From positions 3,430,501-3,494,500 of the forward strand of contig CP131056.1 of NCBI GenBank assembly GCA_030657355.1: a DNA stretch of 64,000 nt. Direction: 5' to 3'. Position numbers and translations under genes: made by a program. Below, one piece after another: positions 1 to 64,000 of this stretch (positions are counted from its first letter, which is position 1; every line of letters starts with the position of its first letter). The notes beneath the pieces are model-generated. The model did not search any database. It worked only from the letters and a program-made list of their open reading frames with translations, and was not told the origin of the DNA. Source of the stretch: Radicibacter daui (GTDB lineage: Bacteria; Pseudomonadota; Alphaproteobacteria; Radicibacterales; Radicibacteraceae).

Positions 1-159
1 CCTGTAATCGAAGTACATTTAACGAATATCCACAAGCGCGAAGCCTTCCGTCACCACTCCTATGTCTCGAAGGTGGCAACCGGCGTGATCGCGGGTCTGG
101 GCGCTCACGGATATCTTCTGGCGCTAGATGCTATGGCAAGACTGATCGATAAGGATTAA
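1..159 (+). CDS. aroQ: 3-dehydroquinate dehydratase type II, C-terminal part
   Basis: The window opens inside a reading frame of 52 codons ending at TAA 157-159. It reads [20 protein letters not shown] and continues to a helix ending [11 protein letters not shown]. The [15 protein letters not shown] stretch matches the conserved substrate-binding segment of type II dehydroquinases, which make 3-dehydroshikimate in the shikimate pathway. The gene lies just upstream of accB in the same direction, the usual alphaproteobacterial order. The N-terminal two thirds are outside the window, so the catalytic Tyr/Arg loop cannot be checked. Confidence 0.85.
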
Positions 160-268
160 AAAGGCCCCGGAACGGCCCGGCGCCGGCAGTCAGAACCGGC
201 TGCCCGGCAAAGGGTCCCTTTTAGTTTCACCCGTCCTTTTGACGAACAACGAAAGAACGCGGAACCCC

Positions 269-724
269 ATGTCCGACTTCGACATCAACGGCGAAATCAT
301 TCGCAAGCTTGCCGACCTGCTCTCCGAAAAGGATTTGACGGAGATCGAGTTCCAGTCCGGTGAGAAGCGCCTGCGCATCGCCCGTCAGGTGACGGTTGCA
401 GCCCCCGCCTACGCCGCAGCCCCGGTTGCCGCCGTAGCGGCTGCTCCTGTTGCCGCTGCCGCCCCGGCCGTGGAAGATCTGAGCAAGCACCCCGGCGCCA
501 TCACCTCCCCGATGGTCGGTACCGCCTACCTGTCGCCGGAACCCGGTGCGGCTTCGTTCGCGCCCGTCGGTTCCGCGGTCAAGGCCGGCGATACCGTCTG
601 CATCATCGAGGCCATGAAGGTCTTCAACCCGATCAAGGCGACCAAGGGCGGCACGGTTACCCGTGTGCTCGTCGAACCGGGCCAGCCGGTCGAATTCGGC
701 CAGCCGCTGCTCATCATTGAGTGA
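269..724 (+). CDS. accB: biotin carboxyl carrier protein of acetyl-CoA carboxylase
   Basis: A 151-residue protein carrying the covalently bound biotin of acetyl-CoA carboxylase, used to make malonyl-CoA for fatty acids. An N-terminal helical region (about 1-42) is followed by a flexible Ala/Pro linker (about 44-68). The C-terminal lipoyl/biotinyl domain contains EAMKVF, with the acceptor lysine near residue 117. I chose ATG 269 (MSDFDING) over an in-frame TTG at 239 because the family begins at this sequence. accC follows 4 bp after the stop, so the two are co-transcribed and probably translationally coupled. Confidence 0.97.
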   Translation: MSDFDINGEIIRKLADLLSEKDLTEIEFQSGEKRLRIARQVTVAAPAYAAAPVAAVAAAPVAAAAPAVEDLSKHPGAITSPMVGTAYLSPEPGAASFAPVGSAVKAGDTVCIIEAMKVFNPIKATKGGTVTRVLVEPGQPVEFGQPLLIIE

Positions 725-728
725 CCGG

Positions 729-2075
729 ATGTTTGAAAAGATCCTGATCGCCAATCGCGGCGAAATCGCGCTGCGCATCCATCGCGCCTGCCGCGAGATG
801 GGCATCAAGACTGTCGCCGTGCACTCCACGATCGACGCCGATGCCATGCATGTGCGCCTGGCTGACGAAAGCGTCTGCATCGGCCCCGCGCCGGCGCGCG
901 ACAGCTATCTCAACATCCATGCGCTGCTCTCCGCCGCGACGATCACCGGCGCGGATGCCATCCATCCCGGCATCGGCTTTCTCTCCGAGAACGCCAATTT
1001 CGCCGAGATGGTGGAAGAGCATGGCTTCGCCTTCATCGGCCCGACCGCGGATCATATCCGCGTCATGGGCGACAAGGTGGCTGCCAAGCGTGCGGTGACC
1101 GGCGCGGGCCTGCCCGTGGTGCCCGGCTCCGACGGCGCGGTGGCGACGGTCGAGGAAGCCCGGGCGCTTGTGCAGCGCATCGGCTGCCCGGTGCTGATCA
1201 AGGCCACCGCCGGCGGCGGCGGCAAGGGTATGAAGGTCGTCAACCATATCGACGAGGTTGACGAGCAGTACCGTCTTGCCCGCTCCGAGGCCAAGGCCGC
1301 CTTCGGCAATGACGAAGTCTATATGGAGAAGTACCTCGCCCGTCCGCGGCATATCGAGGTGCAGCTCCTGGCCGATACCCACGGCAATGTGGTGCATTTC
1401 GGCGAGCGTGACTGCTCGATCCAGCGCCGCCACCAGAAGGTGGTGGAAGAGGCCCCCTCCCCCGCGCTCAACAAGCAGGAGCGCGAGAAGGTGGGCATGC
1501 TGGCCTCGCGCACTGCCAAGCTGCTGGGCTATCGCGGCGTCGGCACCATGGAGTTCCTCTATGAAGACGGGAACTTCTACTTCATCGAGATGAACACCCG
1601 CCTGCAGGTGGAGCATCCGATCACCGAAGCCATCACCGGCATCGACCTCGTGCGTGAGCAGATCCGCGTCGCCACCGGCGCCCCGCTCGGCTACACGCAG
1701 GAAGACATCACCTTCGAAGGCCATGCCATCGAATGCCGCGTGAATGCCGAGGACCCGGATACCTTCGCCCCGTCGCCGGGCAAGGTCGTGGCCTACCATC
1801 CGGCCGGCGGTCTGGGTGTGCGTGTCGATACCGCGCTTTATGCCGGTTATTCGGTGCCGCCGACCTATGACAGCCTCGTGGCCAAGCTCATCGTCTACGG
1901 GGCAACCCGTAACGAGTGCCTGATGCGTCTGCGCCGCTCGATCGAAGAGTTCGTCATCGACGGCATCAAGACGACGCTGCCGCTGCATCAGCGCATCATC
2001 TCGCAGAACGAGTTCATCGACGGCCAGTACGATATCCGCTGGCTGGAGAACAAGCTGAAGGATGGTTCCCTCTAG
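729..2075 (+). CDS. accC: acetyl-CoA carboxylase, biotin carboxylase subunit
   Basis: A 448-residue biotin carboxylase, close to the 449 residues of the E. coli enzyme. It carboxylates AccB-bound biotin using ATP and bicarbonate. The N-terminal domain begins MFEKILIANRGEIA. The ATP-grasp domain has the glycine-rich GGGGKGMK loop. EMNTRLQVEHPITE carries metal and bicarbonate-site residues. The start is ATG 729, 4 bp after accB. A strong terminator at 2105-2141 closes the accBC transcript. Confidence 0.98.
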   Translation: MFEKILIANRGEIALRIHRACREMGIKTVAVHSTIDADAMHVRLADESVCIGPAPARDSYLNIHALLSAATITGADAIHPGIGFLSENANFAEMVEEHGFAFIGPTADHIRVMGDKVAAKRAVTGAGLPVVPGSDGAVATVEEARALVQRIGCPVLIKATAGGGGKGMKVVNHIDEVDEQYRLARSEAKAAFGNDEVYMEKYLARPRHIEVQLLADTHGNVVHFGERDCSIQRRHQKVVEEAPSPALNKQEREKVGMLASRTAKLLGYRGVGTMEFLYEDGNFYFIEMNTRLQVEHPITEAITGIDLVREQIRVATGAPLGYTQEDITFEGHAIECRVNAEDPDTFAPSPGKVVAYHPAGGLGVRVDTALYAGYSVPPTYDSLVAKLIVYGATRNECLMRLRRSIEEFVIDGIKTTLPLHQRIISQNEFIDGQYDIRWLENKLKDGSL

Positions 2076-2104
2076 GAGCTGCCGCTTCAGCGCTGCGTTT
2101 CAGG

Positions 2105-2141
2105 CCCCCGCCTGCCTTCCGGCCGGCGGGGGTTTGTTTTT
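2105..2141 (+). terminator. intrinsic terminator after accC
   Basis: CCCCCGCC (2105-2112) pairs with GGCGGGGG (2125-2132) and is followed by TTTGTTTTT. It lies 29 bp after the accC stop. Confidence 0.85.
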
Positions 2142-2199
2142 GCCTGACGCCTCTGCGCCGCCCCTACCCGGCGTCCCTGCCATGGGATAGCTTCTTCCC

Positions 2200-2856
2200 A
2201 TGAGCCTCGAAATCACCCCGGAACTGCTGATCAAGGCCTATGCCATCGGCGTCTTTCCGATGGCCGAAGATGCCACCGCGACCGAGCTTTTATGGTTCGA
2301 TCCGCTGATGCGCGGCGTGCTGCCGCTGGATGGCCTGCATATTCCCCGCTCGCTCAGAAAGACGGTGCGCCAGCAGGTTTTCGATGTCTCGGTCGACCGG
2401 GATTTCGACGGGCTCATCCGCCTGTGCGCCGAAAGTGCGCCCGACCGGCCGCGCACCTGGATCAACGCCCAGATTCTCGATCTCTTCGGCACGCTGCACC
2501 GGCAGGGTTATGCCCATTCGGTGGAAGTGCGGCTGGAAGGCCAGCTGGTGGGCGGGCTTTATGGCGTCGCGCTTGGCGGGGCCTTCTATGGCGAGAGCAT
2601 GGTGAGCCGGGTGGCGGACGCCAGCAAGGTGGCGCTGGTGCATCTGGTGGCACGCCTTCGTGCCGGCGGCTTCACCCTGCTCGACACCCAGTTCGTGACC
2701 GATCACCTGAGCCGCCTCGGCGCCATCGAGATCCCGCGCGAGGAATACAAGGCCCGGCTTGCCGAGGCCCTGCGCCACCGGGCCGATTTTTACTGTGCCG
2801 GGGTCGAGGAGGAGCTGGCGTCCTTGCTCACGCAGTCGAGCACCCACACGTCATAG
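2200..2856 (+). CDS. aat: leucyl/phenylalanyl-tRNA--protein transferase
   Basis: A 218-residue cytoplasmic enzyme that transfers Leu or Phe from tRNA to proteins with N-terminal Arg or Lys, feeding the ClpS/ClpAP N-degron pathway. Family motifs are visible: YAIGVFPMAE near the N-terminus, LWFDPLMRGVLPL, and the core GLYGVALGGAFYGESM followed by SKVALVHLV. ATG 2200 begins MSLEITPELLIKAY. The 3' end overlaps the convergent DUF2155 gene by 67 bp. Confidence 0.95.
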   Translation: MSLEITPELLIKAYAIGVFPMAEDATATELLWFDPLMRGVLPLDGLHIPRSLRKTVRQQVFDVSVDRDFDGLIRLCAESAPDRPRTWINAQILDLFGTLHRQGYAHSVEVRLEGQLVGGLYGVALGGAFYGESMVSRVADASKVALVHLVARLRAGGFTLLDTQFVTDHLSRLGAIEIPREEYKARLAEALRHRADFYCAGVEEELASLLTQSSTHTS

Positions 2857-3392
2857 GTCGGCAGCTCCATCGCCGCCAGCGCGGGGGAGGAGGCGAACAT
2901 CCAGCCGCCATAGACCTGCGTCACCGGCCCGTCCGGCCGCTGGTCGCTGATCTCCAGGAAAGCCGCTGCCTCCGGCGTATCTTCCGGGGCGGACTTGCGG
3001 CAGGCGCGCACGGTAATGGTGAGCGTGCCGAACACGGTCGGCGTATCCACCGGCACCACGAGGCGCGAGACACGCGCGGTAATCTTGTCGAGCCCCTGCA
3101 GGATGGCGACGGGCATATCCGTCATCACCCGCGGCGGGGCCGCTTCCACCGGCGGCGGGGCTGGCTTGTAGGGGGCGGGGGCGCTGCCATCGGGCGCGAT
3201 AGCCGCAGGGTTCTGCAGTTCCACGTCACCGCCGGTGCCATCAGGCGAGAGCGGAGCAACGGTGGGCGGGGCATCATCCTCGGGCGCATCGGTCTGTGCC
3301 AATGCGGGGGCCGCAGCCATCAGCGCCGCGCCGAGGGCCAGCACCGCTGTGCCGCTTGCTGCCTTGCCCTGCATCAGCCTCAGGATGCTCAT
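2790..3392 (-). CDS. DUF2155 domain-containing exported protein
   Basis: About 200 residues with an N-terminal signal peptide (hydrophobic run ending APALAQ), a Pro/Ala-rich linker, and a C-terminal DUF2155 domain. Two cysteines (VRACRKS and LDCVSKD) could form a disulfide. Function is unknown. The family sits between aat and NDUFA12-type genes in alphaproteobacteria, as here. Start is uncertain: ATG 3392 (MSILRL) is preceded by a weak GAG-containing site, and ATG 3407 is an alternative. The 3' end overlaps aat. Confidence 0.85.
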   Translation of the reverse strand: MSILRLMQGKAASGTAVLALGAALMAAAPALAQTDAPEDDAPPTVAPLSPDGTGGDVELQNPAAIAPDGSAPAPYKPAPPPVEAAPPRVMTDMPVAILQGLDKITARVSRLVVPVDTPTVFGTLTITVRACRKSAPEDTPEAAAFLEISDQRPDGPVTQVYGGWMFASSPALAAMELPTYDVWVLDCVSKDASSSSTPAQ

Positions 3393-3580
3393 GCCCGTCT
3401 CGCCCATCTTTATGTCGCAGAAAATTGCCGGAAAACCAGATGCCCCGGCCGCCGGTGGGGGCCGGAACAGAAAAGGAAGGGCCGCACTCTGCTGACAAAC
3501 CATGGCGCTTTACGGGCGGCCCTTCTCCTCAATAAGCCATAACGGGGCGTGCGGGTTCCCGCAGCTTGTGCCCCATCCGG

Positions 3581-4147
3581 TCAGTTGGCCGGTGGCGTCG
3601 GCTCGTCCAGCAGGCCGCCCTTGACCGGGCCGGCCTTGCCGCCAAGGTCATCGGCGTCATTGTCCTCGCCCGCCGCGCCATCCTTGCCTTCTTCGCTATC
3701 CTTCTTGCCGGACTGCGAGAAGATGAACTGGCCGATCAGCTGCTCAAGGCCCGGGGTTGACTGGGTATATTCAAGCGTACCGCCGGAGGGGATCATCTCG
3801 CTGTCCGCACCCGGCTGCAGCGCCATGTAGCGCCCGCCGAGCAGGCTTTCGCTGGAGACGACGGCAACGGTATCGACCGGCAGCTGGATTGACGGGTCGA
3901 TCGACATATGCACCACGGCCAGATAGCTCTTGGGGTCCAGTTCCTGGCTCGTCACGCTGCCGACCTTGACGCCGGAGATGCGCACGTCGGAACCGTTATT
4001 GAGCCCGTCCACACGGTCGAACTTGCCGCTGATCTCGTACCCCGTGCTGGTGCTGAAATGGGTCGAGGAATAGGCAAAGCCCAGAAACAGCGCCGCGATC
4101 AGCAGCACCACCGCCCCGATCACCGTCTCGAACACACTGCGGCTCAT
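3581..4147 (-). CDS. mlaD: MlaD-type outer-membrane lipid asymmetry protein
   Basis: A 188-residue MCE-family protein with one N-terminal membrane helix (about residues 5-25). The MCE domain contains YEISGKFDRVDGLNNGSDVR, ISGVKVGSV and LLGGRYMALQPG, then a charged, low-complexity tail. MlaD proteins are anchored in the inner membrane, form a hexameric ring, and shuttle phospholipids with MlaFEB. No mlaE or mlaF is adjacent. In alphaproteobacteria a solitary mlaD near the NDUFA12-like gene is common. ATG 4147 has a GGAG nine bases upstream; ATG 4153 is less well placed. Confidence 0.92.
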   Translation of the reverse strand: MSRSVFETVIGAVVLLIAALFLGFAYSSTHFSTSTGYEISGKFDRVDGLNNGSDVRISGVKVGSVTSQELDPKSYLAVVHMSIDPSIQLPVDTVAVVSSESLLGGRYMALQPGADSEMIPSGGTLEYTQSTPGLEQLIGQFIFSQSGKKDSEEGKDGAAGEDNDADDLGGKAGPVKGGLLDEPTPPAN

Positions 4148-4294
4148 TGGCATCAACTCCAGAGAAAGCCCGGATCAGGCAACATCACATCAAGGCAAAA
4201 CCCCGAACGACAGGGAAGCAGGCATCAGCCGCAGGCTGTCTTTCGGGGTTTTTGAAAACGTCCGGTCACGGGGCAACCAGGCAAAGGCCGGAGC

Positions 4295-4705
4295 TTATTC
4301 CGGAACCCAGGCTTCATAATCACCGGTCGCGGCATCACGATGGCCGCCGCGATAAGCGTGGCCCGGCGGCAGATAGGCGCCTTCGGTGCCGGTCAGGTTC
4401 TGCTGCGGAGCAATCTGCCAGCTGCGGCGCAGCGGGTTGTCGGCGGCGGGAACCGTATTGGTCTGGTGATGCAGCCAGGCATGCCACTCGGGCGGCACCT
4501 TGCTGGCTTCCGGCTCGCCGGCATAGATCACCCAGCGGCCTTCCTTGTACATGCGCGCATCGAAAGCGCGCGGGGAATTGCCGCGCTTGTCGCGGAAATA
4601 GCGGTTGCCGAGGCTGTCGGTGCCCACCAGAACGCCGTAGCGGCGCGTGAAGATGTTGGTGGCGACCTGCGCAAGGCGCGAGAAGAGACTGGCTTTGTCA
4701 GACAT
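4295..4705 (-). CDS. NDUFA12-family complex I accessory subunit
   Basis: A 136-residue homologue of mitochondrial NDUFA12 (B17.2), an accessory subunit of NADH:ubiquinone oxidoreductase restricted to alphaproteobacteria and mitochondria. Typical segments are RRYGVLVGTDSLGNRYF, RWVIYAGEPEASKVPPEWHAWLHH and the Pro/Gly-rich C-terminus with LPPGHAYRGGHRDAATGDYEAW. ATG 4705 (MSDKAS) is chosen because homologues start there; the longer frame upstream is not conserved-looking. Confidence 0.93.
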   Translation of the reverse strand: MSDKASLFSRLAQVATNIFTRRYGVLVGTDSLGNRYFRDKRGNSPRAFDARMYKEGRWVIYAGEPEASKVPPEWHAWLHHQTNTVPAADNPLRRSWQIAPQQNLTGTEGAYLPPGHAYRGGHRDAATGDYEAWVPE

Positions 4706-5245
4706 CGGTCCGGTTTTCACGACCTGTGGCTTGAAGTTGCGGGCAATATGGCACCCGCATTGCCCAACGTCCAGCATCAAGCCCGCCGCAGCCCCGGGGG
4801 ACTGTGAAGGGCGCCAAAGCGCCGCGGTGCGGGCGGCCAGGAGGCGGCGATCTTCGGCCCGGCCATCGGCCAAGCCCATCAAAAACAAGAGCAAGTGCGC
4901 TGCACCATCCCGATTCTGCCCTGAATCGGCGCTTCCCTCGCCGCCACTTCCCGGAATCCGGCTTCCCGGCCGCCGAGGTTAAAAATTCCTTATCGCAGGC
5001 GACTCGTTGCACTCGCAGGGAGTCGCAGGATCAGGCCCTGTTTGGGCCCGCGCGTTCGCATTGCAGCCACTGCATCTTGTGTCAGATTGACCTGTCATCA
5101 CTATAACTATTGGCTCCTACCAGCCATAGGTTATGGCAAGCGACCAGCCCCAAGGGGCTGCCAGGGGACTGACAGAACAGTCGAGTATCGAACCGGCAGG
5201 AACCGCAGCGGGGAGCTGATTCCGGACCGGGCATTCGGGGGGCAT
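4706..5245. other. intergenic leader region before the NrdJ-like gene
   Basis: About 540 bp between two divergent genes with no convincing ORF. It contains a GCGACTC/GAGTCGC inverted repeat (4999-5005 with 5020-5026), a GCCATA/TATGGC hairpin (5123-5128 with 5132-5137) and a CAGCCCC/GGGGCTG hairpin (5145-5160). These could be part of a long 5' leader. I could not match a known riboswitch consensus. Confidence 0.4.
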
Positions 5246-5251
5246 TTGAAG

Positions 5252-8200
5252 ATGCGGATCAACCGGCATTTTACCGCCAGCAAGGGCAGCGCCTATGCGG
5301 GGATGGAATTTGTCTGCCGTATCGACACCGGCGACGATGACGGCCCGCTGAGCTTCGAGCTGCCTGCCGGCTGGAGTGGTTTTGGTGCCGAGCTGCTGGC
5401 TGGCCGCCTTGCCCTTTCCGGCGGGGTGCCCGCGCGCCGGGTGCGCCGCGACGAGGAAGGCGTGCCGGAATGGCTGCTGCCGTGGCAAGCCGATGCCGGC
5501 GCGCTGGAGAGCATGCCGGAAGAGCTGCGTTACGGCCCGGAGCTGAGCGCGGCTGCGGTTTTTGACCGTATTGCCGGCGCCTGGACCTACTGGGGCTGGA
5601 TCAGCGGCGCCTTTGCCGATGAAGAAGACGCCCTCGCTTTTCATGACGAAATCCGCTTCATGCTGGCGACCCGCCGCGTGGCGCCGGCCGCCCCGCTCTG
5701 GGTCGAGACCGGGCGCTGGTGGGCCTATGGCCTCGAGCCGGGCCATGAGGGCGTTGCCGTCTCCCCCAGTCTGCGCGGCCATAACGATCCGCGCCTGACC
5801 CGCACCGTCAGCGAGATAGTGCGCCGCTCGGGCGCACTGCCGCAGGCGCTGCTGGCCTCCCAGCTGGAAGCAACGCGCCTTGGCCTTGCCAGCGCCAGCG
5901 ACCTGTCCGGCCTGCCGCTGGATGGCCCCGGCCAGCCCGGCCTCATGCACTGGCTTGCCGCTGCCGACAGCAGCGCTGCGGCCACGCAGCCGGTCTCCGG
6001 CCTTGCTTCCGGCCCGGTGGCCGCCGGCCAGCCGCGCCACCGCGTAACCATCGCCGCCGACCATCCGTCTATCGAAAGCGTGCTCGCCTGGCAGGAGCGC
6101 GAGGAGCGCAAGGCCGCCGCGCTTGCCTGCGGCTCGCAGGTCTGCGCCCGCCATCTCAAGGCCGTCATGGCCGCGACCACCGACTATTCGCTCGGCGATC
6201 GCCGCTGCGACCCGCAGCATAATGACGATCTGGGCCGCGCCGTGCGCGCCGCGCGTGAAGCGCTGGTGCCGGATGCCTATATCGCCAAGGTGCTGGATTT
6301 CACCCGCCAGGGCTTCACCGATATCGAGTTCCCCGAATTCGATACCGAGTGGGACAGCGAGATTTACGCGACCGTCTCCGGCCGCGGCATGACGCTGACC
6401 CTGCGCCTCGATGGCCGCCTGCTCGATGCCGCCGATGCCGATGCCGAGTGGGATCTGCTGCCGCGCGGGGAAGAAGACGTCACCCCGCGCCCGGTTTCCG
6501 CCCGCGACCTGTTTGACCGGCTGGTGCTGGCGCAGTGGAGCCAGGGCGAACCGCAGCTGATGTTCGCCGATACGGTAGAAGGCTGGAACACTACTCCTGC
6601 CAGCGGTGCCATCACCACCCCGTCTGCCGATGGCGGCTCGCTGCTGCCGGGTGGCGGCGCGGCCCCTGCGGCCACACTGAACCTGACGGCCTTCCTCGAC
6701 AGCGAAGGCCGCGTCGATATTACCGACCTAGTCCATGCCGTGCGCCTGTGGGTGCTGGCGCTGGATATCGCGCTCTCCCAGTCCGCCGCGCCGGATGTGG
6801 AGACCGCCGATGCCATCGCCCAGCATCGCGCCATCCGCATCGGCTTTACCGGCCTTGCCGATGTGCTGATGGCCTATGGCGTTGCCTATGACAGCGCCGA
6901 GGGCCGGGCCCTTGCCGCCGCCATCTCCGCGATCATCACCGGCCATGCCTATGGCGCTTCGGCCGAACTGGCCGGCCGCCTTGGCGCCTTCCCGGCCTGG
7001 CGCGGCAACCGCGACGCCATGATGCGCGTCATCCGCAACCATCGCCGCGCCGCTCATGGCCACCGCGACGGTTATGAGGATCTGACGGTTGCCCCGCAGC
7101 CTTTCGAGGTCAATCGCTGCCCGGATACGGCGCTCGCCGAAGCCGCCCGCGCTATCTGGGATGCGCTGCCGGGCCTTGCCCAGCAGTCGGGCTTCCGCAA
7201 TGCCCAGGTGACCGGCATCGGCCAGGGCAGCGCCTCGCATCTGCTGCTCGGCGCCCCTTCCAGCGGCATTGACCCCGCCACCGTCCAGGTTCTGCTGGAA
7301 GCGGGCGAAGATGGCCTCACCCGTCGCCTGCACCCGGGCATCCTGCACGGCCTTGCCCATCTCGGGCATGATGAAGGCGCGCGCGAGCGTATCGCCGGCC
7401 ACGCGGCTGGCCACGGCACCCTCGCCGCCAGCCCGGCGATCGACCACGAAGCCCTGCTCTCCATCGGCATCCTCAAGGAAGATATCGAGGCGGTGGAGGA
7501 GCGGCTTGCCGAAGTGGGCGATGTGCGCCACGCCTTCGATTGCTGGACCATCAGCGAAGACAGCCTGATGCGCTGCCTCGGCTCCACCGACGATCTGATC
7601 GACGAGGAGGATGGCTCGGCCGACCTGCTGCCGATGTTCGGTTTTTCGGAAGAAGAGATCGACGCCGCCAACCTCCATGTCTACGGCACCGGGACGCTGG
7701 AAGGTGCCGAGGATCTGGTGGGGGAAGAAACGTCCATCTTCGCCACCGCCCGCCTTGGCGGCCTGATGGAAACCACCACCAGCCATGGCCATGTCGGCGC
7801 GGCAGCGATGCTGCGTATGGCGGCGGCGGTGCAGCCCTTCCTCAGTGGTGGCATCGGCGCCGTTGTCCCGCTTGCGACCCAGACGCGTTTTGCCGAGATC
7901 GAGGGGCTGACCCTGCTCGGGCACCGGCTCGGCCTCAAGTCGCTGGCGCTTTATCGCCAGGGCTGCCGCCTCAGCGAAACCCGCCTGCTGCCGCTCATCG
8001 CCCCGCAGGAGGCGGAAGAGCTGCGCGTGCAGCCGGTGCCGCAGCAGGCCGAAGCGATTGCCACCCGCATCGTGGAGAAGGTCGTCGAGCGTATCGTGCG
8101 CAAGAACGAGCGCGAGCAGCTGCCGCCACGCCGCAAGGGCTATACCCAGAAGGCCTCTGTCGGCGGCCACAAGGTCTACCTGCGCACCGGCGAATATGAA

Positions 8201-8614
8201 GATGGGCGCCTCGGTGAGATCTTCATCGACATGCACAAGGAAGGCGCCTCGTTCCGCAGCCTCATCAACAACTTCGCCGTCGCCGTCTCGCTCGGCCTGC
8301 AATATGGCGTGCCGCTTGAGGAATATGTGGAGGCCTTCTGCTTTACCCGCTTCGAGCCGGCTGGCGCGGTGCAGGGCAACGAGGCCATCAAGATGGCAAC
8401 CTCGGTGCTGGACTATGTCTTCCGCGAAGTGGCGATCAGCTATCTCGGCCGCGCCGACCTCGCCCACGCCACCCCGGCCGACCTGCTGCCCGATGCCCTT
8501 GGCACCGGCGAGGCCCAGAGCGAGCTGGACGGCATGACGCCAACGGCCGTCCCCGCCGCCGCCTCCACCGGCTATGTGCGCGGCGGCCTCAGGGTGGTGG
8601 GCGCCGAGGACTGA
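5252..8614 (+). CDS. NrdJ-family (class II ribonucleotide reductase) homologue lacking catalytic cysteines
   Basis: A 1120-residue protein collinear with adenosylcobalamin-dependent ribonucleotide reductase NrdJ. Conserved stretches include the N-terminus [43 protein letters not shown] (about 291-303), [24 protein letters not shown] and a C-terminal TSCPD domain (about 960-1085). The active site is degraded. The WNTCP segment is WNTTP (445-449). The finger-loop Asn-Pro-Cys-Ser-Glu motif is replaced by Gly/Ala/Ser/Pro-rich sequence. The N-terminal redox Cys region and GTGSN loop are gone, and the C-terminal CxxC zinc ribbon is missing. The frame is intact with normal codon use, so it is probably an expressed pseudoenzyme. 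ATG 5252 has a GGGGGG run upstream; TTG 5246 is possible. Confidence 0.85.
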
Positions 8615-8636
8615 TGCCCCTGCCGTTTTGACAAGG

Positions 8637-8674
8637 AAAAGCCCCGGAGAGTTTGACCTCTCCGGGGCTTTTTT
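8637..8674. terminator. bidirectional intrinsic terminator
   Basis: AAAAGCCCCGGAGAG (8637-8651) pairs with CTCTCCGGGGCTTTT around a 6-nt loop, with A and T tracts on either side. It serves the convergent NrdJ-like and DUF3857 genes. Confidence 0.9.
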
Positions 8675-8710
8675 ATGCCATGGCAGTACGCGTGCATCCG
8701 CATGCTTTGC

Positions 8711-11425
8711 TCAGCCGTGGAACGTCCGGAAAGCCATCAGGACCAGGACCGCGTAGGTCAGCAACCCGGGAATCATGACTAGGGCGGAAGATTTGGATAT
8801 TCGCGAATTGCGCTGCTCAACCTCGCTGAGTGCCGGGTTGGCCCGATGGACCGCCAGAACGATTGGCAGGGCACCCAGCGTACTCACCACGACAAGCCCC
8901 ACCGAAATGAGTCCCGCGACAATTCCCGCCTCCGTCGGCTCAGCCGTCGGCCACGAGCTCAAAAGACCCGCCAGCAACTGGGCGACCACGCTTACGCCGC
9001 AGCCGGCCAATCCCATTCCCCACCATATCTGCCGGCCCTCAATGCGGCGGTTCGCGTCCCTGAACAGCGAATAAAGCCACAGGGGATAGAACAACATCCT
9101 CGGACTGACCCAGATCTTTCGCCCATTCAGGTCACGCATCCACAAGAAGCACTTCCACACCCAGAAGAACTGGAACCATCCAAGGGTAGCGATGTTCATG
9201 ATCACGAATTTCTTGATAGAAACCGGATAATAAAAGCCGGCCCGACAATATTCCCGATCAGAGCCAAGGGCCCTTACCAGCCAGCGGCATAGCAGGATAC
9301 CGCTGCACGCCAGCGCGACAACAAGCCAGAACGTATTGCTGTTCAACTGCGAAACCTGGGTTACGGGCGGTTTGTCATCGATTTTTGCAGCCTTTTCAGG
9401 GGCCGTCTCCACCGGCTTCACCACCTGAGGCAGCATCGGGTAAAGAGCCTCGAGGCCATATGACCACCACAGCGCATCCTTGAGACTTCGCACGTCGCGC
9501 AGATAGCTGCGCATGTCATCGACCCTCGCCGTGGGCTGGAGAATCTTCAGTTCCCAATCCACGTCGAACGATCCGTCCTCAGCCCTGGAATCAAGCTTGA
9601 AGGTGAAATAGGCATTCTCGAGCGTCTGGCTTTCCAGCGCATCCATCCTGACGTGCGGACCGCGGATCATTGTGGTCTGGCGCCGATACATCGGTGCATC
9701 CAACGCCACCGGAAAGCGTCGCCCATGAAGCGCCGGAACCGGCAGAAAGCCGTCGAGAAAATCCCCATCGATATGGAAGCGACCGCCGGGAGAGACAAAT
9801 TTCAGATCGTCGCGATCCAGGAAGAACTTGTTGGTAATGACAATTCGATTGGCATCGCGATCATCCGCCACTGTCATCTCTTCCTGGCGGTAAGCACCCG
9901 GATAACTGCGCCCATAGCGATCGTCGTAGCCGCGCTGAATGGAAGCGGTAGAACTGGCGGAAAGCCGGTAGCGCATCCGCTCCGCCTCCCAGGCACCATA
10001 AGTGGCCGTCACCGTCAGGGCGATAGGAGCATCAGGTTTCTCTGGGACTTCAAACAGTTCGACAAGGGCTGCATCCGGCTCCTTGGGATCGTAGGCCGGC
10101 ATATGTAGTAAGTTCTCGGTGCCTGCGGCAATCGGCAGTGCGTAACCATAACTGGCTTGAATGACATCGCTGCCGGCTCCGCCTTGCTGTGACAGGGTCG
10201 CGTCGAGCCAGTAGGTTTTCCCGTCGACGACGGCCTCCACGATGGCATGATCGAAGCGATAGGGAGACGGCAGATCGCCGGCAAGTGCCTCCCCCCGGTT
10301 GGAATTCACCAACGCAACATGCGCTTCAATACCAAGGCGCCTGAGGGCCGTTGCCAGCAATAGCGCCTTGTCCTTGCAGTCCCCGTAACCGGTGGAAACA
10401 ACCTCTTCCGGACGGCGAGGCAGAAAGGAGCCCGTTCCGATCTCGATGCCGACATAGCGGATCGTATCCTGGACCAATCGCAGCGCTGCACCCATACGCG
10501 CCGTCGGCTCGGCATATCGTTGGCCAATCTCGTCAACCTGACGCAGGAAATCTGCGGGGAGATCGGAAGGGGCCGCCTCATACGCGGGGAGCAGCTCCTT
10601 CACCAGGGCAGACCAGCTGGGCATTGAAGAAAGTTGGACATAGGGCCACTGATCTATCCAGCCGGGAACCGCCTCTTCGGCAAGCTGCGGCTCGGGATTG
10701 ACCACCAGCCGTTCATAGACAACCGATTTCCCGAGCTGCCCCGTCCGGTTCAGCGTGATGCCATCATCGGCCTTTTGATAAAGCGAGGTTCCCATCGGGA
10801 CCAGCAGGCGAAAGCGCAGGAGACCGACAGGCTCGGATGAGGCCGCCTTGAATGTCCCCGAATAATAATCGTGCGCGACCAGCGCCCTGCTATTGATTGT
10901 ATAGGCATAGTCGACGATGTCGCCGACACGGATGTCATCCAGCTCGGCGTGAAGCGTCAATTCACCGGTCAGCAGACCGCTTTGAAGGTCCCGCTCCTGC
11001 CGGATCGTCGTAAAGGACGTGGTCCCTGAGATATCTTTCGCAACACCGTCCCGGATGACCTTCAGGTGATGGAAAAGGATGGTTTCATGGCTGGGGTCAT
11101 AGGTCTCTGCGACCGAGGCCGCCCACTCAAGTCCCTCCCGCCCCTGCACCTGATAAGCAATCCGGTAATAGGTGTCCTTTTCTCCGGGGTGCCAGTTTTC
11201 CTGCCGGTCCGCCAACAGCATATAAACGCCGCCGACCGTCTGGTTCGCGCGGGATGGATCGATGCCCGGAAGCCAGCTCGGACTGACCCAGTCCGGCCGG
11301 GGGCCAAAGGTTTCCGGTGCAGCTCTCGCCGGCGCTTGCGGCACAAAAGACAACGCCAGCACCAAACCGAAGAAGAATAAATATGCCGCAAGCGATGGGA
11401 TACGACGAACCAAACGGAGCCTCAT
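8711..11425 (-). CDS. DUF3857 / transglutaminase-like membrane protein
   Basis: About 904 residues: signal peptide (hydrophobic run ending PARAA), a periplasmic DUF3857 domain, then a transglutaminase-like core. Its Cys-His-Asp triad is visible as YGDCKDKALLLATALRRLG, YRFDHAIVEA and YWLDATL. A beta-rich region follows, then about six C-terminal membrane helices, including FVIMNIATLGWFQFFWVWK, a motif seen in small integral-membrane domains. Probable peptidase or isopeptide-forming activity at the envelope; substrate unknown. The start is unusual: ATG 11425 has no good ribosome site and sits in the 3' arm of a 21-bp perfect hairpin. A TTG at 11437 lies at the loop, which carries AAAGAGAG. Confidence 0.88.
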   Translation of the reverse strand: MRLRLVRRIPSLAAYLFFFGLVLALSFVPQAPARAAPETFGPRPDWVSPSWLPGIDPSRANQTVGGVYMLLADRQENWHPGEKDTYYRIAYQVQGREGLEWAASVAETYDPSHETILFHHLKVIRDGVAKDISGTTSFTTIRQERDLQSGLLTGELTLHAELDDIRVGDIVDYAYTINSRALVAHDYYSGTFKAASSEPVGLLRFRLLVPMGTSLYQKADDGITLNRTGQLGKSVVYERLVVNPEPQLAEEAVPGWIDQWPYVQLSSMPSWSALVKELLPAYEAAPSDLPADFLRQVDEIGQRYAEPTARMGAALRLVQDTIRYVGIEIGTGSFLPRRPEEVVSTGYGDCKDKALLLATALRRLGIEAHVALVNSNRGEALAGDLPSPYRFDHAIVEAVVDGKTYWLDATLSQQGGAGSDVIQASYGYALPIAAGTENLLHMPAYDPKEPDAALVELFEVPEKPDAPIALTVTATYGAWEAERMRYRLSASSTASIQRGYDDRYGRSYPGAYRQEEMTVADDRDANRIVITNKFFLDRDDLKFVSPGGRFHIDGDFLDGFLPVPALHGRRFPVALDAPMYRRQTTMIRGPHVRMDALESQTLENAYFTFKLDSRAEDGSFDVDWELKILQPTARVDDMRSYLRDVRSLKDALWWSYGLEALYPMLPQVVKPVETAPEKAAKIDDKPPVTQVSQLNSNTFWLVVALACSGILLCRWLVRALGSDREYCRAGFYYPVSIKKFVIMNIATLGWFQFFWVWKCFLWMRDLNGRKIWVSPRMLFYPLWLYSLFRDANRRIEGRQIWWGMGLAGCGVSVVAQLLAGLLSSWPTAEPTEAGIVAGLISVGLVVVSTLGALPIVLAVHRANPALSEVEQRNSRISKSSALVMIPGLLTYAVLVLMAFRTFHG

Positions 11426-11477
11426 ATTGCTGGGCAAAACTCTCTTTGAGGGAATAGCCCAGCAATATGAGGCTCCG
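11415..11477 (-). promoter_or_regulatory. 21-bp perfect inverted repeat over the DUF3857 start codon
   Basis: Positions 11415-11435 and 11457-11477 are exact reverse complements, separated by a 21-nt loop. In the minus-strand mRNA the 3' arm contains the ATG and the first codons, so the start would be paired. The loop holds a Shine-Dalgarno-like AAAGAGAG. It could be a translational switch, or the result of a small inverted duplication of the gene start. Confidence 0.75.
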
Positions 11478-11560
11478 AAATAGAAAACTTCTCAACCCCG
11501 CAACCATTCAAGTAGTTGCAGTCAGGCAAGAATATCCAAAGCGCCGCCAGAAGTCCGGTC

Positions 11561-13498
11561 TCAGGCTTCCCGCACCGACCTAGCGAACCGGTGCACCTGC
11601 TCGTCGAGAGCCCTTACCTTTTCCGCCAGTTCGCCTGCCGCAGAGTGCACCTGGGTGCTCTGGTCGGCGGAGAGGGTAATGACATTGCCAACCGCGTGAA
11701 TGTTGGTGCTGACGACGCGCGTGCCGTCAGCGGCCCGGTTGACGTTGGCGGAAATCTCCCGGGTTGCCGCGCCCTGCTGCTCCACAGCGGAGGCGATGCT
11801 GGCGGCCAGCTCGCGCGCCTGCAGCGCCACCTTGGTGATGGCCTGGATTTCTTCGACAGCCAGCGCGGTTGCCTTTTGCGTCGCCTCGATCTTTTCGTTG
11901 ATCTCGCTGGTGGCCTTGGCCGTCTGCGTAGCGAGGGACTTCACCTCATTGGCGACCACGGCAAAGCCCTTGCCCGCCTCGCCTGCCCGCGCCGCCTCGA
12001 TAGTGGCGTTGAGCGCCAGCAGGTTGGTCTGGCTGGCGATATCGTTGATGAGGCTGACGATGGTGCCGACGCTCTCGGCCTGAACCGCCAGTTCAGCGAT
12101 GGTTTTCGACACCGCCGTCGCACCATCCGCCGTCCGGGTCGCGATCTGGGCACTCTCGGTTACCCGGGTTGAGATCTCGTCAATGGAGGCCGAAAGCTCC
12201 TCCGTTGCCGCCGCCACCGTCTGCACGCTGGCGCTGGTGCTGTCGGTTGCCTCGATCACCGTGTCGCTGCTGCGTTGCACCTCGCCGATGCCGGCACGCA
12301 GTTGCTCGGCCATGGTGCCCATCTGCTGTGTGGAGGTGGAAACCTGCCCCAGCACGCTGCTGACATCGCGTTCGAAATTGGCGGCAAGGCGCTCCAGCAA
12401 CTGGTGACGGCTGAGTTCGGACGCCTTGCGCATTTCCTCCTGCTCGCGGCCAAGGCGCTGCACCTCCTCGGCATGGCCGCGAAATACCTCAAGCGCCGCC
12501 GCCATCGCGCCCAGTTCGTCGCGACGCTCCAGCCCCGGCACCGTGATATCTAGCGCGCCGGCACTCAGCTTCGTCATCGCTCCGGTCATGCGCATGATCG
12601 GCGTTGCCACCTGCCGCATGATGAGCAGGCCCAGCAGCGGCAGCACGACCGCGACGGCCACGACGATCGAGATAATGATGACCGTTGCCAGCGTGCGCAG
12701 CGGCGCAAACATCTTTGCCCGGTCCAGCGAAACACCAACATACCAGTGCACCGAGGGCAAGCCCGTGATCGGATAGAAGCGCACCAGCGCCTCGTCGCTA
12801 TCCGCCACCACCCCGTCACCGGGCGTCGTGCCATAGGGCTTCATCACCTTGTCGGCCTCCGGGTGCACCAGCGTGGTGCCATCGGCATCGACAAGGAAGA
12901 CAAAGCCCTTTCCACCAAGAGTGAAGCTGGACAGGAAGCTCTTGACCGCCTCGAGGTCGAGATCGGCGCCGGCAACGCCAGCAAGCTTGCCGCTCTTCGT
13001 CACCGGACTCGCAATGGTCAGTACCAGACCGCCAGTAGAGGCGCTGACATAGGGCTTGGTGATGATGGTCTGCTGCTCGCCCTTGGCCTGACCGTACCAG
13101 GGCCGTTTGCGCGGGTCGTAATCTGCCGCCATTTCCTTGGCCGGCTCCCGCACAAAAACGCCGGCTTCATCGCCGTAATAAACCGGGGAGAAGGTCTTGC
13201 CGAGGGTCGCGGTACTGATGAGATTGCGCACATCCGCATCGTCGTGGCGGGCGATCTCCTCACCGAGGGTACCCACCAGCAGCACACGGCCATCCAGCCA
13301 TTTCTGCACGCCGCTGGCCGCCGAACTGCCAGCCTCCCGCGTCTCCCCCTCGATCTGGGTCGCGAGCGTATCGCCCGACACCTTGTAGATCCAGAAGCCC
13401 AGGGCGCTGAACGCAATGGCGATGAGCGCGCCGGCGGCTATCAGGATCTGGACGATAAAACGGCGGTCATACTTGTTCCGGTCGGTAGCAACGGTCAT
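11561..13498 (-). CDS. methyl-accepting chemotaxis protein with periplasmic Cache domain
   Basis: A 645-residue chemoreceptor. TM1 is near residues 15-38. A long periplasmic double-Cache-type sensor follows (contains [23 protein letters not shown] and [10 protein letters not shown]). TM2 is followed by HAMP and the cytoplasmic signalling domain with the hairpin tip [20 protein letters not shown] and [19 protein letters not shown]. It would bind small ligands outside and control CheA. ATG 13498 ([13 protein letters not shown]) is favoured over a longer frame because the first membrane helix follows closely. It appears monocistronic. Confidence 0.95.
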
Positions 13499-13698
13499 CG
13501 AAGCACCTGTTGGGCAAGGGAGAGGGAAAATATGCGTTGGCGCAATCCTGCCGCCCCGCAGGGAACGAGACTGCTGAATGCCCGCCACCTGGGGCCGCAA
13601 GTTACATACAGTGGTTTGCGGAAATTTCTGTTACGGCGCTGGAGCCTGAAGCCGCTGAAAGCATAGCATAATATTCGCTCCGCGCCAGAAGCCCGCAG

Positions 13699-13989
13699 CT
13701 AGACCGTCGCCACCTGCCGGAAGCCCGTCTGCCCCGGCTCATCGCCCTCGCGCCGGTCGATGCCGGTAACGCGGGCCTCCGGCGGGCCGGAGAGACAGCG
13801 CAGCAGCATTTCATTCACCTTGTCCGCCGGTCCGGCAAACAGCGCTTCGACGCTGCCATCGCTGCGGTTGCGCACCCAGCCGTCGAGGCAAAGAGCGGTC
13901 GCGGTCTCCACCGTCCAGCCGCGATACCACACGCCCTGAACCTGGCCGCGAATAAAGGCGTGGATGACGAGGCGCGGGCTGCTGCTCAT
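13699..13989 (-). CDS. acyP: acylphosphatase
   Basis: A 96-residue small hydrolase of acyl phosphates. The active-site signature is complete: GQVQGVWYRGWT supplies the phosphate-binding loop and arginine, and GWVRNRSDGSVEALFAG supplies the catalytic asparagine. It is the last gene of the minus-strand series beginning at crcB, 24 bp after the 2TM gene. Confidence 0.95.
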   Translation of the reverse strand: MSSSPRLVIHAFIRGQVQGVWYRGWTVETATALCLDGWVRNRSDGSVEALFAGPADKVNEMLLRCLSGPPEARVTGIDRREGDEPGQTGFRQVATV

Positions 13990-14013
13990 GGGCGGTTATC
14001 CGGCATCAAGGGA

Positions 14014-14532
14014 TCAGGGCGCGGTGGAGTTTTTGTCGCTTGCCTCCGCCTCACCAGCCCGGCGGGGCGGAATTTCGGCGATTACCTCGGCTTCCGGGAA
14101 GCGGGAGCCGATTTGCGCCGGTTCGGACGGGGCCGGCGGCTGTGCAGCTGATGGATGGCCCTTGCGCCGGGCAGCAGGGCCATATTGCGACCACAGCTTC
14201 TGCGCCTTTTCAGCGTTGCGCGCCTCCCACTCCGGCGAGAGCCACGGCACCAGGCCGGAAGCGTGCAGGGCGTGGGCGCCCAGAATAACGGCGAGCGCAA
14301 AGAAGACCGGCAGCGACCACCAGGTGCCGCGCCCGATGGCAAGGTTCATCGCCAGCAGGATAAGGCCAAGACTGAGCGACAGGATGACATGCAGCAGGAA
14401 GGGACGGCGCACCGGCTTCAGGCGCCGCCCGCCGGGCCGTGCTCCCGCACGCACCTTGCCCTCCGCCGCCGGCTCGCCCGCGGCGTCCCGGCGCCGGGTC
14501 TTCTTGCCCTGGTTCTTGTCCTGGCCGACCAT
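14014..14532 (-). CDS. small two-helix membrane protein (2TM domain-like)
   Basis: A 172-residue protein: a basic, disordered N-terminus rich in Lys/Arg, two hydrophobic helices (LLHVILSLSLGLILLAMNLA and WSLPVFFALAVILGAHAL), an EWEARNAEKAQKLW helix and a Pro/Ala tail. It resembles 2TM domain proteins of unknown function. It begins 9 bp after the ATP12 gene, so it belongs to the same operon. Confidence 0.8.
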   Translation of the reverse strand: MVGQDKNQGKKTRRRDAAGEPAAEGKVRAGARPGGRRLKPVRRPFLLHVILSLSLGLILLAMNLAIGRGTWWSLPVFFALAVILGAHALHASGLVPWLSPEWEARNAEKAQKLWSQYGPAARRKGHPSAAQPPAPSEPAQIGSRFPEAEVIAEIPPRRAGEAEASDKNSTAP

Positions 14533-14541
14533 GTCCCCTCT

Positions 14542-15237
14542 TCAGGCGGTAAGCGCGTCGAAATAGCGGCGCGTGGCGGCAACATCTTCCAGCAGCGCAG
14601 CATGGCGGACGCTCGCCTCCGCATCCTCGCCCCACTGCTCGATCTGGAAGAGCGCATCAAGTTCGGCAGCCGCAAACGCCTGCTCCGGCGTCAGCCGCCC
14701 TTCCATCAGCGCAAGGCCGATGACGAGCGAGCCAAGCGCCCCCACGGCGTTCTGCAGGCCGGAAAGGCGGAAATCATCCGCCGCTTCCACCACCGCACGC
14801 AGTCGCACGAGCGATGCTTCCGGCTGGGCGGCATGCATCAGCCCGTCCGTTACCATCAGCGGCGCCTCATAAGTCGCCGCAGCCCAGTCAACCAGCGGCG
14901 CCCAGGCAGCATTCTGCCGCCGCGCCAGCTCTTCCGGATGGTTCACCCGGTAACAGACAAGGTCGCTGCCGCCATAGGCCGCAACGGCATCAATGATGGC
15001 AGAGCGCTGCGGCCCCACCTGATCAAGCGCGGTTGCGGCAAGGCGCATCAGCGGCATGGTCTCCGGGTCAATTTCATCCCGCTGGCCATCCCATTCGGCG
15101 GCAATGGCCTCAGCCAGCGCCTTGGCCGGCAGCACCAGTGCGCGCCGGCCCGGCGTCTTCACCACGCGCCCGTCGAGGGTTACCGCAAACCCGTCAGCCT
15201 CCGGCATCACGCCGGCTTCCTTGTAAAAGCGCTTCAT
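14542..15237 (-). CDS. ATP12-family F1-ATPase assembly chaperone
   Basis: A 231-residue protein of the ATP12 family. In mitochondria ATP12 binds the F1 alpha subunit during assembly; alphaproteobacterial members are presumed to do likewise. Typical segments are FYKEAGV, TLDGRVVKTPGRRALVLP, LAEAIAAEWDGQRDEIDPETMPLMRLA and SDLVCYRV. ATG 15237 (MKRFYKEAG) is preferred to a start nine codons upstream that overlaps the HAD gene. The HAD-ATP12 order is common in the class. Confidence 0.93.
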   Translation of the reverse strand: MKRFYKEAGVMPEADGFAVTLDGRVVKTPGRRALVLPAKALAEAIAAEWDGQRDEIDPETMPLMRLAATALDQVGPQRSAIIDAVAAYGGSDLVCYRVNHPEELARRQNAAWAPLVDWAAATYEAPLMVTDGLMHAAQPEASLVRLRAVVEAADDFRLSGLQNAVGALGSLVIGLALMEGRLTPEQAFAAAELDALFQIEQWGEDAEASVRHAALLEDVAATRRYFDALTA

Positions 15238-15260
15238 CTGTCTCTTCGGTCCACTATCCC

Positions 15261-15950
15261 TCAACCCACCAAGCGCGCAGCGGCGGCAGGCAGTTCATCA
15301 TAACGGTCGATCACAACATGCGCGCCGGCATCGTGCAGCAGGTCGCGGTCGTGATAGCCCCAGGTAACGCCGATAGCCCAGGCCCCGGCATTGCGCGCCA
15401 TCGCCATGTCGAAACTGGTGTCGCCGATGACCACCGCCGCTTTCGGGTCCAGCCCGCCGGCTTCCAGCAGGGCGCGCTGCACCATCTCCGGATCCGGCTT
15501 GCTGCGGCACACATCCGCCGTTTGCAGGGTCACGAAATGGCTGGCGATATCGTGGCGGGCAAGAATGGCGTCGAGCCCGCGCCGGCCCTTGCCGGTGGCC
15601 ACCCCCATCAGCCAGCCCGTGCCGCCCAGTGCGGCCAGAGCCTCCCGCGTGCCGTCAAACAGCGGTTCATGCAGGTTCTCGCGCTGGCGCTGCAGAGTGA
15701 AGAAGGCCTTGTAGCCCGCCACCAGCTCGTCATGCAGCACGGCCTCGGCTTCCGGCAGCAGGCGCTGCACGGAATGCAGCAACGAGAGGCCGATGGTGGC
15801 CCGCACCGCAGCCAGTTCCGGCGCCACCAGCCCGGCGCTCATGAAGGCATGGCTCATCGCCTCGTGTATGGAGTGCTGGCTGTCCACCAGCGTGCCGTCG
15901 CAATCGAAGATCGCGAGACGAAGGGCGGATGAAGAGAGAGTGCTGGGCAT
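15261..15950 (-). CDS. HAD-superfamily hydrolase, phosphoglycolate phosphatase-like
   Basis: A 229-residue HAD subfamily I phosphatase with cap domain C1. Motif I is FDCDGTLVDSQ, motif II a Thr in GVATGKGRRGL, motif III the Lys of SKPDPEMV, and motif IV VVIGDTSFDMAMA. All catalytic residues are present. The substrate is unknown; position between rluC-side genes and ATP12 is conserved but not informative. It follows the phytase-like gene after 121 bp. Confidence 0.9.
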   Translation of the reverse strand: MPSTLSSSALRLAIFDCDGTLVDSQHSIHEAMSHAFMSAGLVAPELAAVRATIGLSLLHSVQRLLPEAEAVLHDELVAGYKAFFTLQRQRENLHEPLFDGTREALAALGGTGWLMGVATGKGRRGLDAILARHDIASHFVTLQTADVCRSKPDPEMVQRALLEAGGLDPKAAVVIGDTSFDMAMARNAGAWAIGVTWGYHDRDLLHDAGAHVVIDRYDELPAAAARLVG

Positions 15951-16071
15951 GGTCCGTGCTGTCCTGGCCGCGCTGAAGGCAGCGCCTTTCCTGATGTCGC
16001 GGACTTTAGAGCATGCCGGCCCGCCCGCGACAACCGGCTGGCGCTCCCGGCAAGGCCCTTGGCAAGGAGCG

Positions 16072-17061
16072 TCAGCTCGCCGGCCCGTCGGGGGCGAAGC
16101 GCAGCTGAATGAGCAGCGTGCGCTGGATCGGCATGAAGTTGTTGTCGCTCATAATGAAGATATCGCTGCCGTGCCCGCTTGCGGATGGCCGCACGGCAAG
16201 CGCCTCGCAATTATCCGCCAGGGCGCCGCGGGTGATCTCCATCAGCCGTTCGCCCGTCAGCGTCTCGCCCGCCTCAGCCTTGTTCCGCCAGCCGGCAGTC
16301 AGATGTACGAGCCGGCAACCAAAGCCTTCGAGCGGAGAAAAGCGCCGCTCCAGCACCAGCAGGCTGCCATCCGGCAGCGGCCGGGCATCGGTGGGCCACA
16401 GTTCGGCCAGCAGCCCTGCCTTGCCGGTACCGTTGTAGCGGAACGGGCGCCAGTTGCCGGGCTTGCCCACCCAGGCCAGATGGCTGCCCCCGGTCGGCGC
16501 CTCGCCGATGAAGACCAGCGCGCCATCGGCAAGTCGCGTCAGGCTTTCCAGACCGCCATTGGGCGGCAGCGAGCGCACGCCCCCGGGAATATCCAGATGT
16601 TGTAGCCACTTGCCCGGCAGGCCATCGGCGCCAATGGCATAGCGATCGATGCGGTGGTCGCGCTCATAGCCCATCAACCAACTGTCGCCGTCGCGTGTCA
16701 GCGATTCGCTGTCGCTCGCCGCCCCGTCGAGCGGCTTGCCATCACTGCCGGTGACGTCCTGTGTCGCCTTGAGCGTAACGGCATCAACCCTGCCATCGGC
16801 CGCAAAACCAAGGCTCAGCCGGAAGGAGGCGCCCCGGTCGCTGATGGCCAGCAGATCGTCCCCGTCCATCACCATGCTGGAGACCCCGCCGAAACGGGCC
16901 TCCTCGGGAAATTCGACGGTGCGCGCCGCCACCAGATGCGTTCTGGCTTCCAGCCAGATCTCGCCGTCTACCGGCGCCGGCAAAGGCCCGCCGGCGGCGC
17001 AGGCCGCCGTCGCCATGGAGGCGGCAAACGCCGCCAGCACTGCCGTCAGGCGCGCGCTCAA
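16072..17061 (-). CDS. esterase-like activity of phytase family protein
   Basis: A 329-residue exported protein of the phytase-like beta-propeller esterase family. The N-terminus has a signal sequence with Cys in ATAACAAG, so it may be a lipoprotein. Typical blocks are FGGVSSMVMDGDDLLAISDRG, SDSESLTRDGDSWLMGYE, GGLESLTRLADGALVFIGE and NCEALAVRPSASGHGSDIFIMSDNNF. The enzymatic activity of most family members is untested. ATG 17061 overlaps the rluC stop (ATGA), indicating coupling. Confidence 0.85.
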   Translation of the reverse strand: MSARLTAVLAAFAASMATAACAAGGPLPAPVDGEIWLEARTHLVAARTVEFPEEARFGGVSSMVMDGDDLLAISDRGASFRLSLGFAADGRVDAVTLKATQDVTGSDGKPLDGAASDSESLTRDGDSWLMGYERDHRIDRYAIGADGLPGKWLQHLDIPGGVRSLPPNGGLESLTRLADGALVFIGEAPTGGSHLAWVGKPGNWRPFRYNGTGKAGLLAELWPTDARPLPDGSLLVLERRFSPLEGFGCRLVHLTAGWRNKAEAGETLTGERLMEITRGALADNCEALAVRPSASGHGSDIFIMSDNNFMPIQRTLLIQLRFAPDGPAS

Positions 17062-18056
17062 GCTTCTTCCAGGAACAGGTCGTCGACGTCGCCGTCATCG
17101 AAGCCGAAATAGTCGAGCGTCGAGCGGAAATAGTCCGGCAGCGGCGCCTTGACCGAAATGGGGATGCTGGTGCGCGGATGCGGCACCACCACCTGCCGTG
17201 CGTGCAGATGCATCTGCCGGGGAAGGTCGCTACCCTCCATAAAGGCAGCCTCCCCGCCATATTTGCCGTCACCCAGAATGGGCGTGCCCAGCACGTCGCT
17301 GCAATGGACACGCAGCTGGTGCGTGCGCCCGGTCTGCGGCCATAGCGCCACGAAAGCGGCGCTGCTGCCCACCGATTCCAGCACACGGTAAAGCGTGCGG
17401 GCGGAATCGCCGCGCTCCTCATTCACCATCATGCGCTCGCCGTCCGGCCCCTCGCCCTTGATGAGTGGCGCCACGATGCGGCCTGCGTTCGGCTCCGGCG
17501 TGCCCACCGTCACCGCCCAGTAGATCTTGCGCACGGTGCGGCCCTTGAGCGCTGCGGTCAGCGCCCGGGCAGCCTGCGCATTGCGCGCCAGCATCAGGAC
17601 ACCGGACGTGTCCTTGTCCAGCCGGTGTACGAGGCGCGGTGGCTCCTCGGCATCGAACTGCAGGGCCGGCAGCATGCCGTCAACATGGCGGGTGATCTTG
17701 GTGCCGCCTTGCGTGGCAAGCCCCGCCGGCTTGTTGATGACGATCACGTCATCATCCTTGTAAAGCACAAGGCTGCGGATCATCGCCGCGTCGCGGTCTG
17801 TCACCGCCGGGCGGGGCGGGCGATCATCGAAAGCGGGATCAGCGGCGCCGCTCGCCTGCGGCGGAACACGCACGATCTGGCCGGGCTGCACGCGGGTGTC
17901 CGGCTTGGCGCGTTTGCCATCGATGCGAACCTGGCCGGTACGCAGCAGCTTTTGCAGCGGCACATGGCCCAGCGCCGGATAGTGGCGCTTGAACCAGCGA
18001 TCGATGCGCATGTCCGCTTCGTCATTGCTGACGGTCTTTTGCTCAACACCGCTCAT
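17058..18056 (-). CDS. rluC: RluC/RluD-family 23S rRNA pseudouridine synthase
   Basis: A 332-residue protein with an N-terminal S4 RNA-binding domain (LQKLLRTGQVRIDGKRAKPDTRVQPGQIV) and the synthase core. The catalytic motif PRLVHRLDKDTSGVLMLARN contains the essential Asp. RluC is the best assignment by context and S4 domain, although RluD cannot be excluded without alignment. It overlaps crcB upstream by 4 bp and the phytase-like gene downstream by 4 bp. Confidence 0.92.
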   Translation of the reverse strand: MSGVEQKTVSNDEADMRIDRWFKRHYPALGHVPLQKLLRTGQVRIDGKRAKPDTRVQPGQIVRVPPQASGAADPAFDDRPPRPAVTDRDAAMIRSLVLYKDDDVIVINKPAGLATQGGTKITRHVDGMLPALQFDAEEPPRLVHRLDKDTSGVLMLARNAQAARALTAALKGRTVRKIYWAVTVGTPEPNAGRIVAPLIKGEGPDGERMMVNEERGDSARTLYRVLESVGSSAAFVALWPQTGRTHQLRVHCSDVLGTPILGDGKYGGEAAFMEGSDLPRQMHLHARQVVVPHPRTSIPISVKAPLPDYFRSTLDYFGFDDGDVDDLFLEEA

Positions 18057-18439
18057 GCCAGCACCGCCCGCGTTGCAGCCATGCCGGCAAAGATCGCCAG
18101 CAGGGAAATACCGACCGAACCCACCAGATAAAGCGCCGCGGTGGAGGTCTGCCCACGCTCCATCAGCGTAGCGAAATCGAGCGAGAAGGAACTGAAGGTG
18201 GTGAAGCCACCCAGAACGCCAACGGCCAAGAAGGCCCTCAGGCCCTGACTGGAACTGCCCAGCAGCGCCAGCGCCGTCACCAGCGCGCCCATGACGAAGC
18301 TGCCAATGATGTTGACGCCCAGCGTACCCCAGGGGAAATCGGCGCCGAGCGCCCGTGTGGCGGCAACGCCGAACAGATAGCGCAGCATGGAGCCGACGGC
18401 TCCTCCGGCGGCGACAGGAAGAAGAAGCGAAAACTGCAT
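18053..18439 (-). CDS. crcB: fluoride ion channel CrcB/FluC
   Basis: A 128-residue four-helix membrane protein of the Fluc family, which dimerises as a dual-topology fluoride channel. Conserved GGAVGSMLRYLFG, GTLGVNIIGSFVMG and GGFTTFSSFSLD are present, the last carrying the pore phenylalanines. It heads the minus-strand operon to acyP. No fluoride-riboswitch consensus was found in the 230 bp upstream. Confidence 0.95.
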   Translation of the reverse strand: MQFSLLLPVAAGGAVGSMLRYLFGVAATRALGADFPWGTLGVNIIGSFVMGALVTALALLGSSSQGLRAFLAVGVLGGFTTFSSFSLDFATLMERGQTSTAALYLVGSVGISLLAIFAGMAATRAVLA

Positions 18440-18670
18440 GGACCCGGAAGCGCCGGAAGCCGGCGACCTATATCGATGTTGACGGGAAAAACGGGGGCCG
18501 GCGCGGCATACATGCCGGGGCCTGGTTGCCTACCCCTAACCCGGCGCGCCTGCCTTGTAAACTTCAAGCCCCTTCTGCCCTCTGGCCGGCCCTGCTTTTC
18601 AGCGCTAAAAGCCGCGACATCCCGTTTTTCCTGCCCCTTTTCCTGCCGGCCGAACCAACCGAGGCGAGCC

Positions 18671-19330
18671 ATGTCCGACAAGCGCAACAAGATGCTGGGC
18701 GAAAAAGCGCTCATCCACGGTTCAGCCACTGTCTTTTCCAGCAAGCTCGGCCCCTATACGGAGGTCGGCCCCCGCAGCATGCTGCTGGAAAGCCAGCTTG
18801 GCGCCTATTCCTACCTCACCAACGACTGCAACATCATCTACAGCCGCATCGGCAAGTTCTGCGCGATTGCGGCGCAGACCCGGCTCAATCCCGGGGCGCA
18901 CCCGATGGAACGGGCAACCCAGCATCATTTCACCTACCGCTCGGCCCGTTTCGGCTGGGGGCCGGATGACGACAGCTTCTTCCGCTGGCGCAAGGAGCAA
19001 CCGGTGACCCTTGGCCATGATGTATGGGTGGGCCACGGTGTCACCATCATGGCAGGCGTCACCATCGGCACCGGCGCCGTGATCGGCGCAGGCGCGGTCG
19101 TCACCAAGGATGTCGCGCCCTACACCATCGTTGCCGGTGTGGCGGCCAAACCGCTGCGCATGCGCTTTTCCGAAGAGATTGCCGCCGATCTGCTGGATAT
19201 CGCCTGGTGGGACTGGCCGCACGAGGTTATCGGCGCGGCAATCGATGATTTCCGCCGCCTGCCGATTGAAGAATTCGTTGCCCGATATCGCGGCGCCAAA
19301 CCGTCCGCCCCGGCGGAAAACGACGAATAA
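18671..19330 (+). CDS. left-handed beta-helix acetyltransferase (phosphonate-cluster type)
   Basis: A 219-residue hexapeptide-repeat transferase. It resembles the acetyltransferases often found in phosphonate (phn) clusters: LGAYSYLTNDCNIIYSRIGKFCAIAAQTRLNPGAHPMERATQHHFTYR, shown here in part, then LGHDVWVGHGVTIMAGVTIG with the catalytic His. No phn genes are nearby, so its substrate is open. ATG 18671 follows GAGGCGAGCC. It stands alone; a gap of 431 bp leads to serA. Confidence 0.85.
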   Translation: MSDKRNKMLGEKALIHGSATVFSSKLGPYTEVGPRSMLLESQLGAYSYLTNDCNIIYSRIGKFCAIAAQTRLNPGAHPMERATQHHFTYRSARFGWGPDDDSFFRWRKEQPVTLGHDVWVGHGVTIMAGVTIGTGAVIGAGAVVTKDVAPYTIVAGVAAKPLRMRFSEEIAADLLDIAWWDWPHEVIGAAIDDFRRLPIEEFVARYRGAKPSAPAENDE

Positions 19331-19344
19331 AACCGGCTCCGGCC

Positions 19345-19552
19345 TTGACAATCGGGGGCACCTTATTTACCGTAATAAGCACGGTGATCAGAGCATCACC
19401 TAAAGCATACGCAAGTTGCTTTAGCGGCAAACGCCGCCTTTCAGGCCCTCTTCGACAGGGCATTGCCTCAGGGTTGACCAACTGCGCGCAACTGGCCACC
19501 CGGACAAAGAGTGCAAAGAAAATACCGGGCCGGCCTACGCCGGCCCGGTTTT
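19345..19552 (+). ncRNA. structured RNA or attenuator candidate upstream of serA
   Basis: A TTGACA (19345-19350) lies 12 bp before a CTTATT/AATAAG inverted repeat (19362-19379). Four hairpins follow: GGTGAT/ATCACC (19383-19400), AAAGCA/TGCTTT (19402-19422), GCGGC/GCCGC (19424-19437) and GCCCT/AGGGC (19445-19461). A strong terminator closes the stretch: CCGGGCCGGC/GCCGGCCCGG with TTTT (19525-19552). There is no ORF. It could be a small RNA of about 170-180 nt, or a leader controlling serA by premature termination. Confidence 0.5.
19525..19552 (+). terminator. intrinsic terminator upstream of serA
   Basis: A ten-base-pair GC-rich stem (19525-19534 with 19539-19548) with a 4-nt loop, then TTTTC. 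It lies about 210 bp before the serA start and has no coding gene immediately before it. Confidence 0.85.
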
Positions 19553-19761
19553 CATTTAAGGGCGTTCCATTGTCCGGCAGCACGTTCCGCAGATGAGTGA
19601 CAGCCTGCTCCTGCGGGCCGGGCATTGTGGCGTGGCCAACAGCTTCTCTCAGCGGCTGGCTTGAAATACGGCCGCGCGAATTCAATACTCTGGGGCCTTT
19701 CGGCCGGATCGTCCCCGATCCTCCGAGACTCCCGACTGAACGCTCCAGCAAGGCCTGCCCC

Positions 19762-21030
19762 GTGCCCAACGCCAATTATTCCGAAAACGCCCGCCTGTCC
19801 CTGCCGAAAGACCGGATCAAGGTGCTCCTGCTGGAAGGCGTCAACGACAGCGCCGTCAGCACATTGCGCCAGAGCGGCTACGCCAACGTAACCCGCTTGC
19901 CCAAGGCACTGGATGGCGATGCCCTGACCGAAGCGCTGCGCGGCGTGCATCTGCTGGGCATCCGCTCCCGGACCCAGCTTACCGCCGAGGTGCTCGAGGC
20001 CGCCGACCGCCTGATTGCGGTGGGCTGCTTCAGCGTCGGCACCAACCAGGTTGACATCGACGCCGCCTGCCGGCTGGGCATCCCGGTCTTCAATGCGCCT
20101 TTCTCGAACACGCGCAGCGTGGCGGAACTGGTGATGGGCGAGATCGTCATGCTGCTGCGCCGCGTGCCGGACCGCTCCCGCGGCGCCCATGAGGGCCTGT
20201 GGGACAAGTCCGCCAACGACAGCCACGAAGTGCGCGGCAAAACGCTCGGCATCGTGGGGTACGGCAACATCGGGACGCAGCTGTCCAATCTGGCCGAGGG
20301 CATGGGCATGCGGGTGATCTATTTCGATCACATCGACAAGCTGCGCCACGGCCAGGCAACGCCGGTGGGCAGCCTCAAGGAACTGCTCGCGGAAAGCGAC
20401 GTGGTGAGCCTGCATGTGCCCGAAACCGCGGCCACCAACAGCATGATGGGCCGCTCGGAAATTGCCGCGATGAAGCCGGGCGCCTACCTCATCAACAACA
20501 GCCGCGGCACCGTGGTTGATCTCGACGCGCTCGCCGAAGCGGTGCGCGAGGGCAGGCTGCGGGGCGCGGCCGTGGATGTGTTCCCCAAGGAGCCGTCCTC
20601 CAACAACGAGCGCTTCGTCTCGCCGCTTCAGGGGCTGCCCAATGTGATCCTGACGCCGCATATCGGCGCCTCGACCGTGGAAGCCCAGGAGCAGATCGGA
20701 TCGGAAGTCGCCCGCAAGCTGGTGGATTACAGCGATACCGGCGCCACGCTCGGCGCGGTAAACTTCCCGCTGGTGCAGCTTTCAACGCGGCCCAAGGGCA
20801 CCCGCCTCATCCAGGTGCATCGCAATGTCGCCGGCATGCTTGGCCGCCTCAACGAGCTTCTGGCCCGGCATCAGATCAACATCGCCGCCCAGTATCTGGA
20901 GACCAATGGCGACATCGGGTACGTGGTGCTTGATGCCGAAATGTCGCTGGAGCGCAGCCAGCAGGTCCTTGAAGATATCAGGGCGCTTGAGGGCACCATC
21001 CGCGCCCGGGTTCTTTACGAAAGCCGGTAA
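19762..21030 (+). CDS. serA: D-3-phosphoglycerate dehydrogenase
   Basis: A 422-residue first enzyme of serine synthesis, similar in length to E. coli SerA (410). The Rossmann motif is GIVGYGNIGTQL. Catalytic residues lie in INNSRGTVVDLDAL, in the acidic VDVFPKEP and in LTPHIGASTVEAQ. A C-terminal ACT domain (RLIQVHRNVAGMLGRLNELL onward) suggests feedback control by serine. The likely start is GTG 19762 (MPNANYSEN), as no ATG fits. The frame extends to 19597 but that part is not family-like. Confidence 0.95.
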   Translation: MPNANYSENARLSLPKDRIKVLLLEGVNDSAVSTLRQSGYANVTRLPKALDGDALTEALRGVHLLGIRSRTQLTAEVLEAADRLIAVGCFSVGTNQVDIDAACRLGIPVFNAPFSNTRSVAELVMGEIVMLLRRVPDRSRGAHEGLWDKSANDSHEVRGKTLGIVGYGNIGTQLSNLAEGMGMRVIYFDHIDKLRHGQATPVGSLKELLAESDVVSLHVPETAATNSMMGRSEIAAMKPGAYLINNSRGTVVDLDALAEAVREGRLRGAAVDVFPKEPSSNNERFVSPLQGLPNVILTPHIGASTVEAQEQIGSEVARKLVDYSDTGATLGAVNFPLVQLSTRPKGTRLIQVHRNVAGMLGRLNELLARHQINIAAQYLETNGDIGYVVLDAEMSLERSQQVLEDIRALEGTIRARVLYESR

Positions 21031-21070
21031 ACCGGCTCTCTCCTGCGGGCTTGTTCTGATTGGCGATCGG

Positions 21071-21107
21071 CGCTCGCGCACCCCGTGAACTCCAGGGTGC
21101 GCGAGCG
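21071..21107. terminator. 13-bp perfect hairpin between convergent serA and MFS gene
   Basis: CGCTCGCGCACCC (21071-21083) pairs with GGGTGCGCGAGCG (21095-21107) around an 11-nt loop. There is no long T tract on either side, so termination strength is uncertain. Confidence 0.7.
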
Positions 21108-21119
21108 TTAATGATGGTC

Positions 21120-22448
21120 TCAGGCGGCCTTCGCCTCGTCTTCCCCCGACGGGTCCGGCGGCAGGTCGGGCCCGGCGGGCGGCGTCCCGTCCGGATCGCC
21201 TTCGTCGGGGGCCTCCATATCGCCGGGACCGCGCGGATCGAGCAGCGCGCCTTGCGGAGAAATGGCGCCATCCGTCACACGGAACGGATCCTTCGCTTCC
21301 ACCGGCGGCGCGGCGCGCATACGCATGCGCAAAAGCACGAAGCCAATAAAAAGCAGGTGAACCAGCGCGGTATAATAAAAAAGCGCCCCGTCCCCGAGGC
21401 GGCTCATGGCTTCGGCCGCCAGCAGCGGCCCGATGATCGCCCCGAAGCCGTAGACCATCAGCAACGCACTGGACGCTTCGACAAAATCCTCCGGCGACAG
21501 GAAATCGTTGGTATGGGCAACCGCAAGCCCGTAGAGCGGAAAGATCGCCATGCCATAGAGAAGGATGGCACCGATGAGTGCATAGCCGGTGAGAAAGGGC
21601 AGGCTGCCAACTGTCAGTGCCACCGCGATGGCGGCGATGCAGGCACCGATCATCACCCGGCGCCGGTCGATACGGTCGGAAAGGCGGCCGACCGGTAACT
21701 GCGAGATCGCGCCGCCCATCACGGCAGCAGACATGACCAGCGCGACATGCCCGGCTTCCAATCCGCGCGCATGGGCGAAGATGGGGCCAAGCCCGCCCCA
21801 GGCGCCATTCGCCAGCCCGACGGTAAAGGCCCCCACCAGCCCGACCGGAGAAATGCGGTAAAGCCGCACAAGGCGGATGCTCACCTGCTGCACCGGCTGC
21901 GGCGCGGCAAAACGCGTAAGGCTGATCGGCACCAGCGACAGGGCAATGGCGATGCCGGCAATGACGAAGAGCCGGAACCCTTCCGGCTCCGAGGTGGCGA
22001 GCAGCAGCTGGCCACCCGTCACGGCGGAGAGATTCACCACCATGTAGACGGAAAAGACGAGGCCGCGATTGGCGTTCGTCGCCCGCTCGTTAAGCCAGCT
22101 TTCGATCACCATCATCAGCCCGGCAAGGCAAAGCCCGGCAACCATGCGCAGGATAATCCAGGCCGGCGCCGAAATGACGAGAAGCTGCAGCAGGATGATC
22201 GAGGCTGCCATTGCCGCCATGACGCCGAAGGTGCGGATATGCCCGACCCGGCGCACCATGCGCGGTGTGATGAAGCAGCCGGCCACGTAACCGACGGAAT
22301 AGGCCGAAGCCAGGAGACCGATGGAGAAGGTGGCAAACCCCTCCATCTGGCCGCGCACCGGCAAGAGGACACCTTGCAGGCCCGCGCCCACCAGCAGGAT
22401 GGCAGCGGCGCCGAGCACGGCAAAAAGCGGCAGGAAAGTCGAACGCAT
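21120..22448 (-). CDS. major facilitator superfamily transporter, YcaD-like
   Basis: A 442-residue inner-membrane transporter with about 12 hydrophobic helices. The MFS signature between TM2 and TM3 is seen as FITPRMVRRVGHIR, and the matching cytoplasmic loop in the second half as GRLSDRIDRRRVM. The C-terminal tail is Pro/Asp-rich and soluble. It resembles YcaD-type exporters; the substrate is unknown. It faces serA and stands alone. Confidence 0.9.
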   Translation of the reverse strand: MRSTFLPLFAVLGAAAILLVGAGLQGVLLPVRGQMEGFATFSIGLLASAYSVGYVAGCFITPRMVRRVGHIRTFGVMAAMAASIILLQLLVISAPAWIILRMVAGLCLAGLMMVIESWLNERATNANRGLVFSVYMVVNLSAVTGGQLLLATSEPEGFRLFVIAGIAIALSLVPISLTRFAAPQPVQQVSIRLVRLYRISPVGLVGAFTVGLANGAWGGLGPIFAHARGLEAGHVALVMSAAVMGGAISQLPVGRLSDRIDRRRVMIGACIAAIAVALTVGSLPFLTGYALIGAILLYGMAIFPLYGLAVAHTNDFLSPEDFVEASSALLMVYGFGAIIGPLLAAEAMSRLGDGALFYYTALVHLLFIGFVLLRMRMRAAPPVEAKDPFRVTDGAISPQGALLDPRGPGDMEAPDEGDPDGTPPAGPDLPPDPSGEDEAKAA

Positions 22449-23170
22449 GTCTCCGTCCCGAAAAGGCCGACAAAAAGGGCGCAGGCCGGGGCGGATCGCC
22501 CCGTTTGGCAGGGCCGGCTTCCCCGTCAGGCGGGGACCGGCTTCTCAGGCAGCTAAGGTAACCCGGCCTCCCAACGCTTCAAGGGGCAAGTCGCCCCCGC
22601 TTCGTCCGGGCTGTTGCAGTGCCCAACGCACCGGTCCCGAGTCGCATCCGGCGACCGGCCATCTGCCGGCCTGAACAGACATCACGGGGTAGGATTCTGC
22701 CGCCAACTTGCCGTAACTCCCCGGAAAAAGGCGTAAAAACGCAACAGGCAGAACGGATGGAACGCAATTCCCCCTCCAGCCGTTCCAAGAGTCATGGGCG
22801 GCGCTCGACAGGATGAGGGCGTGGGCCTTATAGCTTGCCCATCGCAGGCGCGAAGAAACCTCCGCCGGTCAAATCAGGGAGGGGACTTTCGCCGGCGCGA
22901 CGGGGCAATTCCGGCAAGTTTCACCCGTCTTTCAAAATGTTCCGGCCAAAATTTACTGCTCGATAATCATCATACGCGAAGATGACCGTGAATTTGCCTT
23001 TATTCCGGGATCAATTGGGCAGCGTGCTTATTACGTCCCGCTTTCCGGCCAGGGCCGGGCGGGGTGTTTTGGCCTGCGCTCACCAAAAGGCGCATTACCG
23101 AGTGACCCCGGGCCCTCAGTCCGGCTCGGGGCAAAGTGTCGTTTGTCTGTTTCTGGAGAAAGCCTGATCG
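22449..23170. other. 722-bp intergenic region before opgG
   Basis: No supported gene. A GC-rich hairpin (GCCGG...CCGGC with inner CCCC/GGGG, about 22512-22541) lies near the MFS gene start. A TTTTGG/CCAAAA inverted repeat (23067-23072 with 23083-23088) lies about 85 bp before opgG and may be an operator. A short plus-strand frame at 22982-23167 shows no family features and was rejected. Confidence 0.4.
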
Positions 23171-24751
23171 ATGATCGGCAAGGTTACGTCCGCCAAATCC
23201 CCCCGGCTGCCTTCCCTTTCCCGGCGCTCGCTTCTGGCGACGGTAGCTTCCTTTTCCGCAGCAGCCGGCCTTGGCGGCATCTCCAGCGCCTTCGCCCAGC
23301 CCTCGCCGGGCCTTGACGATCCCAACCACCCGTTCGGGCGCAGCGACGTGCTGGCGCTGGCGCGGCGGCTGGCCAAGGATCCCTACCAGGCGCCGTCGAC
23401 CGACCTGCCCGAGCCATTCAACTCGCTGACCTACGAGCAGTATCAGGACATTCACTTCCGCCCCGAGCGCTCTGTCTGGGCGGACCAGAAGCTGCCCTTC
23501 CAGCTGCAGATGCTGATGCGCAGCGCGCCCTATAACCGCGCGCTCACCTCGCTGTCGGTGATCGAGGACGGGCACCAGCTGCCCATCACCTATGCGCCCG
23601 ACCAGTTCGATTTCGGCTCCGCCATTCCCTCCCCGATACCGGAGGGCGATATCGGCTTTTCCGGTTTCCGCATCCATTACCCGCTGAACGCCCCGGACCG
23701 GCTGGATAGTGTCGTCTCCTTCCAGGGCAACAGCTATTTCCACGCCCGTGCCAAGGGCCAGACCATCGGCCTTTCCGGCCGGGCGCTGGCCATCCGCACC
23801 GCCTCGCCGGATGGCGAGGAGTTTCCGGTCTTCCGCCAGTTCTGGGTGGAAAAGCCGCGCCAGAATGGATCGGTCGTCGTTGTGCACGCGCTGCTGGACA
23901 GCAAGAGCGTGACCGGCGCTTATCGCTTCACCATCCGCCCCGGCGCCGAGACGGTGATGGATGTGGAGATGACGCTGTTTCCGCGCGTCGATCTCAAGGA
24001 AGTGGGCCTTGCCCCCTCCTCCTCGATGTATTTCTTCGGCGAGCTTGCGCATGAGGATGTGGACGATTACCGCCCGGCGGTGAGCGACAGCGACGGCCTC
24101 CTGATGCTCAACGGCCTCGGCGAGGTTCTCTGGCGCCCGCTTTCCAACCCGCGCGACCTGCAGATCAGCGCTTTCCAGGACCAGGGCCCGCGCGGCTTTG
24201 GCCTCATGCAGCGCAACCGCCGCTTCAGCCATTACCAGGATCTCGAGCAGCATTATGAAAGCCGGCCGAGCCTGTGGATCGAGCCGATCGGTGACTGGTC
24301 CTCGGGCACTGTGACGCTGGTGGAAATTCCGTCCAGCAGCGAGTTCAACGACAATATCGTCGCCTTCTGGCGCCCCAGCACCCCGCTGCCGGCAGGCACC
24401 GAAGCCTCGTTCTCCTACCGCCTGCGCTGGTGCGACGATTTCAAGACCGACCGCGCCCGCGTCATCGCCAGCCGCTCGGGCCTGACGCGCGAGGGCAAGT
24501 CGCGCCTCTTCGTCATCGATTACGAGCCGCTGCCGGGCGATAACGACAACGCGCCGGAAATCGGGCTGACGACGAGCGCCGGCAAGATTTCCAACGGCCG
24601 CGTCCAGCGTAATTCCGACACCAATGGCTGGCGTGTATCCTTCGAACTCAATCTGAACGGCGTCGACATGGCCGAACTGCGCTGCGACCTCAAGCGCGGC
24701 GACACGCCGGTCGGCGAATCCTGGCTTTATCGATGGACACCGCCCAAGTGA
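23171..24751 (+). CDS. opgG: periplasmic glucan biosynthesis protein OpgG/MdoG family
   Basis: A 526-residue periplasmic protein needed to make osmoregulated periplasmic glucans. The N-terminus has a twin-arginine-type signal (SRRSLLATVASFSAAAGLGG, then AFAQ). Family blocks include DLPEPFNSLTYEQYQDIHFRP, shown in part, GFRIHYPLN, FQGNSYFHARAKGQTIGLS, SSMYFFGE and RPEERDP-like substitutes. A Tat signal is more typical of OpgD, but coupling to opgH fits OpgG. The stop overlaps opgH by 19 bp. Confidence 0.93.
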   Translation: MIGKVTSAKSPRLPSLSRRSLLATVASFSAAAGLGGISSAFAQPSPGLDDPNHPFGRSDVLALARRLAKDPYQAPSTDLPEPFNSLTYEQYQDIHFRPERSVWADQKLPFQLQMLMRSAPYNRALTSLSVIEDGHQLPITYAPDQFDFGSAIPSPIPEGDIGFSGFRIHYPLNAPDRLDSVVSFQGNSYFHARAKGQTIGLSGRALAIRTASPDGEEFPVFRQFWVEKPRQNGSVVVVHALLDSKSVTGAYRFTIRPGAETVMDVEMTLFPRVDLKEVGLAPSSSMYFFGELAHEDVDDYRPAVSDSDGLLMLNGLGEVLWRPLSNPRDLQISAFQDQGPRGFGLMQRNRRFSHYQDLEQHYESRPSLWIEPIGDWSSGTVTLVEIPSSSEFNDNIVAFWRPSTPLPAGTEASFSYRLRWCDDFKTDRARVIASRSGLTREGKSRLFVIDYEPLPGDNDNAPEIGLTTSAGKISNGRVQRNSDTNGWRVSFELNLNGVDMAELRCDLKRGDTPVGESWLYRWTPPK

Positions 24752-26985
24752 ACCTTACCGATCTGGCAGCAGAACCGGTTCCCGCCCCGCAACCGCCTGC
24801 GGGCCTGTGGTCCAGCGCTGCCGGTGTTGTCGTACGCCCGGCCGAAAGCCACCGGCCGATGCCGGTTCAGGATCTGTCGAAGGCCCCGTCCACCGAAGGG
24901 CGCGAGAAGCTGCCGAGCCCGTGGTTCGTGCGCTCTTTCGTGCTGTGGGGTGCCATCGCGGTTGCCGGCATCTCCATCTATGAGATGGAAGAAGTGCTGG
25001 CGCTCGGCGGGCTTACCACCGTCGAGCTGGTGGTGCTGGTGCTGTTTGCCATCAACATCAGCTGGATCAGCCTGTCCTTTACCAGCGCCCTAGTCGGCTT
25101 CTTCCAGCTGAGCGCACGGCATCTGGGCCTGCTGCGCTCCACCCCGGCGGAGATTGAAGGGCCGCTTCAGGGCCGTACCGCTATCCTGATGCCGACCTAT
25201 AACGAGGCGCCGGACCGGGTCTACGCCGCGCTCGAAGTCATGCGCGCTTCCATTGCCGAGACCGGCGATGGCGATGCCTTCGATTTCTTCATCCTTTCCG
25301 ACACCACCGACCCTGCGGCCGCGCTGGCGGAGGAGACTGCCTATCTGGCCCTGATGCGCCGCCTCGGCACCGATGCACGGGTCTATTACCGCCGCCGCTG
25401 GCGCAACACCGCCCGCAAGGCCGGTAACATCGCCGATTTCTGCACCCGCTGGGGCGGGGCCTATGACTACATGCTGGTGCTGGACGCCGACAGCCTGATG
25501 GATGGCGCCACCATCTCCACCATGGCCCGGCGGCTGGAGGCCGATCCGAAGCTCGGCCTCTTGCAAACCGTCCCCATGCTCATCAACCGCTCTTCGCTGT
25601 TCGCGCGCCTGCAGCAGTTCGCCGGCCGCGTCTATGGCCCGGTGATCGCCACCGGCCTTGCGCGCTGGAGCGGGTATGACTGCAACTACTGGGGCCACAA
25701 CGCGATTATCCGCACCAAGGCCTTTACCGAGGCGGCGGGCCTGCCCGATCTGCCCGGCAAGGCGCCCTTCGGCGGCCATATCCTCAGCCACGATTTCGTC
25801 GAGGCCGCGCTGATGCGCCGGGCCGGCTGGGGCGTGCGGCTTGACGCCGATCTTGGCGGCAGTTTCGAGGAAAGCCCGCCTTCCCTCATCGATATCGCCA
25901 TCCGCGACCGGCGCTGGTGTCAGGGCAACCTGCAACACGCGCTAGTGCTGCCGACGCGCGGCCTGCACTGGATGAGCCGCCTGCACATGACGACGGGCAT
26001 CCTCTCCTATCTGGCCTCGCCCTTCTGGCTGCTGCTCATCCTCGCCGGTTTGCTGCTGAGCTTGCAGGCGCATTTCATCCGCCCGGAATATTTCCCGGAT
26101 GCCTTCGCCCTCTTCCCCACCTGGCCGCTGATCGACAGCGAGCGGGCGCTCAGGCTTTTCTTCGGCACCATCGCGGTGCTGTTCACCCCCAAGCTGCTCG
26201 GCCTCATCACCTTCCTGATCGACCCGCGGCGCGAGACCTACGGCCCCGGTGCCCTGTCGGTGCTGGCGAGCGTGGTGTTCGAGATCATCCTCTCCGCCCT
26301 GCTCGCGCCCATCCTGATGCTGCTGCAAACCGCCGCCGTGCTCGACATCCTGCTCGGCCGCGACAGCGGCTGGAAGCCGCAGCAGCGCGAGGATGGCAGT
26401 GTGCCGCTCGGCCAGATCGCCCGCCGCCATGTCGGCCATGTGGTGTTCGGCATCGTACTGGGTGTGGCGGCCTATCTCGTCTCCCCGGCACAGCTTGCCT
26501 GGCTCTCCCCGGCCCTTGTCGGCCTTGCCCTTGCCATTCCGCTCTCCGCCCTCACCGCCTCCAGCGCCGTGGGCCGGGCAATGCGCGCCATGGGTTTTCT
26601 GATAACGCCGGAGGAGCAGTATCCGCCGCAGGTCGCAACCCGCACCGACGCGGTGGAGCCGCTTTATACCGAAGCGCTGGCAGAAGTGCCGCGTTTTGCC
26701 GAGGTGGTGAGCGATCCTGACAAGCTGGAGACGCATCTGCGCCTGCTTGATCCGGCACCGGTGCCGGCGCGCGGCCAGATCGACACCATTACCGCCTGCG
26801 CCGATGCGCGCATCCGCTCGGTGCTGAGCCAGGCGGAGGCGGTTGCCGCCTTTACCCGGCAGGAGCTGACGGCCGTAATGGCAAATCCGCGCCTTCTGCG
26901 CGACCTCGCGGCGCTGCCAGCAGTCAACCCGCCGGTCGCCGTGGTGGATTTCAGCGAACCGCGCCGCGCCGGCGCCGCCGAATAA
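24733..26985 (+). CDS. opgH: glucans biosynthesis glucosyltransferase H
   Basis: A 750-residue inner-membrane glycosyltransferase (GT2) that polymerises UDP-glucose into beta-1,2-glucan and exports it to the periplasm. Two N-terminal helices precede the catalytic domain: MPTYNEAPDRV, FILSDTTDP, LVLDADSLMDG and the processivity motif RRWCQGNLQH. Several C-terminal helices follow. It begins inside the end of opgG, so the two are coupled. Glucans of this kind matter in osmoadaptation and host contact. Confidence 0.95.
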   Translation: MDTAQVNLTDLAAEPVPAPQPPAGLWSSAAGVVVRPAESHRPMPVQDLSKAPSTEGREKLPSPWFVRSFVLWGAIAVAGISIYEMEEVLALGGLTTVELVVLVLFAINISWISLSFTSALVGFFQLSARHLGLLRSTPAEIEGPLQGRTAILMPTYNEAPDRVYAALEVMRASIAETGDGDAFDFFILSDTTDPAAALAEETAYLALMRRLGTDARVYYRRRWRNTARKAGNIADFCTRWGGAYDYMLVLDADSLMDGATISTMARRLEADPKLGLLQTVPMLINRSSLFARLQQFAGRVYGPVIATGLARWSGYDCNYWGHNAIIRTKAFTEAAGLPDLPGKAPFGGHILSHDFVEAALMRRAGWGVRLDADLGGSFEESPPSLIDIAIRDRRWCQGNLQHALVLPTRGLHWMSRLHMTTGILSYLASPFWLLLILAGLLLSLQAHFIRPEYFPDAFALFPTWPLIDSERALRLFFGTIAVLFTPKLLGLITFLIDPRRETYGPGALSVLASVVFEIILSALLAPILMLLQTAAVLDILLGRDSGWKPQQREDGSVPLGQIARRHVGHVVFGIVLGVAAYLVSPAQLAWLSPALVGLALAIPLSALTASSAVGRAMRAMGFLITPEEQYPPQVATRTDAVEPLYTEALAEVPRFAEVVSDPDKLETHLRLLDPAPVPARGQIDTITACADARIRSVLSQAEAVAAFTRQELTAVMANPRLLRDLAALPAVNPPVAVVDFSEPRRAGAAE

Positions 26986-27014
26986 GCCTTAAAAAGCCCG
27001 GTCGCCGGCGGACG

Positions 27015-28013
27015 TTATTCTGCCGGCGGTTCGCGCGAAGCGAGGAAATCCGGGCCCACCGGTATCTTGCCGCTGCCGCCGGGCGGGTCCCACACGTAGG
27101 TGGGCTGGGCAAGGCCCGAAAGGCGGCCGCGCAAGGCCCGCATCAGCGCCTGGCCTTCCGCGAGCGTGATGCGGAAATGGCTGGTGCCCGGCGCCAGATC
27201 GGGGTGGTGCAGATAGTAGGGTTTGACCCTTAGCGTCACCAGTGTACGGAAGAGCTTTTCCAGCACCGCCACGTCATCGTTGATGCCCTTCAGCAGTACG
27301 CTTTGCGAGACGAGCGCGATGCCGGCATTGGCGAGATCGCCGATGGCGCGGCGCGCATCGCCCACCAGCTCATCGGCATGATTGGTGTGGACGGCGAGCC
27401 AGACGGCAAGCGTGTCGCGCGGTCTCAGCGCCTGCAGAAGCGCTCCGTTCACCCGCTCCGGATCGACAACCGGCACGCGGGTGTGAAGCCGCACCGATCC
27501 CACATGCTCCATCCCCGCCAGCGCATCGAGGATCAGCGCCAGCCGGCGCGGGGAGAGCATGAGCGGGTCGCCCCCGGTCATCACCACCTCCCACACCTCT
27601 TCATGGGTGCGGATATAATCGAGCGCAGCATCGAGTTCGCTGTTGCTGAGGCCCTCGCCCCCCGGCCCCACCATCTCGCGGCGGAAGCAGAAGCGGCAAT
27701 AGACCGGGCAGGCATGCAGCGCCTTCAGGAGCACCCGGTCGGGGTAGCGGTGCACGATGCCCTTCACCGGGCTCATCGGCTCGTCGGAGATCGGGTCATC
27801 CAGCTCTTCCGGCAACCGGTAGAGCTCGCGCGCATCGGGCACGAACTGAAGCGCCACCGGCCCTTCCGGCTTCGCCAGTGCCAGCGCCGCCACATGCGGC
27901 GTCACCGCCACGGCATAACGCGCGGCCACCGGCTCCAGGGCCGGCGCCTCTTCGGCGGAAAGGAGGCCTGCCGCCTCCAGGGCGGCAAGCGAGGTGAGCG
28001 TCGACCGGGTCAT
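27015..28013 (-). CDS. epmB: EpmB-like lysine 2,3-aminomutase family radical SAM enzyme
   Basis: A 332-residue radical SAM, PLP-dependent enzyme. The cluster motif is CPVYCRFCFRREMVG (CxxxCxxC), and GGSGKIPVGP near the C-terminus carries the PLP lysine. The length matches EpmB (YjeK), which makes (R)-beta-lysine for elongation factor P, rather than larger catabolic KamA. Neither efp nor epmA is adjacent in this window, so the EpmB role rests on similarity only. It is convergent with opgH, 29 bp away. Confidence 0.85.
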   Translation of the reverse strand: MTRSTLTSLAALEAAGLLSAEEAPALEPVAARYAVAVTPHVAALALAKPEGPVALQFVPDARELYRLPEELDDPISDEPMSPVKGIVHRYPDRVLLKALHACPVYCRFCFRREMVGPGGEGLSNSELDAALDYIRTHEEVWEVVMTGGDPLMLSPRRLALILDALAGMEHVGSVRLHTRVPVVDPERVNGALLQALRPRDTLAVWLAVHTNHADELVGDARRAIGDLANAGIALVSQSVLLKGINDDVAVLEKLFRTLVTLRVKPYYLHHPDLAPGTSHFRITLAEGQALMRALRGRLSGLAQPTYVWDPPGGSGKIPVGPDFLASREPPAE

Positions 28014-28122
28014 GACCTGCTTTCCGGGGCAAGGGCACCTCCCCTGCCCTGACGGGGCACAGGCGGGGCCTCAGGCCGGGAGAGATGTTTGCGTAAGGGC
28101 CAGGGGAGCGGACCGGGCGGCG

Positions 28123-29331
28123 TCAGCTGATGCCGTACCCTTCCAGCTCCCACATCATCTGGGCCTTGCTTATCGGATATTGCGTGCCGCCACGCAAATT
28201 CATTACCTCGCGGGGAGGTATGCGCGCGATCTTGAGCTGGATGCTGTGGGCAAGGCGGGCGCTGAGCCCGGCTTTCCAGCACAGGCCCATGATGACCTTG
28301 CCGTTGGAGGAGCCGACAATATCCTCCACCGTCTTGTCCGGGCACTGCGCCAGCGCGGCAAGTCCGGCGAGCAGGAAGGGCCGGTCGCCGCGCTCCAGTG
28401 CCGCCACCATCTCCAGCTCGGTCAGCTTGTTTTCCTGGGCCAGCTTGCGCGCCTTGGCCGAGCCGCCCACCTCCTCGGCCACACCCTTGGGCTCCGCCAC
28501 CAGTCGGCGCTTGACCGTCTCCCCCAGCGCGGCGACCGTATCCGCATCCACATCCGGGCGCTCCTGCAGCACCTTGACGAGCGAGGTGGAAACGAACTCG
28601 GCAAGCCGCCGCACCGCACGCAGCGGCAGCGAGGGGCGGCGCACCAGCGGGGCGTGCCAGGGCTCATGTTCCGGCGCCCGTTCGATGATCTGGTCCAGCG
28701 TTTGTTCGCGGATCTGGGCCTTGGGGTTGGCAAGCAGCGTGGCAATCGCCTGCTCGTCATCGCTGCTGGCGATGGCATCGGCCACCGCGCCGGTTACCGA
28801 GCCACGGCGCGCGATGGCAGAGAGCGCGCCCTTGGCCGGGCTTTGCGAGATGATCTCGACCAGATCGTCGTCCGACAGCACCGGCGAATGTTCCAGCACC
28901 GGCGTTGCGACGGCGGCGGCAGCATCGCGGGCAAGGCGCTTTACGATGCCGTTCGGCGCTTCCGGCATATGCTGCAGCGCCTCGGAGATGACGGCGCGCA
29001 CCCGCTCTACCTGGTCCTGTGCCAGCTTCTCCAGCACCTGCAGCGTCATGGCGGTCAGCTGGTCCTGCTGGTCGGCCGGCAGGGTAGGCACCAGACGGGC
29101 GATCTTGCCGGCCAGCGCCGCGCGCACGCCATCATCCTTGTCGCCAGACAGCATCACGTCGGCATGGCGCGGCGTCGCCTCGTTGCCGGCCACAAGGCCG
29201 CGCACATAAGCCTCGACATCGGAGGCAAGGAAATAGAGGAGCTCGGGCCGGATGTCCGCGCGGGCCGCCAGCTCCCCGCGCACCCGCGGGTTGGGATCGC
29301 TCGCCATCTGCTTGGAGCGCTCGTAATCCAT
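28123..29331 (-). CDS. DUF2336 domain-containing protein
   Basis: A 402-residue, all-helical protein with HEAT-like repeats (DPNPRVRGELAARADI, LASDVEAYVRGLVAGN, DKDDGVRAALAGKIARLVP). The C-terminal half includes KARKLAQENKLTELEMVAALERGD and GLCWKAGLSARLA, typical of DUF2336. The family is alphaproteobacterial and of unknown function; some members lie by signalling genes, as this one does upstream of a diguanylate cyclase on the same strand. Confidence 0.88.
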   Translation of the reverse strand: MDYERSKQMASDPNPRVRGELAARADIRPELLYFLASDVEAYVRGLVAGNEATPRHADVMLSGDKDDGVRAALAGKIARLVPTLPADQQDQLTAMTLQVLEKLAQDQVERVRAVISEALQHMPEAPNGIVKRLARDAAAAVATPVLEHSPVLSDDDLVEIISQSPAKGALSAIARRGSVTGAVADAIASSDDEQAIATLLANPKAQIREQTLDQIIERAPEHEPWHAPLVRRPSLPLRAVRRLAEFVSTSLVKVLQERPDVDADTVAALGETVKRRLVAEPKGVAEEVGGSAKARKLAQENKLTELEMVAALERGDRPFLLAGLAALAQCPDKTVEDIVGSSNGKVIMGLCWKAGLSARLAHSIQLKIARIPPREVMNLRGGTQYPISKAQMMWELEGYGIS

Positions 29332-29417
29332 CTTCAGCCACGCCCCCTGGCAGCGCCCCGGGCCCGGACGCCGCAGATTTCAGGAACATTCGAAGGGTGC
29401 GGCATTCGCAAGCTGGC

Positions 29418-31085
29418 TCAACCTGTTACGGACGCCGTCTCTTCTCCGGCAAAGGAATAGCGGTTCTTGCCGCCCTTCTTGGCGACATACATGCCATCGT
29501 CCGCCTTGACGATCAATTGCTCGCCGCTCTGTTCTTCACCGGGGGCGTGCAGCCCGATGCCGATGGAAAGCCCCACCGGCTTTTCCGGCGAGGAGGAGAA
29601 GGGGCGCATCTTCTCGATGCCCTCGCGGATGAGCCGCTCGGACAGCATGGCGGCACGGTCGCGGTCGGTATTATCAAGCCAGACCAGAAACTCGTCGCCG
29701 CCAAGGCGCGCCGGCAGGTCGCCGCGCGAGGCGATATCCTGCAGCATGCCGGCCAGCGTCAGCAGCACCTGATCGCCCATCTGGTGGCCATGGGTGTCGT
29801 TGACGGCCTTGAAGTTGTCGAGGTCGATATAAAGCAGCGCCGACGGGCGATCGCCGCCTTCGGCAAGGTTCTTGTCCAGCCGCTCCATGAAGGTGCGGCG
29901 GTTATAAAGCCCGGTCATGCCGTCGCGCTCGGATTGCCAGCGCAGCTGTTCCTGATAGTCGGCATGGGCGTGGGCGATGCCGATCTGGTTGGCAATCGCC
30001 CCCATCAGCGAAATCTCGTCCGGCGTATAATCCGGCGCCTCTTCCTCCCGCCACACATAGACCGAGCCGTTGAGCTGGCCGTGGTGGGAGCTGCGGGCAC
30101 CCAGCACCCGCGTACCCAGCGCCCCGGTCAGCACCGCCGGCGACCCGTCCGCCGGCAGGCGCGCGGTAATCACGCCGAGATCAAGCTGGGAAAGCGGCGG
30201 GCCGAACTGCGCCACCACCTGCAGACCGCGCCGGTCCGTGGATTTGACGATGCGGCAGCCATCCGCCGTCAGCGCCATGGCGGTTGCCCGCGCCGCGCCG
30301 GCATAGGCGCGCTCGGGGTCGATCTCGTCTCGGATGGCCACCACGATGCGGGTCAGCGCACGCTCACGCTCTCGGGCATGAGCGAGTTCCGCCTCGCGCT
30401 GGCGCTCGACCGTCACGTCGCGGGCCACGCCCCGCGCGCCGGCGGGAAAACCATCGCGCCCGATGATGGGCAGGCCGGAGCCCATCAGGCACACCTGCCG
30501 GCCAAGCGCATCCGTCAGCCAAGCCTCGCGCTGGGTATAGGGCTCGCGCGGGTCAAACAGTTCCACCACGTCGGATGGCTCGCCAATCCCGAGGTCCAGC
30601 GGCCGGCGGTCGATCAGCTGCTCGGGCGTGAAGCCCAGCGCACCATGCTGCGAGACGAAGGCAAAACGTCCGTCCGCGCCGGTCTCCCAGGCGAAGTCGG
30701 CACTGACTTCCACCAGATCCTTGAAGCGCTCGCGCGATTCCGTCAGCACCTGGCGCAGATTGCGCTCCAGTGTCGCCTCGCGCCCTTCCACCACCAGCCA
30801 GCCATCCCGGAGCACGACGGACTGCCATTCGAAAACACGCAGCCCCTCCTGCACCGGCAGCGGCACCGACAGTGTCGGCTCCTGGCCGTTGAGGACCACC
30901 GGGCGCCACTGCTTCAGCGCCTCCAGGCAGTCAGGATGGGTTTCGAACAGGGCACTGGCCGGCGCGTTGATCTGGGCGATCTCGCCGCTCGGGGCAAAGG
31001 TCACCAGAGGGCTCGGCCACAGTTCCAGCAGCTGTTGCGGGAACGGTAGCGCCAGTTCTCCATCTGAGAGCGACGAATGCGTCAT
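29418..31085 (-). CDS. PAS-GAF diguanylate cyclase
   Basis: About 555 residues. N-terminal PAS-like segments (SPLVTFAPSGEIAQINAPA; SADFAWETGADGRFAFVSQHG) are followed by a GAF domain and a C-terminal GGDEF domain with the intact motif RLGGDEFLVWL, making cyclic di-GMP from GTP. The product-inhibition site RxxD is not present (SRGD at the expected place). No membrane helix is seen, so it is probably cytoplasmic. Starts at ATG 31085, ATG 31094 or GTG 31124 are possible. Confidence 0.92.
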   Translation of the reverse strand: MTHSSLSDGELALPFPQQLLELWPSPLVTFAPSGEIAQINAPASALFETHPDCLEALKQWRPVVLNGQEPTLSVPLPVQEGLRVFEWQSVVLRDGWLVVEGREATLERNLRQVLTESRERFKDLVEVSADFAWETGADGRFAFVSQHGALGFTPEQLIDRRPLDLGIGEPSDVVELFDPREPYTQREAWLTDALGRQVCLMGSGLPIIGRDGFPAGARGVARDVTVERQREAELAHARERERALTRIVVAIRDEIDPERAYAGAARATAMALTADGCRIVKSTDRRGLQVVAQFGPPLSQLDLGVITARLPADGSPAVLTGALGTRVLGARSSHHGQLNGSVYVWREEEAPDYTPDEISLMGAIANQIGIAHAHADYQEQLRWQSERDGMTGLYNRRTFMERLDKNLAEGGDRPSALLYIDLDNFKAVNDTHGHQMGDQVLLTLAGMLQDIASRGDLPARLGGDEFLVWLDNTDRDRAAMLSERLIREGIEKMRPFSSSPEKPVGLSIGIGLHAPGEEQSGEQLIVKADDGMYVAKKGGKNRYSFAGEETASVTG

Positions 31086-31146
31086 ATCGATCATGTATGC
31101 CAAACTAGCCTTGCCCGGGCTCACAGGTCACGCCATTTTGCGGGGC

Positions 31147-31815
31147 ATGATGAACCATAATCACACACTCGCCGATCTCGATACCTGGGTCTTCGATCTC
31201 GACAACACCCTTTACCCCGCCTCGACCCGTCTTTTTGACCAGGTCGACCGGCGTATCGGTGAGTTTGTGGCCCATGCGCTGGGCATAAACGCCACCGAAG
31301 CACGGCTTGTCCAGAAGTCTTATTTTCGGGAACACGGTACCACGCTGCGCGGCATGATGCTTAACCACGCGACCGATCCCAAGCACTTCATGGATTATGT
31401 CCACGATATTGATCTGGGACAGGTGGTCTCGGATACGGCGCTGGACGAGGCGCTGGCAACCCTGCCCGGCCGCAAGATCATCTACACCAATGCCTCCGCC
31501 ACCCATGCCGAGCGCGTGATGGACAAGCTCGGCATCTCGCGCCACTTCTCCGGCATCTTCGATATTACCGAGGCCGGTTATGTGCCCAAGCCCGAGACGG
31601 CCGGTTATGCCACCGTCATCGAGCGTTTCAGCATAGCCCCCGGCAGGGCCGCGATGGTGGAGGATATGGCCCGCAACCTGCTGCCGGCCAAGCAGCTCGG
31701 CATGACAACGCTGTGGGTGCGCACGGATGACGATCATGCCCAGCCGCTCGACGGCGATACCCATATCGACCATGTGACGGACGATCTGGCCGGCTGGCTG
31801 AAAGCCATCGTCTGA
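31147..31815 (+). CDS. pyrimidine 5'-nucleotidase, HAD superfamily
   Basis: A 222-residue HAD phosphatase of the SDT1/PHM8 type that dephosphorylates pyrimidine nucleotides. Motif I is [11 protein letters not shown], motif [16 protein letters not shown], and the conserved Lys lies in [10 protein letters not shown], with motif [11 protein letters not shown]. It is immediately upstream of dapD and dapE in one direction, a common alphaproteobacterial order. ATG 31150 is an equal choice; the GCGGGG site favours it. Confidence 0.92.
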
Positions 31816-31918
31816 AGCCCGTCATAAGGGCCGGGCAGCAGTTGACACCTCTGCCGCTTCCGGCCTTTATCCCAATCCCTCCTCATTTCATAAAATTCCG
31901 CCAGGGAAGAGCCTTTCC

Positions 31919-32758
31919 ATGAGCACCGATCTCGAAGCCGCCATCGACGCCGCCTGGGAGCGCCGCGCCGAACTTTCCACCACGACGCAAGGCGCCGAGC
32001 GCGAAGCGGTCGAAGAGGCGCTGCAGGCGCTCGACAGCGGCAAACGCCGCGTGGCCGAAAAGGTGGATGGCAGCTGGAAGATCAACCAGTGGCTCAAGAA
32101 GGCGGTGCTGCTTTCCTTCCGCCTCAATGACAACAGCGTTCAGGGCGGCGGCCCGGGCGAGGCCACCTGGTGGGACAAGGTGCCCTCCAAGTTCGACGGC
32201 TGGGGCGAGAACCGCTGGCGCGATGCCGGCTTCCGCGCCGTGCCGAACGCTGTGGTGCGCCGCTCCGCCTATATCGCCCCGGGCGTCGTGCTGATGCCGA
32301 GCTTCGTCAATGTCGGCGCCTATGTCGATAGCGGCACCATGGTCGATACCTGGGCCACCGTCGGCTCCTGCGCCCAGATCGGCAAGAACGTGCACATCTC
32401 CGGCGGCACCGGCATCGGCGGCGTGCTCGAGCCGCTGCAGGCCGGCCCGGTCATCATTGAAGACAATTGCTTCATCGGCGCCCGCTCGGAAGTGGCCGAA
32501 GGTGTGGTGGTGGAAACCGGCGCCGTCATCTCCATGGGCGTCTTCCTCGGCCAGTCGACCAAGATCATCGACCGGGCGACCGGCGAAGTGATGTATGGCC
32601 GCGTGCCGGCCTACAGCGTCGTCGTGCCCGGCACCCTGCCCGGCAAGCCGCTGCCGGATGGCACCCCGGGCCCGGGCCTTGCCTGCGCCGTGATCGTCAA
32701 GCGCGTTGATGAGAAGACCCGCTCCAAGGTCTCCATCAACGATCTGCTGCGCGACTGA
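31919..32758 (+). CDS. dapD: tetrahydrodipicolinate N-succinyltransferase
   Basis: A 279-residue hexapeptide-fold enzyme that adds a succinyl group to tetrahydrodipicolinate in lysine and meso-diaminopimelate synthesis. Characteristic segments are [57 protein letters not shown], quoted in part, and [12 protein letters not shown]. Length is near the E. coli protein (274). It is followed by dapE after 25 bp. Confidence 0.97.
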
Positions 32759-32783
32759 TCATAGCCCCGAAAGCCTGAAGACG

Positions 32784-33935
32784 ATGACCACCGGAAGCCT
32801 GGACCCCGTTGCCCTGCTGCAGGGTCTCATCCGTTGCCCGAGCGTAACGCCTGCCGAAGGGGGCGCACTAGCGCTGCTGGAGACGGAACTGGGCAAACTG
32901 GGCTTCCGGTGCCATCGCCTGCGCTTTGAAGAACCGGGTTTTGCCCCGGTGGAAAACCTCTATGCCCGCTTCGGCACCGCGGGGCCGAACTTCTGTTTTG
33001 CCGGCCACACCGATGTGGTGCCGGTGGGCGATCCCGCCGGCTGGACGGTCGATCCGTTTGGCGGCGAAATCGCGGCCGGCAACATTTACGGGCGCGGCGC
33101 GGCGGACATGAAGGGCGGCGTTGCTGCTTTCGTGGCGGCGGCGGCCCGCGTCGTGGCGGCCCTCAGGCACGGCTCCATCAGCCTGCTCATCACCGGTGAT
33201 GAGGAAGGCGATGCCGTCAACGGCACCGTCAAGGTGCTGGAGTGGCTGGCCGCCAATGGCGAAAAGCTCGATGCCTGCCTGGTTGGGGAACCGACGAACC
33301 CGAACCGCCTCGGCGACATGGTCAAGATCGGCCGCCGTGGCTCGATGACCGGCACGCTCAAGGTGTCCGGCACGCAAGGCCACGCCGCTTATCCGCATCT
33401 GGCCGATAATCCGCTGCCGCGCCTCGCCGCCATGTGCGAGCGGCTGGCGAACACCCCGCTCGATACCGGCAGCGACCACTTCCCCGCCACCACGCTGGCG
33501 CTCACCACCATCGATGTCGGCAACCCGGCCAGCAATGTCATCCCGGCAGAAGGCCGTGCGGTTTTCAACATCCGCTTCAACGACCTGCACACATCAGACA
33601 GCATCAAGCGCTGGGCCGACCAGATTTGTGCGGGCGTCGGCGGACGTTACGAGCTCAGCTGGCGTGTTTCCGGCGAAAGTTTCCTGACGCCGCCGGGCCA
33701 GTTGAGCACGCTGGTGGCCGGCGCCATCGAAGCCGAAACCGGCATCGCCCCCGAGCTTTCCACCACCGGCGGCACCTCGGATGCCCGCTTCATCCGCTCC
33801 TACTGCCCGGTCGTGGAATTCGGCCTCGTCGGCCAGACCATGCACAAGGTGGACGAGCATGTGGCCGTGGCCGATGTCGTGAAGCTCACCGCCATCTATG
33901 AGCGGGTGCTCAGGAGCTACTTCAGGTTCGGATAA
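32784..33935 (+). CDS. dapE: succinyl-diaminopimelate desuccinylase
   Basis: A 383-residue M20-family zinc hydrolase that releases LL-diaminopimelate for peptidoglycan and lysine. Metal ligands appear in [26 protein letters not shown] and [11 protein letters not shown], and the dimerisation-domain His in [15 protein letters not shown]. The C-terminal [14 protein letters not shown] supplies the last ligand. It forms an operon with dapD. A REP-like palindrome follows the stop. Confidence 0.97.
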
Positions 33936-33937
33936 AA

Positions 33938-34079
33938 TTCCTTCCCCGCTCGCGGGGAAGGTGCTGCGAAGCAGCGGAAGGGGATGTTGACGGCGTCATT
34001 AAGTCCCTGCGCAGACAAGTCCTTCCGCCTACACCCCCATCCGGCCTGCGGCCACCTTCCCCATAAATGGGGAAGGAAA
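33938..34079. repeat. pair of inverted REP-like palindromic elements
   Basis: The gap between convergent dapE and truA holds two related units in opposite orientation. The left unit has CCTTCCCCG/CGGGGAAGG (33940-33961), a GCTGC/GCAGC stem (33963-33975) and GGAAGGGG. The right unit, read on the minus strand, has CCTTCCCC/GGGGAAGG (34055-34076), a GGCC/GGCC stem and GGATGGGGG. Such elements are usually scattered between genes in alphaproteobacteria and may act as terminators. Confidence 0.7.
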
Positions 34080-34820
34080 TTAGTCATACATCGCTTCCAT
34101 GAAATAGAGCCCGTCCGGTGGGGCGGTTTCGCCGGCCTTGCGGCGGTCGCCGGTTTCCAGCGCCGCGCGCACATCATCCGAGCTCAGCTTGCCGATACCC
34201 ACATCGCGCAGCGTGCCGGCGATGATGCGCACCTGATTGTGGAGGAAGGAACGCGCGGCCACATGCAGGCGGATTTCCTCCCCCACCCGTTCCACATCCA
34301 CCCGGCCCATGGTCTTGACCGGGCTGTCGGCCTGGCACTCGGCGGAGCGGAAGGCGGAGAAATCATGCCGGCCTTCCAGCACCTTGCCGGCCGCCGCCAT
34401 CGCCTTTTCATCCATCGGCCGCCCCCACAGCCAGGCCCGCCCGGCCTCCAGCGCCAGCGGCGCCCGGCGGTTGACATAGCGATACATGTAGCGGCGCCCG
34501 ATGCAGGAGAAGCGGGCGTGGAAATCATCCGCCGCACGCTCTGCCGAGAGCACCGAAATCGGCGCGGGGCGCAGATGCGCATTCAGCGCCTTCATCACCT
34601 CGCGCGGGTCTTTTTCAGCCACCAGTTCGAAGGAGGCAGCCATACCCAGCGCATGCACGCCAGCATCGGTGCGGCCGGCACCGAACACATTGATCTGCTC
34701 GCCGCAATAACGTTCCACCGCCTCTTCCAGCGATTGCTGGATAGAAGGAACGCCATCCTGACGCTGCCAGCCGGCAAAGGGCCGCCCGTCCCATTCGAGA
34801 AGGAGTTTGTATCGTGCCAT
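34080..34820 (-). CDS. truA: tRNA pseudouridine synthase A
   Basis: A 246-residue enzyme that makes pseudouridine at positions 38-40 of tRNA. The catalytic Asp is in VFGAGRTDAGVHALG. Further conserved pieces are LLEWDGRPFAGWQRQ near the N-terminus, CIGRRYMYRYVNR, HDFSAFRSAECQADSPVKT (in part) and FLHNQVRIIAGTL. ATG 34820 (MARYKLLLEWDG) fits the family start. It is convergent with dapE. Confidence 0.96.
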   Translation of the reverse strand: MARYKLLLEWDGRPFAGWQRQDGVPSIQQSLEEAVERYCGEQINVFGAGRTDAGVHALGMAASFELVAEKDPREVMKALNAHLRPAPISVLSAERAADDFHARFSCIGRRYMYRYVNRRAPLALEAGRAWLWGRPMDEKAMAAAGKVLEGRHDFSAFRSAECQADSPVKTMGRVDVERVGEEIRLHVAARSFLHNQVRIIAGTLRDVGIGKLSSDDVRAALETGDRRKAGETAPPDGLYFMEAMYD

Positions 34821-34858
34821 GGCCGGGGTTTTAGCCGGGATAGGCGGGAAGCGGAAGC

Positions 34859-35719
34859 TCAGTAGACTTCCAGATCCCCGAGTTCCTCGTGAATTTGCGC
34901 AATCAGCTCGCTGCGGCGAACGGCATTGCGGCCAAGCTGCGCCTCGACCCGGTCGATCAGCAGCTGCAGCACCGAGACGATGGCCGTCAGGGAGGGCGAC
35001 TGGCGCGCCGGTCCCAGATGGCAGGGCAGCACGATGGCCCCGTTCTGCATCGCCCGGGACGCATTGACCGGATCGGTAATCTCCACCACCCGGGCGCGCG
35101 CCGCCGCCAGGAAATCGGCGATCTGCCGCACGGTGGCATCGCGCGGACGGCCGGAGATGATGAGCGCTGCATCATGCGGCGCCACCATCGCCATATCCTC
35201 TGCCAGCGTCGTCGGCGCTGCGCCCAGCACCCAGACTTCCGGGCGGATGCGCGCCAGCAGCTGGCGGGCGTGGGAGCCAAGGCCGGAAAGCCCGCCCTGC
35301 CCGACGATCCACAGCCTGGGCGCGGTGGCGAGCGCATCGACGGCCCGCTCCACCACTTCGGTACTGAGCCCCTCCAGCGTGCGGATCACATTGGCGATCT
35401 CGCCGCGCAGGTGGTTTTCAATGCTGCCGGGCGTGCCGGTTGCCGCCTGGCCGCCCGTCGCCACGATGTGCTGGACCGGGCCGGTGCGGTTACGTTCCTC
35501 GCGCGCCTGCAGGCGCACCTCATTGAAATCGGTATAGCCGAGCGTGCGGAAGAAACGGGCCGCCGTGGATTTCGACACTCCCGCCATGGCCGAAAGCTCG
35601 GTCGCCGAAAAACTCAGCATGTCGTCCGGCCCTTCGAGGATCAGCTCGGCCAGCCGCCTCTCCCCCGGTGTCAGCCGGTCGAAGCAGGACTGGATACGGA
35701 GGGCAAGGCGCGTCGACAT
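34859..35719 (-). CDS. MurR/RpiR-family transcriptional regulator
   Basis: A 286-residue regulator. An N-terminal HTH_6 domain (LTPGERRLAELIL, FSATELSAMAGVSKSTAARFFRTLG, quoted in part, FNEVRLQAREE) precedes a C-terminal SIS sugar-isomerase fold (LWIVGQGGLSGLGSHARQLLARI, in part, and DAALIISGRPRDATV). SIS domains sense phosphorylated sugars or similar ligands. It is divergent from the cyclo-ligase paralogue and importer genes, with GTTTCA/TGAAAC half-sites in the shared region, so it probably controls them and itself. Confidence 0.92.
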   Translation of the reverse strand: MSTRLALRIQSCFDRLTPGERRLAELILEGPDDMLSFSATELSAMAGVSKSTAARFFRTLGYTDFNEVRLQAREERNRTGPVQHIVATGGQAATGTPGSIENHLRGEIANVIRTLEGLSTEVVERAVDALATAPRLWIVGQGGLSGLGSHARQLLARIRPEVWVLGAAPTTLAEDMAMVAPHDAALIISGRPRDATVRQIADFLAAARARVVEITDPVNASRAMQNGAIVLPCHLGPARQSPSLTAIVSVLQLLIDRVEAQLGRNAVRRSELIAQIHEELGDLEVY

Positions 35720-35740
35720 GGTTTTTAGTCCATACAGCCT

Positions 35741-35876
35741 GTTTCAGAATTTCACCAGCATGAAACAGCCGGCGCCCAAAAAGGCACCAACCGGCCCATT
35801 TTATGCGCAAAACCGCCATGAAACGCCGACTGTTTCAGGAGCAATGGCGCACTGAAACAGAAGTTTCACTGTTTCA
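35741..35876. promoter_or_regulatory. cluster of GTTTCA/TGAAAC half-sites, probable RpiR operators
   Basis: Seven exact hexamers lie in 136 bp: GTTTCA at 35741, 35832, 35863 and 35871; TGAAAC at 35761, 35819 and 35853. They form inverted pairs TGAAAC-N7-GTTTCA (35819-35837) and TGAAAC-N4-GTTTCA (35853-35868). The set spans the space between the divergent regulator and 35933. Binding by the adjacent RpiR protein is inferred from position. Confidence 0.65.
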
Positions 35877-35932
35877 TGACCATGGCACACGGTTTGCAAA
35901 ATCTCCTGCATCCGATTACCGAGGCCCTGCTC

Positions 35933-36676
35933 ATGAACAAGACAACCCTGGTTCGCCAGCGCATCTGGTCCCGCCTGAAGGATGTGGCGCTGCCGGACTC
36001 CCGTTTTCATCTGAATTTCGCCGAGGTCATCCCCGACTTCCAGAATTCCGGTGCTGCGATCGCGCACATCCTGGCCCTGCCGCAGATGCAGCAGGCAAAC
36101 TATGTGTTCGTCACGCCTGACAATTGCCTCGCGGAACTGCGCCACCGCCTGCTGGAAGCCGGCAAGACGCTGGTGGTCTCCACCTATGGCATCTATCGCG
36201 GCTTCTTCCTGCTCGACCCCAAGGCCATTCCGCCGGAACAGACCCGCTTTGCCGGCTGGCTCGACGGGCTGGAATATTTCGGCAGCCCCATCTCGCTGGC
36301 CGAGATCGGGGAGCGCGGCGCCTTTGACCTGATGATTACCGGCGCCTCCGCCGTCTCCACCGACGGCGTGCGCTTCGGCAAGGGCCACGGTTTCTTCGAT
36401 CTGGAATGGGGCATGTTCACCGATATCGGCGTCGCCACCGACACCACGCCGGTCATCGCCGTCGTCCATGACGTTCAGGTGGTCGAGGACAAGCTGACAC
36501 CAAGCCCCACCGACATCATCGTCGACATGATCGCGACGCCCACGCGCCTTATCGAGGTGCAGCGCGGATATCGCCGCCCGCACGGCATCCGCTGGGAGTT
36601 GCTGACGCCGGAAGCCATCGAGGCAACGCCGCCGCTTCAGGAGCTTCAGCGCGCCCGCGGCCTGCTGCCGGCCTGA
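35933..36676 (+). CDS. 5-formyltetrahydrofolate cyclo-ligase-like (COG0212) paralogue
   Basis: A 247-residue member of the 5-FCL family. The nucleotide-binding loop is FGKGHGFFDLEWGM, in which the FDLE form marks the paralogue group seen in human MTHFSD rather than the GFGKGYYDR of folate enzymes. Comparative genomics has linked such paralogues to thiamin metabolism. Start ATG 35933 (MNKTTLVRQRIW) is chosen because an upstream ATG frame covers the operator region. It is followed by an ABC importer after 73 bp. Confidence 0.82.
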   Translation: MNKTTLVRQRIWSRLKDVALPDSRFHLNFAEVIPDFQNSGAAIAHILALPQMQQANYVFVTPDNCLAELRHRLLEAGKTLVVSTYGIYRGFFLLDPKAIPPEQTRFAGWLDGLEYFGSPISLAEIGERGAFDLMITGASAVSTDGVRFGKGHGFFDLEWGMFTDIGVATDTTPVIAVVHDVQVVEDKLTPSPTDIIVDMIATPTRLIEVQRGYRRPHGIRWELLTPEAIEATPPLQELQRARGLLPA

Positions 36677-36749
36677 CCCCGGCCTCCACCCCCGTTTCCC
36701 TTCCTTGCCCCCGCCCGCCCCACGGCCCCGCCCGAAAAGGAGTTACCAG

Positions 36750-37730
36750 ATGCAGCACGCCCTTACCCGCCGCACCCTGCTCAAATCCGCCGCCGCGGCC
36801 GGCGCCATCGGCCTTGGCGGGGCCTTTACCGGGCGCCGCGCCTTTGCCGGCACACCTTTCACCATGCAGTCGTCCTGGGTGAACGATGCCGAGTTCACCG
36901 GCTATTTCACTGCCATCGACAAGGGCTTCTATGCCGCCGAGGGGCTGGACCTCACCTACCAGTCCGGCGGGCCGGATGTGATCCCGGAAAGCACGCTGCT
37001 CTCCGGCACGCCGCTGGCGCTCACGTCCCCCGACACTACCATCGTGGCCATCGCCCAGCAGGGCGCCCCGTTCAAGATCATCGCAACCCAGTACCAGAAG
37101 AACCCGCTCGGCGTGGTCAGCCTTGCCAGCAACCCGATCCATGAGCCGAAGGACCTGATCGGCAAGACCCTTGCCGTGCCGCCGGTCAACGCCGTGTCGG
37201 TGGAAGCGCTGCTGCGCCTCAATGGCATCGATGCCTCCAGGGTGCGCATCGTGCCCTATGAGTATGATCCGACCCCGCTGATCAAGGGCGAGATCGACGC
37301 CTCGGTCGATTTCACCACCAACGTGCCCTACACCATCGAGCAGGCCGGCAAGAAAGCGACCTCCTTCCTGCTCTATGATTTCGGCGTGACCATCTACAAT
37401 GACACCGTCGTGGTGACGGAAGAGACGCTGAAGAACGACCGCGCTTCGCTGGTCAAATGGCTGCGCGCCAGCCGCAAGGGCTGGGCGGAAAACTACAAGG
37501 ACCCGGCCGTCTATCCGCCGAAATTTGCTGACAGCTGGTTCAAGGGCAATGGCCGCACCACCGAGAACGAACTTTACTTCAACAAGGCGCAGCAGGCGCT
37601 GATGGAGCATCCCAAGGGCTTCTTCACCATGGACGAGGCGGGCATCGCCGCGAACATCGAGGCCCTGGGACAGATCGGCATCAAGGCAACCCGCGACATG
37701 TTCGACACCAGCGTGCTGGAGGAAGTGTGA
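36750..37730 (+). CDS. ABC importer substrate-binding protein, NMT1/THI5-like
   Basis: A 326-residue periplasmic protein with a Tat-type signal (TRRTLLKSAAAAG, then AFAG). It has the SsuA/THI5 fold: FTGYFTAIDKGFYAAEGLDL, FKIIATQYQKNPLGVVSLAS, quoted in part, DLIGKTLAVP and SVEALLRLNGID. Relatives bind pyrimidine precursors of thiamin, taurine, nitrate and similar compounds, so the ligand is not fixed by sequence. ATG 36750 has AAAAGGAG upstream. The ATPase gene overlaps its stop by 4 bp (GTGTGA). Confidence 0.9.
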   Translation: MQHALTRRTLLKSAAAAGAIGLGGAFTGRRAFAGTPFTMQSSWVNDAEFTGYFTAIDKGFYAAEGLDLTYQSGGPDVIPESTLLSGTPLALTSPDTTIVAIAQQGAPFKIIATQYQKNPLGVVSLASNPIHEPKDLIGKTLAVPPVNAVSVEALLRLNGIDASRVRIVPYEYDPTPLIKGEIDASVDFTTNVPYTIEQAGKKATSFLLYDFGVTIYNDTVVVTEETLKNDRASLVKWLRASRKGWAENYKDPAVYPPKFADSWFKGNGRTTENELYFNKAQQALMEHPKGFFTMDEAGIAANIEALGQIGIKATRDMFDTSVLEEV

Positions 37731-38557
37731 ACGCGACCGGCCCCGGCCCGCTCGGCGCCCCCGATCCCGGTACCACCCGGCCCGGCGCTGCCGGGCTGGA
37801 GCTGACCGGGCTCAGCAAGAGCTTCCCCGCGGCAGCGGGGGAGCGCCTTGTGCTGGACGCTGTCTCGCTGTCCTGCGCCCCGGGCTCCTTCACCGCGCTC
37901 ATCGGCCCTTCCGGCTGCGGCAAGTCCACCTTGCTGCGGCTGGTGGCCGGTCTTGAGCGGCCAAGCGGCGGGCAGATCGGCATCGGCGGGCTGTCACCGG
38001 ACCAGATGCGCACCAGCGGCAGGCTGGGCATCGCCTTTCAGGACGCCGCCCTCCTGCCCTGGCGCAGCGTGGTGGACAATGTCGCCCTGCCGCTGGAGGT
38101 GCTGGGCAAGCGCCAGCGCGGGCAGGATGCCCATGTGCAGGAGCTTGTCCGGCTGGTGGGGCTTTCGGGATACGAAAAGGCCCGCCCCCGCCAGCTTTCG
38201 GGCGGCATGCGCCAGCGTGTGGCCATCGCCCGCGCCCTCGTCACCCGGCCCGACATGCTGCTGCTGGATGAGCCCTTCGGCGCGCTTGACCAGATTTTGC
38301 GCCGGGCAATGAATCTGGAACTCCAGCGCATCTGGATGGCGGACCGGCCGACGACGCTGCTGGTAACCCACGGCATCGACGAAGCGGTTTTCCTCGCCGA
38401 CGAGGTCGTTGTGCTCGGCGCCAATCCCGGGCGCATCGTCGCGCGCATCCCCATCGACCTGCCGCGCCCGCGTACACCGGAGATGATCTACTCCGTCTAT
38501 TTCCAGACCCTGCAGGGCCAGATCTCCCGCGCCCTTGAGCAGGGAACCGGCCGATGA
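37727..38557 (+). CDS. ABC importer ATP-binding protein
   Basis: A 276-residue ATPase. Walker A is GPSGCGKST, the Q-loop FQDAALLPWRS, the signature LSGGMRQRVAIARAL and Walker B LLLDEPFGALD, followed by the H-loop VTHGIDEA. It groups with SsuB/TauB-type importers. GTG 37727 overlaps the binding-protein stop. It ends overlapping the permease start (ATGA at 38554), so three genes are coupled. Confidence 0.95.
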   Translation: MNATGPGPLGAPDPGTTRPGAAGLELTGLSKSFPAAAGERLVLDAVSLSCAPGSFTALIGPSGCGKSTLLRLVAGLERPSGGQIGIGGLSPDQMRTSGRLGIAFQDAALLPWRSVVDNVALPLEVLGKRQRGQDAHVQELVRLVGLSGYEKARPRQLSGGMRQRVAIARALVTRPDMLLLDEPFGALDQILRRAMNLELQRIWMADRPTTLLVTHGIDEAVFLADEVVVLGANPGRIVARIPIDLPRPRTPEMIYSVYFQTLQGQISRALEQGTGR

Positions 38558-40131
38558 GCTGGCGAGCCTCGACCCACCGGGCCCTTGCCGGCCGGGAGTG
38601 GTTCTGGCCGCTCCTGCTGCTGATGCTGTGGGAAATTGCCGGCCGCTACGATCTGGTGGCCCAGGGGGCCTTGCCGTCACCGGGCGAGATCCTCACCCAG
38701 TTCTGGCACGACCGCGCCGATTATCCGCCCCATCTGGCCGTCACCGCGCGCACGGCAACACTCGGCTTTCTCCTCGGCAATCTGGCCGCGATCCTGGCGG
38801 CGGCGGCCTTTGCCGTCGCCCCGCGGCTGGAGCGGCTTGCCCGCGGCATCACCATCACGCTTTTTGCCATCCCGCCCATCGCGCTGGTGCCAATTCTGGT
38901 CATCGCGCTGAAGGGAGAGGCGCCGCGCATTGCGCTGGCTGCCATTACCGTCTTTTTTCCCACCATGGTTTCCACGCTCCTCGGCCTGCGCACCATCGAT
39001 CCGCGGCTCAGCGATGTCGTGCACACCTATGGTGGCGGGGCGTTGAAACTCCTGCTCAAGGTGCGCCTGCCCTCCGCCCTGCCCGGCATGATGGCAGGCT
39101 TGCAGGTTGCGGCACCCGGCGCGGTGCTGGGCGCCATCCTCGCCGAGTTCGGCAGCGGCTCGCGCTGGGGCCTCGGCGCCTATCTTCTGGGCTCGCTCGG
39201 CCAGGCAAACCCTGCCCGCCTCTGGGGCATCGGGCTTTCGGCCACCTTGATGGCAGGCGGCGCCTACGCGCTTTTTGCCCTCCTTGGCCGCCGGCTCAAT
39301 GTCGACACCGCCGCGGTGACGCTCGCCAGCAACAGCGCGCCCGATCTGATCGGCACTCCCGGCAGCAACAGCCTGGCCGGCCGGCTGTTCTGGATCGCAG
39401 CGGCCTGGATTGTCGGCCTTGCCGCCTGGTGGCTGATCATCGCCTGGCTCAACCTCTCCCCCATCATCGCCTACGGGCCGCAGGATGTGATGCGCTATCT
39501 CATCACTGGCCCCCGGGCAGCGCAGAACTGGCAGCGGTTGCTGCCGGCTTTCGGCGAGACGGTGCCGCTGGCCATTCTGGGGCTTTTCTGCGGCCTCGCC
39601 TTTGCGCTCGTCCTTGCCCTCATTTGCCGGCTGAAGCCCGCCCTCGGCGCCATGATCTTGCCGGCCGCGCTGGTGACCCAGACCATGCCGCTGGTGGCGC
39701 TGACGCCGCTTATCGTGCTGCTGCTGGGGCGTACGCTGGCGGCAACGCTCGCCATCACCATCTCCGTCAGCTTCTTTCCCGCCTTCGTCGTGCTGACGCA
39801 GGGCCTCGCCGCCGTACCGGCGTCAGCCCGCGAGGTGGTGGCCGTTTATGGCGCCGGCCGCTTCAAAACCTTGCTGCTGATCGACCTGCCCGCCAGCCTG
39901 CCGCATCTGCTGACCGCCGCCCGGCTCGGGGCGCCCCGGGCGCTTCTCGGCGTCATGATTGCGGAGTGGCTCGCCACCGGCTACGGGCTCGGCAATCTGC
40001 TCAACCGGTCCCGCGGCATGCTGGACTACGGGATGATCTGGTCCGTCGCGCTTTTGTCGGTGCTGGTGGCAATCGCGCTGTACCAGCTGTTTGCCGCGAT
40101 AGAGCACCTCGTGCTGTCCCGCACCGGCTAG
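38554..40131 (+). CDS. ABC importer permease, two fused halves
   Basis: A 525-residue inner-membrane protein with about 12 helices and two copies of the ATPase-contact EAA loop. The first is VHTYGGGALKLLLKVRLPSA, then GMMAGLQ; the second is YGAGRFKTLLLIDLPASLP, then LTAARLGAPRA. Normal SsuC/TauC-type permeases are about 260 residues and dimerise; here both are in one chain, as in ThiP and some iron importers. Confidence 0.92.
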   Translation: MSWRASTHRALAGREWFWPLLLLMLWEIAGRYDLVAQGALPSPGEILTQFWHDRADYPPHLAVTARTATLGFLLGNLAAILAAAAFAVAPRLERLARGITITLFAIPPIALVPILVIALKGEAPRIALAAITVFFPTMVSTLLGLRTIDPRLSDVVHTYGGGALKLLLKVRLPSALPGMMAGLQVAAPGAVLGAILAEFGSGSRWGLGAYLLGSLGQANPARLWGIGLSATLMAGGAYALFALLGRRLNVDTAAVTLASNSAPDLIGTPGSNSLAGRLFWIAAAWIVGLAAWWLIIAWLNLSPIIAYGPQDVMRYLITGPRAAQNWQRLLPAFGETVPLAILGLFCGLAFALVLALICRLKPALGAMILPAALVTQTMPLVALTPLIVLLLGRTLAATLAITISVSFFPAFVVLTQGLAAVPASAREVVAVYGAGRFKTLLLIDLPASLPHLLTAARLGAPRALLGVMIAEWLATGYGLGNLLNRSRGMLDYGMIWSVALLSVLVAIALYQLFAAIEHLVLSRTG

Positions 40132-40141
40132 GGCCTGACGC

Positions 40142-42307
40142 TCACACTCCGCCGGCTACCCGGTTGCGCCCGGCATGCTTGGCCTCGTAGAGCGAACTGT
40201 CGGCGCGGGCAAGCAGCAGATCCGGCCCTTCGCTGCGCTCGCGCGCGGCAGCAACGCCAATGCTGACGGTGATCTGCCGCGGTGGCAGGTCTGCTGCCAG
40301 GACAATCGGCGGCAGGGCGGCGACGGCGCTCCGGATACGCTCGGCCACCCGCAGTGCACCGCCGATATCGGCCTCCACCAGCATGACGGCAAATTCCTCG
40401 CCGCCGATGCGGCCCAGCAGGTCGCCGGTGCGCAGCTGGCCGGCGGTTGCGCGCGCCACATCCTTCAGCACCTCGTCACCCGCCCGGTGGCCGAGGGCAT
40501 CGTTGATCTGCTTGAAATGGTCGATATCCAGCACCAGCACGGCCATGCGGCTGCCATAGCGCTCATAACGGCCCACCTCGGCCGCCAGCCGCTTCATGAA
40601 CTCGCGCCGGTTGGCAACGCCGGTCAGATCGTCGGTGGAGGCCAGCAGTGCCAGTTCCTCGCGCGCGGCCCGCAGCATGCGCAGGTCGCGCTCACGCGCC
40701 AGTTCATTGCCGATCCAGTCGGCAAAAAGCCTCAGCACCTCAAGTTCGGTCGCCGAGAACGGGTCCTGCCGCGCCGCCGAGGCAAAGAATTGCAGCGGCC
40801 CGTAAGGCTCGCCATCCACGCTCACCATGCAGGCAAGATAGGCGCCGACACCGTAGCGGTCGAAGGGGTCGCAGCCCGCCAGCGCACTGCCGGCGACATC
40901 ATGCACCGCCACCGGTTCGCCGCCCGGCAGCAGGGCGTGGAAGCAGAAACTCTGCTCCAGAGCCACCTCCCGGCCCACCACGTCAGGCCGGTCGATCCCG
41001 TGGGCGGCCATGATCATATAACGCTCGCCCTCGATCCGCCCGATGGTGGCCGCCGGCAGGCCGAAATGTTCCGCCCCCAGCGCCATCAGCCGTCCGATCT
41101 TGTCGTCATGCGAATGCCGGTAGGAGGAGGCGATCTGGTAGAGCTGCGAGAGCGTGCGCTCCAGCTGGCGGCGCGGGGTCACGTTCTGCGAAAGCACGAT
41201 GACGGAGCCGATGCCGCCATCCTCCGACCGGCGCGGCACAAAGCTGACTTCCACGTCGCGCAGGCTGGCATCGGGATGCTGGTGCTGGATCGCTACCAGC
41301 TGCGCCTTGCCCGTTGCCAGCGCATCGACAAAGCCCTGCCGGACAGGGCCATGGAAAATGTCGGCGGCGACGATGTCGGCGGAGCGGCCCACCATCTGCT
41401 CGCGCTTCAGCGCATACCAGGTTTCGGCAACCTGATTGACGAGCAGAATGGTGGCGTCGGGCGCAAGTTCGGCGATCATCGCCGGCATGCTGTCGATAAG
41501 GGCCTGGAGGCGCGAGGCCTGTATTTCCGCAAGGCGCTGCACCGCCTTGAGGCTGGTAATCTCGGTATAGACGCTGACCACGCCGCTATCGCGGGTGCGC
41601 GTTTCCGACAGCAGCACATGCTGGCCGTCACGCAGCGACAGCTCGATGGGGCCAGCCGGGTTGCGGTGCCTGTCGACCCGCTGCTGCAGCCATTGCGCCT
41701 CGTCGGCGGGTCCAAGGTCGTAGGTGCTGAGGGAAAGCCCGTTCTTCACCAGCTCGGCAAAGGAGGCGCCGGGCTTAATGCCCCAGCCGCCATAGAAGAT
41801 ATCGGCAAATCGCTGGTTATAGAGCTGCAGCCGGTCGTCCTCGTCATAATAGGCAAAGCCGACATCGAGCGCGTTGATCGCATCCTCGAACCGCTGGTTC
41901 ACCCGGCGCAGCGCGCTTTCAGCGGCCAGCTTCTCGCTGATATCGCGCAGGGTGACGACAAAGCCGTCCCGCGTGCCGTCTGCCAGCAGGATGGGGCCGG
42001 CCGCCACTTCCATCGGAATGGCCCCCCCGCTCTTGTGCCGGTAGATCGAGATATAGGGCGGCAGCACATCGCGCAGTTCGGCATTGAAGCGCAGCTTGCC
42101 TTGCAGGACGAATTCTTCCGGGTTGGCGTAGAGCATGGCCGCGCTCTGGCCCAGCAACTCGCTCTCGCTGTACCCCAGCAGCCGCTCAACGCTGTGATTG
42201 CAGAAACGGATGACCCGGTCATTGTCGACAATGATCACACCGTCCGCGACCGCCCTCAGGACGGAACGCGCAACCTGCGAGTCCCTGAAGTAATTCTCTA
42301 ACGGCAA
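40142..42307 (-). CDS. multi-PAS GAF diguanylate cyclase
   Basis: A 721-residue cytoplasmic protein with three PAS domains (VADGVIIVDNDRVIRF; the NALDVGFAYYDEDDRLQLYN region; SMPAMIAELAPDATILLVNQ, each quoted in part), a GAF domain (GEPVAVHDVAGSA) and a C-terminal GGDEF domain. The active-site motif is GGEEF, and the inhibitory I-site RTGD lies five residues before it. It should make cyclic di-GMP under feedback control. No upstream ATG fits; TTG 42307 is the likely start. Ends 10 bp from the permease gene, convergent. Confidence 0.92.
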   Translation of the reverse strand: MPLENYFRDSQVARSVLRAVADGVIIVDNDRVIRFCNHSVERLLGYSESELLGQSAAMLYANPEEFVLQGKLRFNAELRDVLPPYISIYRHKSGGAIPMEVAAGPILLADGTRDGFVVTLRDISEKLAAESALRRVNQRFEDAINALDVGFAYYDEDDRLQLYNQRFADIFYGGWGIKPGASFAELVKNGLSLSTYDLGPADEAQWLQQRVDRHRNPAGPIELSLRDGQHVLLSETRTRDSGVVSVYTEITSLKAVQRLAEIQASRLQALIDSMPAMIAELAPDATILLVNQVAETWYALKREQMVGRSADIVAADIFHGPVRQGFVDALATGKAQLVAIQHQHPDASLRDVEVSFVPRRSEDGGIGSVIVLSQNVTPRRQLERTLSQLYQIASSYRHSHDDKIGRLMALGAEHFGLPAATIGRIEGERYMIMAAHGIDRPDVVGREVALEQSFCFHALLPGGEPVAVHDVAGSALAGCDPFDRYGVGAYLACMVSVDGEPYGPLQFFASAARQDPFSATELEVLRLFADWIGNELARERDLRMLRAAREELALLASTDDLTGVANRREFMKRLAAEVGRYERYGSRMAVLVLDIDHFKQINDALGHRAGDEVLKDVARATAGQLRTGDLLGRIGGEEFAVMLVEADIGGALRVAERIRSAVAALPPIVLAADLPPRQITVSIGVAAARERSEGPDLLLARADSSLYEAKHAGRNRVAGGV

Positions 42308-42699
42308 ACGCCGGCTCCTGCCCTTTCCCGGCGATCGCCGCCGGGCCCGGGAATATTAGCAATGTTATGAATACTATAACACACACGACGCGCTTGCTGC
42401 GTCCATGTGTGATCGGTTGCAACATTCCTGCAATGCCGCTGGTGCAGAACGGCCCCTTGCACACTCCGGCCCTGTACGATTGGGCCGGCATCCTGACGCC
42501 CGGCTTTCACCGCGCCGCTCCGGCTGCAAACGGCCAGACCGGCCGCTCAGTCACAGCCAATAAGTGTGCCCTTACTCGGGATTTCTAAAATTTTCCATAT
42601 TCATCAAGCCTTTCCCGGTCTACAAAGCAAATCTCAAGACCGGAAATAATATTCGGCGCCTAAATTTGTTTCTCGATCCACCTTTCAGAAGGTGCAGCC
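42308..42699. other. 392-bp divergent intergenic region
   Basis: It lies between the diguanylate cyclase and a chemoreceptor. The part near 42580-42670 is AT-rich and could hold the chemoreceptor promoter, but no full sigma-28 (GCCGATAA) match was found. A minus-strand frame here looks like chance. Confidence 0.35.
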
Positions 42700-44382
42700 A
42701 TGAAACTTAACGTCTCCATCAAGATCATGTTGCCGATCCTCTTTGGATCTCTCGCTACCTTTGCCGTCTCCTATTACGGGGCGAGCTCCATTGACCTGCT
42801 GCGTCAGGCACAGGACAGCGGCGTTGACCAGTATCTTCAGGCCTCAAAAGCGCAGGATGCCTCAGCCATTGGCTTTCGCGCCTATGACGTCATCGCCGAC
42901 TCCGAGATAAATCGCGACCTCACCCAGACCCGTGCGGACTGGAAAGAGATAAAACAGATCCTTGAAGAAACGGCGCGCAACATTTCGGCCATGCCACTCA
43001 ACGACAAGGGCAAGGCTGCGGCCCGGCAAGGTGCTGACGCGATAGAGGCGCTGATCGCCACCTTCGAGCAGGAAATGCTGCCGGCGGTCGAAAAGCAGAA
43101 CGACGGCGCCCTGACCCCGGAAATCAAGGCGATAGACGACAAGATCGACGGCGAAAAACAAAAAATCCGGGAAGCGTATCTGGCGCTCTACAGCGACAAA
43201 TACGCCGAAGCACAGAAGTCGGACGAACTGTTCGATCTTACCGGCAACCGCATCACGCAGCGGCAACTGCTGATCTCGATAACGGCGAGCCTCATCAGCA
43301 TTCTCATCAGCTTCCTGATCGCCCGCTCGATCACCGGCCCGCTCAAATCCCTGACCGGCTGCATGGAAAAACTCGGCAAACAGGAACTTGCCGTTGAGGT
43401 TCCCGCAACGGACCGCAGCGACGAGCTGGGCCTGATGGCCAGAATGGTCGAGATCTTCAAGGCCAACGCCCTGCGCGTGCAGGCAATGGAACGCGAGCAG
43501 GAGGAGCTGGAGCGCCGGGCCGAGGAAGAGCGCCTTGCCGCGCGCATGCACCTTGCCGACAATTTCGAGGCTTCCGCCGGCTCCGTCATCAAGGGCATCG
43601 GGTCTGAAATAGCGTCCGTCTATTCCGCCGCGCTTGGTATCAGCAATGGCGCCAGCGAAGCGGCGAAGCAGGCTGCTACCGTTGCCGCCGCGGCCCAGCG
43701 CTCCTCCTCCAGCGTGCAGACGGTTGCCTCGGCTTCAGAGCAGCTTGCGGCCTCCATCTCGGAGATCTCCCGCCAGGTTGCGGAAGCCTCCCGGGCCTCA
43801 TCGGAGGCCGCCGACAAGGCTGAGGATACCAACCGCACCATCCAGGGCCTCGCCCGCGCTGCCGAGCAGATCAACGCCGTGGTCAGCCTCATCAACGACA
43901 TTGCCAGCCAGACCAATCTCCTGGCGCTCAACGCCACCATCGAAGCGGCGCGGGCGGGTGAAGCCGGCAAGGGCTTTGCGGTCGTCGCCGGGGAGGTCAA
44001 GAACCTCGCCAGCCAGACGGCCCGGGCAACGGAGGAGATCTCCGGCCAGATCGCCACGGTGCAGGAGGAGACGCGCAAGGCCGTGGAGGCCATCGCCGGC
44101 ATTCTGGAAGTGATCCAGTCCGTACGCAGCATCTCGCTTGGCATTTCCTCGGCAGTCGAACAGCAAGGTGCCGCCACCCACGAAATCGCCCGCAATGTTC
44201 AGGAAGTGGCGCGCGGGACCGAGGATGTCACCACGAGCATAGAGCATATCTCGAAATCGTCGAACGCCTCGGTCGATGCGTCCGGCCGGATCGTCAACGC
44301 GACCGGCAGCCTCAAGCAGAATGCCGAGACCATGAGCGGAGAGGTCGGGCACTTCCTCAGCAACCTGCGATCGGCAAGCTGA
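42700..44382 (+). CDS. methyl-accepting chemotaxis protein
   Basis: A 560-residue chemoreceptor. TM1 (residues about 7-28), a roughly 160-residue helical periplasmic domain of four-helix-bundle type, TM2 ([19 protein letters not shown]), HAMP, then the signalling hairpin with [20 protein letters not shown] and [18 protein letters not shown]. The ligand is unknown. ATG 42700 has AGAAGG upstream. A bidirectional terminator follows. Confidence 0.95.
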
Positions 44383-44408
44383 GGCGGCAGGCTTCTGTGG
44401 CAACAAAA

Positions 44409-44442
44409 AACCCGCCGGTTCTCACCGGCGGGTTTTCTTTTT
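44409..44442. terminator. bidirectional intrinsic terminator
   Basis: AACCCGCCGGT (44409-44419) pairs with ACCGGCGGGTT (44424-44434), with T-rich sequence after and A-rich sequence before. It separates the convergent chemoreceptor and acnA. Confidence 0.9.
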
Positions 44443-44463
44443 TCAAATGGCAGCCTCAGGCGA

Positions 44464-47154
<2,691 letters not shown>

Positions 47155-47455
47155 CGTCTTTCGAGGGCTCCCTTTTGGCCCACCCGACGCGAAGGGCTTC
47201 GCGAGAGAGCGGGGCTTTGACCCGATTTTCTTGGGCCGGATTGGGGTTAAGCTTCATGTAGTGCAAGCACCCATGGCTCGCCAGCCATCATGAACAGATT
47301 TCAGGGCGCATTAATTTCCCTCATGCGCATGTCATCCGGATGACAAAGGACGGCCCAGTGTCGCCCGCCAAGGGAAACCGGCCTTGAACAACCATGCCCG
47401 AAAAGAGCGGGGGCCGCGCGAAACACTCCGGCGGCCCCCTCAGCATTCTCCAGCC
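47155..47455. promoter_or_regulatory. acnA upstream region with adjacent palindromes
   Basis: About 300 bp. ATGCGCAT (47323-47330) is directly followed by the perfect 14-bp palindrome GTCATCCGGATGAC (47331-47344), a possible operator 170-190 bp upstream of acnA. Towards the glutathione S-transferase gene, GGGGGCCGC (47409-47417) pairs with GCGGCCCCC (47431-47439), a probable terminator for that gene. Confidence 0.55.
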
Positions 47456-48136
47456 TTATCGCTGGTTGAAGAGAACTTTCTTTTCCTCGTCCGTCATCGG
47501 CTTGGGCGTATTGATCGTCGCTGCCAGCTCATAGGCGCGCTTTGTCGCCGGCCGCGCGGCAATCGCCTCGAACCAGCGCTTGAGGTTGGGGAAATCTTCC
47601 AGCTTCTGGCCCTGGCGCTCATAGGGCACCACCCACGGGTAGCTCGCCATGTCGGCGATGGAATAGTCACCGGCGATGAAGTCGCGGCCTTCCAGCTGGG
47701 TGTTGAGCACGCGGTAAAGCCGCGCCGTCTCATTCACATAGCGGTCGATGGCGTAAGGGATCTTCTCCGGCGCATAACCGGAGAAGTGATGGTTCTGCCC
47801 GGCCATCGGACCAAGGCCGCCCATCTGCCAGAAGAGCCACTGCAGGGTCTCCCAGCGCTTGCGCAAATCGGCGGAGAGGAACTTGCCGGTCTTTTCTGCG
47901 AGGTACTGCAGGATGGCGCCGGATTCAAACATCGGGATGGGTGCACCGCCATCGGCGGGCTTCTGGTCCACGATGGCCGGAATGCGGTTGTTCGGCGCGA
48001 TCTTCAGGAAATCGGGCTGGAACTGGTCACCCTTGCCGATATTGATCGGGATGATCCGGTACTCAAGACCGGCCTCCTCCAGGAACATCGTGATCTTGTG
48101 GCCGTTCGGCGTCGTCCAGTAATAAAGGTCGATCAT
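47456..48136 (-). CDS. glutathione S-transferase family protein, YfcG-like
   Basis: A 226-residue cytosolic GST. The N-terminal thioredoxin-like domain starts MIDLYYWTTPNGHKITMFLE and includes NNRIPAIVDQ, with MFESGAILQYLAEKTG binding the gamma-glutamyl part. The C-terminal helical domain has YSIADMASYPWV. The length and the TPNGHK site match YfcG/YghU nitrosothiol and disulfide reductases. ATG 48136 is favoured over a start 17 codons upstream. Confidence 0.92.
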   Translation of the reverse strand: MIDLYYWTTPNGHKITMFLEEAGLEYRIIPINIGKGDQFQPDFLKIAPNNRIPAIVDQKPADGGAPIPMFESGAILQYLAEKTGKFLSADLRKRWETLQWLFWQMGGLGPMAGQNHHFSGYAPEKIPYAIDRYVNETARLYRVLNTQLEGRDFIAGDYSIADMASYPWVVPYERQGQKLEDFPNLKRWFEAIAARPATKRAYELAATINTPKPMTDEEKKVLFNQR

Positions 48137-48361
48137 GGTGGCTCCGGCTGGTTTCGGGGCGCGGCCCTGTTTTTGGCAAGGCGCCACTCTAACGCCGCCC
48201 CGCCGCCGCTGGCCAGACGGGGCGCCCTGCCGCGCCCTTTCGCGTGGCGCTCCTCACAGTGGGGACCGGCGCCGCCCTCTCCCCTTGAAGCTATGACTCG
48301 CCTTGGCCGGATGAAGCCGGTATTATGACGAGCCCGTTTTCTGCCGTTGGCCGAAGCGGGC

Positions 48362-48395
48362 GACAGCCAGTTGGCATAAAAACTGCTTGGCTGTC
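48362..48395 (+). promoter_or_regulatory. sigma-54-like promoter inside an inverted repeat
   Basis: TGGCATAAAAACTGCT (48372-48387) fits the -24/-12 consensus TGGCAC-N5-TTGCW, with GG and GC ten bases apart. It is flanked by GACAGCCA (48362-48369) and TGGCTGTC (48388-48395). It is 36 bp before a small gene. Confidence 0.5.
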
Positions 48396-48422
48396 AGCAG
48401 GATAGGCAAAAGGAACCGTACC

Positions 48423-48617
48423 ATGGATGTCGCAGGCGCCAGCGCCGCCATTCAGGCCTTTCAGCAGGCTCCGCGTGTGCAAGGGGTGGATGCCCCGAAC
48501 AGCGCGCAGGCCAATGTGAGCCGTGACGACGAGTCGTCGGAGAACGAGAGCGCCAATTCCGCGCCCCCGCCCTCTTCCGCCTCCGGTCGCGGCCGGCTGA
48601 TCGATATCACCGTCTGA
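48423..48617 (+). CDS. small hydrophilic protein of unknown function
   Basis: A 64-residue protein, MDVAGASAAIQAFQQ at the start, a Ser/Asn/Asp-rich middle and the C-terminus GRGRLIDITV. AAAGGAACCGTACC precedes ATG 48423. It has no signal peptide or membrane helix. Small alphaproteobacterial proteins ending in a similar short beta-like tail exist but have no known function. It is monocistronic, with terminators following. Confidence 0.65.
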   Translation: MDVAGASAAIQAFQQAPRVQGVDAPNSAQANVSRDDESSENESANSAPPPSSASGRGRLIDITV

Positions 48618-48711
48618 TCGCTCCGGCGGGTGACGGCGCGCCCTTTTTGCGCGCCGGCCAGCCGTTATGGCAGCATAAAATCCGGCCCCTCACGGGAAGC
48701 CGCCCTGAGGC

Positions 48712-48747
48712 CCCCCGCCTTGTCACGCGACGCGGGGGTTTTGTTTT
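48712..48747 (+). terminator. intrinsic terminator before the phytochrome-like kinase
   Basis: CCCCCGC (48712-48718) pairs with GCGGGGG (48732-48738), followed by TTTTGTTTTG. A weaker CGGCGCG/CGCGCCG hairpin with a T-rich loop lies earlier, at 48634-48656. Confidence 0.8.
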
Positions 48748-48831
48748 GCCGGGAGATAGGCAAACAATGCCGGGAAAGGCCGGCCACCCAAGAGCCGGCA
48801 GGAGCCCCGAGGAAACCCCGTCATTCGCCCC

Positions 48832-51800
48832 GTGCCGCAAAATGCCAGCTGCCCGCTGACCGCGCCCGAGATCAGCGAGCGCGCCCGCTCCGCCACGCCG
48901 GCCCGGCTGCCGCGCGTGCAAAGCCGGGGCGCGCTTCTGGTGGCCGATCCGGCAACCCGCCGGCTGACCGCAGCCAGCGAAAACGCCCTGCCCCTGCTGG
49001 GCATGGCGGGGGCGGGCGGATTTGGCCTCCGGCTCCTGGGCGAGCTGATTGCCGAGCGCCAGAGCCCGGCGGGCCGCCTTGCCCCCGCTGCCCTCACCCC
49101 CGCCGGCCTGCCCTACCTGATCGACCCCTTTCCCATCCGCAGCGCCCTTGACGGGCGCGAGCTGGAAGCGATCTGCCTCAATCATGACGGCCGGCTGCTG
49201 GTGGAGCTGCTGCCCGCCCGGGCCGAGGAAGAACGCGATGCCGCCGGACTGCAGCGCGCCCTGCAGCATGCCGCCTCCACCTTTGCCCGCATCAGCCGCA
49301 TCGACGAGTTGCTGCAGGCCGGCGCCGAGGCCATGCAGGCGCTGAGCGGCTTCGAGCGCACGGTGCTCTACCGCTTCGAGCGCGAGTGGCACGGTTATGT
49401 CGCTGCCGAGGCCACCTCCGCCGGGGTCAATCGCCGCTTCGAGGGGCTGCACATCCCGGCAAGCGATATCCCCGAGAGTACCCGCCGGCTCTATGGCGCC
49501 ACCTTCATCCGCTCCATCGCCGATGTGGAAGCCCCGCCCTCGCCGCTGCTGGGCCCTGACGGCGCGCCACTTACGGAAGCGGTCGACCTTTCCTTCAGCC
49601 TGCTGCGCCCCATCTCCGAACGGCACGCCACCTTCCTGAAGGCACTGGAAGTGCGCGCTGCCCTATGGCTGCCGCTCCGGGTGGCGGAGGGTCTGTGGGG
49701 CGTTGCCGTCTGCCATGACAGCCGCCCCCGTGCCCTGCCGGCTTACCTGCAGGCTGCCTGCTGCCTGCTCTCACAGCTGCTCGCCGGCCGTATCGGACAG
49801 ATTCTCCAACGCGGCGAAAATGAAAAACGCGAGCGGGTGCGCACGCTGACCGACCGGCTGCGTGCCGAAGTCCATGACGGCCAGTCGGTGGCAGATGCCG
49901 TCCGGGCCAACGAGAAAGGTCTGCTGGGCCTTTTTGAGGCGGATGCGCTGGTCGGCCGGATCGATGGCCATCCGGTCAGCGCCGGCGCGCTGTCGCCGGA
50001 GAGCGCCTGCCTGCCTGCGGCGACCGCCGCCATCCACCCGCCGGCAACCGCCACCAACGGGGTGCACATTACCGCCGCCCTGCCCCCCGGCCTGCTGGGC
50101 AGCGCGCCGCTCCAGCTGGCCGATGGCAGCCCGCTTACCGGCGGCGTCGTGCTCGCCCTCTCCGACAATGGCGAGGACTGGCTGGCCCTGCTGCGGCGGG
50201 CGAGCGAGCGCACCCTCATCTGGGCACATGATCCGGACCGGCCGGAGGAGCGCGACCCACGCCGGCCGGTGAGCCTGTTCCGCCAGCGCGTCAGCGACAA
50301 CAGCGCCCCCTTCGAGCCGGCGCTCGGCGCCTGCGCCTACATTCTGCGCGCCGCCCTGCTGGAAGATCTCATCTTCCAGCGCCGGCGCCAGACCGAGGCC
50401 ACCCTTGCCCGCATGGTGGAGGAGCGCACCGCCGAGCTGCTGCGCACCCAGGCCGTCTTCAGCACCATCATGGACGCGACGGACGAGCTCGTCGGCATGG
50501 TGGACGCCGAAGGCCGGCTGATCGCGCTCAACCGCCGGGCCTATGCCACCACCGGCATTACCCCGGATACGCTCTCGCGCCACACGCTCGATGCGCTCTG
50601 GCCCACCAGCGCGCCGCCCACCCGGCTCGACCGGCTGCATGAGGCGACACGCACCCGGCGCATGCTGCGTTTTGAAGAACGCATCGCCGGCCGCGACTTC
50701 GTCATCACCATCACCCCGGTGATCGAACCGGACGGCTCGATCCAGCGCTTTGCCTGTTTCAGCCGCGATGTGACGGATGAGCGCGAAACAGCGCGCGAAC
50801 TGGAAGCAGCACGCGATGCGGCAGAGGCCGCCAACCGCGCCAAGTCGGAATTTCTGGCCGCCATCAGCCACGAGCTGCGCACCCCGATGACGGGGGTGCT
50901 GGCAACCGTGCGCCTTCTCGCTGGCACCAGCCTCACGCCCGACCAGCAGCGGTTCATCGACATCATCCGCGGCTCCGCCCACACGCTGCTCAGCGTGCTG
51001 GGAGACCTCCTGGACATCTCGCGCATCGAGGCCGGGGCGCTCCGGCTGGAGGCGGTGCCGGTCGATATCAGCGCGGTGATCGACGCGGTCGCCGGCCTGC
51101 TCGAACCGCAGGCGGCCGAGCGCAAGGTTACCCTTTCCTGCGAGCTCCCCAAAGGGCCGGGCCGGCGCGTGCTGGGCGATCCTGCCCGCCTGCAGCAAAT
51201 CGCCTTCAACCTCGTCGGCAACGCCATCAAATTTTCCGCCGGCGGCGAAGTGGCGGTATCGCTGACCGCGGAGACGGCAGGCAAACAGGCCGTCGCGCTG
51301 ACACTGACGGTCAGCGATACCGGGATTGGCATGGACGACGCGTTGCTGGCACGCCTCTTCCAGCCCTTCACCCAGGCTGACGCCTCCACCAGCCGGCGCT
51401 TCGGCGGTACCGGTCTCGGCCTTTCCATCACCAAGCGCCTTGTCGATGCCATGGGCGGCAGCATCATCGTGGCCAGCAAACCCGGAGCCGGCAGCCGCTT
51501 TACCGTCAGCCTGACCTTGCCGCTGGCGGGCCTTTCGAGCCGCGCGCGCGGGAAAACGGACGGCGCTCTTCCCACACTGCGCCCGCTCAGCCTGCTGCTG
51601 GTCGACGACAATCCGGTCAATCTCGATCTGGTGCGCCTGTTGCTGGCGGCCGACGGCCATAGGGTCAAAAGCTGCCAGAACGGGCCGGAAGCGCTGGCCT
51701 GGCTGGCGGACCATCATTGCGATGCCGTGCTGCTTGACCTGCACATGCCGGAGATGGACGGCTTTACCGTTGCCCGCACAATCCGCAATTCCGCCGGGCC

Positions 51801-52326
51801 GCACCGCGATGTTATCATTCTGGCGCTCAGTGCCGACGGGATGGACACCACCCGCCAGCGCGCCCGCGAAGCCGGCTTCGACGCACTCCTGCCCAAACCT
51901 TTCGAGCCAGAGGACCTGACCCAGCTCATGATCGATCTCGGCCTCAACAACAGCCCCGACGATAACGAAGGTCCGGAAAAGGCCGATTTCACCGCCGTTC
52001 CCGTCATCGACCCCTCGCGCCTTGCCCGGCTGACCCGCGCCGCCGGCGCTGACGAGGCGCGCGCCGTGCTCGGCCGTTATCTGGAAACGGCAACCCAGGG
52101 GCTGGAAGGCATGCGGGAAGCCTTCGCCACCGGCGACGGCACCTCCCTGCGCGAGATCGCCCATGACATGCGCGGTGCCATGGCCAATATCGGCCTCACC
52201 CGCCTCAGTGAAATCGCCTCCGCCCTGCATGACGAGGTGGGCGGCAGCGAACTGGCCGAGGCGCTGATTGCCGAATTCGCCAGTGCCCTTGCCGAAAGCG
52301 AAGCGGCGACAGCCAAGCTCGGCTGA
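48832..52326 (+). CDS. bacteriophytochrome-like hybrid histidine kinase, degenerate chromophore site
   Basis: A 1164-residue protein: PAS_2 (about 25-125), GAF (about 135-310), PHY-like (about 320-510), PAS (about 540-650), HisKA with His680 (SHELRTP), HATPase, REC with Asp969 (LLDLHMPEMDG), and HPt with His1111 (AHDMRGA). The GAF domain keeps PASDIP (209-214) and His265. The N-terminal biliverdin Cys is Ala18 by ungapped alignment to the PHG-like SRG (31-33), and the CHH pair is CHD (294-296). The only nearby Cys is residue 7. GTG 48832 is the only fitting start. Confidence 0.88.
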   Translation: MPQNASCPLTAPEISERARSATPARLPRVQSRGALLVADPATRRLTAASENALPLLGMAGAGGFGLRLLGELIAERQSPAGRLAPAALTPAGLPYLIDPFPIRSALDGRELEAICLNHDGRLLVELLPARAEEERDAAGLQRALQHAASTFARISRIDELLQAGAEAMQALSGFERTVLYRFEREWHGYVAAEATSAGVNRRFEGLHIPASDIPESTRRLYGATFIRSIADVEAPPSPLLGPDGAPLTEAVDLSFSLLRPISERHATFLKALEVRAALWLPLRVAEGLWGVAVCHDSRPRALPAYLQAACCLLSQLLAGRIGQILQRGENEKRERVRTLTDRLRAEVHDGQSVADAVRANEKGLLGLFEADALVGRIDGHPVSAGALSPESACLPAATAAIHPPATATNGVHITAALPPGLLGSAPLQLADGSPLTGGVVLALSDNGEDWLALLRRASERTLIWAHDPDRPEERDPRRPVSLFRQRVSDNSAPFEPALGACAYILRAALLEDLIFQRRRQTEATLARMVEERTAELLRTQAVFSTIMDATDELVGMVDAEGRLIALNRRAYATTGITPDTLSRHTLDALWPTSAPPTRLDRLHEATRTRRMLRFEERIAGRDFVITITPVIEPDGSIQRFACFSRDVTDERETARELEAARDAAEAANRAKSEFLAAISHELRTPMTGVLATVRLLAGTSLTPDQQRFIDIIRGSAHTLLSVLGDLLDISRIEAGALRLEAVPVDISAVIDAVAGLLEPQAAERKVTLSCELPKGPGRRVLGDPARLQQIAFNLVGNAIKFSAGGEVAVSLTAETAGKQAVALTLTVSDTGIGMDDALLARLFQPFTQADASTSRRFGGTGLGLSITKRLVDAMGGSIIVASKPGAGSRFTVSLTLPLAGLSSRARGKTDGALPTLRPLSLLLVDDNPVNLDLVRLLLAADGHRVKSCQNGPEALAWLADHHCDAVLLDLHMPEMDGFTVARTIRNSAGPHRDVIILALSADGMDTTRQRAREAGFDALLPKPFEPEDLTQLMIDLGLNNSPDDNEGPEKADFTAVPVIDPSRLARLTRAAGADEARAVLGRYLETATQGLEGMREAFATGDGTSLREIAHDMRGAMANIGLTRLSEIASALHDEVGGSELAEALIAEFASALAESEAATAKLG

Positions 52327-52452
52327 AAAAATCGCCATCCCGGCAAATTTTTTGGAACCAAATCACATTCCCGGTTGTTCCTGTGGGTCAAGTTCTGTCC
52401 TGCCACCGTCCGGCAGCGCCCTCCCTTTGTTGAACCCGAGGAAAAGACGTCC

Positions 52453-53949
52453 GTGTTCAAGGCTTTCCGACTGCCGCGACAGCTTATTCTGCTGACGGTC
52501 GGTTTCGTTACCCTTGTGGTCTCCAGCCTCGTGACGGTGTGGCTGGTGCAGGAGAACCGCCGCCAGGCCGAAGAAGTCGCGCGTACACTCGATATCGAGA
52601 ACGATATCAATGAGCTGAAGGTCATCTTCCGCCGCGCCGAAAGCACGCAGCGCGGTTTCCTGCTGACCGAGGACGACCAGTATCTCGCCTTCTTCGACCG
52701 GCTGTTGACCGCCCTGCCCCGGCGCACCGACGAGCTGAAGGCCAAACTCGGCGACCTGCCCGAACACAAGGCCGCGTTTGAGACACTGGTTCCCATCGTC
52801 GCCGCCAAGGTTGACGAGATGCGCAAGACGGTGGAACTGCAGCAGGCTGGCCGCCATGCCGAGGCGCTCGCCGTCGTGAACACCGATGCCGGCCTCAAGC
52901 TCGCCGACCAGTTCACCCAGATTACCAACAACATACGCGACATCGAGCAGCAGCGTTTCGAGGCGCTGTCGCTCAAGGCCCAGCAGACCGGTTATCTGCT
53001 GCTCTTCATCGGCCTTTCCGGCTCGCTGCTGATCTGCGCGCTCGCCGGACTTTCTTTCTATGAAACGCGGCGCAATTACCGGGCGCTGGCGATGGCGCAT
53101 GATGCCCTCGCCGCGATGAATGCGGGCCTTGAGGAGAGGGTGAAGGAGCGCACGGCGGAGCTGCAGGAGGCCAACGAGGAAATCCAGCGCTTCGCCTACA
53201 TCGTCAGCCACGATCTGCGCTCGCCGCTCGTCAATATCATGGGCTTTACCAGCGAGCTGGAGGCACTGAAGGGCGATCTTCTGGCCTGGGCGCAGGAAAC
53301 CCGCGGCCAGCCCCAGGGCGAGACCGCCATGGTTGCCGCGGGAGAAACCGGAGAGCTTGATCCGCGCGGCACCAGCCTGGCCCGCGATTTCGATGACTCG
53401 CTCGGCTTCATCAAATCCGCCATCGCCAAGATGGACCGTCTCATCAACGCCATCCTCAAGCTGTCGCGCGCCGGTCGCCGCGAGTTCCGGCCCGAGCCGA
53501 TCGATCTGGACGAGACGCTGCGCACCATCCTCTCCGCGGCCACCCACCAGATCGAGGAAGCCGGCGCCACCGTGATTGCCGGGGCCCTGCCCAAGCTCAC
53601 CAGCGACCGGCTGGCCATCGAACAGATCTTCTCCAATCTCGTCGACAACGCGCTCAAATACATGCGCGCCGGCGTGCCGGGCGAAGTTTCCATCCGCTCC
53701 ACCCAGCGCTCCGGCTATGCCATCATCGAAGTGGCCGACAACGGCCGCGGCATTGCCGCGAAGGACCGCGAGCGCATCTTCGAGCTCTTCCGCCGCTCCG
53801 GCGTGCAGGACCGCCCCGGCGAAGGCATCGGCCTTGCCCATGTGCGTACGCTGGTGCGCGGCCTCGGCGGGCGCATCAGCGTCGACAGCGAACTAGGCAA
53901 AGGCAGCACCTTTACCGTTACCCTGCCCCTTTCGTGGAAAGGGGCCTGA
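52453..53949 (+). CDS. CHASE3-type sensor histidine kinase
   Basis: A 498-residue membrane kinase. TM1 (about 9-30), a CHASE3-like periplasmic helical domain (RRAESTQRGFLLTEDDQYL and following), TM2 (LLLFIGLSGSLLICALAGL), coiled coil, HisKA with His253 in VSHDLRSPLVN and HATPase with NALKY and DNGRGI. GTG 52453 has GAGG upstream. The downstream Rcp1-like regulator starts 17 bp after its stop and is the likely partner. Confidence 0.9.
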   Translation: MFKAFRLPRQLILLTVGFVTLVVSSLVTVWLVQENRRQAEEVARTLDIENDINELKVIFRRAESTQRGFLLTEDDQYLAFFDRLLTALPRRTDELKAKLGDLPEHKAAFETLVPIVAAKVDEMRKTVELQQAGRHAEALAVVNTDAGLKLADQFTQITNNIRDIEQQRFEALSLKAQQTGYLLLFIGLSGSLLICALAGLSFYETRRNYRALAMAHDALAAMNAGLEERVKERTAELQEANEEIQRFAYIVSHDLRSPLVNIMGFTSELEALKGDLLAWAQETRGQPQGETAMVAAGETGELDPRGTSLARDFDDSLGFIKSAIAKMDRLINAILKLSRAGRREFRPEPIDLDETLRTILSAATHQIEEAGATVIAGALPKLTSDRLAIEQIFSNLVDNALKYMRAGVPGEVSIRSTQRSGYAIIEVADNGRGIAAKDRERIFELFRRSGVQDRPGEGIGLAHVRTLVRGLGGRISVDSELGKGSTFTVTLPLSWKGA

Positions 53950-53966
53950 CCCATGGAGCCAATCAA

Positions 53967-54404
53967 GTGAACCAGCAAACCGTCACGATCATCATGATCG
54001 AGGATGACGAAGGCCACGCCCACCTCATTGAAAAGAACATCCGCCGGGCGGGCGTGAACAACGAGATCCTTGCCTTCACCAACGGCACCAGCGCCATGGA
54101 CTTCCTCTTCGGCGCCGATGGCAGCGGCACGGTCAGCGAAGGCCGCGCTCTGCTGATCCTGCTCGATCTCAACCTGCCGGACATGACCGGCGTCGAGATC
54201 CTGCAGAAGGTGAAGGAGAACCCGCATCTCAAGGGCACGCCGGTGGTGGTGCTGACCACGACCGACGACAAGCTGGAGATCAAGCGGTGTTACGATCTCG
54301 GCTGCAACGTCTACATCACCAAGCCGGTGAATTACGAAAATTTCGCCAATGCCATCCGGCAGCTTGGCCTGTTCTTCTCCGTGATCCAGGTTCCGGAGGC
54401 CTAA
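53967..54404 (+). CDS. Rcp1-like response regulator
   Basis: A 145-residue single REC domain. Acidic pocket IEDDEGH, phospho-acceptor Asp67 in LLDLNLPD, Thr in LTTTDD and Lys in ITKPVNYENF. The type resembles phytochrome partners such as cyanobacterial Rcp1. GTG 53967 is the likely start. It lies between a CHASE3 kinase and a REC-HisKA_2 gene, so it probably relays from one of them. Confidence 0.93.
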   Translation: MNQQTVTIIMIEDDEGHAHLIEKNIRRAGVNNEILAFTNGTSAMDFLFGADGSGTVSEGRALLILLDLNLPDMTGVEILQKVKENPHLKGTPVVVLTTTDDKLEIKRCYDLGCNVYITKPVNYENFANAIRQLGLFFSVIQVPEA

Positions 54405-54418
54405 GGCAATTGGACAGC

Positions 54419-55543
54419 GTGCGCCCGCGGGTCCTTTACATCGATGACGATCCCGGCCTTGCCCGGCTGGTCCAGCGCGACCTTGGCCGCGCCGGTTATG
54501 AGGTCGAGACGGTCGGCAACGGCCGGGCGGGGCTGGAACGCCTTGCCCGCCGCGGCATCGATGTCATCGCCCTCGACCATTACATGCCGGAGCTGGACGG
54601 GCTGGAGACTCTGGCGGAAATCCGCAAGCTGCCGGACCCGCCACCGGTCATCTATGTAACCGGCACGTCTGAAGGGCGCGTGGCGGTGTCCGCGCTCAAG
54701 GCCGGCGCGGTAGATTACGTGATCAAGGAAGTGGATGGCGAGTTCCTGCCGCTGCTACGTGCCGCCGTCGGCGCCGCACTGAACGGCCAGGAGATGCGCC
54801 GCGCCAAGGAGCGGGCGGAGGCCGAGCTGCGTGCCCAGCGCGACCGGTTCGAGGCGCTTGCCAACGAGCGTGCGCTGCTGATGAGCGAGATGAACCACCG
54901 TGTCGGCAACAGCCTGCAACTGGTGGTCTCCCTGCTCAGCATGCAGGCCCACGCCTCCCAGGACGACGTGCTGCGCGAAGCGCTGCGCTCGGTCATCAAG
55001 CGCCTCAGCGCCATCGCCCACGTCCATCGCCGGCTCTATGGTGGCGGGGACGTACAGAGCATCTGCCTGCGCAGCTATCTCGGCTCGCTGGTGGAGGATG
55101 TCAGCGTTACCCTTTCCGGTGACCAGACCAGCCACAAGATCGAGCTGATGGCCGAGCCGGTCTCAACCTCGCCCGACAGCGCGGTGGCCATCGGCGTCAT
55201 CGTGACCGAGCTTCTTATCAACGCGATGAAGTACGCCTACCCCGGCGGTCAAGGCGGCCCCATCCGCGTGCGGCTTTATCGCCGCGGCGACAGGGCCGAA
55301 GCCCTGCTGATCGTGGAGGATGACGGCATCGGCTCTTCCGGCACCGCGCAGCAAGCCCCGAAGGGCATGTCCGCCGGCCTTGGCCAGAAGATCATCGCAG
55401 CGATGGCCTCCAAGCTGGAGGCCGAGCTGGAGCGGGATGAAAGCCATGCCGGAACCCGCGTTCTGGTGCGGTTTCCACTGACGGAAGCCGACACCGGCAT
55501 GGTGGAGGCTGAAGCTGAGGCCGAGAGGGCCGGCGCTGCCTGA
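54419..55543 (+). CDS. REC domain-HisKA_2 histidine kinase fusion
   Basis: A protein of about 374 residues. N-terminal REC domain with Asp53 in ALDHYMPELDG and a usual Lys in VIKEVDG, then a coiled coil, then a HisKA_2 (HWE-like) kinase with His160 in MSEMNHRVGNSLQLV and an HATPase with ELLINAMKYAYP. GTG 54419 is preferred; TTG 54410 is possible and 6 bp after the previous stop. It is the last gene of the four-gene signalling series. Confidence 0.9.
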   Translation: MRPRVLYIDDDPGLARLVQRDLGRAGYEVETVGNGRAGLERLARRGIDVIALDHYMPELDGLETLAEIRKLPDPPPVIYVTGTSEGRVAVSALKAGAVDYVIKEVDGEFLPLLRAAVGAALNGQEMRRAKERAEAELRAQRDRFEALANERALLMSEMNHRVGNSLQLVVSLLSMQAHASQDDVLREALRSVIKRLSAIAHVHRRLYGGGDVQSICLRSYLGSLVEDVSVTLSGDQTSHKIELMAEPVSTSPDSAVAIGVIVTELLINAMKYAYPGGQGGPIRVRLYRRGDRAEALLIVEDDGIGSSGTAQQAPKGMSAGLGQKIIAAMASKLEAELERDESHAGTRVLVRFPLTEADTGMVEAEAEAERAGAA

Positions 55544-55585
55544 GCCCTCCTTCGCCACCGCCTGGCTGACCGCCGCGAACTCCAC

Positions 55586-55972
55586 TCACACCACATCGAA
55601 GGCAAGCGCCAGCTCGTCTCCATGCTGGCCCCGGCGCATCCAGTTTGCTGACGGTGCCTCGATCAGCACGATCTCGATATCGGCGGCGCCAATACCGGTC
55701 GCCGCTTCCACCGCATCGCTCAGAGCGCGCGTCAGGCGCTTGCGGAGCGCGGCGGGATGGCCGGTCATGAGCTGCACTTCAACAATCAGGTAGTTTTCGC
55801 TGCGGTCGGCGGGGAAGATGAAGCTTTCATCATCCAGCGGCAGGAAGCGCTGCAGGCGCGGGCCGGCTTCTTCTTCCAGCACACCCACCAGGGCGGCATG
55901 CACGGCATCGGAGAGAGCGGTGCGATGGCGCGCCAGCACGGGAGCAAGCGCGTAGATCTTTGTCTGTGTCAT
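55586..55972 (-). CDS. tautomerase-family protein without the usual Pro1
   Basis: A 128-residue protein similar to the Tautomerase_2 family: IYALAPVLARHRTALSDAVH, shown in part, RFLPLDDESFIFP, YLIVEVQLMTGHPAALRKRL and IVLIEAPSANWMRRGQ. Family enzymes use the N-terminal proline left after Met removal; this one starts MTQTKIYAL. Either the start is wrong or it uses another mechanism. No neighbour shares its strand closely. Confidence 0.75.
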   Translation of the reverse strand: MTQTKIYALAPVLARHRTALSDAVHAALVGVLEEEAGPRLQRFLPLDDESFIFPADRSENYLIVEVQLMTGHPAALRKRLTRALSDAVEAATGIGAADIEIVLIEAPSANWMRRGQHGDELALAFDVV

Positions 55973-56270
55973 GGCCTTCGGGCCTCCTTTTCGCGGGCGA
56001 TTGCCGCGTTTGTCAGGAGTGCCGCCATGAAGTCAGTTTCGGGAAAGTGAACCCCACCTTTGTCCCGCCGCCGCTTCCTGGCGGCACCGGTGGGAGTTTC
56101 TTGTCAGGAAAACACCACGTAAGCCGCTCACCGAAAGGCGAGATGCCACGTAAAATAATAGTTCGGGACAAGGCGTGCGTTTTCCATGGACCGGATGATG
56201 TCGCGCCCGGCGAGCGGCGTCAACGCTGTTAATGCCGCGGGGCCGCAAGAGCGCGGACTGGCACCGACGG
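55973..56270. other. 298-bp gap between two minus-strand genes
   Basis: It holds the promoter side of the tautomerase gene and the 3' side of the next gene. No conserved element was recognised. Confidence 0.3.
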
Positions 56271-56573
56271 TCAGCGGCGCGGATCGTCGCTTTTGTCGAG
56301 GAAGCGGTCGAGCGCCTGCAGCAGCTCGGTGCAACCATCCAGCTCAAGCATCAATTTTTGCGTCCGGTTTACCTGGCCGCCATCGGCAAGATCATCCATG
56401 GCGATGTGACGCAAACGCTGGACTCGTGCCCGGATACGCTGGACGAGCATGTGGCCCTGGGTGGCCGACAGCTCCGGCTTGTGGGTTTCATTCGCCGTTT
56501 TCGCCATCAATCCGGCAAGGATTGGTGTTGCTATATCGTTTTCTGGCATTATCCGCGCCCGGTTCGTTGCCAT
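56271..56573 (-). CDS. small helical protein of unknown function
   Basis: A protein of 100 residues (92 from ATG 56549). It is mostly alpha-helical, with AKTANETHKPELSATQGHML, HIAMDDLADGGQ and LELDGCTELLQALDRFLDK. No family was recognised and there is no membrane segment. It is divergent from the GNAT gene, and the shared upstream region holds two inverted repeats, suggesting shared control. Confidence 0.55.
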   Translation of the reverse strand: MATNRARIMPENDIATPILAGLMAKTANETHKPELSATQGHMLVQRIRARVQRLRHIAMDDLADGGQVNRTQKLMLELDGCTELLQALDRFLDKSDDPRR

Positions 56574-56618
56574 TTTTCGTATAACAAGTGTGGTTCAACA
56601 TCACTCAAAAAGGGAATG

Positions 56619-56680
56619 TAGTAATTTTACTATACACAAAAAGTTCATTCTTTCCGTAAGCAGTTGATTCATTACGGAAA
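56619..56680. promoter_or_regulatory. two inverted repeats in the small-protein/GNAT divergent promoter
   Basis: TAGTAA-TT-TTACTA (56619-56632) and TTTCCGTAA-N12-TTACGGAAA (56651-56659 with 56672-56680). The second is a perfect 9-bp repeat with 21-bp centre spacing, 75 bp before the GNAT start. It is a plausible site for a dimeric regulator such as the LuxR-like protein at 57249. Confidence 0.6.
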
Positions 56681-56754
56681 TCCATCACTCGCGAGTATGC
56701 AACTTTTCCCAGACAATCTCTCCCCGTGGACTCAAATCTTGCGGGAGAAAATCC

Positions 56755-57297
56755 ATGCAGACCTTACTGACCGTATCATTGGTAACAACCGTCACCGACC
56801 TGATGGCAGCGCTGGAGCTGCGGCGACAGGTCTTCGTGATAGAAAAGGGGCGCGCCGCCAAGAATGATGGAAACGATCTGCTGTGCGCGCATCTGCTGGC
56901 CCGCCAGGGAGACATGGTTGTCGGCACCTGCCGCCTCAGGCCCTTCGGTTGGGGATGTTATCTTGAGCAACTCTGCATCACGCCGGATGCCCGGCGCGGC
57001 ATCCGCGTCCTGCGGGCGCTTACCGACGAGGCGATCCGCTACGCGGCCCTCAAGGGGCATCAGGCAATCTATGGTGAGGTACATCCGGACCTTGACCAGT
57101 TCTGGACCCGGCGCGGCGCCTCACCCGACGGCTTCGCCATCGAGGGGGACGGCGTGCTCTATCGCCGCTATCGCCTGCCCCTGCCCCATCTGCAGGAAGC
57201 CGATCAGCTGTTCGGCGATCTCGCCAGTCTTGAGCAGTGCGAGGCGTCATGGCTGAGTACCTTCCCGGCGGCAACATCCCAAACAGCCGCCGCGTAA
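56755..57297 (+). CDS. GNAT-fold acyltransferase with LuxI-like residues
   Basis: A 180-residue acyltransferase. The core reads ALELRRQVFVIEKGRAAKND, then GNDLLCAHLLARQGDMVVGTCRLRPF. It carries counterparts of LuxI Arg24, Phe28, Asp45, Asp48 and Arg69, but not Trp34. Ordinary GNAT acetyltransferases share part of this pattern, so an acyl-homoserine lactone role is not proven. GGGAG precedes ATG 56755. The LuxR-like gene overlaps its end by 49 bp. Confidence 0.75.
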   Translation: MQTLLTVSLVTTVTDLMAALELRRQVFVIEKGRAAKNDGNDLLCAHLLARQGDMVVGTCRLRPFGWGCYLEQLCITPDARRGIRVLRALTDEAIRYAALKGHQAIYGEVHPDLDQFWTRRGASPDGFAIEGDGVLYRRYRLPLPHLQEADQLFGDLASLEQCEASWLSTFPAATSQTAAA

Positions 57298-57950
57298 TTG
57301 CCGCTCTTACCCGATGGGCTGAAGGTGTCGGGGCCTTTGCCATCGCCCTTCAGGCCTATCGGGCACGCAGCACCAGCGTCTGGGATGGCTTTCCGGCCGG
57401 TTTCTGGGAAGGGTACTCCCTTGGCCAGCAGGACATGGACCGTGTCTGTGCTGTCGCCAACGCCATGCGCATCGGCTGGACCAGTTACGCCTGGCAGGAA
57501 GCCTGGGGGGCGCTGGCCGGCAGCGGATCGCCGCTGGAAGCGCGGCGCTATTTTGAATCCTACGGCATGAGGGACGGGCTTACCTTCGTCATCAGCCGTG
57601 CCCGCTCCCGCATCGGCCTCTATATGGCCTTTGCCGAACCGGTGGATGATGCCCGGCGCGCCGCCATAGAAAAGCGGGCCTTTGCGCGTCTTTTAAGAGT
57701 GCAGGAAGAAGATCTGGGCCCGCCCAGCTTTACCTTCGCGACCAATCTCGGCCGCCTGTCGGAGGCGGAGCAACGATTGATGATCCGCCAGATCCTGGAA
57801 CCGGAGGCCGACGACCATCAGCTGGGAACCGGCCTCGGCATCTCGCTGCGCACCGTGCAGGCAACCAAAAGCCGGGCCTTCAAACGGCTCAATTGCCGCT
57901 CCTGGGCGGAAGCCGTCATGCTGTGTCGCATGGGCTGGCGCGCGGGGTGA
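57249..57950 (+). CDS. LuxR-like transcriptional regulator
   Basis: A 233-residue protein. The N-terminal domain has FWEGYSLGQQDMDRV and IGWTSYAW, reminiscent of the Trp/Tyr/Asp/Trp ligand pocket of autoinducer-binding domains, though Asp-Pro is Asp-Arg. The C-terminal helices contain LGTGLGISLRTVQATKSRAFKRL, quoted in part, matching a LuxR-type HTH. ATG 57249 has GCGAGG upstream and overlaps the GNAT gene by 49 bp, so the pair is coupled. Confidence 0.75.
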   Translation: MAEYLPGGNIPNSRRVIAALTRWAEGVGAFAIALQAYRARSTSVWDGFPAGFWEGYSLGQQDMDRVCAVANAMRIGWTSYAWQEAWGALAGSGSPLEARRYFESYGMRDGLTFVISRARSRIGLYMAFAEPVDDARRAAIEKRAFARLLRVQEEDLGPPSFTFATNLGRLSEAEQRLMIRQILEPEADDHQLGTGLGISLRTVQATKSRAFKRLNCRSWAEAVMLCRMGWRAG

Positions 57951-57995
57951 GAATGTTCCAGGGGGTCTTTTCTACAAATGCCAAGAGAACCGCTC

Positions 57996-58157
57996 TCAGC
58001 GGCAGCCCCCGGGCAAAACAATAGTCCAGATGAATGCGGTACTGCGCACCAAAATAACACCTAGGCCAGCATAGACAACACAACCTAAAGCCAAAAAAAA
58101 GACATCAAAATAAAAACATTGATATATCGACAAAACATATTTTAAAATAAAAATCAC
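57996..58157 (-). CDS. possible small hydrophobic peptide after ImmA/IrrE
   Basis: A 53-codon frame starting at GTG 58155-58157, which overlaps the ImmA stop (AGGAGGTGA). It reads MIFILKYVLSIYQ and contains one clear membrane segment (FFLALGCVVYAGLGVILV). The ribosome site overlaps the start and cannot serve it; a second start further in is possible. Base composition is as AT-rich as its neighbours. It may be noise. Confidence 0.3.
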   Translation of the reverse strand: MIFILKYVLSIYQCFYFDVFFLALGCVVYAGLGVILVRSTAFIWTIVLPGGCR

Positions 58158-59020
58158 CTCCTAAATATCGGCTCTACCCAATCACCCTCCTCCTCTTCTT
58201 CTTTTTCAAAACTCAATAGAGTCATTCTGAATTTATTATTTTGGGAAAGCGTTTGTTCATACACAGTATATCCTCTAGAGCGCTCCAGCCACACATGGCC
58301 CGGCACCTCTTCCCACCCAGTTACCTTACCTATTTTAGCGGGATAAGTGACCGAAAGAGAGGCCAATGGCAACCTATCCCCTCCCCAAACACTAATCTTG
58401 GGGGCGTCCTCGCTGCTTTTTACATAACGTATGACGCCATCGTGTGAAAACAGGATCACAATGGGCTCTTCGGAAAAATCTACAAAACGCCGAGCAGCCG
58501 CCTCCCGGCTAACATCAAATCGATCAGATATTCCAAGTATTTGGCCGATATCTGCTCCGCTTTTCCCCTTTAAAAAATGCTTCAGTTGGGCGATCGGCAT
58601 AAGGAGCTCCGCCGCAAATTCATTAGCCTCCACTTCCATTTGGGCGAATGGGTCGTTTTTTTTATACCTATCCAGCCGCATGTCGCTCGACCGGCACCGA
58701 AACCCCTCCGGACTGCTCGCTTTGTGCCATGGATTTACGTAATGCCCAATTTCATGGGCAATTGTATACCGTTTACGCCGTTCTGGTCGGTCGCTACGAA
58801 CAAGAATAGCGCCCTCTGACTTGTCCTCGGCAACTATTAACCCCCCTTCAAGGCCGTCTAACACAGCTTCTTTTATTTCATAAATATCAATGGCCTCTGC
58901 TATTTCCCGAACCGGTATAGCCCCAGACGTTTCGGGCAATTGCTTGATGATAGATGCAGCTAATTTTCGCGGATTTCCTCCAACGTCATCAATTTCCATA
59001 CGATCAATTTTGAGAGCCAT
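58154..59020 (-). CDS. ImmA/IrrE-family metallopeptidase
   Basis: A 288-residue protein with the zinc motif RYTIAHEIGHYV and VEANEFAAELLMP, typical of ImmA/IrrE enzymes that cleave partner repressors. An N-terminal segment (ETSGAIPVREIAEAIDIYEI) precedes the domain. The region is AT-rich compared with the rest, suggesting transfer. It overlaps the upstream XRE regulator gene by 17 bp, so the two form an operon. Confidence 0.93.
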   Translation of the reverse strand: MALKIDRMEIDDVGGNPRKLAASIIKQLPETSGAIPVREIAEAIDIYEIKEAVLDGLEGGLIVAEDKSEGAILVRSDRPERRKRYTIAHEIGHYVNPWHKASSPEGFRCRSSDMRLDRYKKNDPFAQMEVEANEFAAELLMPIAQLKHFLKGKSGADIGQILGISDRFDVSREAAARRFVDFSEEPIVILFSHDGVIRYVKSSEDAPKISVWGGDRLPLASLSVTYPAKIGKVTGWEEVPGHVWLERSRGYTVYEQTLSQNNKFRMTLLSFEKEEEEEGDWVEPIFRR

Positions 59021-59339
59021 TATCAGATCGCCTTCGACGTAATGATTGGATCATATCGTCAAGAATATCTCGGTCCGCTTCAGTCAAATCACCAACCTGC
59101 CGAAACATTCTAACTAATTTTTCATCTGAAGAGTTCTCCAGGTCCTCCCCAACCAAGGAGCGGATCGTAACTCCAAAATAGTCCGACAGCTTCGTGAGCA
59201 TTTCTAGTGACGGGTTTTCGGCACGCCCCTTTTCGAGCTCCCACACATGAGTTTTCGATACGCCAATAGCTTCGGCAACCTCCTGCAAGGACCTTCCCTT
59301 TTTCATCCGTAGGTCGCGAAGTCTTGCGGCAACAGACAC
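59004..59339 (-). CDS. XRE-family transcriptional regulator
   Basis: A 111-residue repressor-like protein with an N-terminal Cro/C1 HTH: LRDLRMKKGRSLQEVAEAIG, quoted in part, VSKTHVWELEKGRAENPSLEML. The C-terminal part (LTEADRDILDDMIQSLRRRR) may be the target of the ImmA-like protease. GTG 59339 has AGGAGG seven bases upstream. The pair resembles ImmA/ImmR control of mobile elements and stress operons. Confidence 0.93.
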   Translation of the reverse strand: MSVAARLRDLRMKKGRSLQEVAEAIGVSKTHVWELEKGRAENPSLEMLTKLSDYFGVTIRSLVGEDLENSSDEKLVRMFRQVGDLTEADRDILDDMIQSLRRRRSDNGSQN

Positions 59340-59361
59340 TTAATACCTCCTAGAGTCAAAG

Positions 59362-59455
59362 CGGCGCACCCCTTCGAAGTGCGCCGTTCGTTTTTCTGAT
59401 ACGAATTTATACCAAATCGTTGACAACCACCAACGTCAGATATATTGATACGAAT
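59362..59455. promoter_or_regulatory. divergent promoter of XRE-ImmA and two small genes
   Basis: It holds a CGGCGCAC/GTGCGCCG hairpin (59362-59386), followed on the plus strand by T-rich sequence, and the direct repeat TGATACGAAT at 59397-59406 and 59446-59455. A TTGACA (59420-59425) with TATATT (59441-59446, spacing 15) could serve the rightward genes. The direct repeat is a good candidate for XRE binding. Confidence 0.5.
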
Positions 59456-59497
59456 GTGGCCTTTAGACCGAACAACCACATCCATACGGAGATTAAA

Positions 59498-59680
59498 ATG
59501 CTCAAGATGGCGACTCGTGCTCCACTAGGCACAACCGCACGAACCGGAGAAATCTGCCCCGAAAGCGGGGTATGGAAAGTCGATGACTTTCCCTCCACCA
59601 CCGCACCAATAGCTAAAGGAAACAGGATGCCCCCATATTCCGGACGGGCGGTGACCTGGAAACTCATCCAGTACGCCTAA
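59498..59680 (+). CDS. small protein with GEICPESGVW and APIAKGNRMPPY motifs
   Basis: A 60-residue protein: basic N-terminus, then GEICPESGVWKVDD, STTAPIAKGNRMPPY and a C-terminus TWKLIQYA. GGAG lies seven bases before ATG 59498. I recall similar short proteins from other bacteria, but no known function; the pattern recalls small YjzC-like proteins. It follows the divergent XRE-ImmA promoter and precedes another very small gene by 17 bp. Confidence 0.7.
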   Translation: MLKMATRAPLGTTARTGEICPESGVWKVDDFPSTTAPIAKGNRMPPYSGRAVTWKLIQYA

Positions 59681-59697
59681 CAGAAAACGAGGAAAAA

Positions 59698-59844
59698 ATG
59701 CCTAAGAACGAACAAACGTCGAAAGCCGTGGCATCGAAAGCTGCCAAGCTGCTATCGAATCCCAAATCGTCAAAAGCTGTTAAAAGCGTGTCAGGATCGG
59801 CATTGACGCAGGCGCCCAATCGGAGCAAGGCAAAAGCCAAGTAA
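59698..59844 (+). CDS. small Ser/Lys/Ala-rich protein
   Basis: A 48-residue basic protein, MPKNEQTSKAVASKAAKLLS followed by NPKSSKAVKSVSGSALTQAP and a KAKAK tail. It has a repeated SKA-type pattern and no membrane segment. GAGG lies five bases before ATG 59698. Too small for most gene finders. A terminator follows. Confidence 0.65.
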   Translation: MPKNEQTSKAVASKAAKLLSNPKSSKAVKSVSGSALTQAPNRSKAKAK

Positions 59845-59868
59845 TGCCTAGCCACGAAGGGTCGGATT

Positions 59869-59902
59869 AAAAGGGGGTCAGCAAATGCTGGCCTCCTTTT
59901 TT
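59869..59902 (+). terminator. intrinsic terminator after the small-gene pair
   Basis: AAAAGGGGGTCAGC pairs imperfectly with GCTGGCCTCCTTTT around an AAAT loop, followed by T. Confidence 0.75.
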
Positions 59903-59999
59903 CGCTCGGCATCAATATTGAGCCGCATAAAGCTCGATCGGCTTCCGCTCAGCAGGCAAACACCAAACACCCGCGGCCCTGCTTGCAGCCTCAACATTA

Positions 60000-60075
<76 letters not shown>

Positions 60076-60307
60076 GGCCCTTTCAGGCGGCGCGGAACAT
60101 AGTCGCAAACAGCCAGCCATGGCAAGAGGCTTTCAAAGGCCTTTTGCGGGGTCGCCGCGGGAGGTTGCCGCCGCGCATCAAAGCCCCCTGCCGCATCGAC
60201 ACTGTTGCACCCGCCGGGCAGCGGGGCCATTGTTCAGCATTGGTTTGTCAAAGCCTTATCCTCATAACGGCACGCTGCCACACCATCTTCCCGGGAGCCT
60301 CCGCGCC

Positions 60308-61189
60308 ATGACCGCCCTTGCCGAAACCGAGCCGCTTGCCGTGCTCTCCCGCAGCCAGCGGGCGGCCTGGGAACGCGACGGCTTTCTGGTGCTGGAAGAT
60401 TTTGTGCCGGAGGCCGCCTGCGACAGCCTGATCCACCGTTCGGTGGAATTGCTGGACGCCTTCGATCCCGGCAGTGTGCAGTCGGTCTTCTCCACGAAGA
60501 ACCAGAGCCGCACCACCGACAGCTACTTCCTCGGCTCGGGCTACGACATCCGCTTCTTCTTCGAGGAAGAGGCCTTCGATGAGGCCGGCAGGCTGAAGCA
60601 GGACAAGGCGCTATCGATCAACAAGTTCGGCCATGCCCAGCATGATCTGGATCCGGTCTTCTCCGCCTTCTCGCGCCAGCCGCGCCTTGCGGCACTGGCG
60701 CATGACCTTGGGCTCGCAGACCCGCGCCTCATGCAGTCCATGTATATCTTCAAGCAGCCCTTCATCGGCGGCGAGGTGGTGTGCCACCAGGACAGCACCT
60801 TTCTCTATACCGAGCCGATGACGGTGACCGGCTTCTGGTTTGCCCTGCAGGATGCCACGCTGGAAAATGGCTGCCTGTGGGCGCTGCCCGGCGGGCACAG
60901 GCTGGGCCTCAAGAAGCTGTTCCGGCGCCAGGGCGATACGGTGCGCATGGATATACTGGATGAGACGCCGTTCCCGGAATTCACCGGCACCGCGCCTTAT
61001 GTCCCGCTGGAAGTGAAGAAAGGGACGTTGGTCGTATTGCACGGCCTCCTGCCGCATCTGAGCGGCCCCAACCGCTCCCCCCGCAGCCGCCATGCCTACA
61101 CCCTGCATGTGGTGGATGGTACGGCCGACTATCCTGCGGATAACTGGCTGCAGCGACCGGATGCCCATCCGGCGCGCGGCTTCGACTGA
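60308..61189 (+). CDS. phytanoyl-CoA dioxygenase family protein
   Basis: A 293-residue Fe(II)/2-oxoglutarate oxygenase. The first iron ligands are in CHQDSTFLYTEP (HxD). The last His is probably in LLPHLSGPNRSPRSRHAYTL, where Arg residues would bind 2-oxoglutarate. Members hydroxylate a range of small molecules, so the substrate is unknown. ATG 60308 starts MTALAETEPL. A hybrid kinase gene starts 23 bp after its stop and may be co-transcribed. Confidence 0.9.
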   Translation: MTALAETEPLAVLSRSQRAAWERDGFLVLEDFVPEAACDSLIHRSVELLDAFDPGSVQSVFSTKNQSRTTDSYFLGSGYDIRFFFEEEAFDEAGRLKQDKALSINKFGHAQHDLDPVFSAFSRQPRLAALAHDLGLADPRLMQSMYIFKQPFIGGEVVCHQDSTFLYTEPMTVTGFWFALQDATLENGCLWALPGGHRLGLKKLFRRQGDTVRMDILDETPFPEFTGTAPYVPLEVKKGTLVVLHGLLPHLSGPNRSPRSRHAYTLHVVDGTADYPADNWLQRPDAHPARGFD

Positions 61190-61212
61190 GCGTGGGGACG
61201 CGCGGACCGGCC

Positions 61213-64000
61213 ATGACTGAGCCCGTGCCCACAGACACGCAAGGCGGCATCGCCGCTTCGTCCCTCGGACAGCGTAGTTCCGCGCTGCCCGTGATCATCA
61301 CCTTCGTCGTGTTTGCTGCACTGGCGCTGCTCAACATCGCCATGGTCGTGCGCCTCGTGCTCGATCTCGCCGCCCATGATGACGACATCGTCACCAATTT
61401 CACCGAACTCCCCCTGTTGATCGGCAGCATGGTCGGCCTTCTGGGCGTCGGGCTCATCCTCACCGTCATGCTCTATGAGCGCTCGCAGAGCGAACGCAGC
61501 GCTTACCGCCAGGCCGAAGCCGCCCAGGCCCGCCTGAAGGAGGCACTGGAGGCGATTGACGACGGCTTTGCCATCTATGGCGCCGACGGCCGCCTCATCC
61601 TCTGCAATGCCCGTTACCGGGCGATGCGTGTGGGTGGCAGCGACATTATCCGCCCCGGCGTCAGCTTCGAGGATCTCGTCCGCGACGGTGTGGAAAAAGG
61701 CATTTTCCCGCAGGCCAAAGTCGATCCGGAAGGCTGGATCCGGCGCCGTCTGGAGGCGTTCAACAGCGGCACCTCCACCACCGAACAGCGCACCCGCGAC
61801 GGACGCTGGGTGGTGGTTTCGGAGCGGCGCATGCAGGATGGCTGCACCGTTACCCTGCGCTCGGACATTACCGAGATCCGCCATGCCAACGGCATTCTCG
61901 GCGCCGTCTCCCACGCCGCCCAGCAATTTCTCCTGCAGGGCGACTGGCGCTCCTGCATCGAAGAGGTTCTGGCGCGGCTCGGGGAGGCGGCTGATGTCAG
62001 TGCCGTTATTACGACCCGCCTCGGCCAGGATGAAGAAGGCCGCCCCATCAAATGGACTACCCACGCCTGGGTCAGTCCTGATCTGGAAGGGCAGGTGAAG
62101 CGGGCTGACCTGTTCGAACGGGTGGACCTCAGCCCGGACTGGCTGCGCCAGATATCTCCCTTCCTCGACCAGGGCGAGGTGGTGGAAGTGGACCCGACGG
62201 CCTTGAATGGCCAGATGCGCGAGTGGATGCAAAGGCTGGGGGCCGCAACACTGCTGCTGGTTCCCATCTTTGTTGGCAAGGTTCGCTGGGGCTCGCTGGC
62301 GGTGCTGCAGACCGGGCACGGCCGACGCTGGCAGCCGCGCGAGATAGAGGCGATCAAGGCCGCCACCGCCATGATCGGCAGCGCCATCGGCCGCGACGAA
62401 CTGGATGCCGCCATGCGCAGCGCGCGCGAGGAAGCGGAGGCCGCCAACGCCGCCAAATCCGAGTTCCTCGCCATGATGAGCCATGAGCTGCGCACGCCGA
62501 TGAACGGCCTGCTCGGCATGGTCAAGCTGCTGCAGGACAGCGGGCTCGACAGCGAGCAGGCGCATTTTGCCGAAGTGGCGGTCGATAGCGGCGAGGCGCT
62601 GCTTACCGTCATCAACGATATTCTGGACTTCTCGCGCCTTGAGGCCGGGCGGCTGGAACTGGTGCAAACCGGCGTCAACCTGCGCGGCCTCGTGGAAAGC
62701 GTGCTCGACCTCATGGCGGTCTCCGCCGCCGAACGTGGACTGGAGGTCGTCGGCACCATTGCACCGGATATCCCGCCCCGCATCCTTGGCGATAGCGGGC
62801 GGCTGCGGCAGATCCTGCTCAACCTCATCGGCAATGCCGTCAAATTTACCGAGGCAGGCGGCTTTGCCGTGCGCGTGCACCGGCTGGGACCCGGCGGCAA
62901 TACCGTCGAAATCATGGTCGAGGACAGCGGCGTCGGCATCAGCGAGACGGTGCAGCCCCACCTCTTCAACGCCTTCATGCAAGGCGAAAGCACCATTGTG
63001 CGCCGTTTCGGCGGCACCGGTCTTGGCCTTGCCATCTGCAAGCGCCTGACCGACCTGATGGGCGGCAACATCCGGGTGGAGAGCCGTTCGGGCGAAGGCA
63101 GCCGGTTCTACGTCACCCTGCCACTACGCCTGCCGGCGCGCGCGGCCGCGGAGCCGCTTGAGGTGCCGCACGCTCTTGCCGGCCGCCGTGTCGCGCTTTT
63201 CCTGCAGGAGCGGTTGACCCGCAGCGCGCTGGAAGCCGGGCTGATCAGCCATGGCGCCAGCATCGTGCAGATTTCCACCCCGCAGGAGGCCGTAGCCGCC
63301 ATGGCCGGCGATGCTTCCCTGCTGCTCGTCATCGATGGCGGCCTGTGGCCGGCCGGCGGTATTGCCGGCGCCGAAGCCTGGCTCAGCCGTATCGTCACCC
63401 TGACCGGCATGCTGACCGCCACCGATCATCCGGGCCTGCCCCAGGGCATGACGCTGGTGCCGCGCCCGCTCACCGACCGCCGCATTATCGACGCGCTGGA
63501 GGGCCGCGCCCGCCGCCAGGCCAGCGCCCCGGTGGCCGACAGCCAGCGCGAGCGCCTTTCTTCGGTGCGCGTTCTGCTGGCAGAGGACAGCCGCACCAAC
63601 CAGCTGGTGGTCAGCGCCATGCTGGAAGGAGTGGCCAGCACGGTAGAAGTGGTGGCGAGTGGCGAAGCGGCGCTGGAAAAGCTGGCCGAAGGCGGCATCG
63701 ATGTCGTCCTCATGGATATGCTGATGCCGGGCATGGATGGCGCCGCCACCGCCCGCGCCATTCGCAGCCTGCCCGATCCGCTCGGTCAGGTGCCGATCAT
63801 CGGTCTTACCGGCAACCTGCTGTCCAGCGATGGCGAGCGGGCGATAGAGGCTGGCATGAACGCCTACCTCTCCAAACCGGTCGAGCGCGATCTGCTGCTG
63901 CAAACCATCCTCGACCATATCGATGGCAGCGAGGCGGCACCCCGTGTCGCCCGCCGCATCAGCCGCACGCTGGAGCTGGGCGGGCGCGATCTGCCGCTGG
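61213..64000 (+). CDS. hybrid sensor histidine kinase, 3' end outside the window
   Basis: At least 929 residues, open at the window end. Two N-terminal helices (VIITFVVFAALALLNIAMVV and LLIGSMVGLLGVGLILTVML) and a PAS-like domain (AIDDGFAIYGADGRLILCN) precede a GAF-like region. HisKA has the motif MSHELRTPMNGLLGM. The HATPase shows NAVKFTE and VGISE. A degenerate receiver-like linker and a full REC domain with VVLMDMLMPGMDG and Lys in YLSKPVERD follow. An HPt domain may lie beyond. Confidence 0.93.
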   Translation, partial: MTEPVPTDTQGGIAASSLGQRSSALPVIITFVVFAALALLNIAMVVRLVLDLAAHDDDIVTNFTELPLLIGSMVGLLGVGLILTVMLYERSQSERSAYRQAEAAQARLKEALEAIDDGFAIYGADGRLILCNARYRAMRVGGSDIIRPGVSFEDLVRDGVEKGIFPQAKVDPEGWIRRRLEAFNSGTSTTEQRTRDGRWVVVSERRMQDGCTVTLRSDITEIRHANGILGAVSHAAQQFLLQGDWRSCIEEVLARLGEAADVSAVITTRLGQDEEGRPIKWTTHAWVSPDLEGQVKRADLFERVDLSPDWLRQISPFLDQGEVVEVDPTALNGQMREWMQRLGAATLLLVPIFVGKVRWGSLAVLQTGHGRRWQPREIEAIKAATAMIGSAIGRDELDAAMRSAREEAEAANAAKSEFLAMMSHELRTPMNGLLGMVKLLQDSGLDSEQAHFAEVAVDSGEALLTVINDILDFSRLEAGRLELVQTGVNLRGLVESVLDLMAVSAAERGLEVVGTIAPDIPPRILGDSGRLRQILLNLIGNAVKFTEAGGFAVRVHRLGPGGNTVEIMVEDSGVGISETVQPHLFNAFMQGESTIVRRFGGTGLGLAICKRLTDLMGGNIRVESRSGEGSRFYVTLPLRLPARAAAEPLEVPHALAGRRVALFLQERLTRSALEAGLISHGASIVQISTPQEAVAAMAGDASLLLVIDGGLWPAGGIAGAEAWLSRIVTLTGMLTATDHPGLPQGMTLVPRPLTDRRIIDALEGRARRQASAPVADSQRERLSSVRVLLAEDSRTNQLVVSAMLEGVASTVEVVASGEAALEKLAEGGIDVVLMDMLMPGMDGAATARAIRSLPDPLGQVPIIGLTGNLLSSDGERAIEAGMNAYLSKPVERDLLLQTILDHIDGSEAAPRVARRISRTLELGGRDLPL

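Follow-up and report, generated by a model that had tools for sequence, protein, structure and literature searches.

The question and the locus

The locus considered here raises the question of why a long reading frame of the NrdJ type, that of the B12-dependent class II ribonucleotide reductases, should stay open when every residue needed for catalysis appears to have gone from it. It lies in a window of 64,000 nucleotides (the whole stretch of DNA that was analysed) from the alphaproteobacterium Radicibacter daui (contig CP131056.1, positions 3,430,501 to 3,494,500). An earlier note on this DNA had proposed a pseudoenzyme with a sensing or regulatory role. The reading favoured here, with a probability of roughly 0.7, is that the gene encodes a pseudo-NrdJd at the ancestral nrdJ locus, in which the core under selection would be the C-terminal TSCPD domain, a putative binding or oligomerisation module with a role independent of the reductase. 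The features of the locus are collected in Table 1.

Table 1. Features of the pseudo-NrdJd locus, in window coordinates.
Feature	Position	Strand	Basis
Conserved upstream neighbours aat (+), DUF2155 (-), mlaD (-), NDUFA12 (-)	2200..4894		Neighbour analysis
Pseudo-NrdJd gene, 1,120 aa	5252..8614	+	Open frame, Pfam, PDB match, alignment
Class II N-terminal domain PF08471	5354..5671	+	Pfam, residues 37-142 of the 5246 frame
Lost N-terminal redox Cys site	5786..5806	+	Alignment with active NrdJd
Degenerate barrel, best Pfam stretch PF02867	6473..7396	+	Pfam, residues 410-717
WNTTP replacing WHTCP	6584..6598	+	Alignment
SADGGS replacing the NPCSEY finger loop	6623..6640	+	Alignment
TSCPD region, near-unchanged	8111..8473	+	Residues 956-1076 of the 5246 frame; PF12637 at 966-1061
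GC-rich stem-loop and T run past the stop, terminator-like	8641..8674	+	Read from the sequence

The gene and its descent

The likely start of the gene is the ATG at 5252, which matches the conserved NrdJ start (the codon at 5246, where the frame begins, is TTG). From there the frame is open throughout the 1,120 codons of 5252-8611, which bears out the intact frame of 1120 residues reported before. The terminator-like stem-loop downstream was not among the listings of the consensus scan.

The protein scores above the Pfam cut-offs for Ribonuc_red_2_N (67 bits), Ribonuc_red_lgC (133 bits) and TSCPD (PF12637; 37.6 bits against a curated cut-off of 22.8). With the NCBIfam NrdJ model NF005736 it reaches 967 bits, far below the cut-off of 1737. 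Residues 3-912 match the R. sphaeroides enzyme 7b9p in the PDB by sequence (E 3.6e-171), and this is also the best PDB match of the AlphaFold2 (AF2) model of the whole protein, which is predicted to have the NrdJ fold (pLDDT 71.9, pTM 0.72; TM 0.82 by target length, rmsd 10.1 over 930 columns). The model has low confidence where the loops are lost, at its residues 164-212 and 245-261, and the TSCPD part is poorly predicted, with a pLDDT of about 27-53 from residue 910 on. The collinearity with NrdJ over the full length, as first claimed from the sequence, is thus upheld by Pfam, the 7b9p match, the alignment with NrdJd proteins and the predicted fold.

Besides the conserved neighbours of Table 1, accB and accC lie upstream of the gene (named through the plasmid annotation of similar DNA). 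In the flanks of 80 titled nrdJ loci, DUF2155 was found in 28, accC in 15 and mlaD in 10. Of 25 non-remnant genomes, 13 have accC no more than 9 kb away from nrdJ. The upstream block was found in none of four non-remnant genomes examined for neighbours (G028, G050, G015 and G041), G015 having weak accB/accC matches only. The window gene therefore occupies the ancestral position of nrdJ, which many other Alphaproteobacteria share, although the synteny is not universal. Full-length homology, fold and ancestral gene position place the protein in the NrdJd lineage by descent. A horizontally gained extra copy was considered and rejected, because the gene occupies the nrdJ locus.

The host genome (5.06 Mb, two contigs) has three matches to the barrel family: the window protein and two class I alpha subunits. 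The suggestion that another reductase be sought in the genome was thus borne out. One of the alpha subunits, of 611 aa, is on contig C1 (1031 bits with the PRK09102 model, cut-off 620). The other is a class Ib NrdE on contig C2 (1232 bits with TIGR04170, cut-off 750) that is followed by NrdF; the NrdEF pair on this second replicon (L142:6438-9570) is class Ib, and the chromosomal alpha subunit on C1 is of another type. Among these barrel-family matches, with class labels assigned in the host genome, there is neither a class II enzyme above the NCBIfam cut-off nor an NrdJa partner.

Loss of the catalytic residues

The residues of the window protein were mapped onto an alignment of 109 active NrdJd proteins. 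The N-terminal redox cysteine, present in 109/109 of these, falls in a gap in the window protein, and the finger cysteine, likewise present in 109/109, is replaced by Asp, the loop NPCSEY having become SADGGS. WHTCP reads WNTTP. In place of SGTG(S/T)NFS stands [14 protein letters not shown] and then QGSASH, so that the GTG(S/T)N loop is gone, and the C-terminal six-cysteine zinc/redox ribbon, which was looked for by alignment, is absent. All five losses listed in the earlier note (WNTTP, finger loop, N-terminal redox cysteine, GTGSN loop and CxxC ribbon) are therefore real when set against the 109 NrdJd proteins, and no alignment of Cys and Glu at the finger loop was found.

The losses are selective. 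None of the 12 near-invariant Cys columns (at least 98% conserved in the 109 active proteins) is kept. Before residue 950, near-invariant residues were kept in 0/6 cases for C, 2/13 for K, 3/12 for Q and 5/20 for D, as against 34/51 for G, 25/39 for A and 12/15 for W. In the aligned sequence the pattern is that of a fold kept and a chemistry lost, and the protein lacks the sequence hallmarks of an active class II reductase (finger Cys and Glu, redox Cys and ribbon). A sequencing error or frameshift whose correction would restore the active site is unlikely and was rejected, because the losses are scattered over the barrel in a frame that is unbroken.

Uneven conservation along the protein

The earlier note took the retained scaffold, with its B12-binding-type architecture, to be the point of interest. 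This emphasis finds no support, as the barrel is the eroding part of the protein and the TSCPD domain is not. All 67 near-invariant columns of the TSCPD region are kept in the window protein, against 182 of 391 elsewhere (Fisher p 2e-20, a descriptive value only, as columns share ancestry). In a second, smaller alignment, 71 of the 74 TSCPD columns with at least 96% conservation are kept. Over the N-terminal and barrel parts, the window protein is 26-56% identical to active NrdJd proteins, which are 60-87% identical among themselves; over the TSCPD region the corresponding values are 81% and 85%. The last value counts against a special retention, since TSCPD ranks among the best-conserved parts of active NrdJd proteins too.

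The erosion of the barrel is itself uneven. Within the dead barrel, the stretch at 7016-7195 (residues 591-650 of the 5246 frame; [12 protein letters not shown]...GYE) keeps 11 of its 12 near-invariant columns, unlike its surroundings.

Remnants in other genomes

The protein had been treated as unique. However, at least 18 genomes in 10 family groups, found in a search of the Alphaproteobacteria, carry TSCPD on a dead or missing barrel. The search covered 385 genomes of the class, and among the matches listed 44 genomes, including the window genome, were picked by score for a closer look. TSCPD was matched in 29 of the 44. Eighteen of the 29 have remnants and five have the finger (G198, G017, G327, G098 and G268); G338, G199, G314, G381, G275 and G172, also with a TSCPD match, were left out of the remnant count. 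From the 15 of the 44 without a TSCPD match, G093, G016 and G070 were examined. A further 30 mid-scoring genomes were searched (one handle was given twice and three of the 44 recur), which yielded 28 new loci, 27 with the finger motif and one, in G093, with none. The high-scoring remainder was checked through the 109 aligned loci, and the count of 18 is a lower bound. Frames in G636 (812 aa) and G697 (923 aa) are candidates for further remnants outside that count. A list of 64 loci whose TSCPD frame has no finger was left uncounted, many of these being short-cut loci or repeats of one gene.

The remnants range from 1,120 aa (the window protein) and 1,085 aa through six of about 800-980 aa and three of about 526-667 aa to seven of about 272-278 aa, in which the barrel has been lost; one of these seven, in G321, is cut by a contig end. 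The finger motif is missing from all 18, so the homologues share this loss with the window protein. In two of the shortest forms, which were scanned, TSCPD is the sole Pfam match at E 0.1. Genes of the upstream block adjoin the remnant in 17 of 18 cases, and in the remaining genome, G217, the neighbours recognised are downstream genes only (RidA, FemAB). In G008 the last 8 nt of the stand-alone TSCPD gene are shared with the start of a RidA-like gene (L144:6573-6580), and several other genomes, too, have RidA-like matches after the TSCPD gene.

Of the 60 genomes in family group f63, 54 have a match to the remnant of G355. Among the best 30 of these 54 copies, the finger, WHTCP, PHACF, PTGTI and MDCD motifs are absent from every one. 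In a phylum sample of 299 genomes, all 70 matches to the stand-alone TSCPD protein fell in the same class. The stand-alone form also matches seven phage records, of which the annotated ones are named class II reductases.

Conversion to the dead state probably took place several times independently, because a tree of AccC (52 rows) requires seven changes of state, five of them forced by strongly supported branches. The tree is of one gene, the branches of two rows are very long, and a program warning marks the grouping of G008 and its kin with G017 as a possibly false join.

Not every lineage conforms. In G093 (L313, L315) the same locus encodes an NrdJ of 959 aa that keeps the barrel and has its finger Cys replaced, and no TSCPD was found within the 14 kb searched, the reverse of the main pattern. 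In f27 and in G099 the TSCPD domain has drifted, with 43-48 of 74 conserved columns. The stand-alone TSCPD protein has no match in the 12 listed, complete genomes of family group f13 (G012, G144 and G243 among them). The remnant is dispensable in some lineages, since neither these 12 nor six of the 60 f63 genomes have a match. A different arrangement is seen in G016 (L312), where the finger of NrdJ is intact, tandem repeats of AAQPTQEI close the frame and TSCPD is missing from it.

Selection on the TSCPD domain

Values of dN/dS were obtained by the Nei-Gojobori method; several dS values exceed 1 and the pairs are not all independent. Between remnants, dN/dS in TSCPD is 0-0.125. In all 19 pairs that could be compared it is below the value upstream, seven of seven from a first set (10 tried, three left out with a value undefined in one part) and 12 of 12 from f63. 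Between G008 and G240, both without a barrel, the values are 0.012 for TSCPD and 0.45 for the part upstream. In closer f63 pairs the barrel, at 0.06-0.32, is constrained but less so than TSCPD.

The window genome is the only member of its genus, family and order in the genomes searched. Its copy was compared with that of G383, giving 0.076 for TSCPD and 0.39 upstream at a near-saturated dS of about 1.8. The dN/dS that the earlier note had wanted computed is thus low in the remnant relatives, and for the window copy it comes from this near-saturated pair. For the window copy we infer selection from the open frame and the unchanged TSCPD domain.

The C-terminal ribbon and the nature of the domain

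According to the available text of Loderer et al. (2017; PMC5704485) on the NrdJd of S. nassauensis, ribbon cysteines 1, 2, 4 and 5 are the proposed zinc ligands, zinc content having fallen in three of the four corresponding variants, and cysteines 3 and 6 are the proposed redox pair. The same text describes the C-terminal domain as necessary if higher oligomers are to form with dATP. A ribbon is retained in six of the 18 remnants, and all six read C C x C C x, with the zinc cysteines kept and the redox pair lost. In the best 30 of the 54 f63 copies, the ribbon region has two CxxC pairs in 23 and no Cys in seven, and the six-cysteine pattern occurs in none. Judging from these cysteine patterns, electron delivery is not the retained function of the remnants, because those with a ribbon have kept the zinc cysteines and lost the redox pair, and the window copy has no ribbon.

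Structure comparisons of the TSCPD region were made with a separate model (207 aa, pLDDT 85.9, pTM 0.74). With VIA-align all rows had Z <5, IscU coming first, xanthine dehydrogenase second and CPE2226 fourth; the top row, IscU 1q48 (Z 4.6, 4.1 Å over 101 residues), stands mixed with unrelated ones. Foldseek gave nothing at E <=0.001 with this model, and no convincing solved relative of the region was found by sequence. No column of the region has Cys in at least 80% of the 109 active NrdJd proteins, as a conserved cluster ligand would, and the window protein has a single Cys within it. The predicted similarity to IscU, SufU and CsdE is thus weak (Z <5), and the likeness rests more on Burnim et al. 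(2022; PMC9669993), in whose available text such C-terminal domains of class II reductases, including split NrdJb, are termed IscU-like. A part in oligomerisation is suggested there for the domain, and that text speaks of no role reported so far.

Three known systems come close to the remnants. The window protein resembles NrdJd (R. sphaeroides 7b9p; S. nassauensis, PMC5704485) in its collinearity over 1,120 aa, its modelled fold, its locus and its TSCPD domain, but differs from it in lacking the catalytic cysteines, the finger loop, the GTG(S/T)N loop and the zinc/redox ribbon. The NrdJb of Pseudomonas aeruginosa (PMC4520616), a separate class II C-terminal part with IscU-like and zinc domains (PMC9669993), is what the shortest remnants resemble. 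However, NrdJb, in the text available, exchanges thiols with NrdJa, whereas the remnants have no redox Cys pair and the window genome offers no such partner. The IscU-like domain as such occupies the same region, but the accessible part of PMC9669993 describes it inside reductases; here it outlives the reductase.

Competing explanations

Reuse of the reductase large-subunit fold without catalysis is seen in the inactive herpesvirus R1 proteins, which are viral and of another lineage; we know of no TSCPD domain in them. A literature search, covering titles and the starts of abstracts with subscription papers mostly outside it, found no published account of an inactive, pseudo- or truncated NrdJ, nor of an IscU-like domain retained in this way.

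A simple pseudogene, decaying and with its frame open by chance, would account for the loss of all catalytic residues and for the strongly diverged barrel. It is very improbable, as 1,120 codons stay open at 64.5% G+C and the G+C by codon position is of the coding type, like that of accC, and it was rejected on the unchanged TSCPD domain and the low dN/dS in relatives. Still harder to credit is a new enzyme activity in which the old barrel works without cysteines: some constraint on the barrel in f63 would suit it, but the near-invariant residues that have gone are the polar, reactive ones, and seven remnants have no barrel to house such a chemistry.

The sensing proposed in the earlier note, with a barrel that still binds a nucleotide or cobalamin, is improbable, even with the fold kept in the model and the barrel constrained in the closer f63 pairs, for it is the barrel that changes faster in every comparable pair. 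What the remnants have in common cannot be a barrel that senses cobalamin, because relatives at the same locus lack any barrel. The pseudoenzyme of that proposal has stood, with the catalytic residues lost, the frame open and other reductases present, and a sensing or regulatory role for TSCPD itself is possible.

Rather unlikely, too, is a remnant that serves the resident class I reductase as an auxiliary subunit in trans, as NrdJb serves NrdJa, regulating assembly or allostery and carrying no electrons. NrdJb is indeed a known case of a class II reductase whose C-terminal part is separate (PMC4520616, in the text available). Furthermore, 18 of 18 remnant genomes carry an alpha subunit like the class I one of the window genome, judged by a two-part barrel match and length, with the class checked by NCBIfam in the window genome only. 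However, any genome without a class II enzyme needs another reductase, so that this co-occurrence says little. Nor did any physical or genetic link show up, and in the window genome the two genes lie far apart.

The favoured reading, a pseudo-NrdJd whose TSCPD domain is under selection, would have the following course. The NrdJd gene became a pseudoenzyme at its ancestral locus, with class I reductases now supplying nucleotide reduction. Selection would keep the C-terminal, IscU-like TSCPD domain, and the dead barrel would be a loosely constrained scaffold, partly or wholly discarded in other lineages. We infer that already in ordinary NrdJd the TSCPD domain may have a second, non-catalytic job, most likely that of a module for binding or oligomerisation. 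This job would probably contribute to dNTP homeostasis by way of a nucleotide or of a partner protein, and would still be needed where no B12 reductase is present.

Implications

If enzymes were lost repeatedly around an unchanged domain, the remnants amount to a natural deletion experiment that points to another job for this domain, and the stand-alone proteins of about 272-278 aa are material for finding it. Annotation based on homology may be counting dead proteins as B12-dependent reductases. For class II reductases at large, there is a reasonable case that TSCPD is a module in its own right, regulatory or binding, whose cellular function is distinct from the production of deoxyribonucleotides, and that Alphaproteobacteria switching to class I enzymes would have kept it repeatedly, on a dead body or alone.
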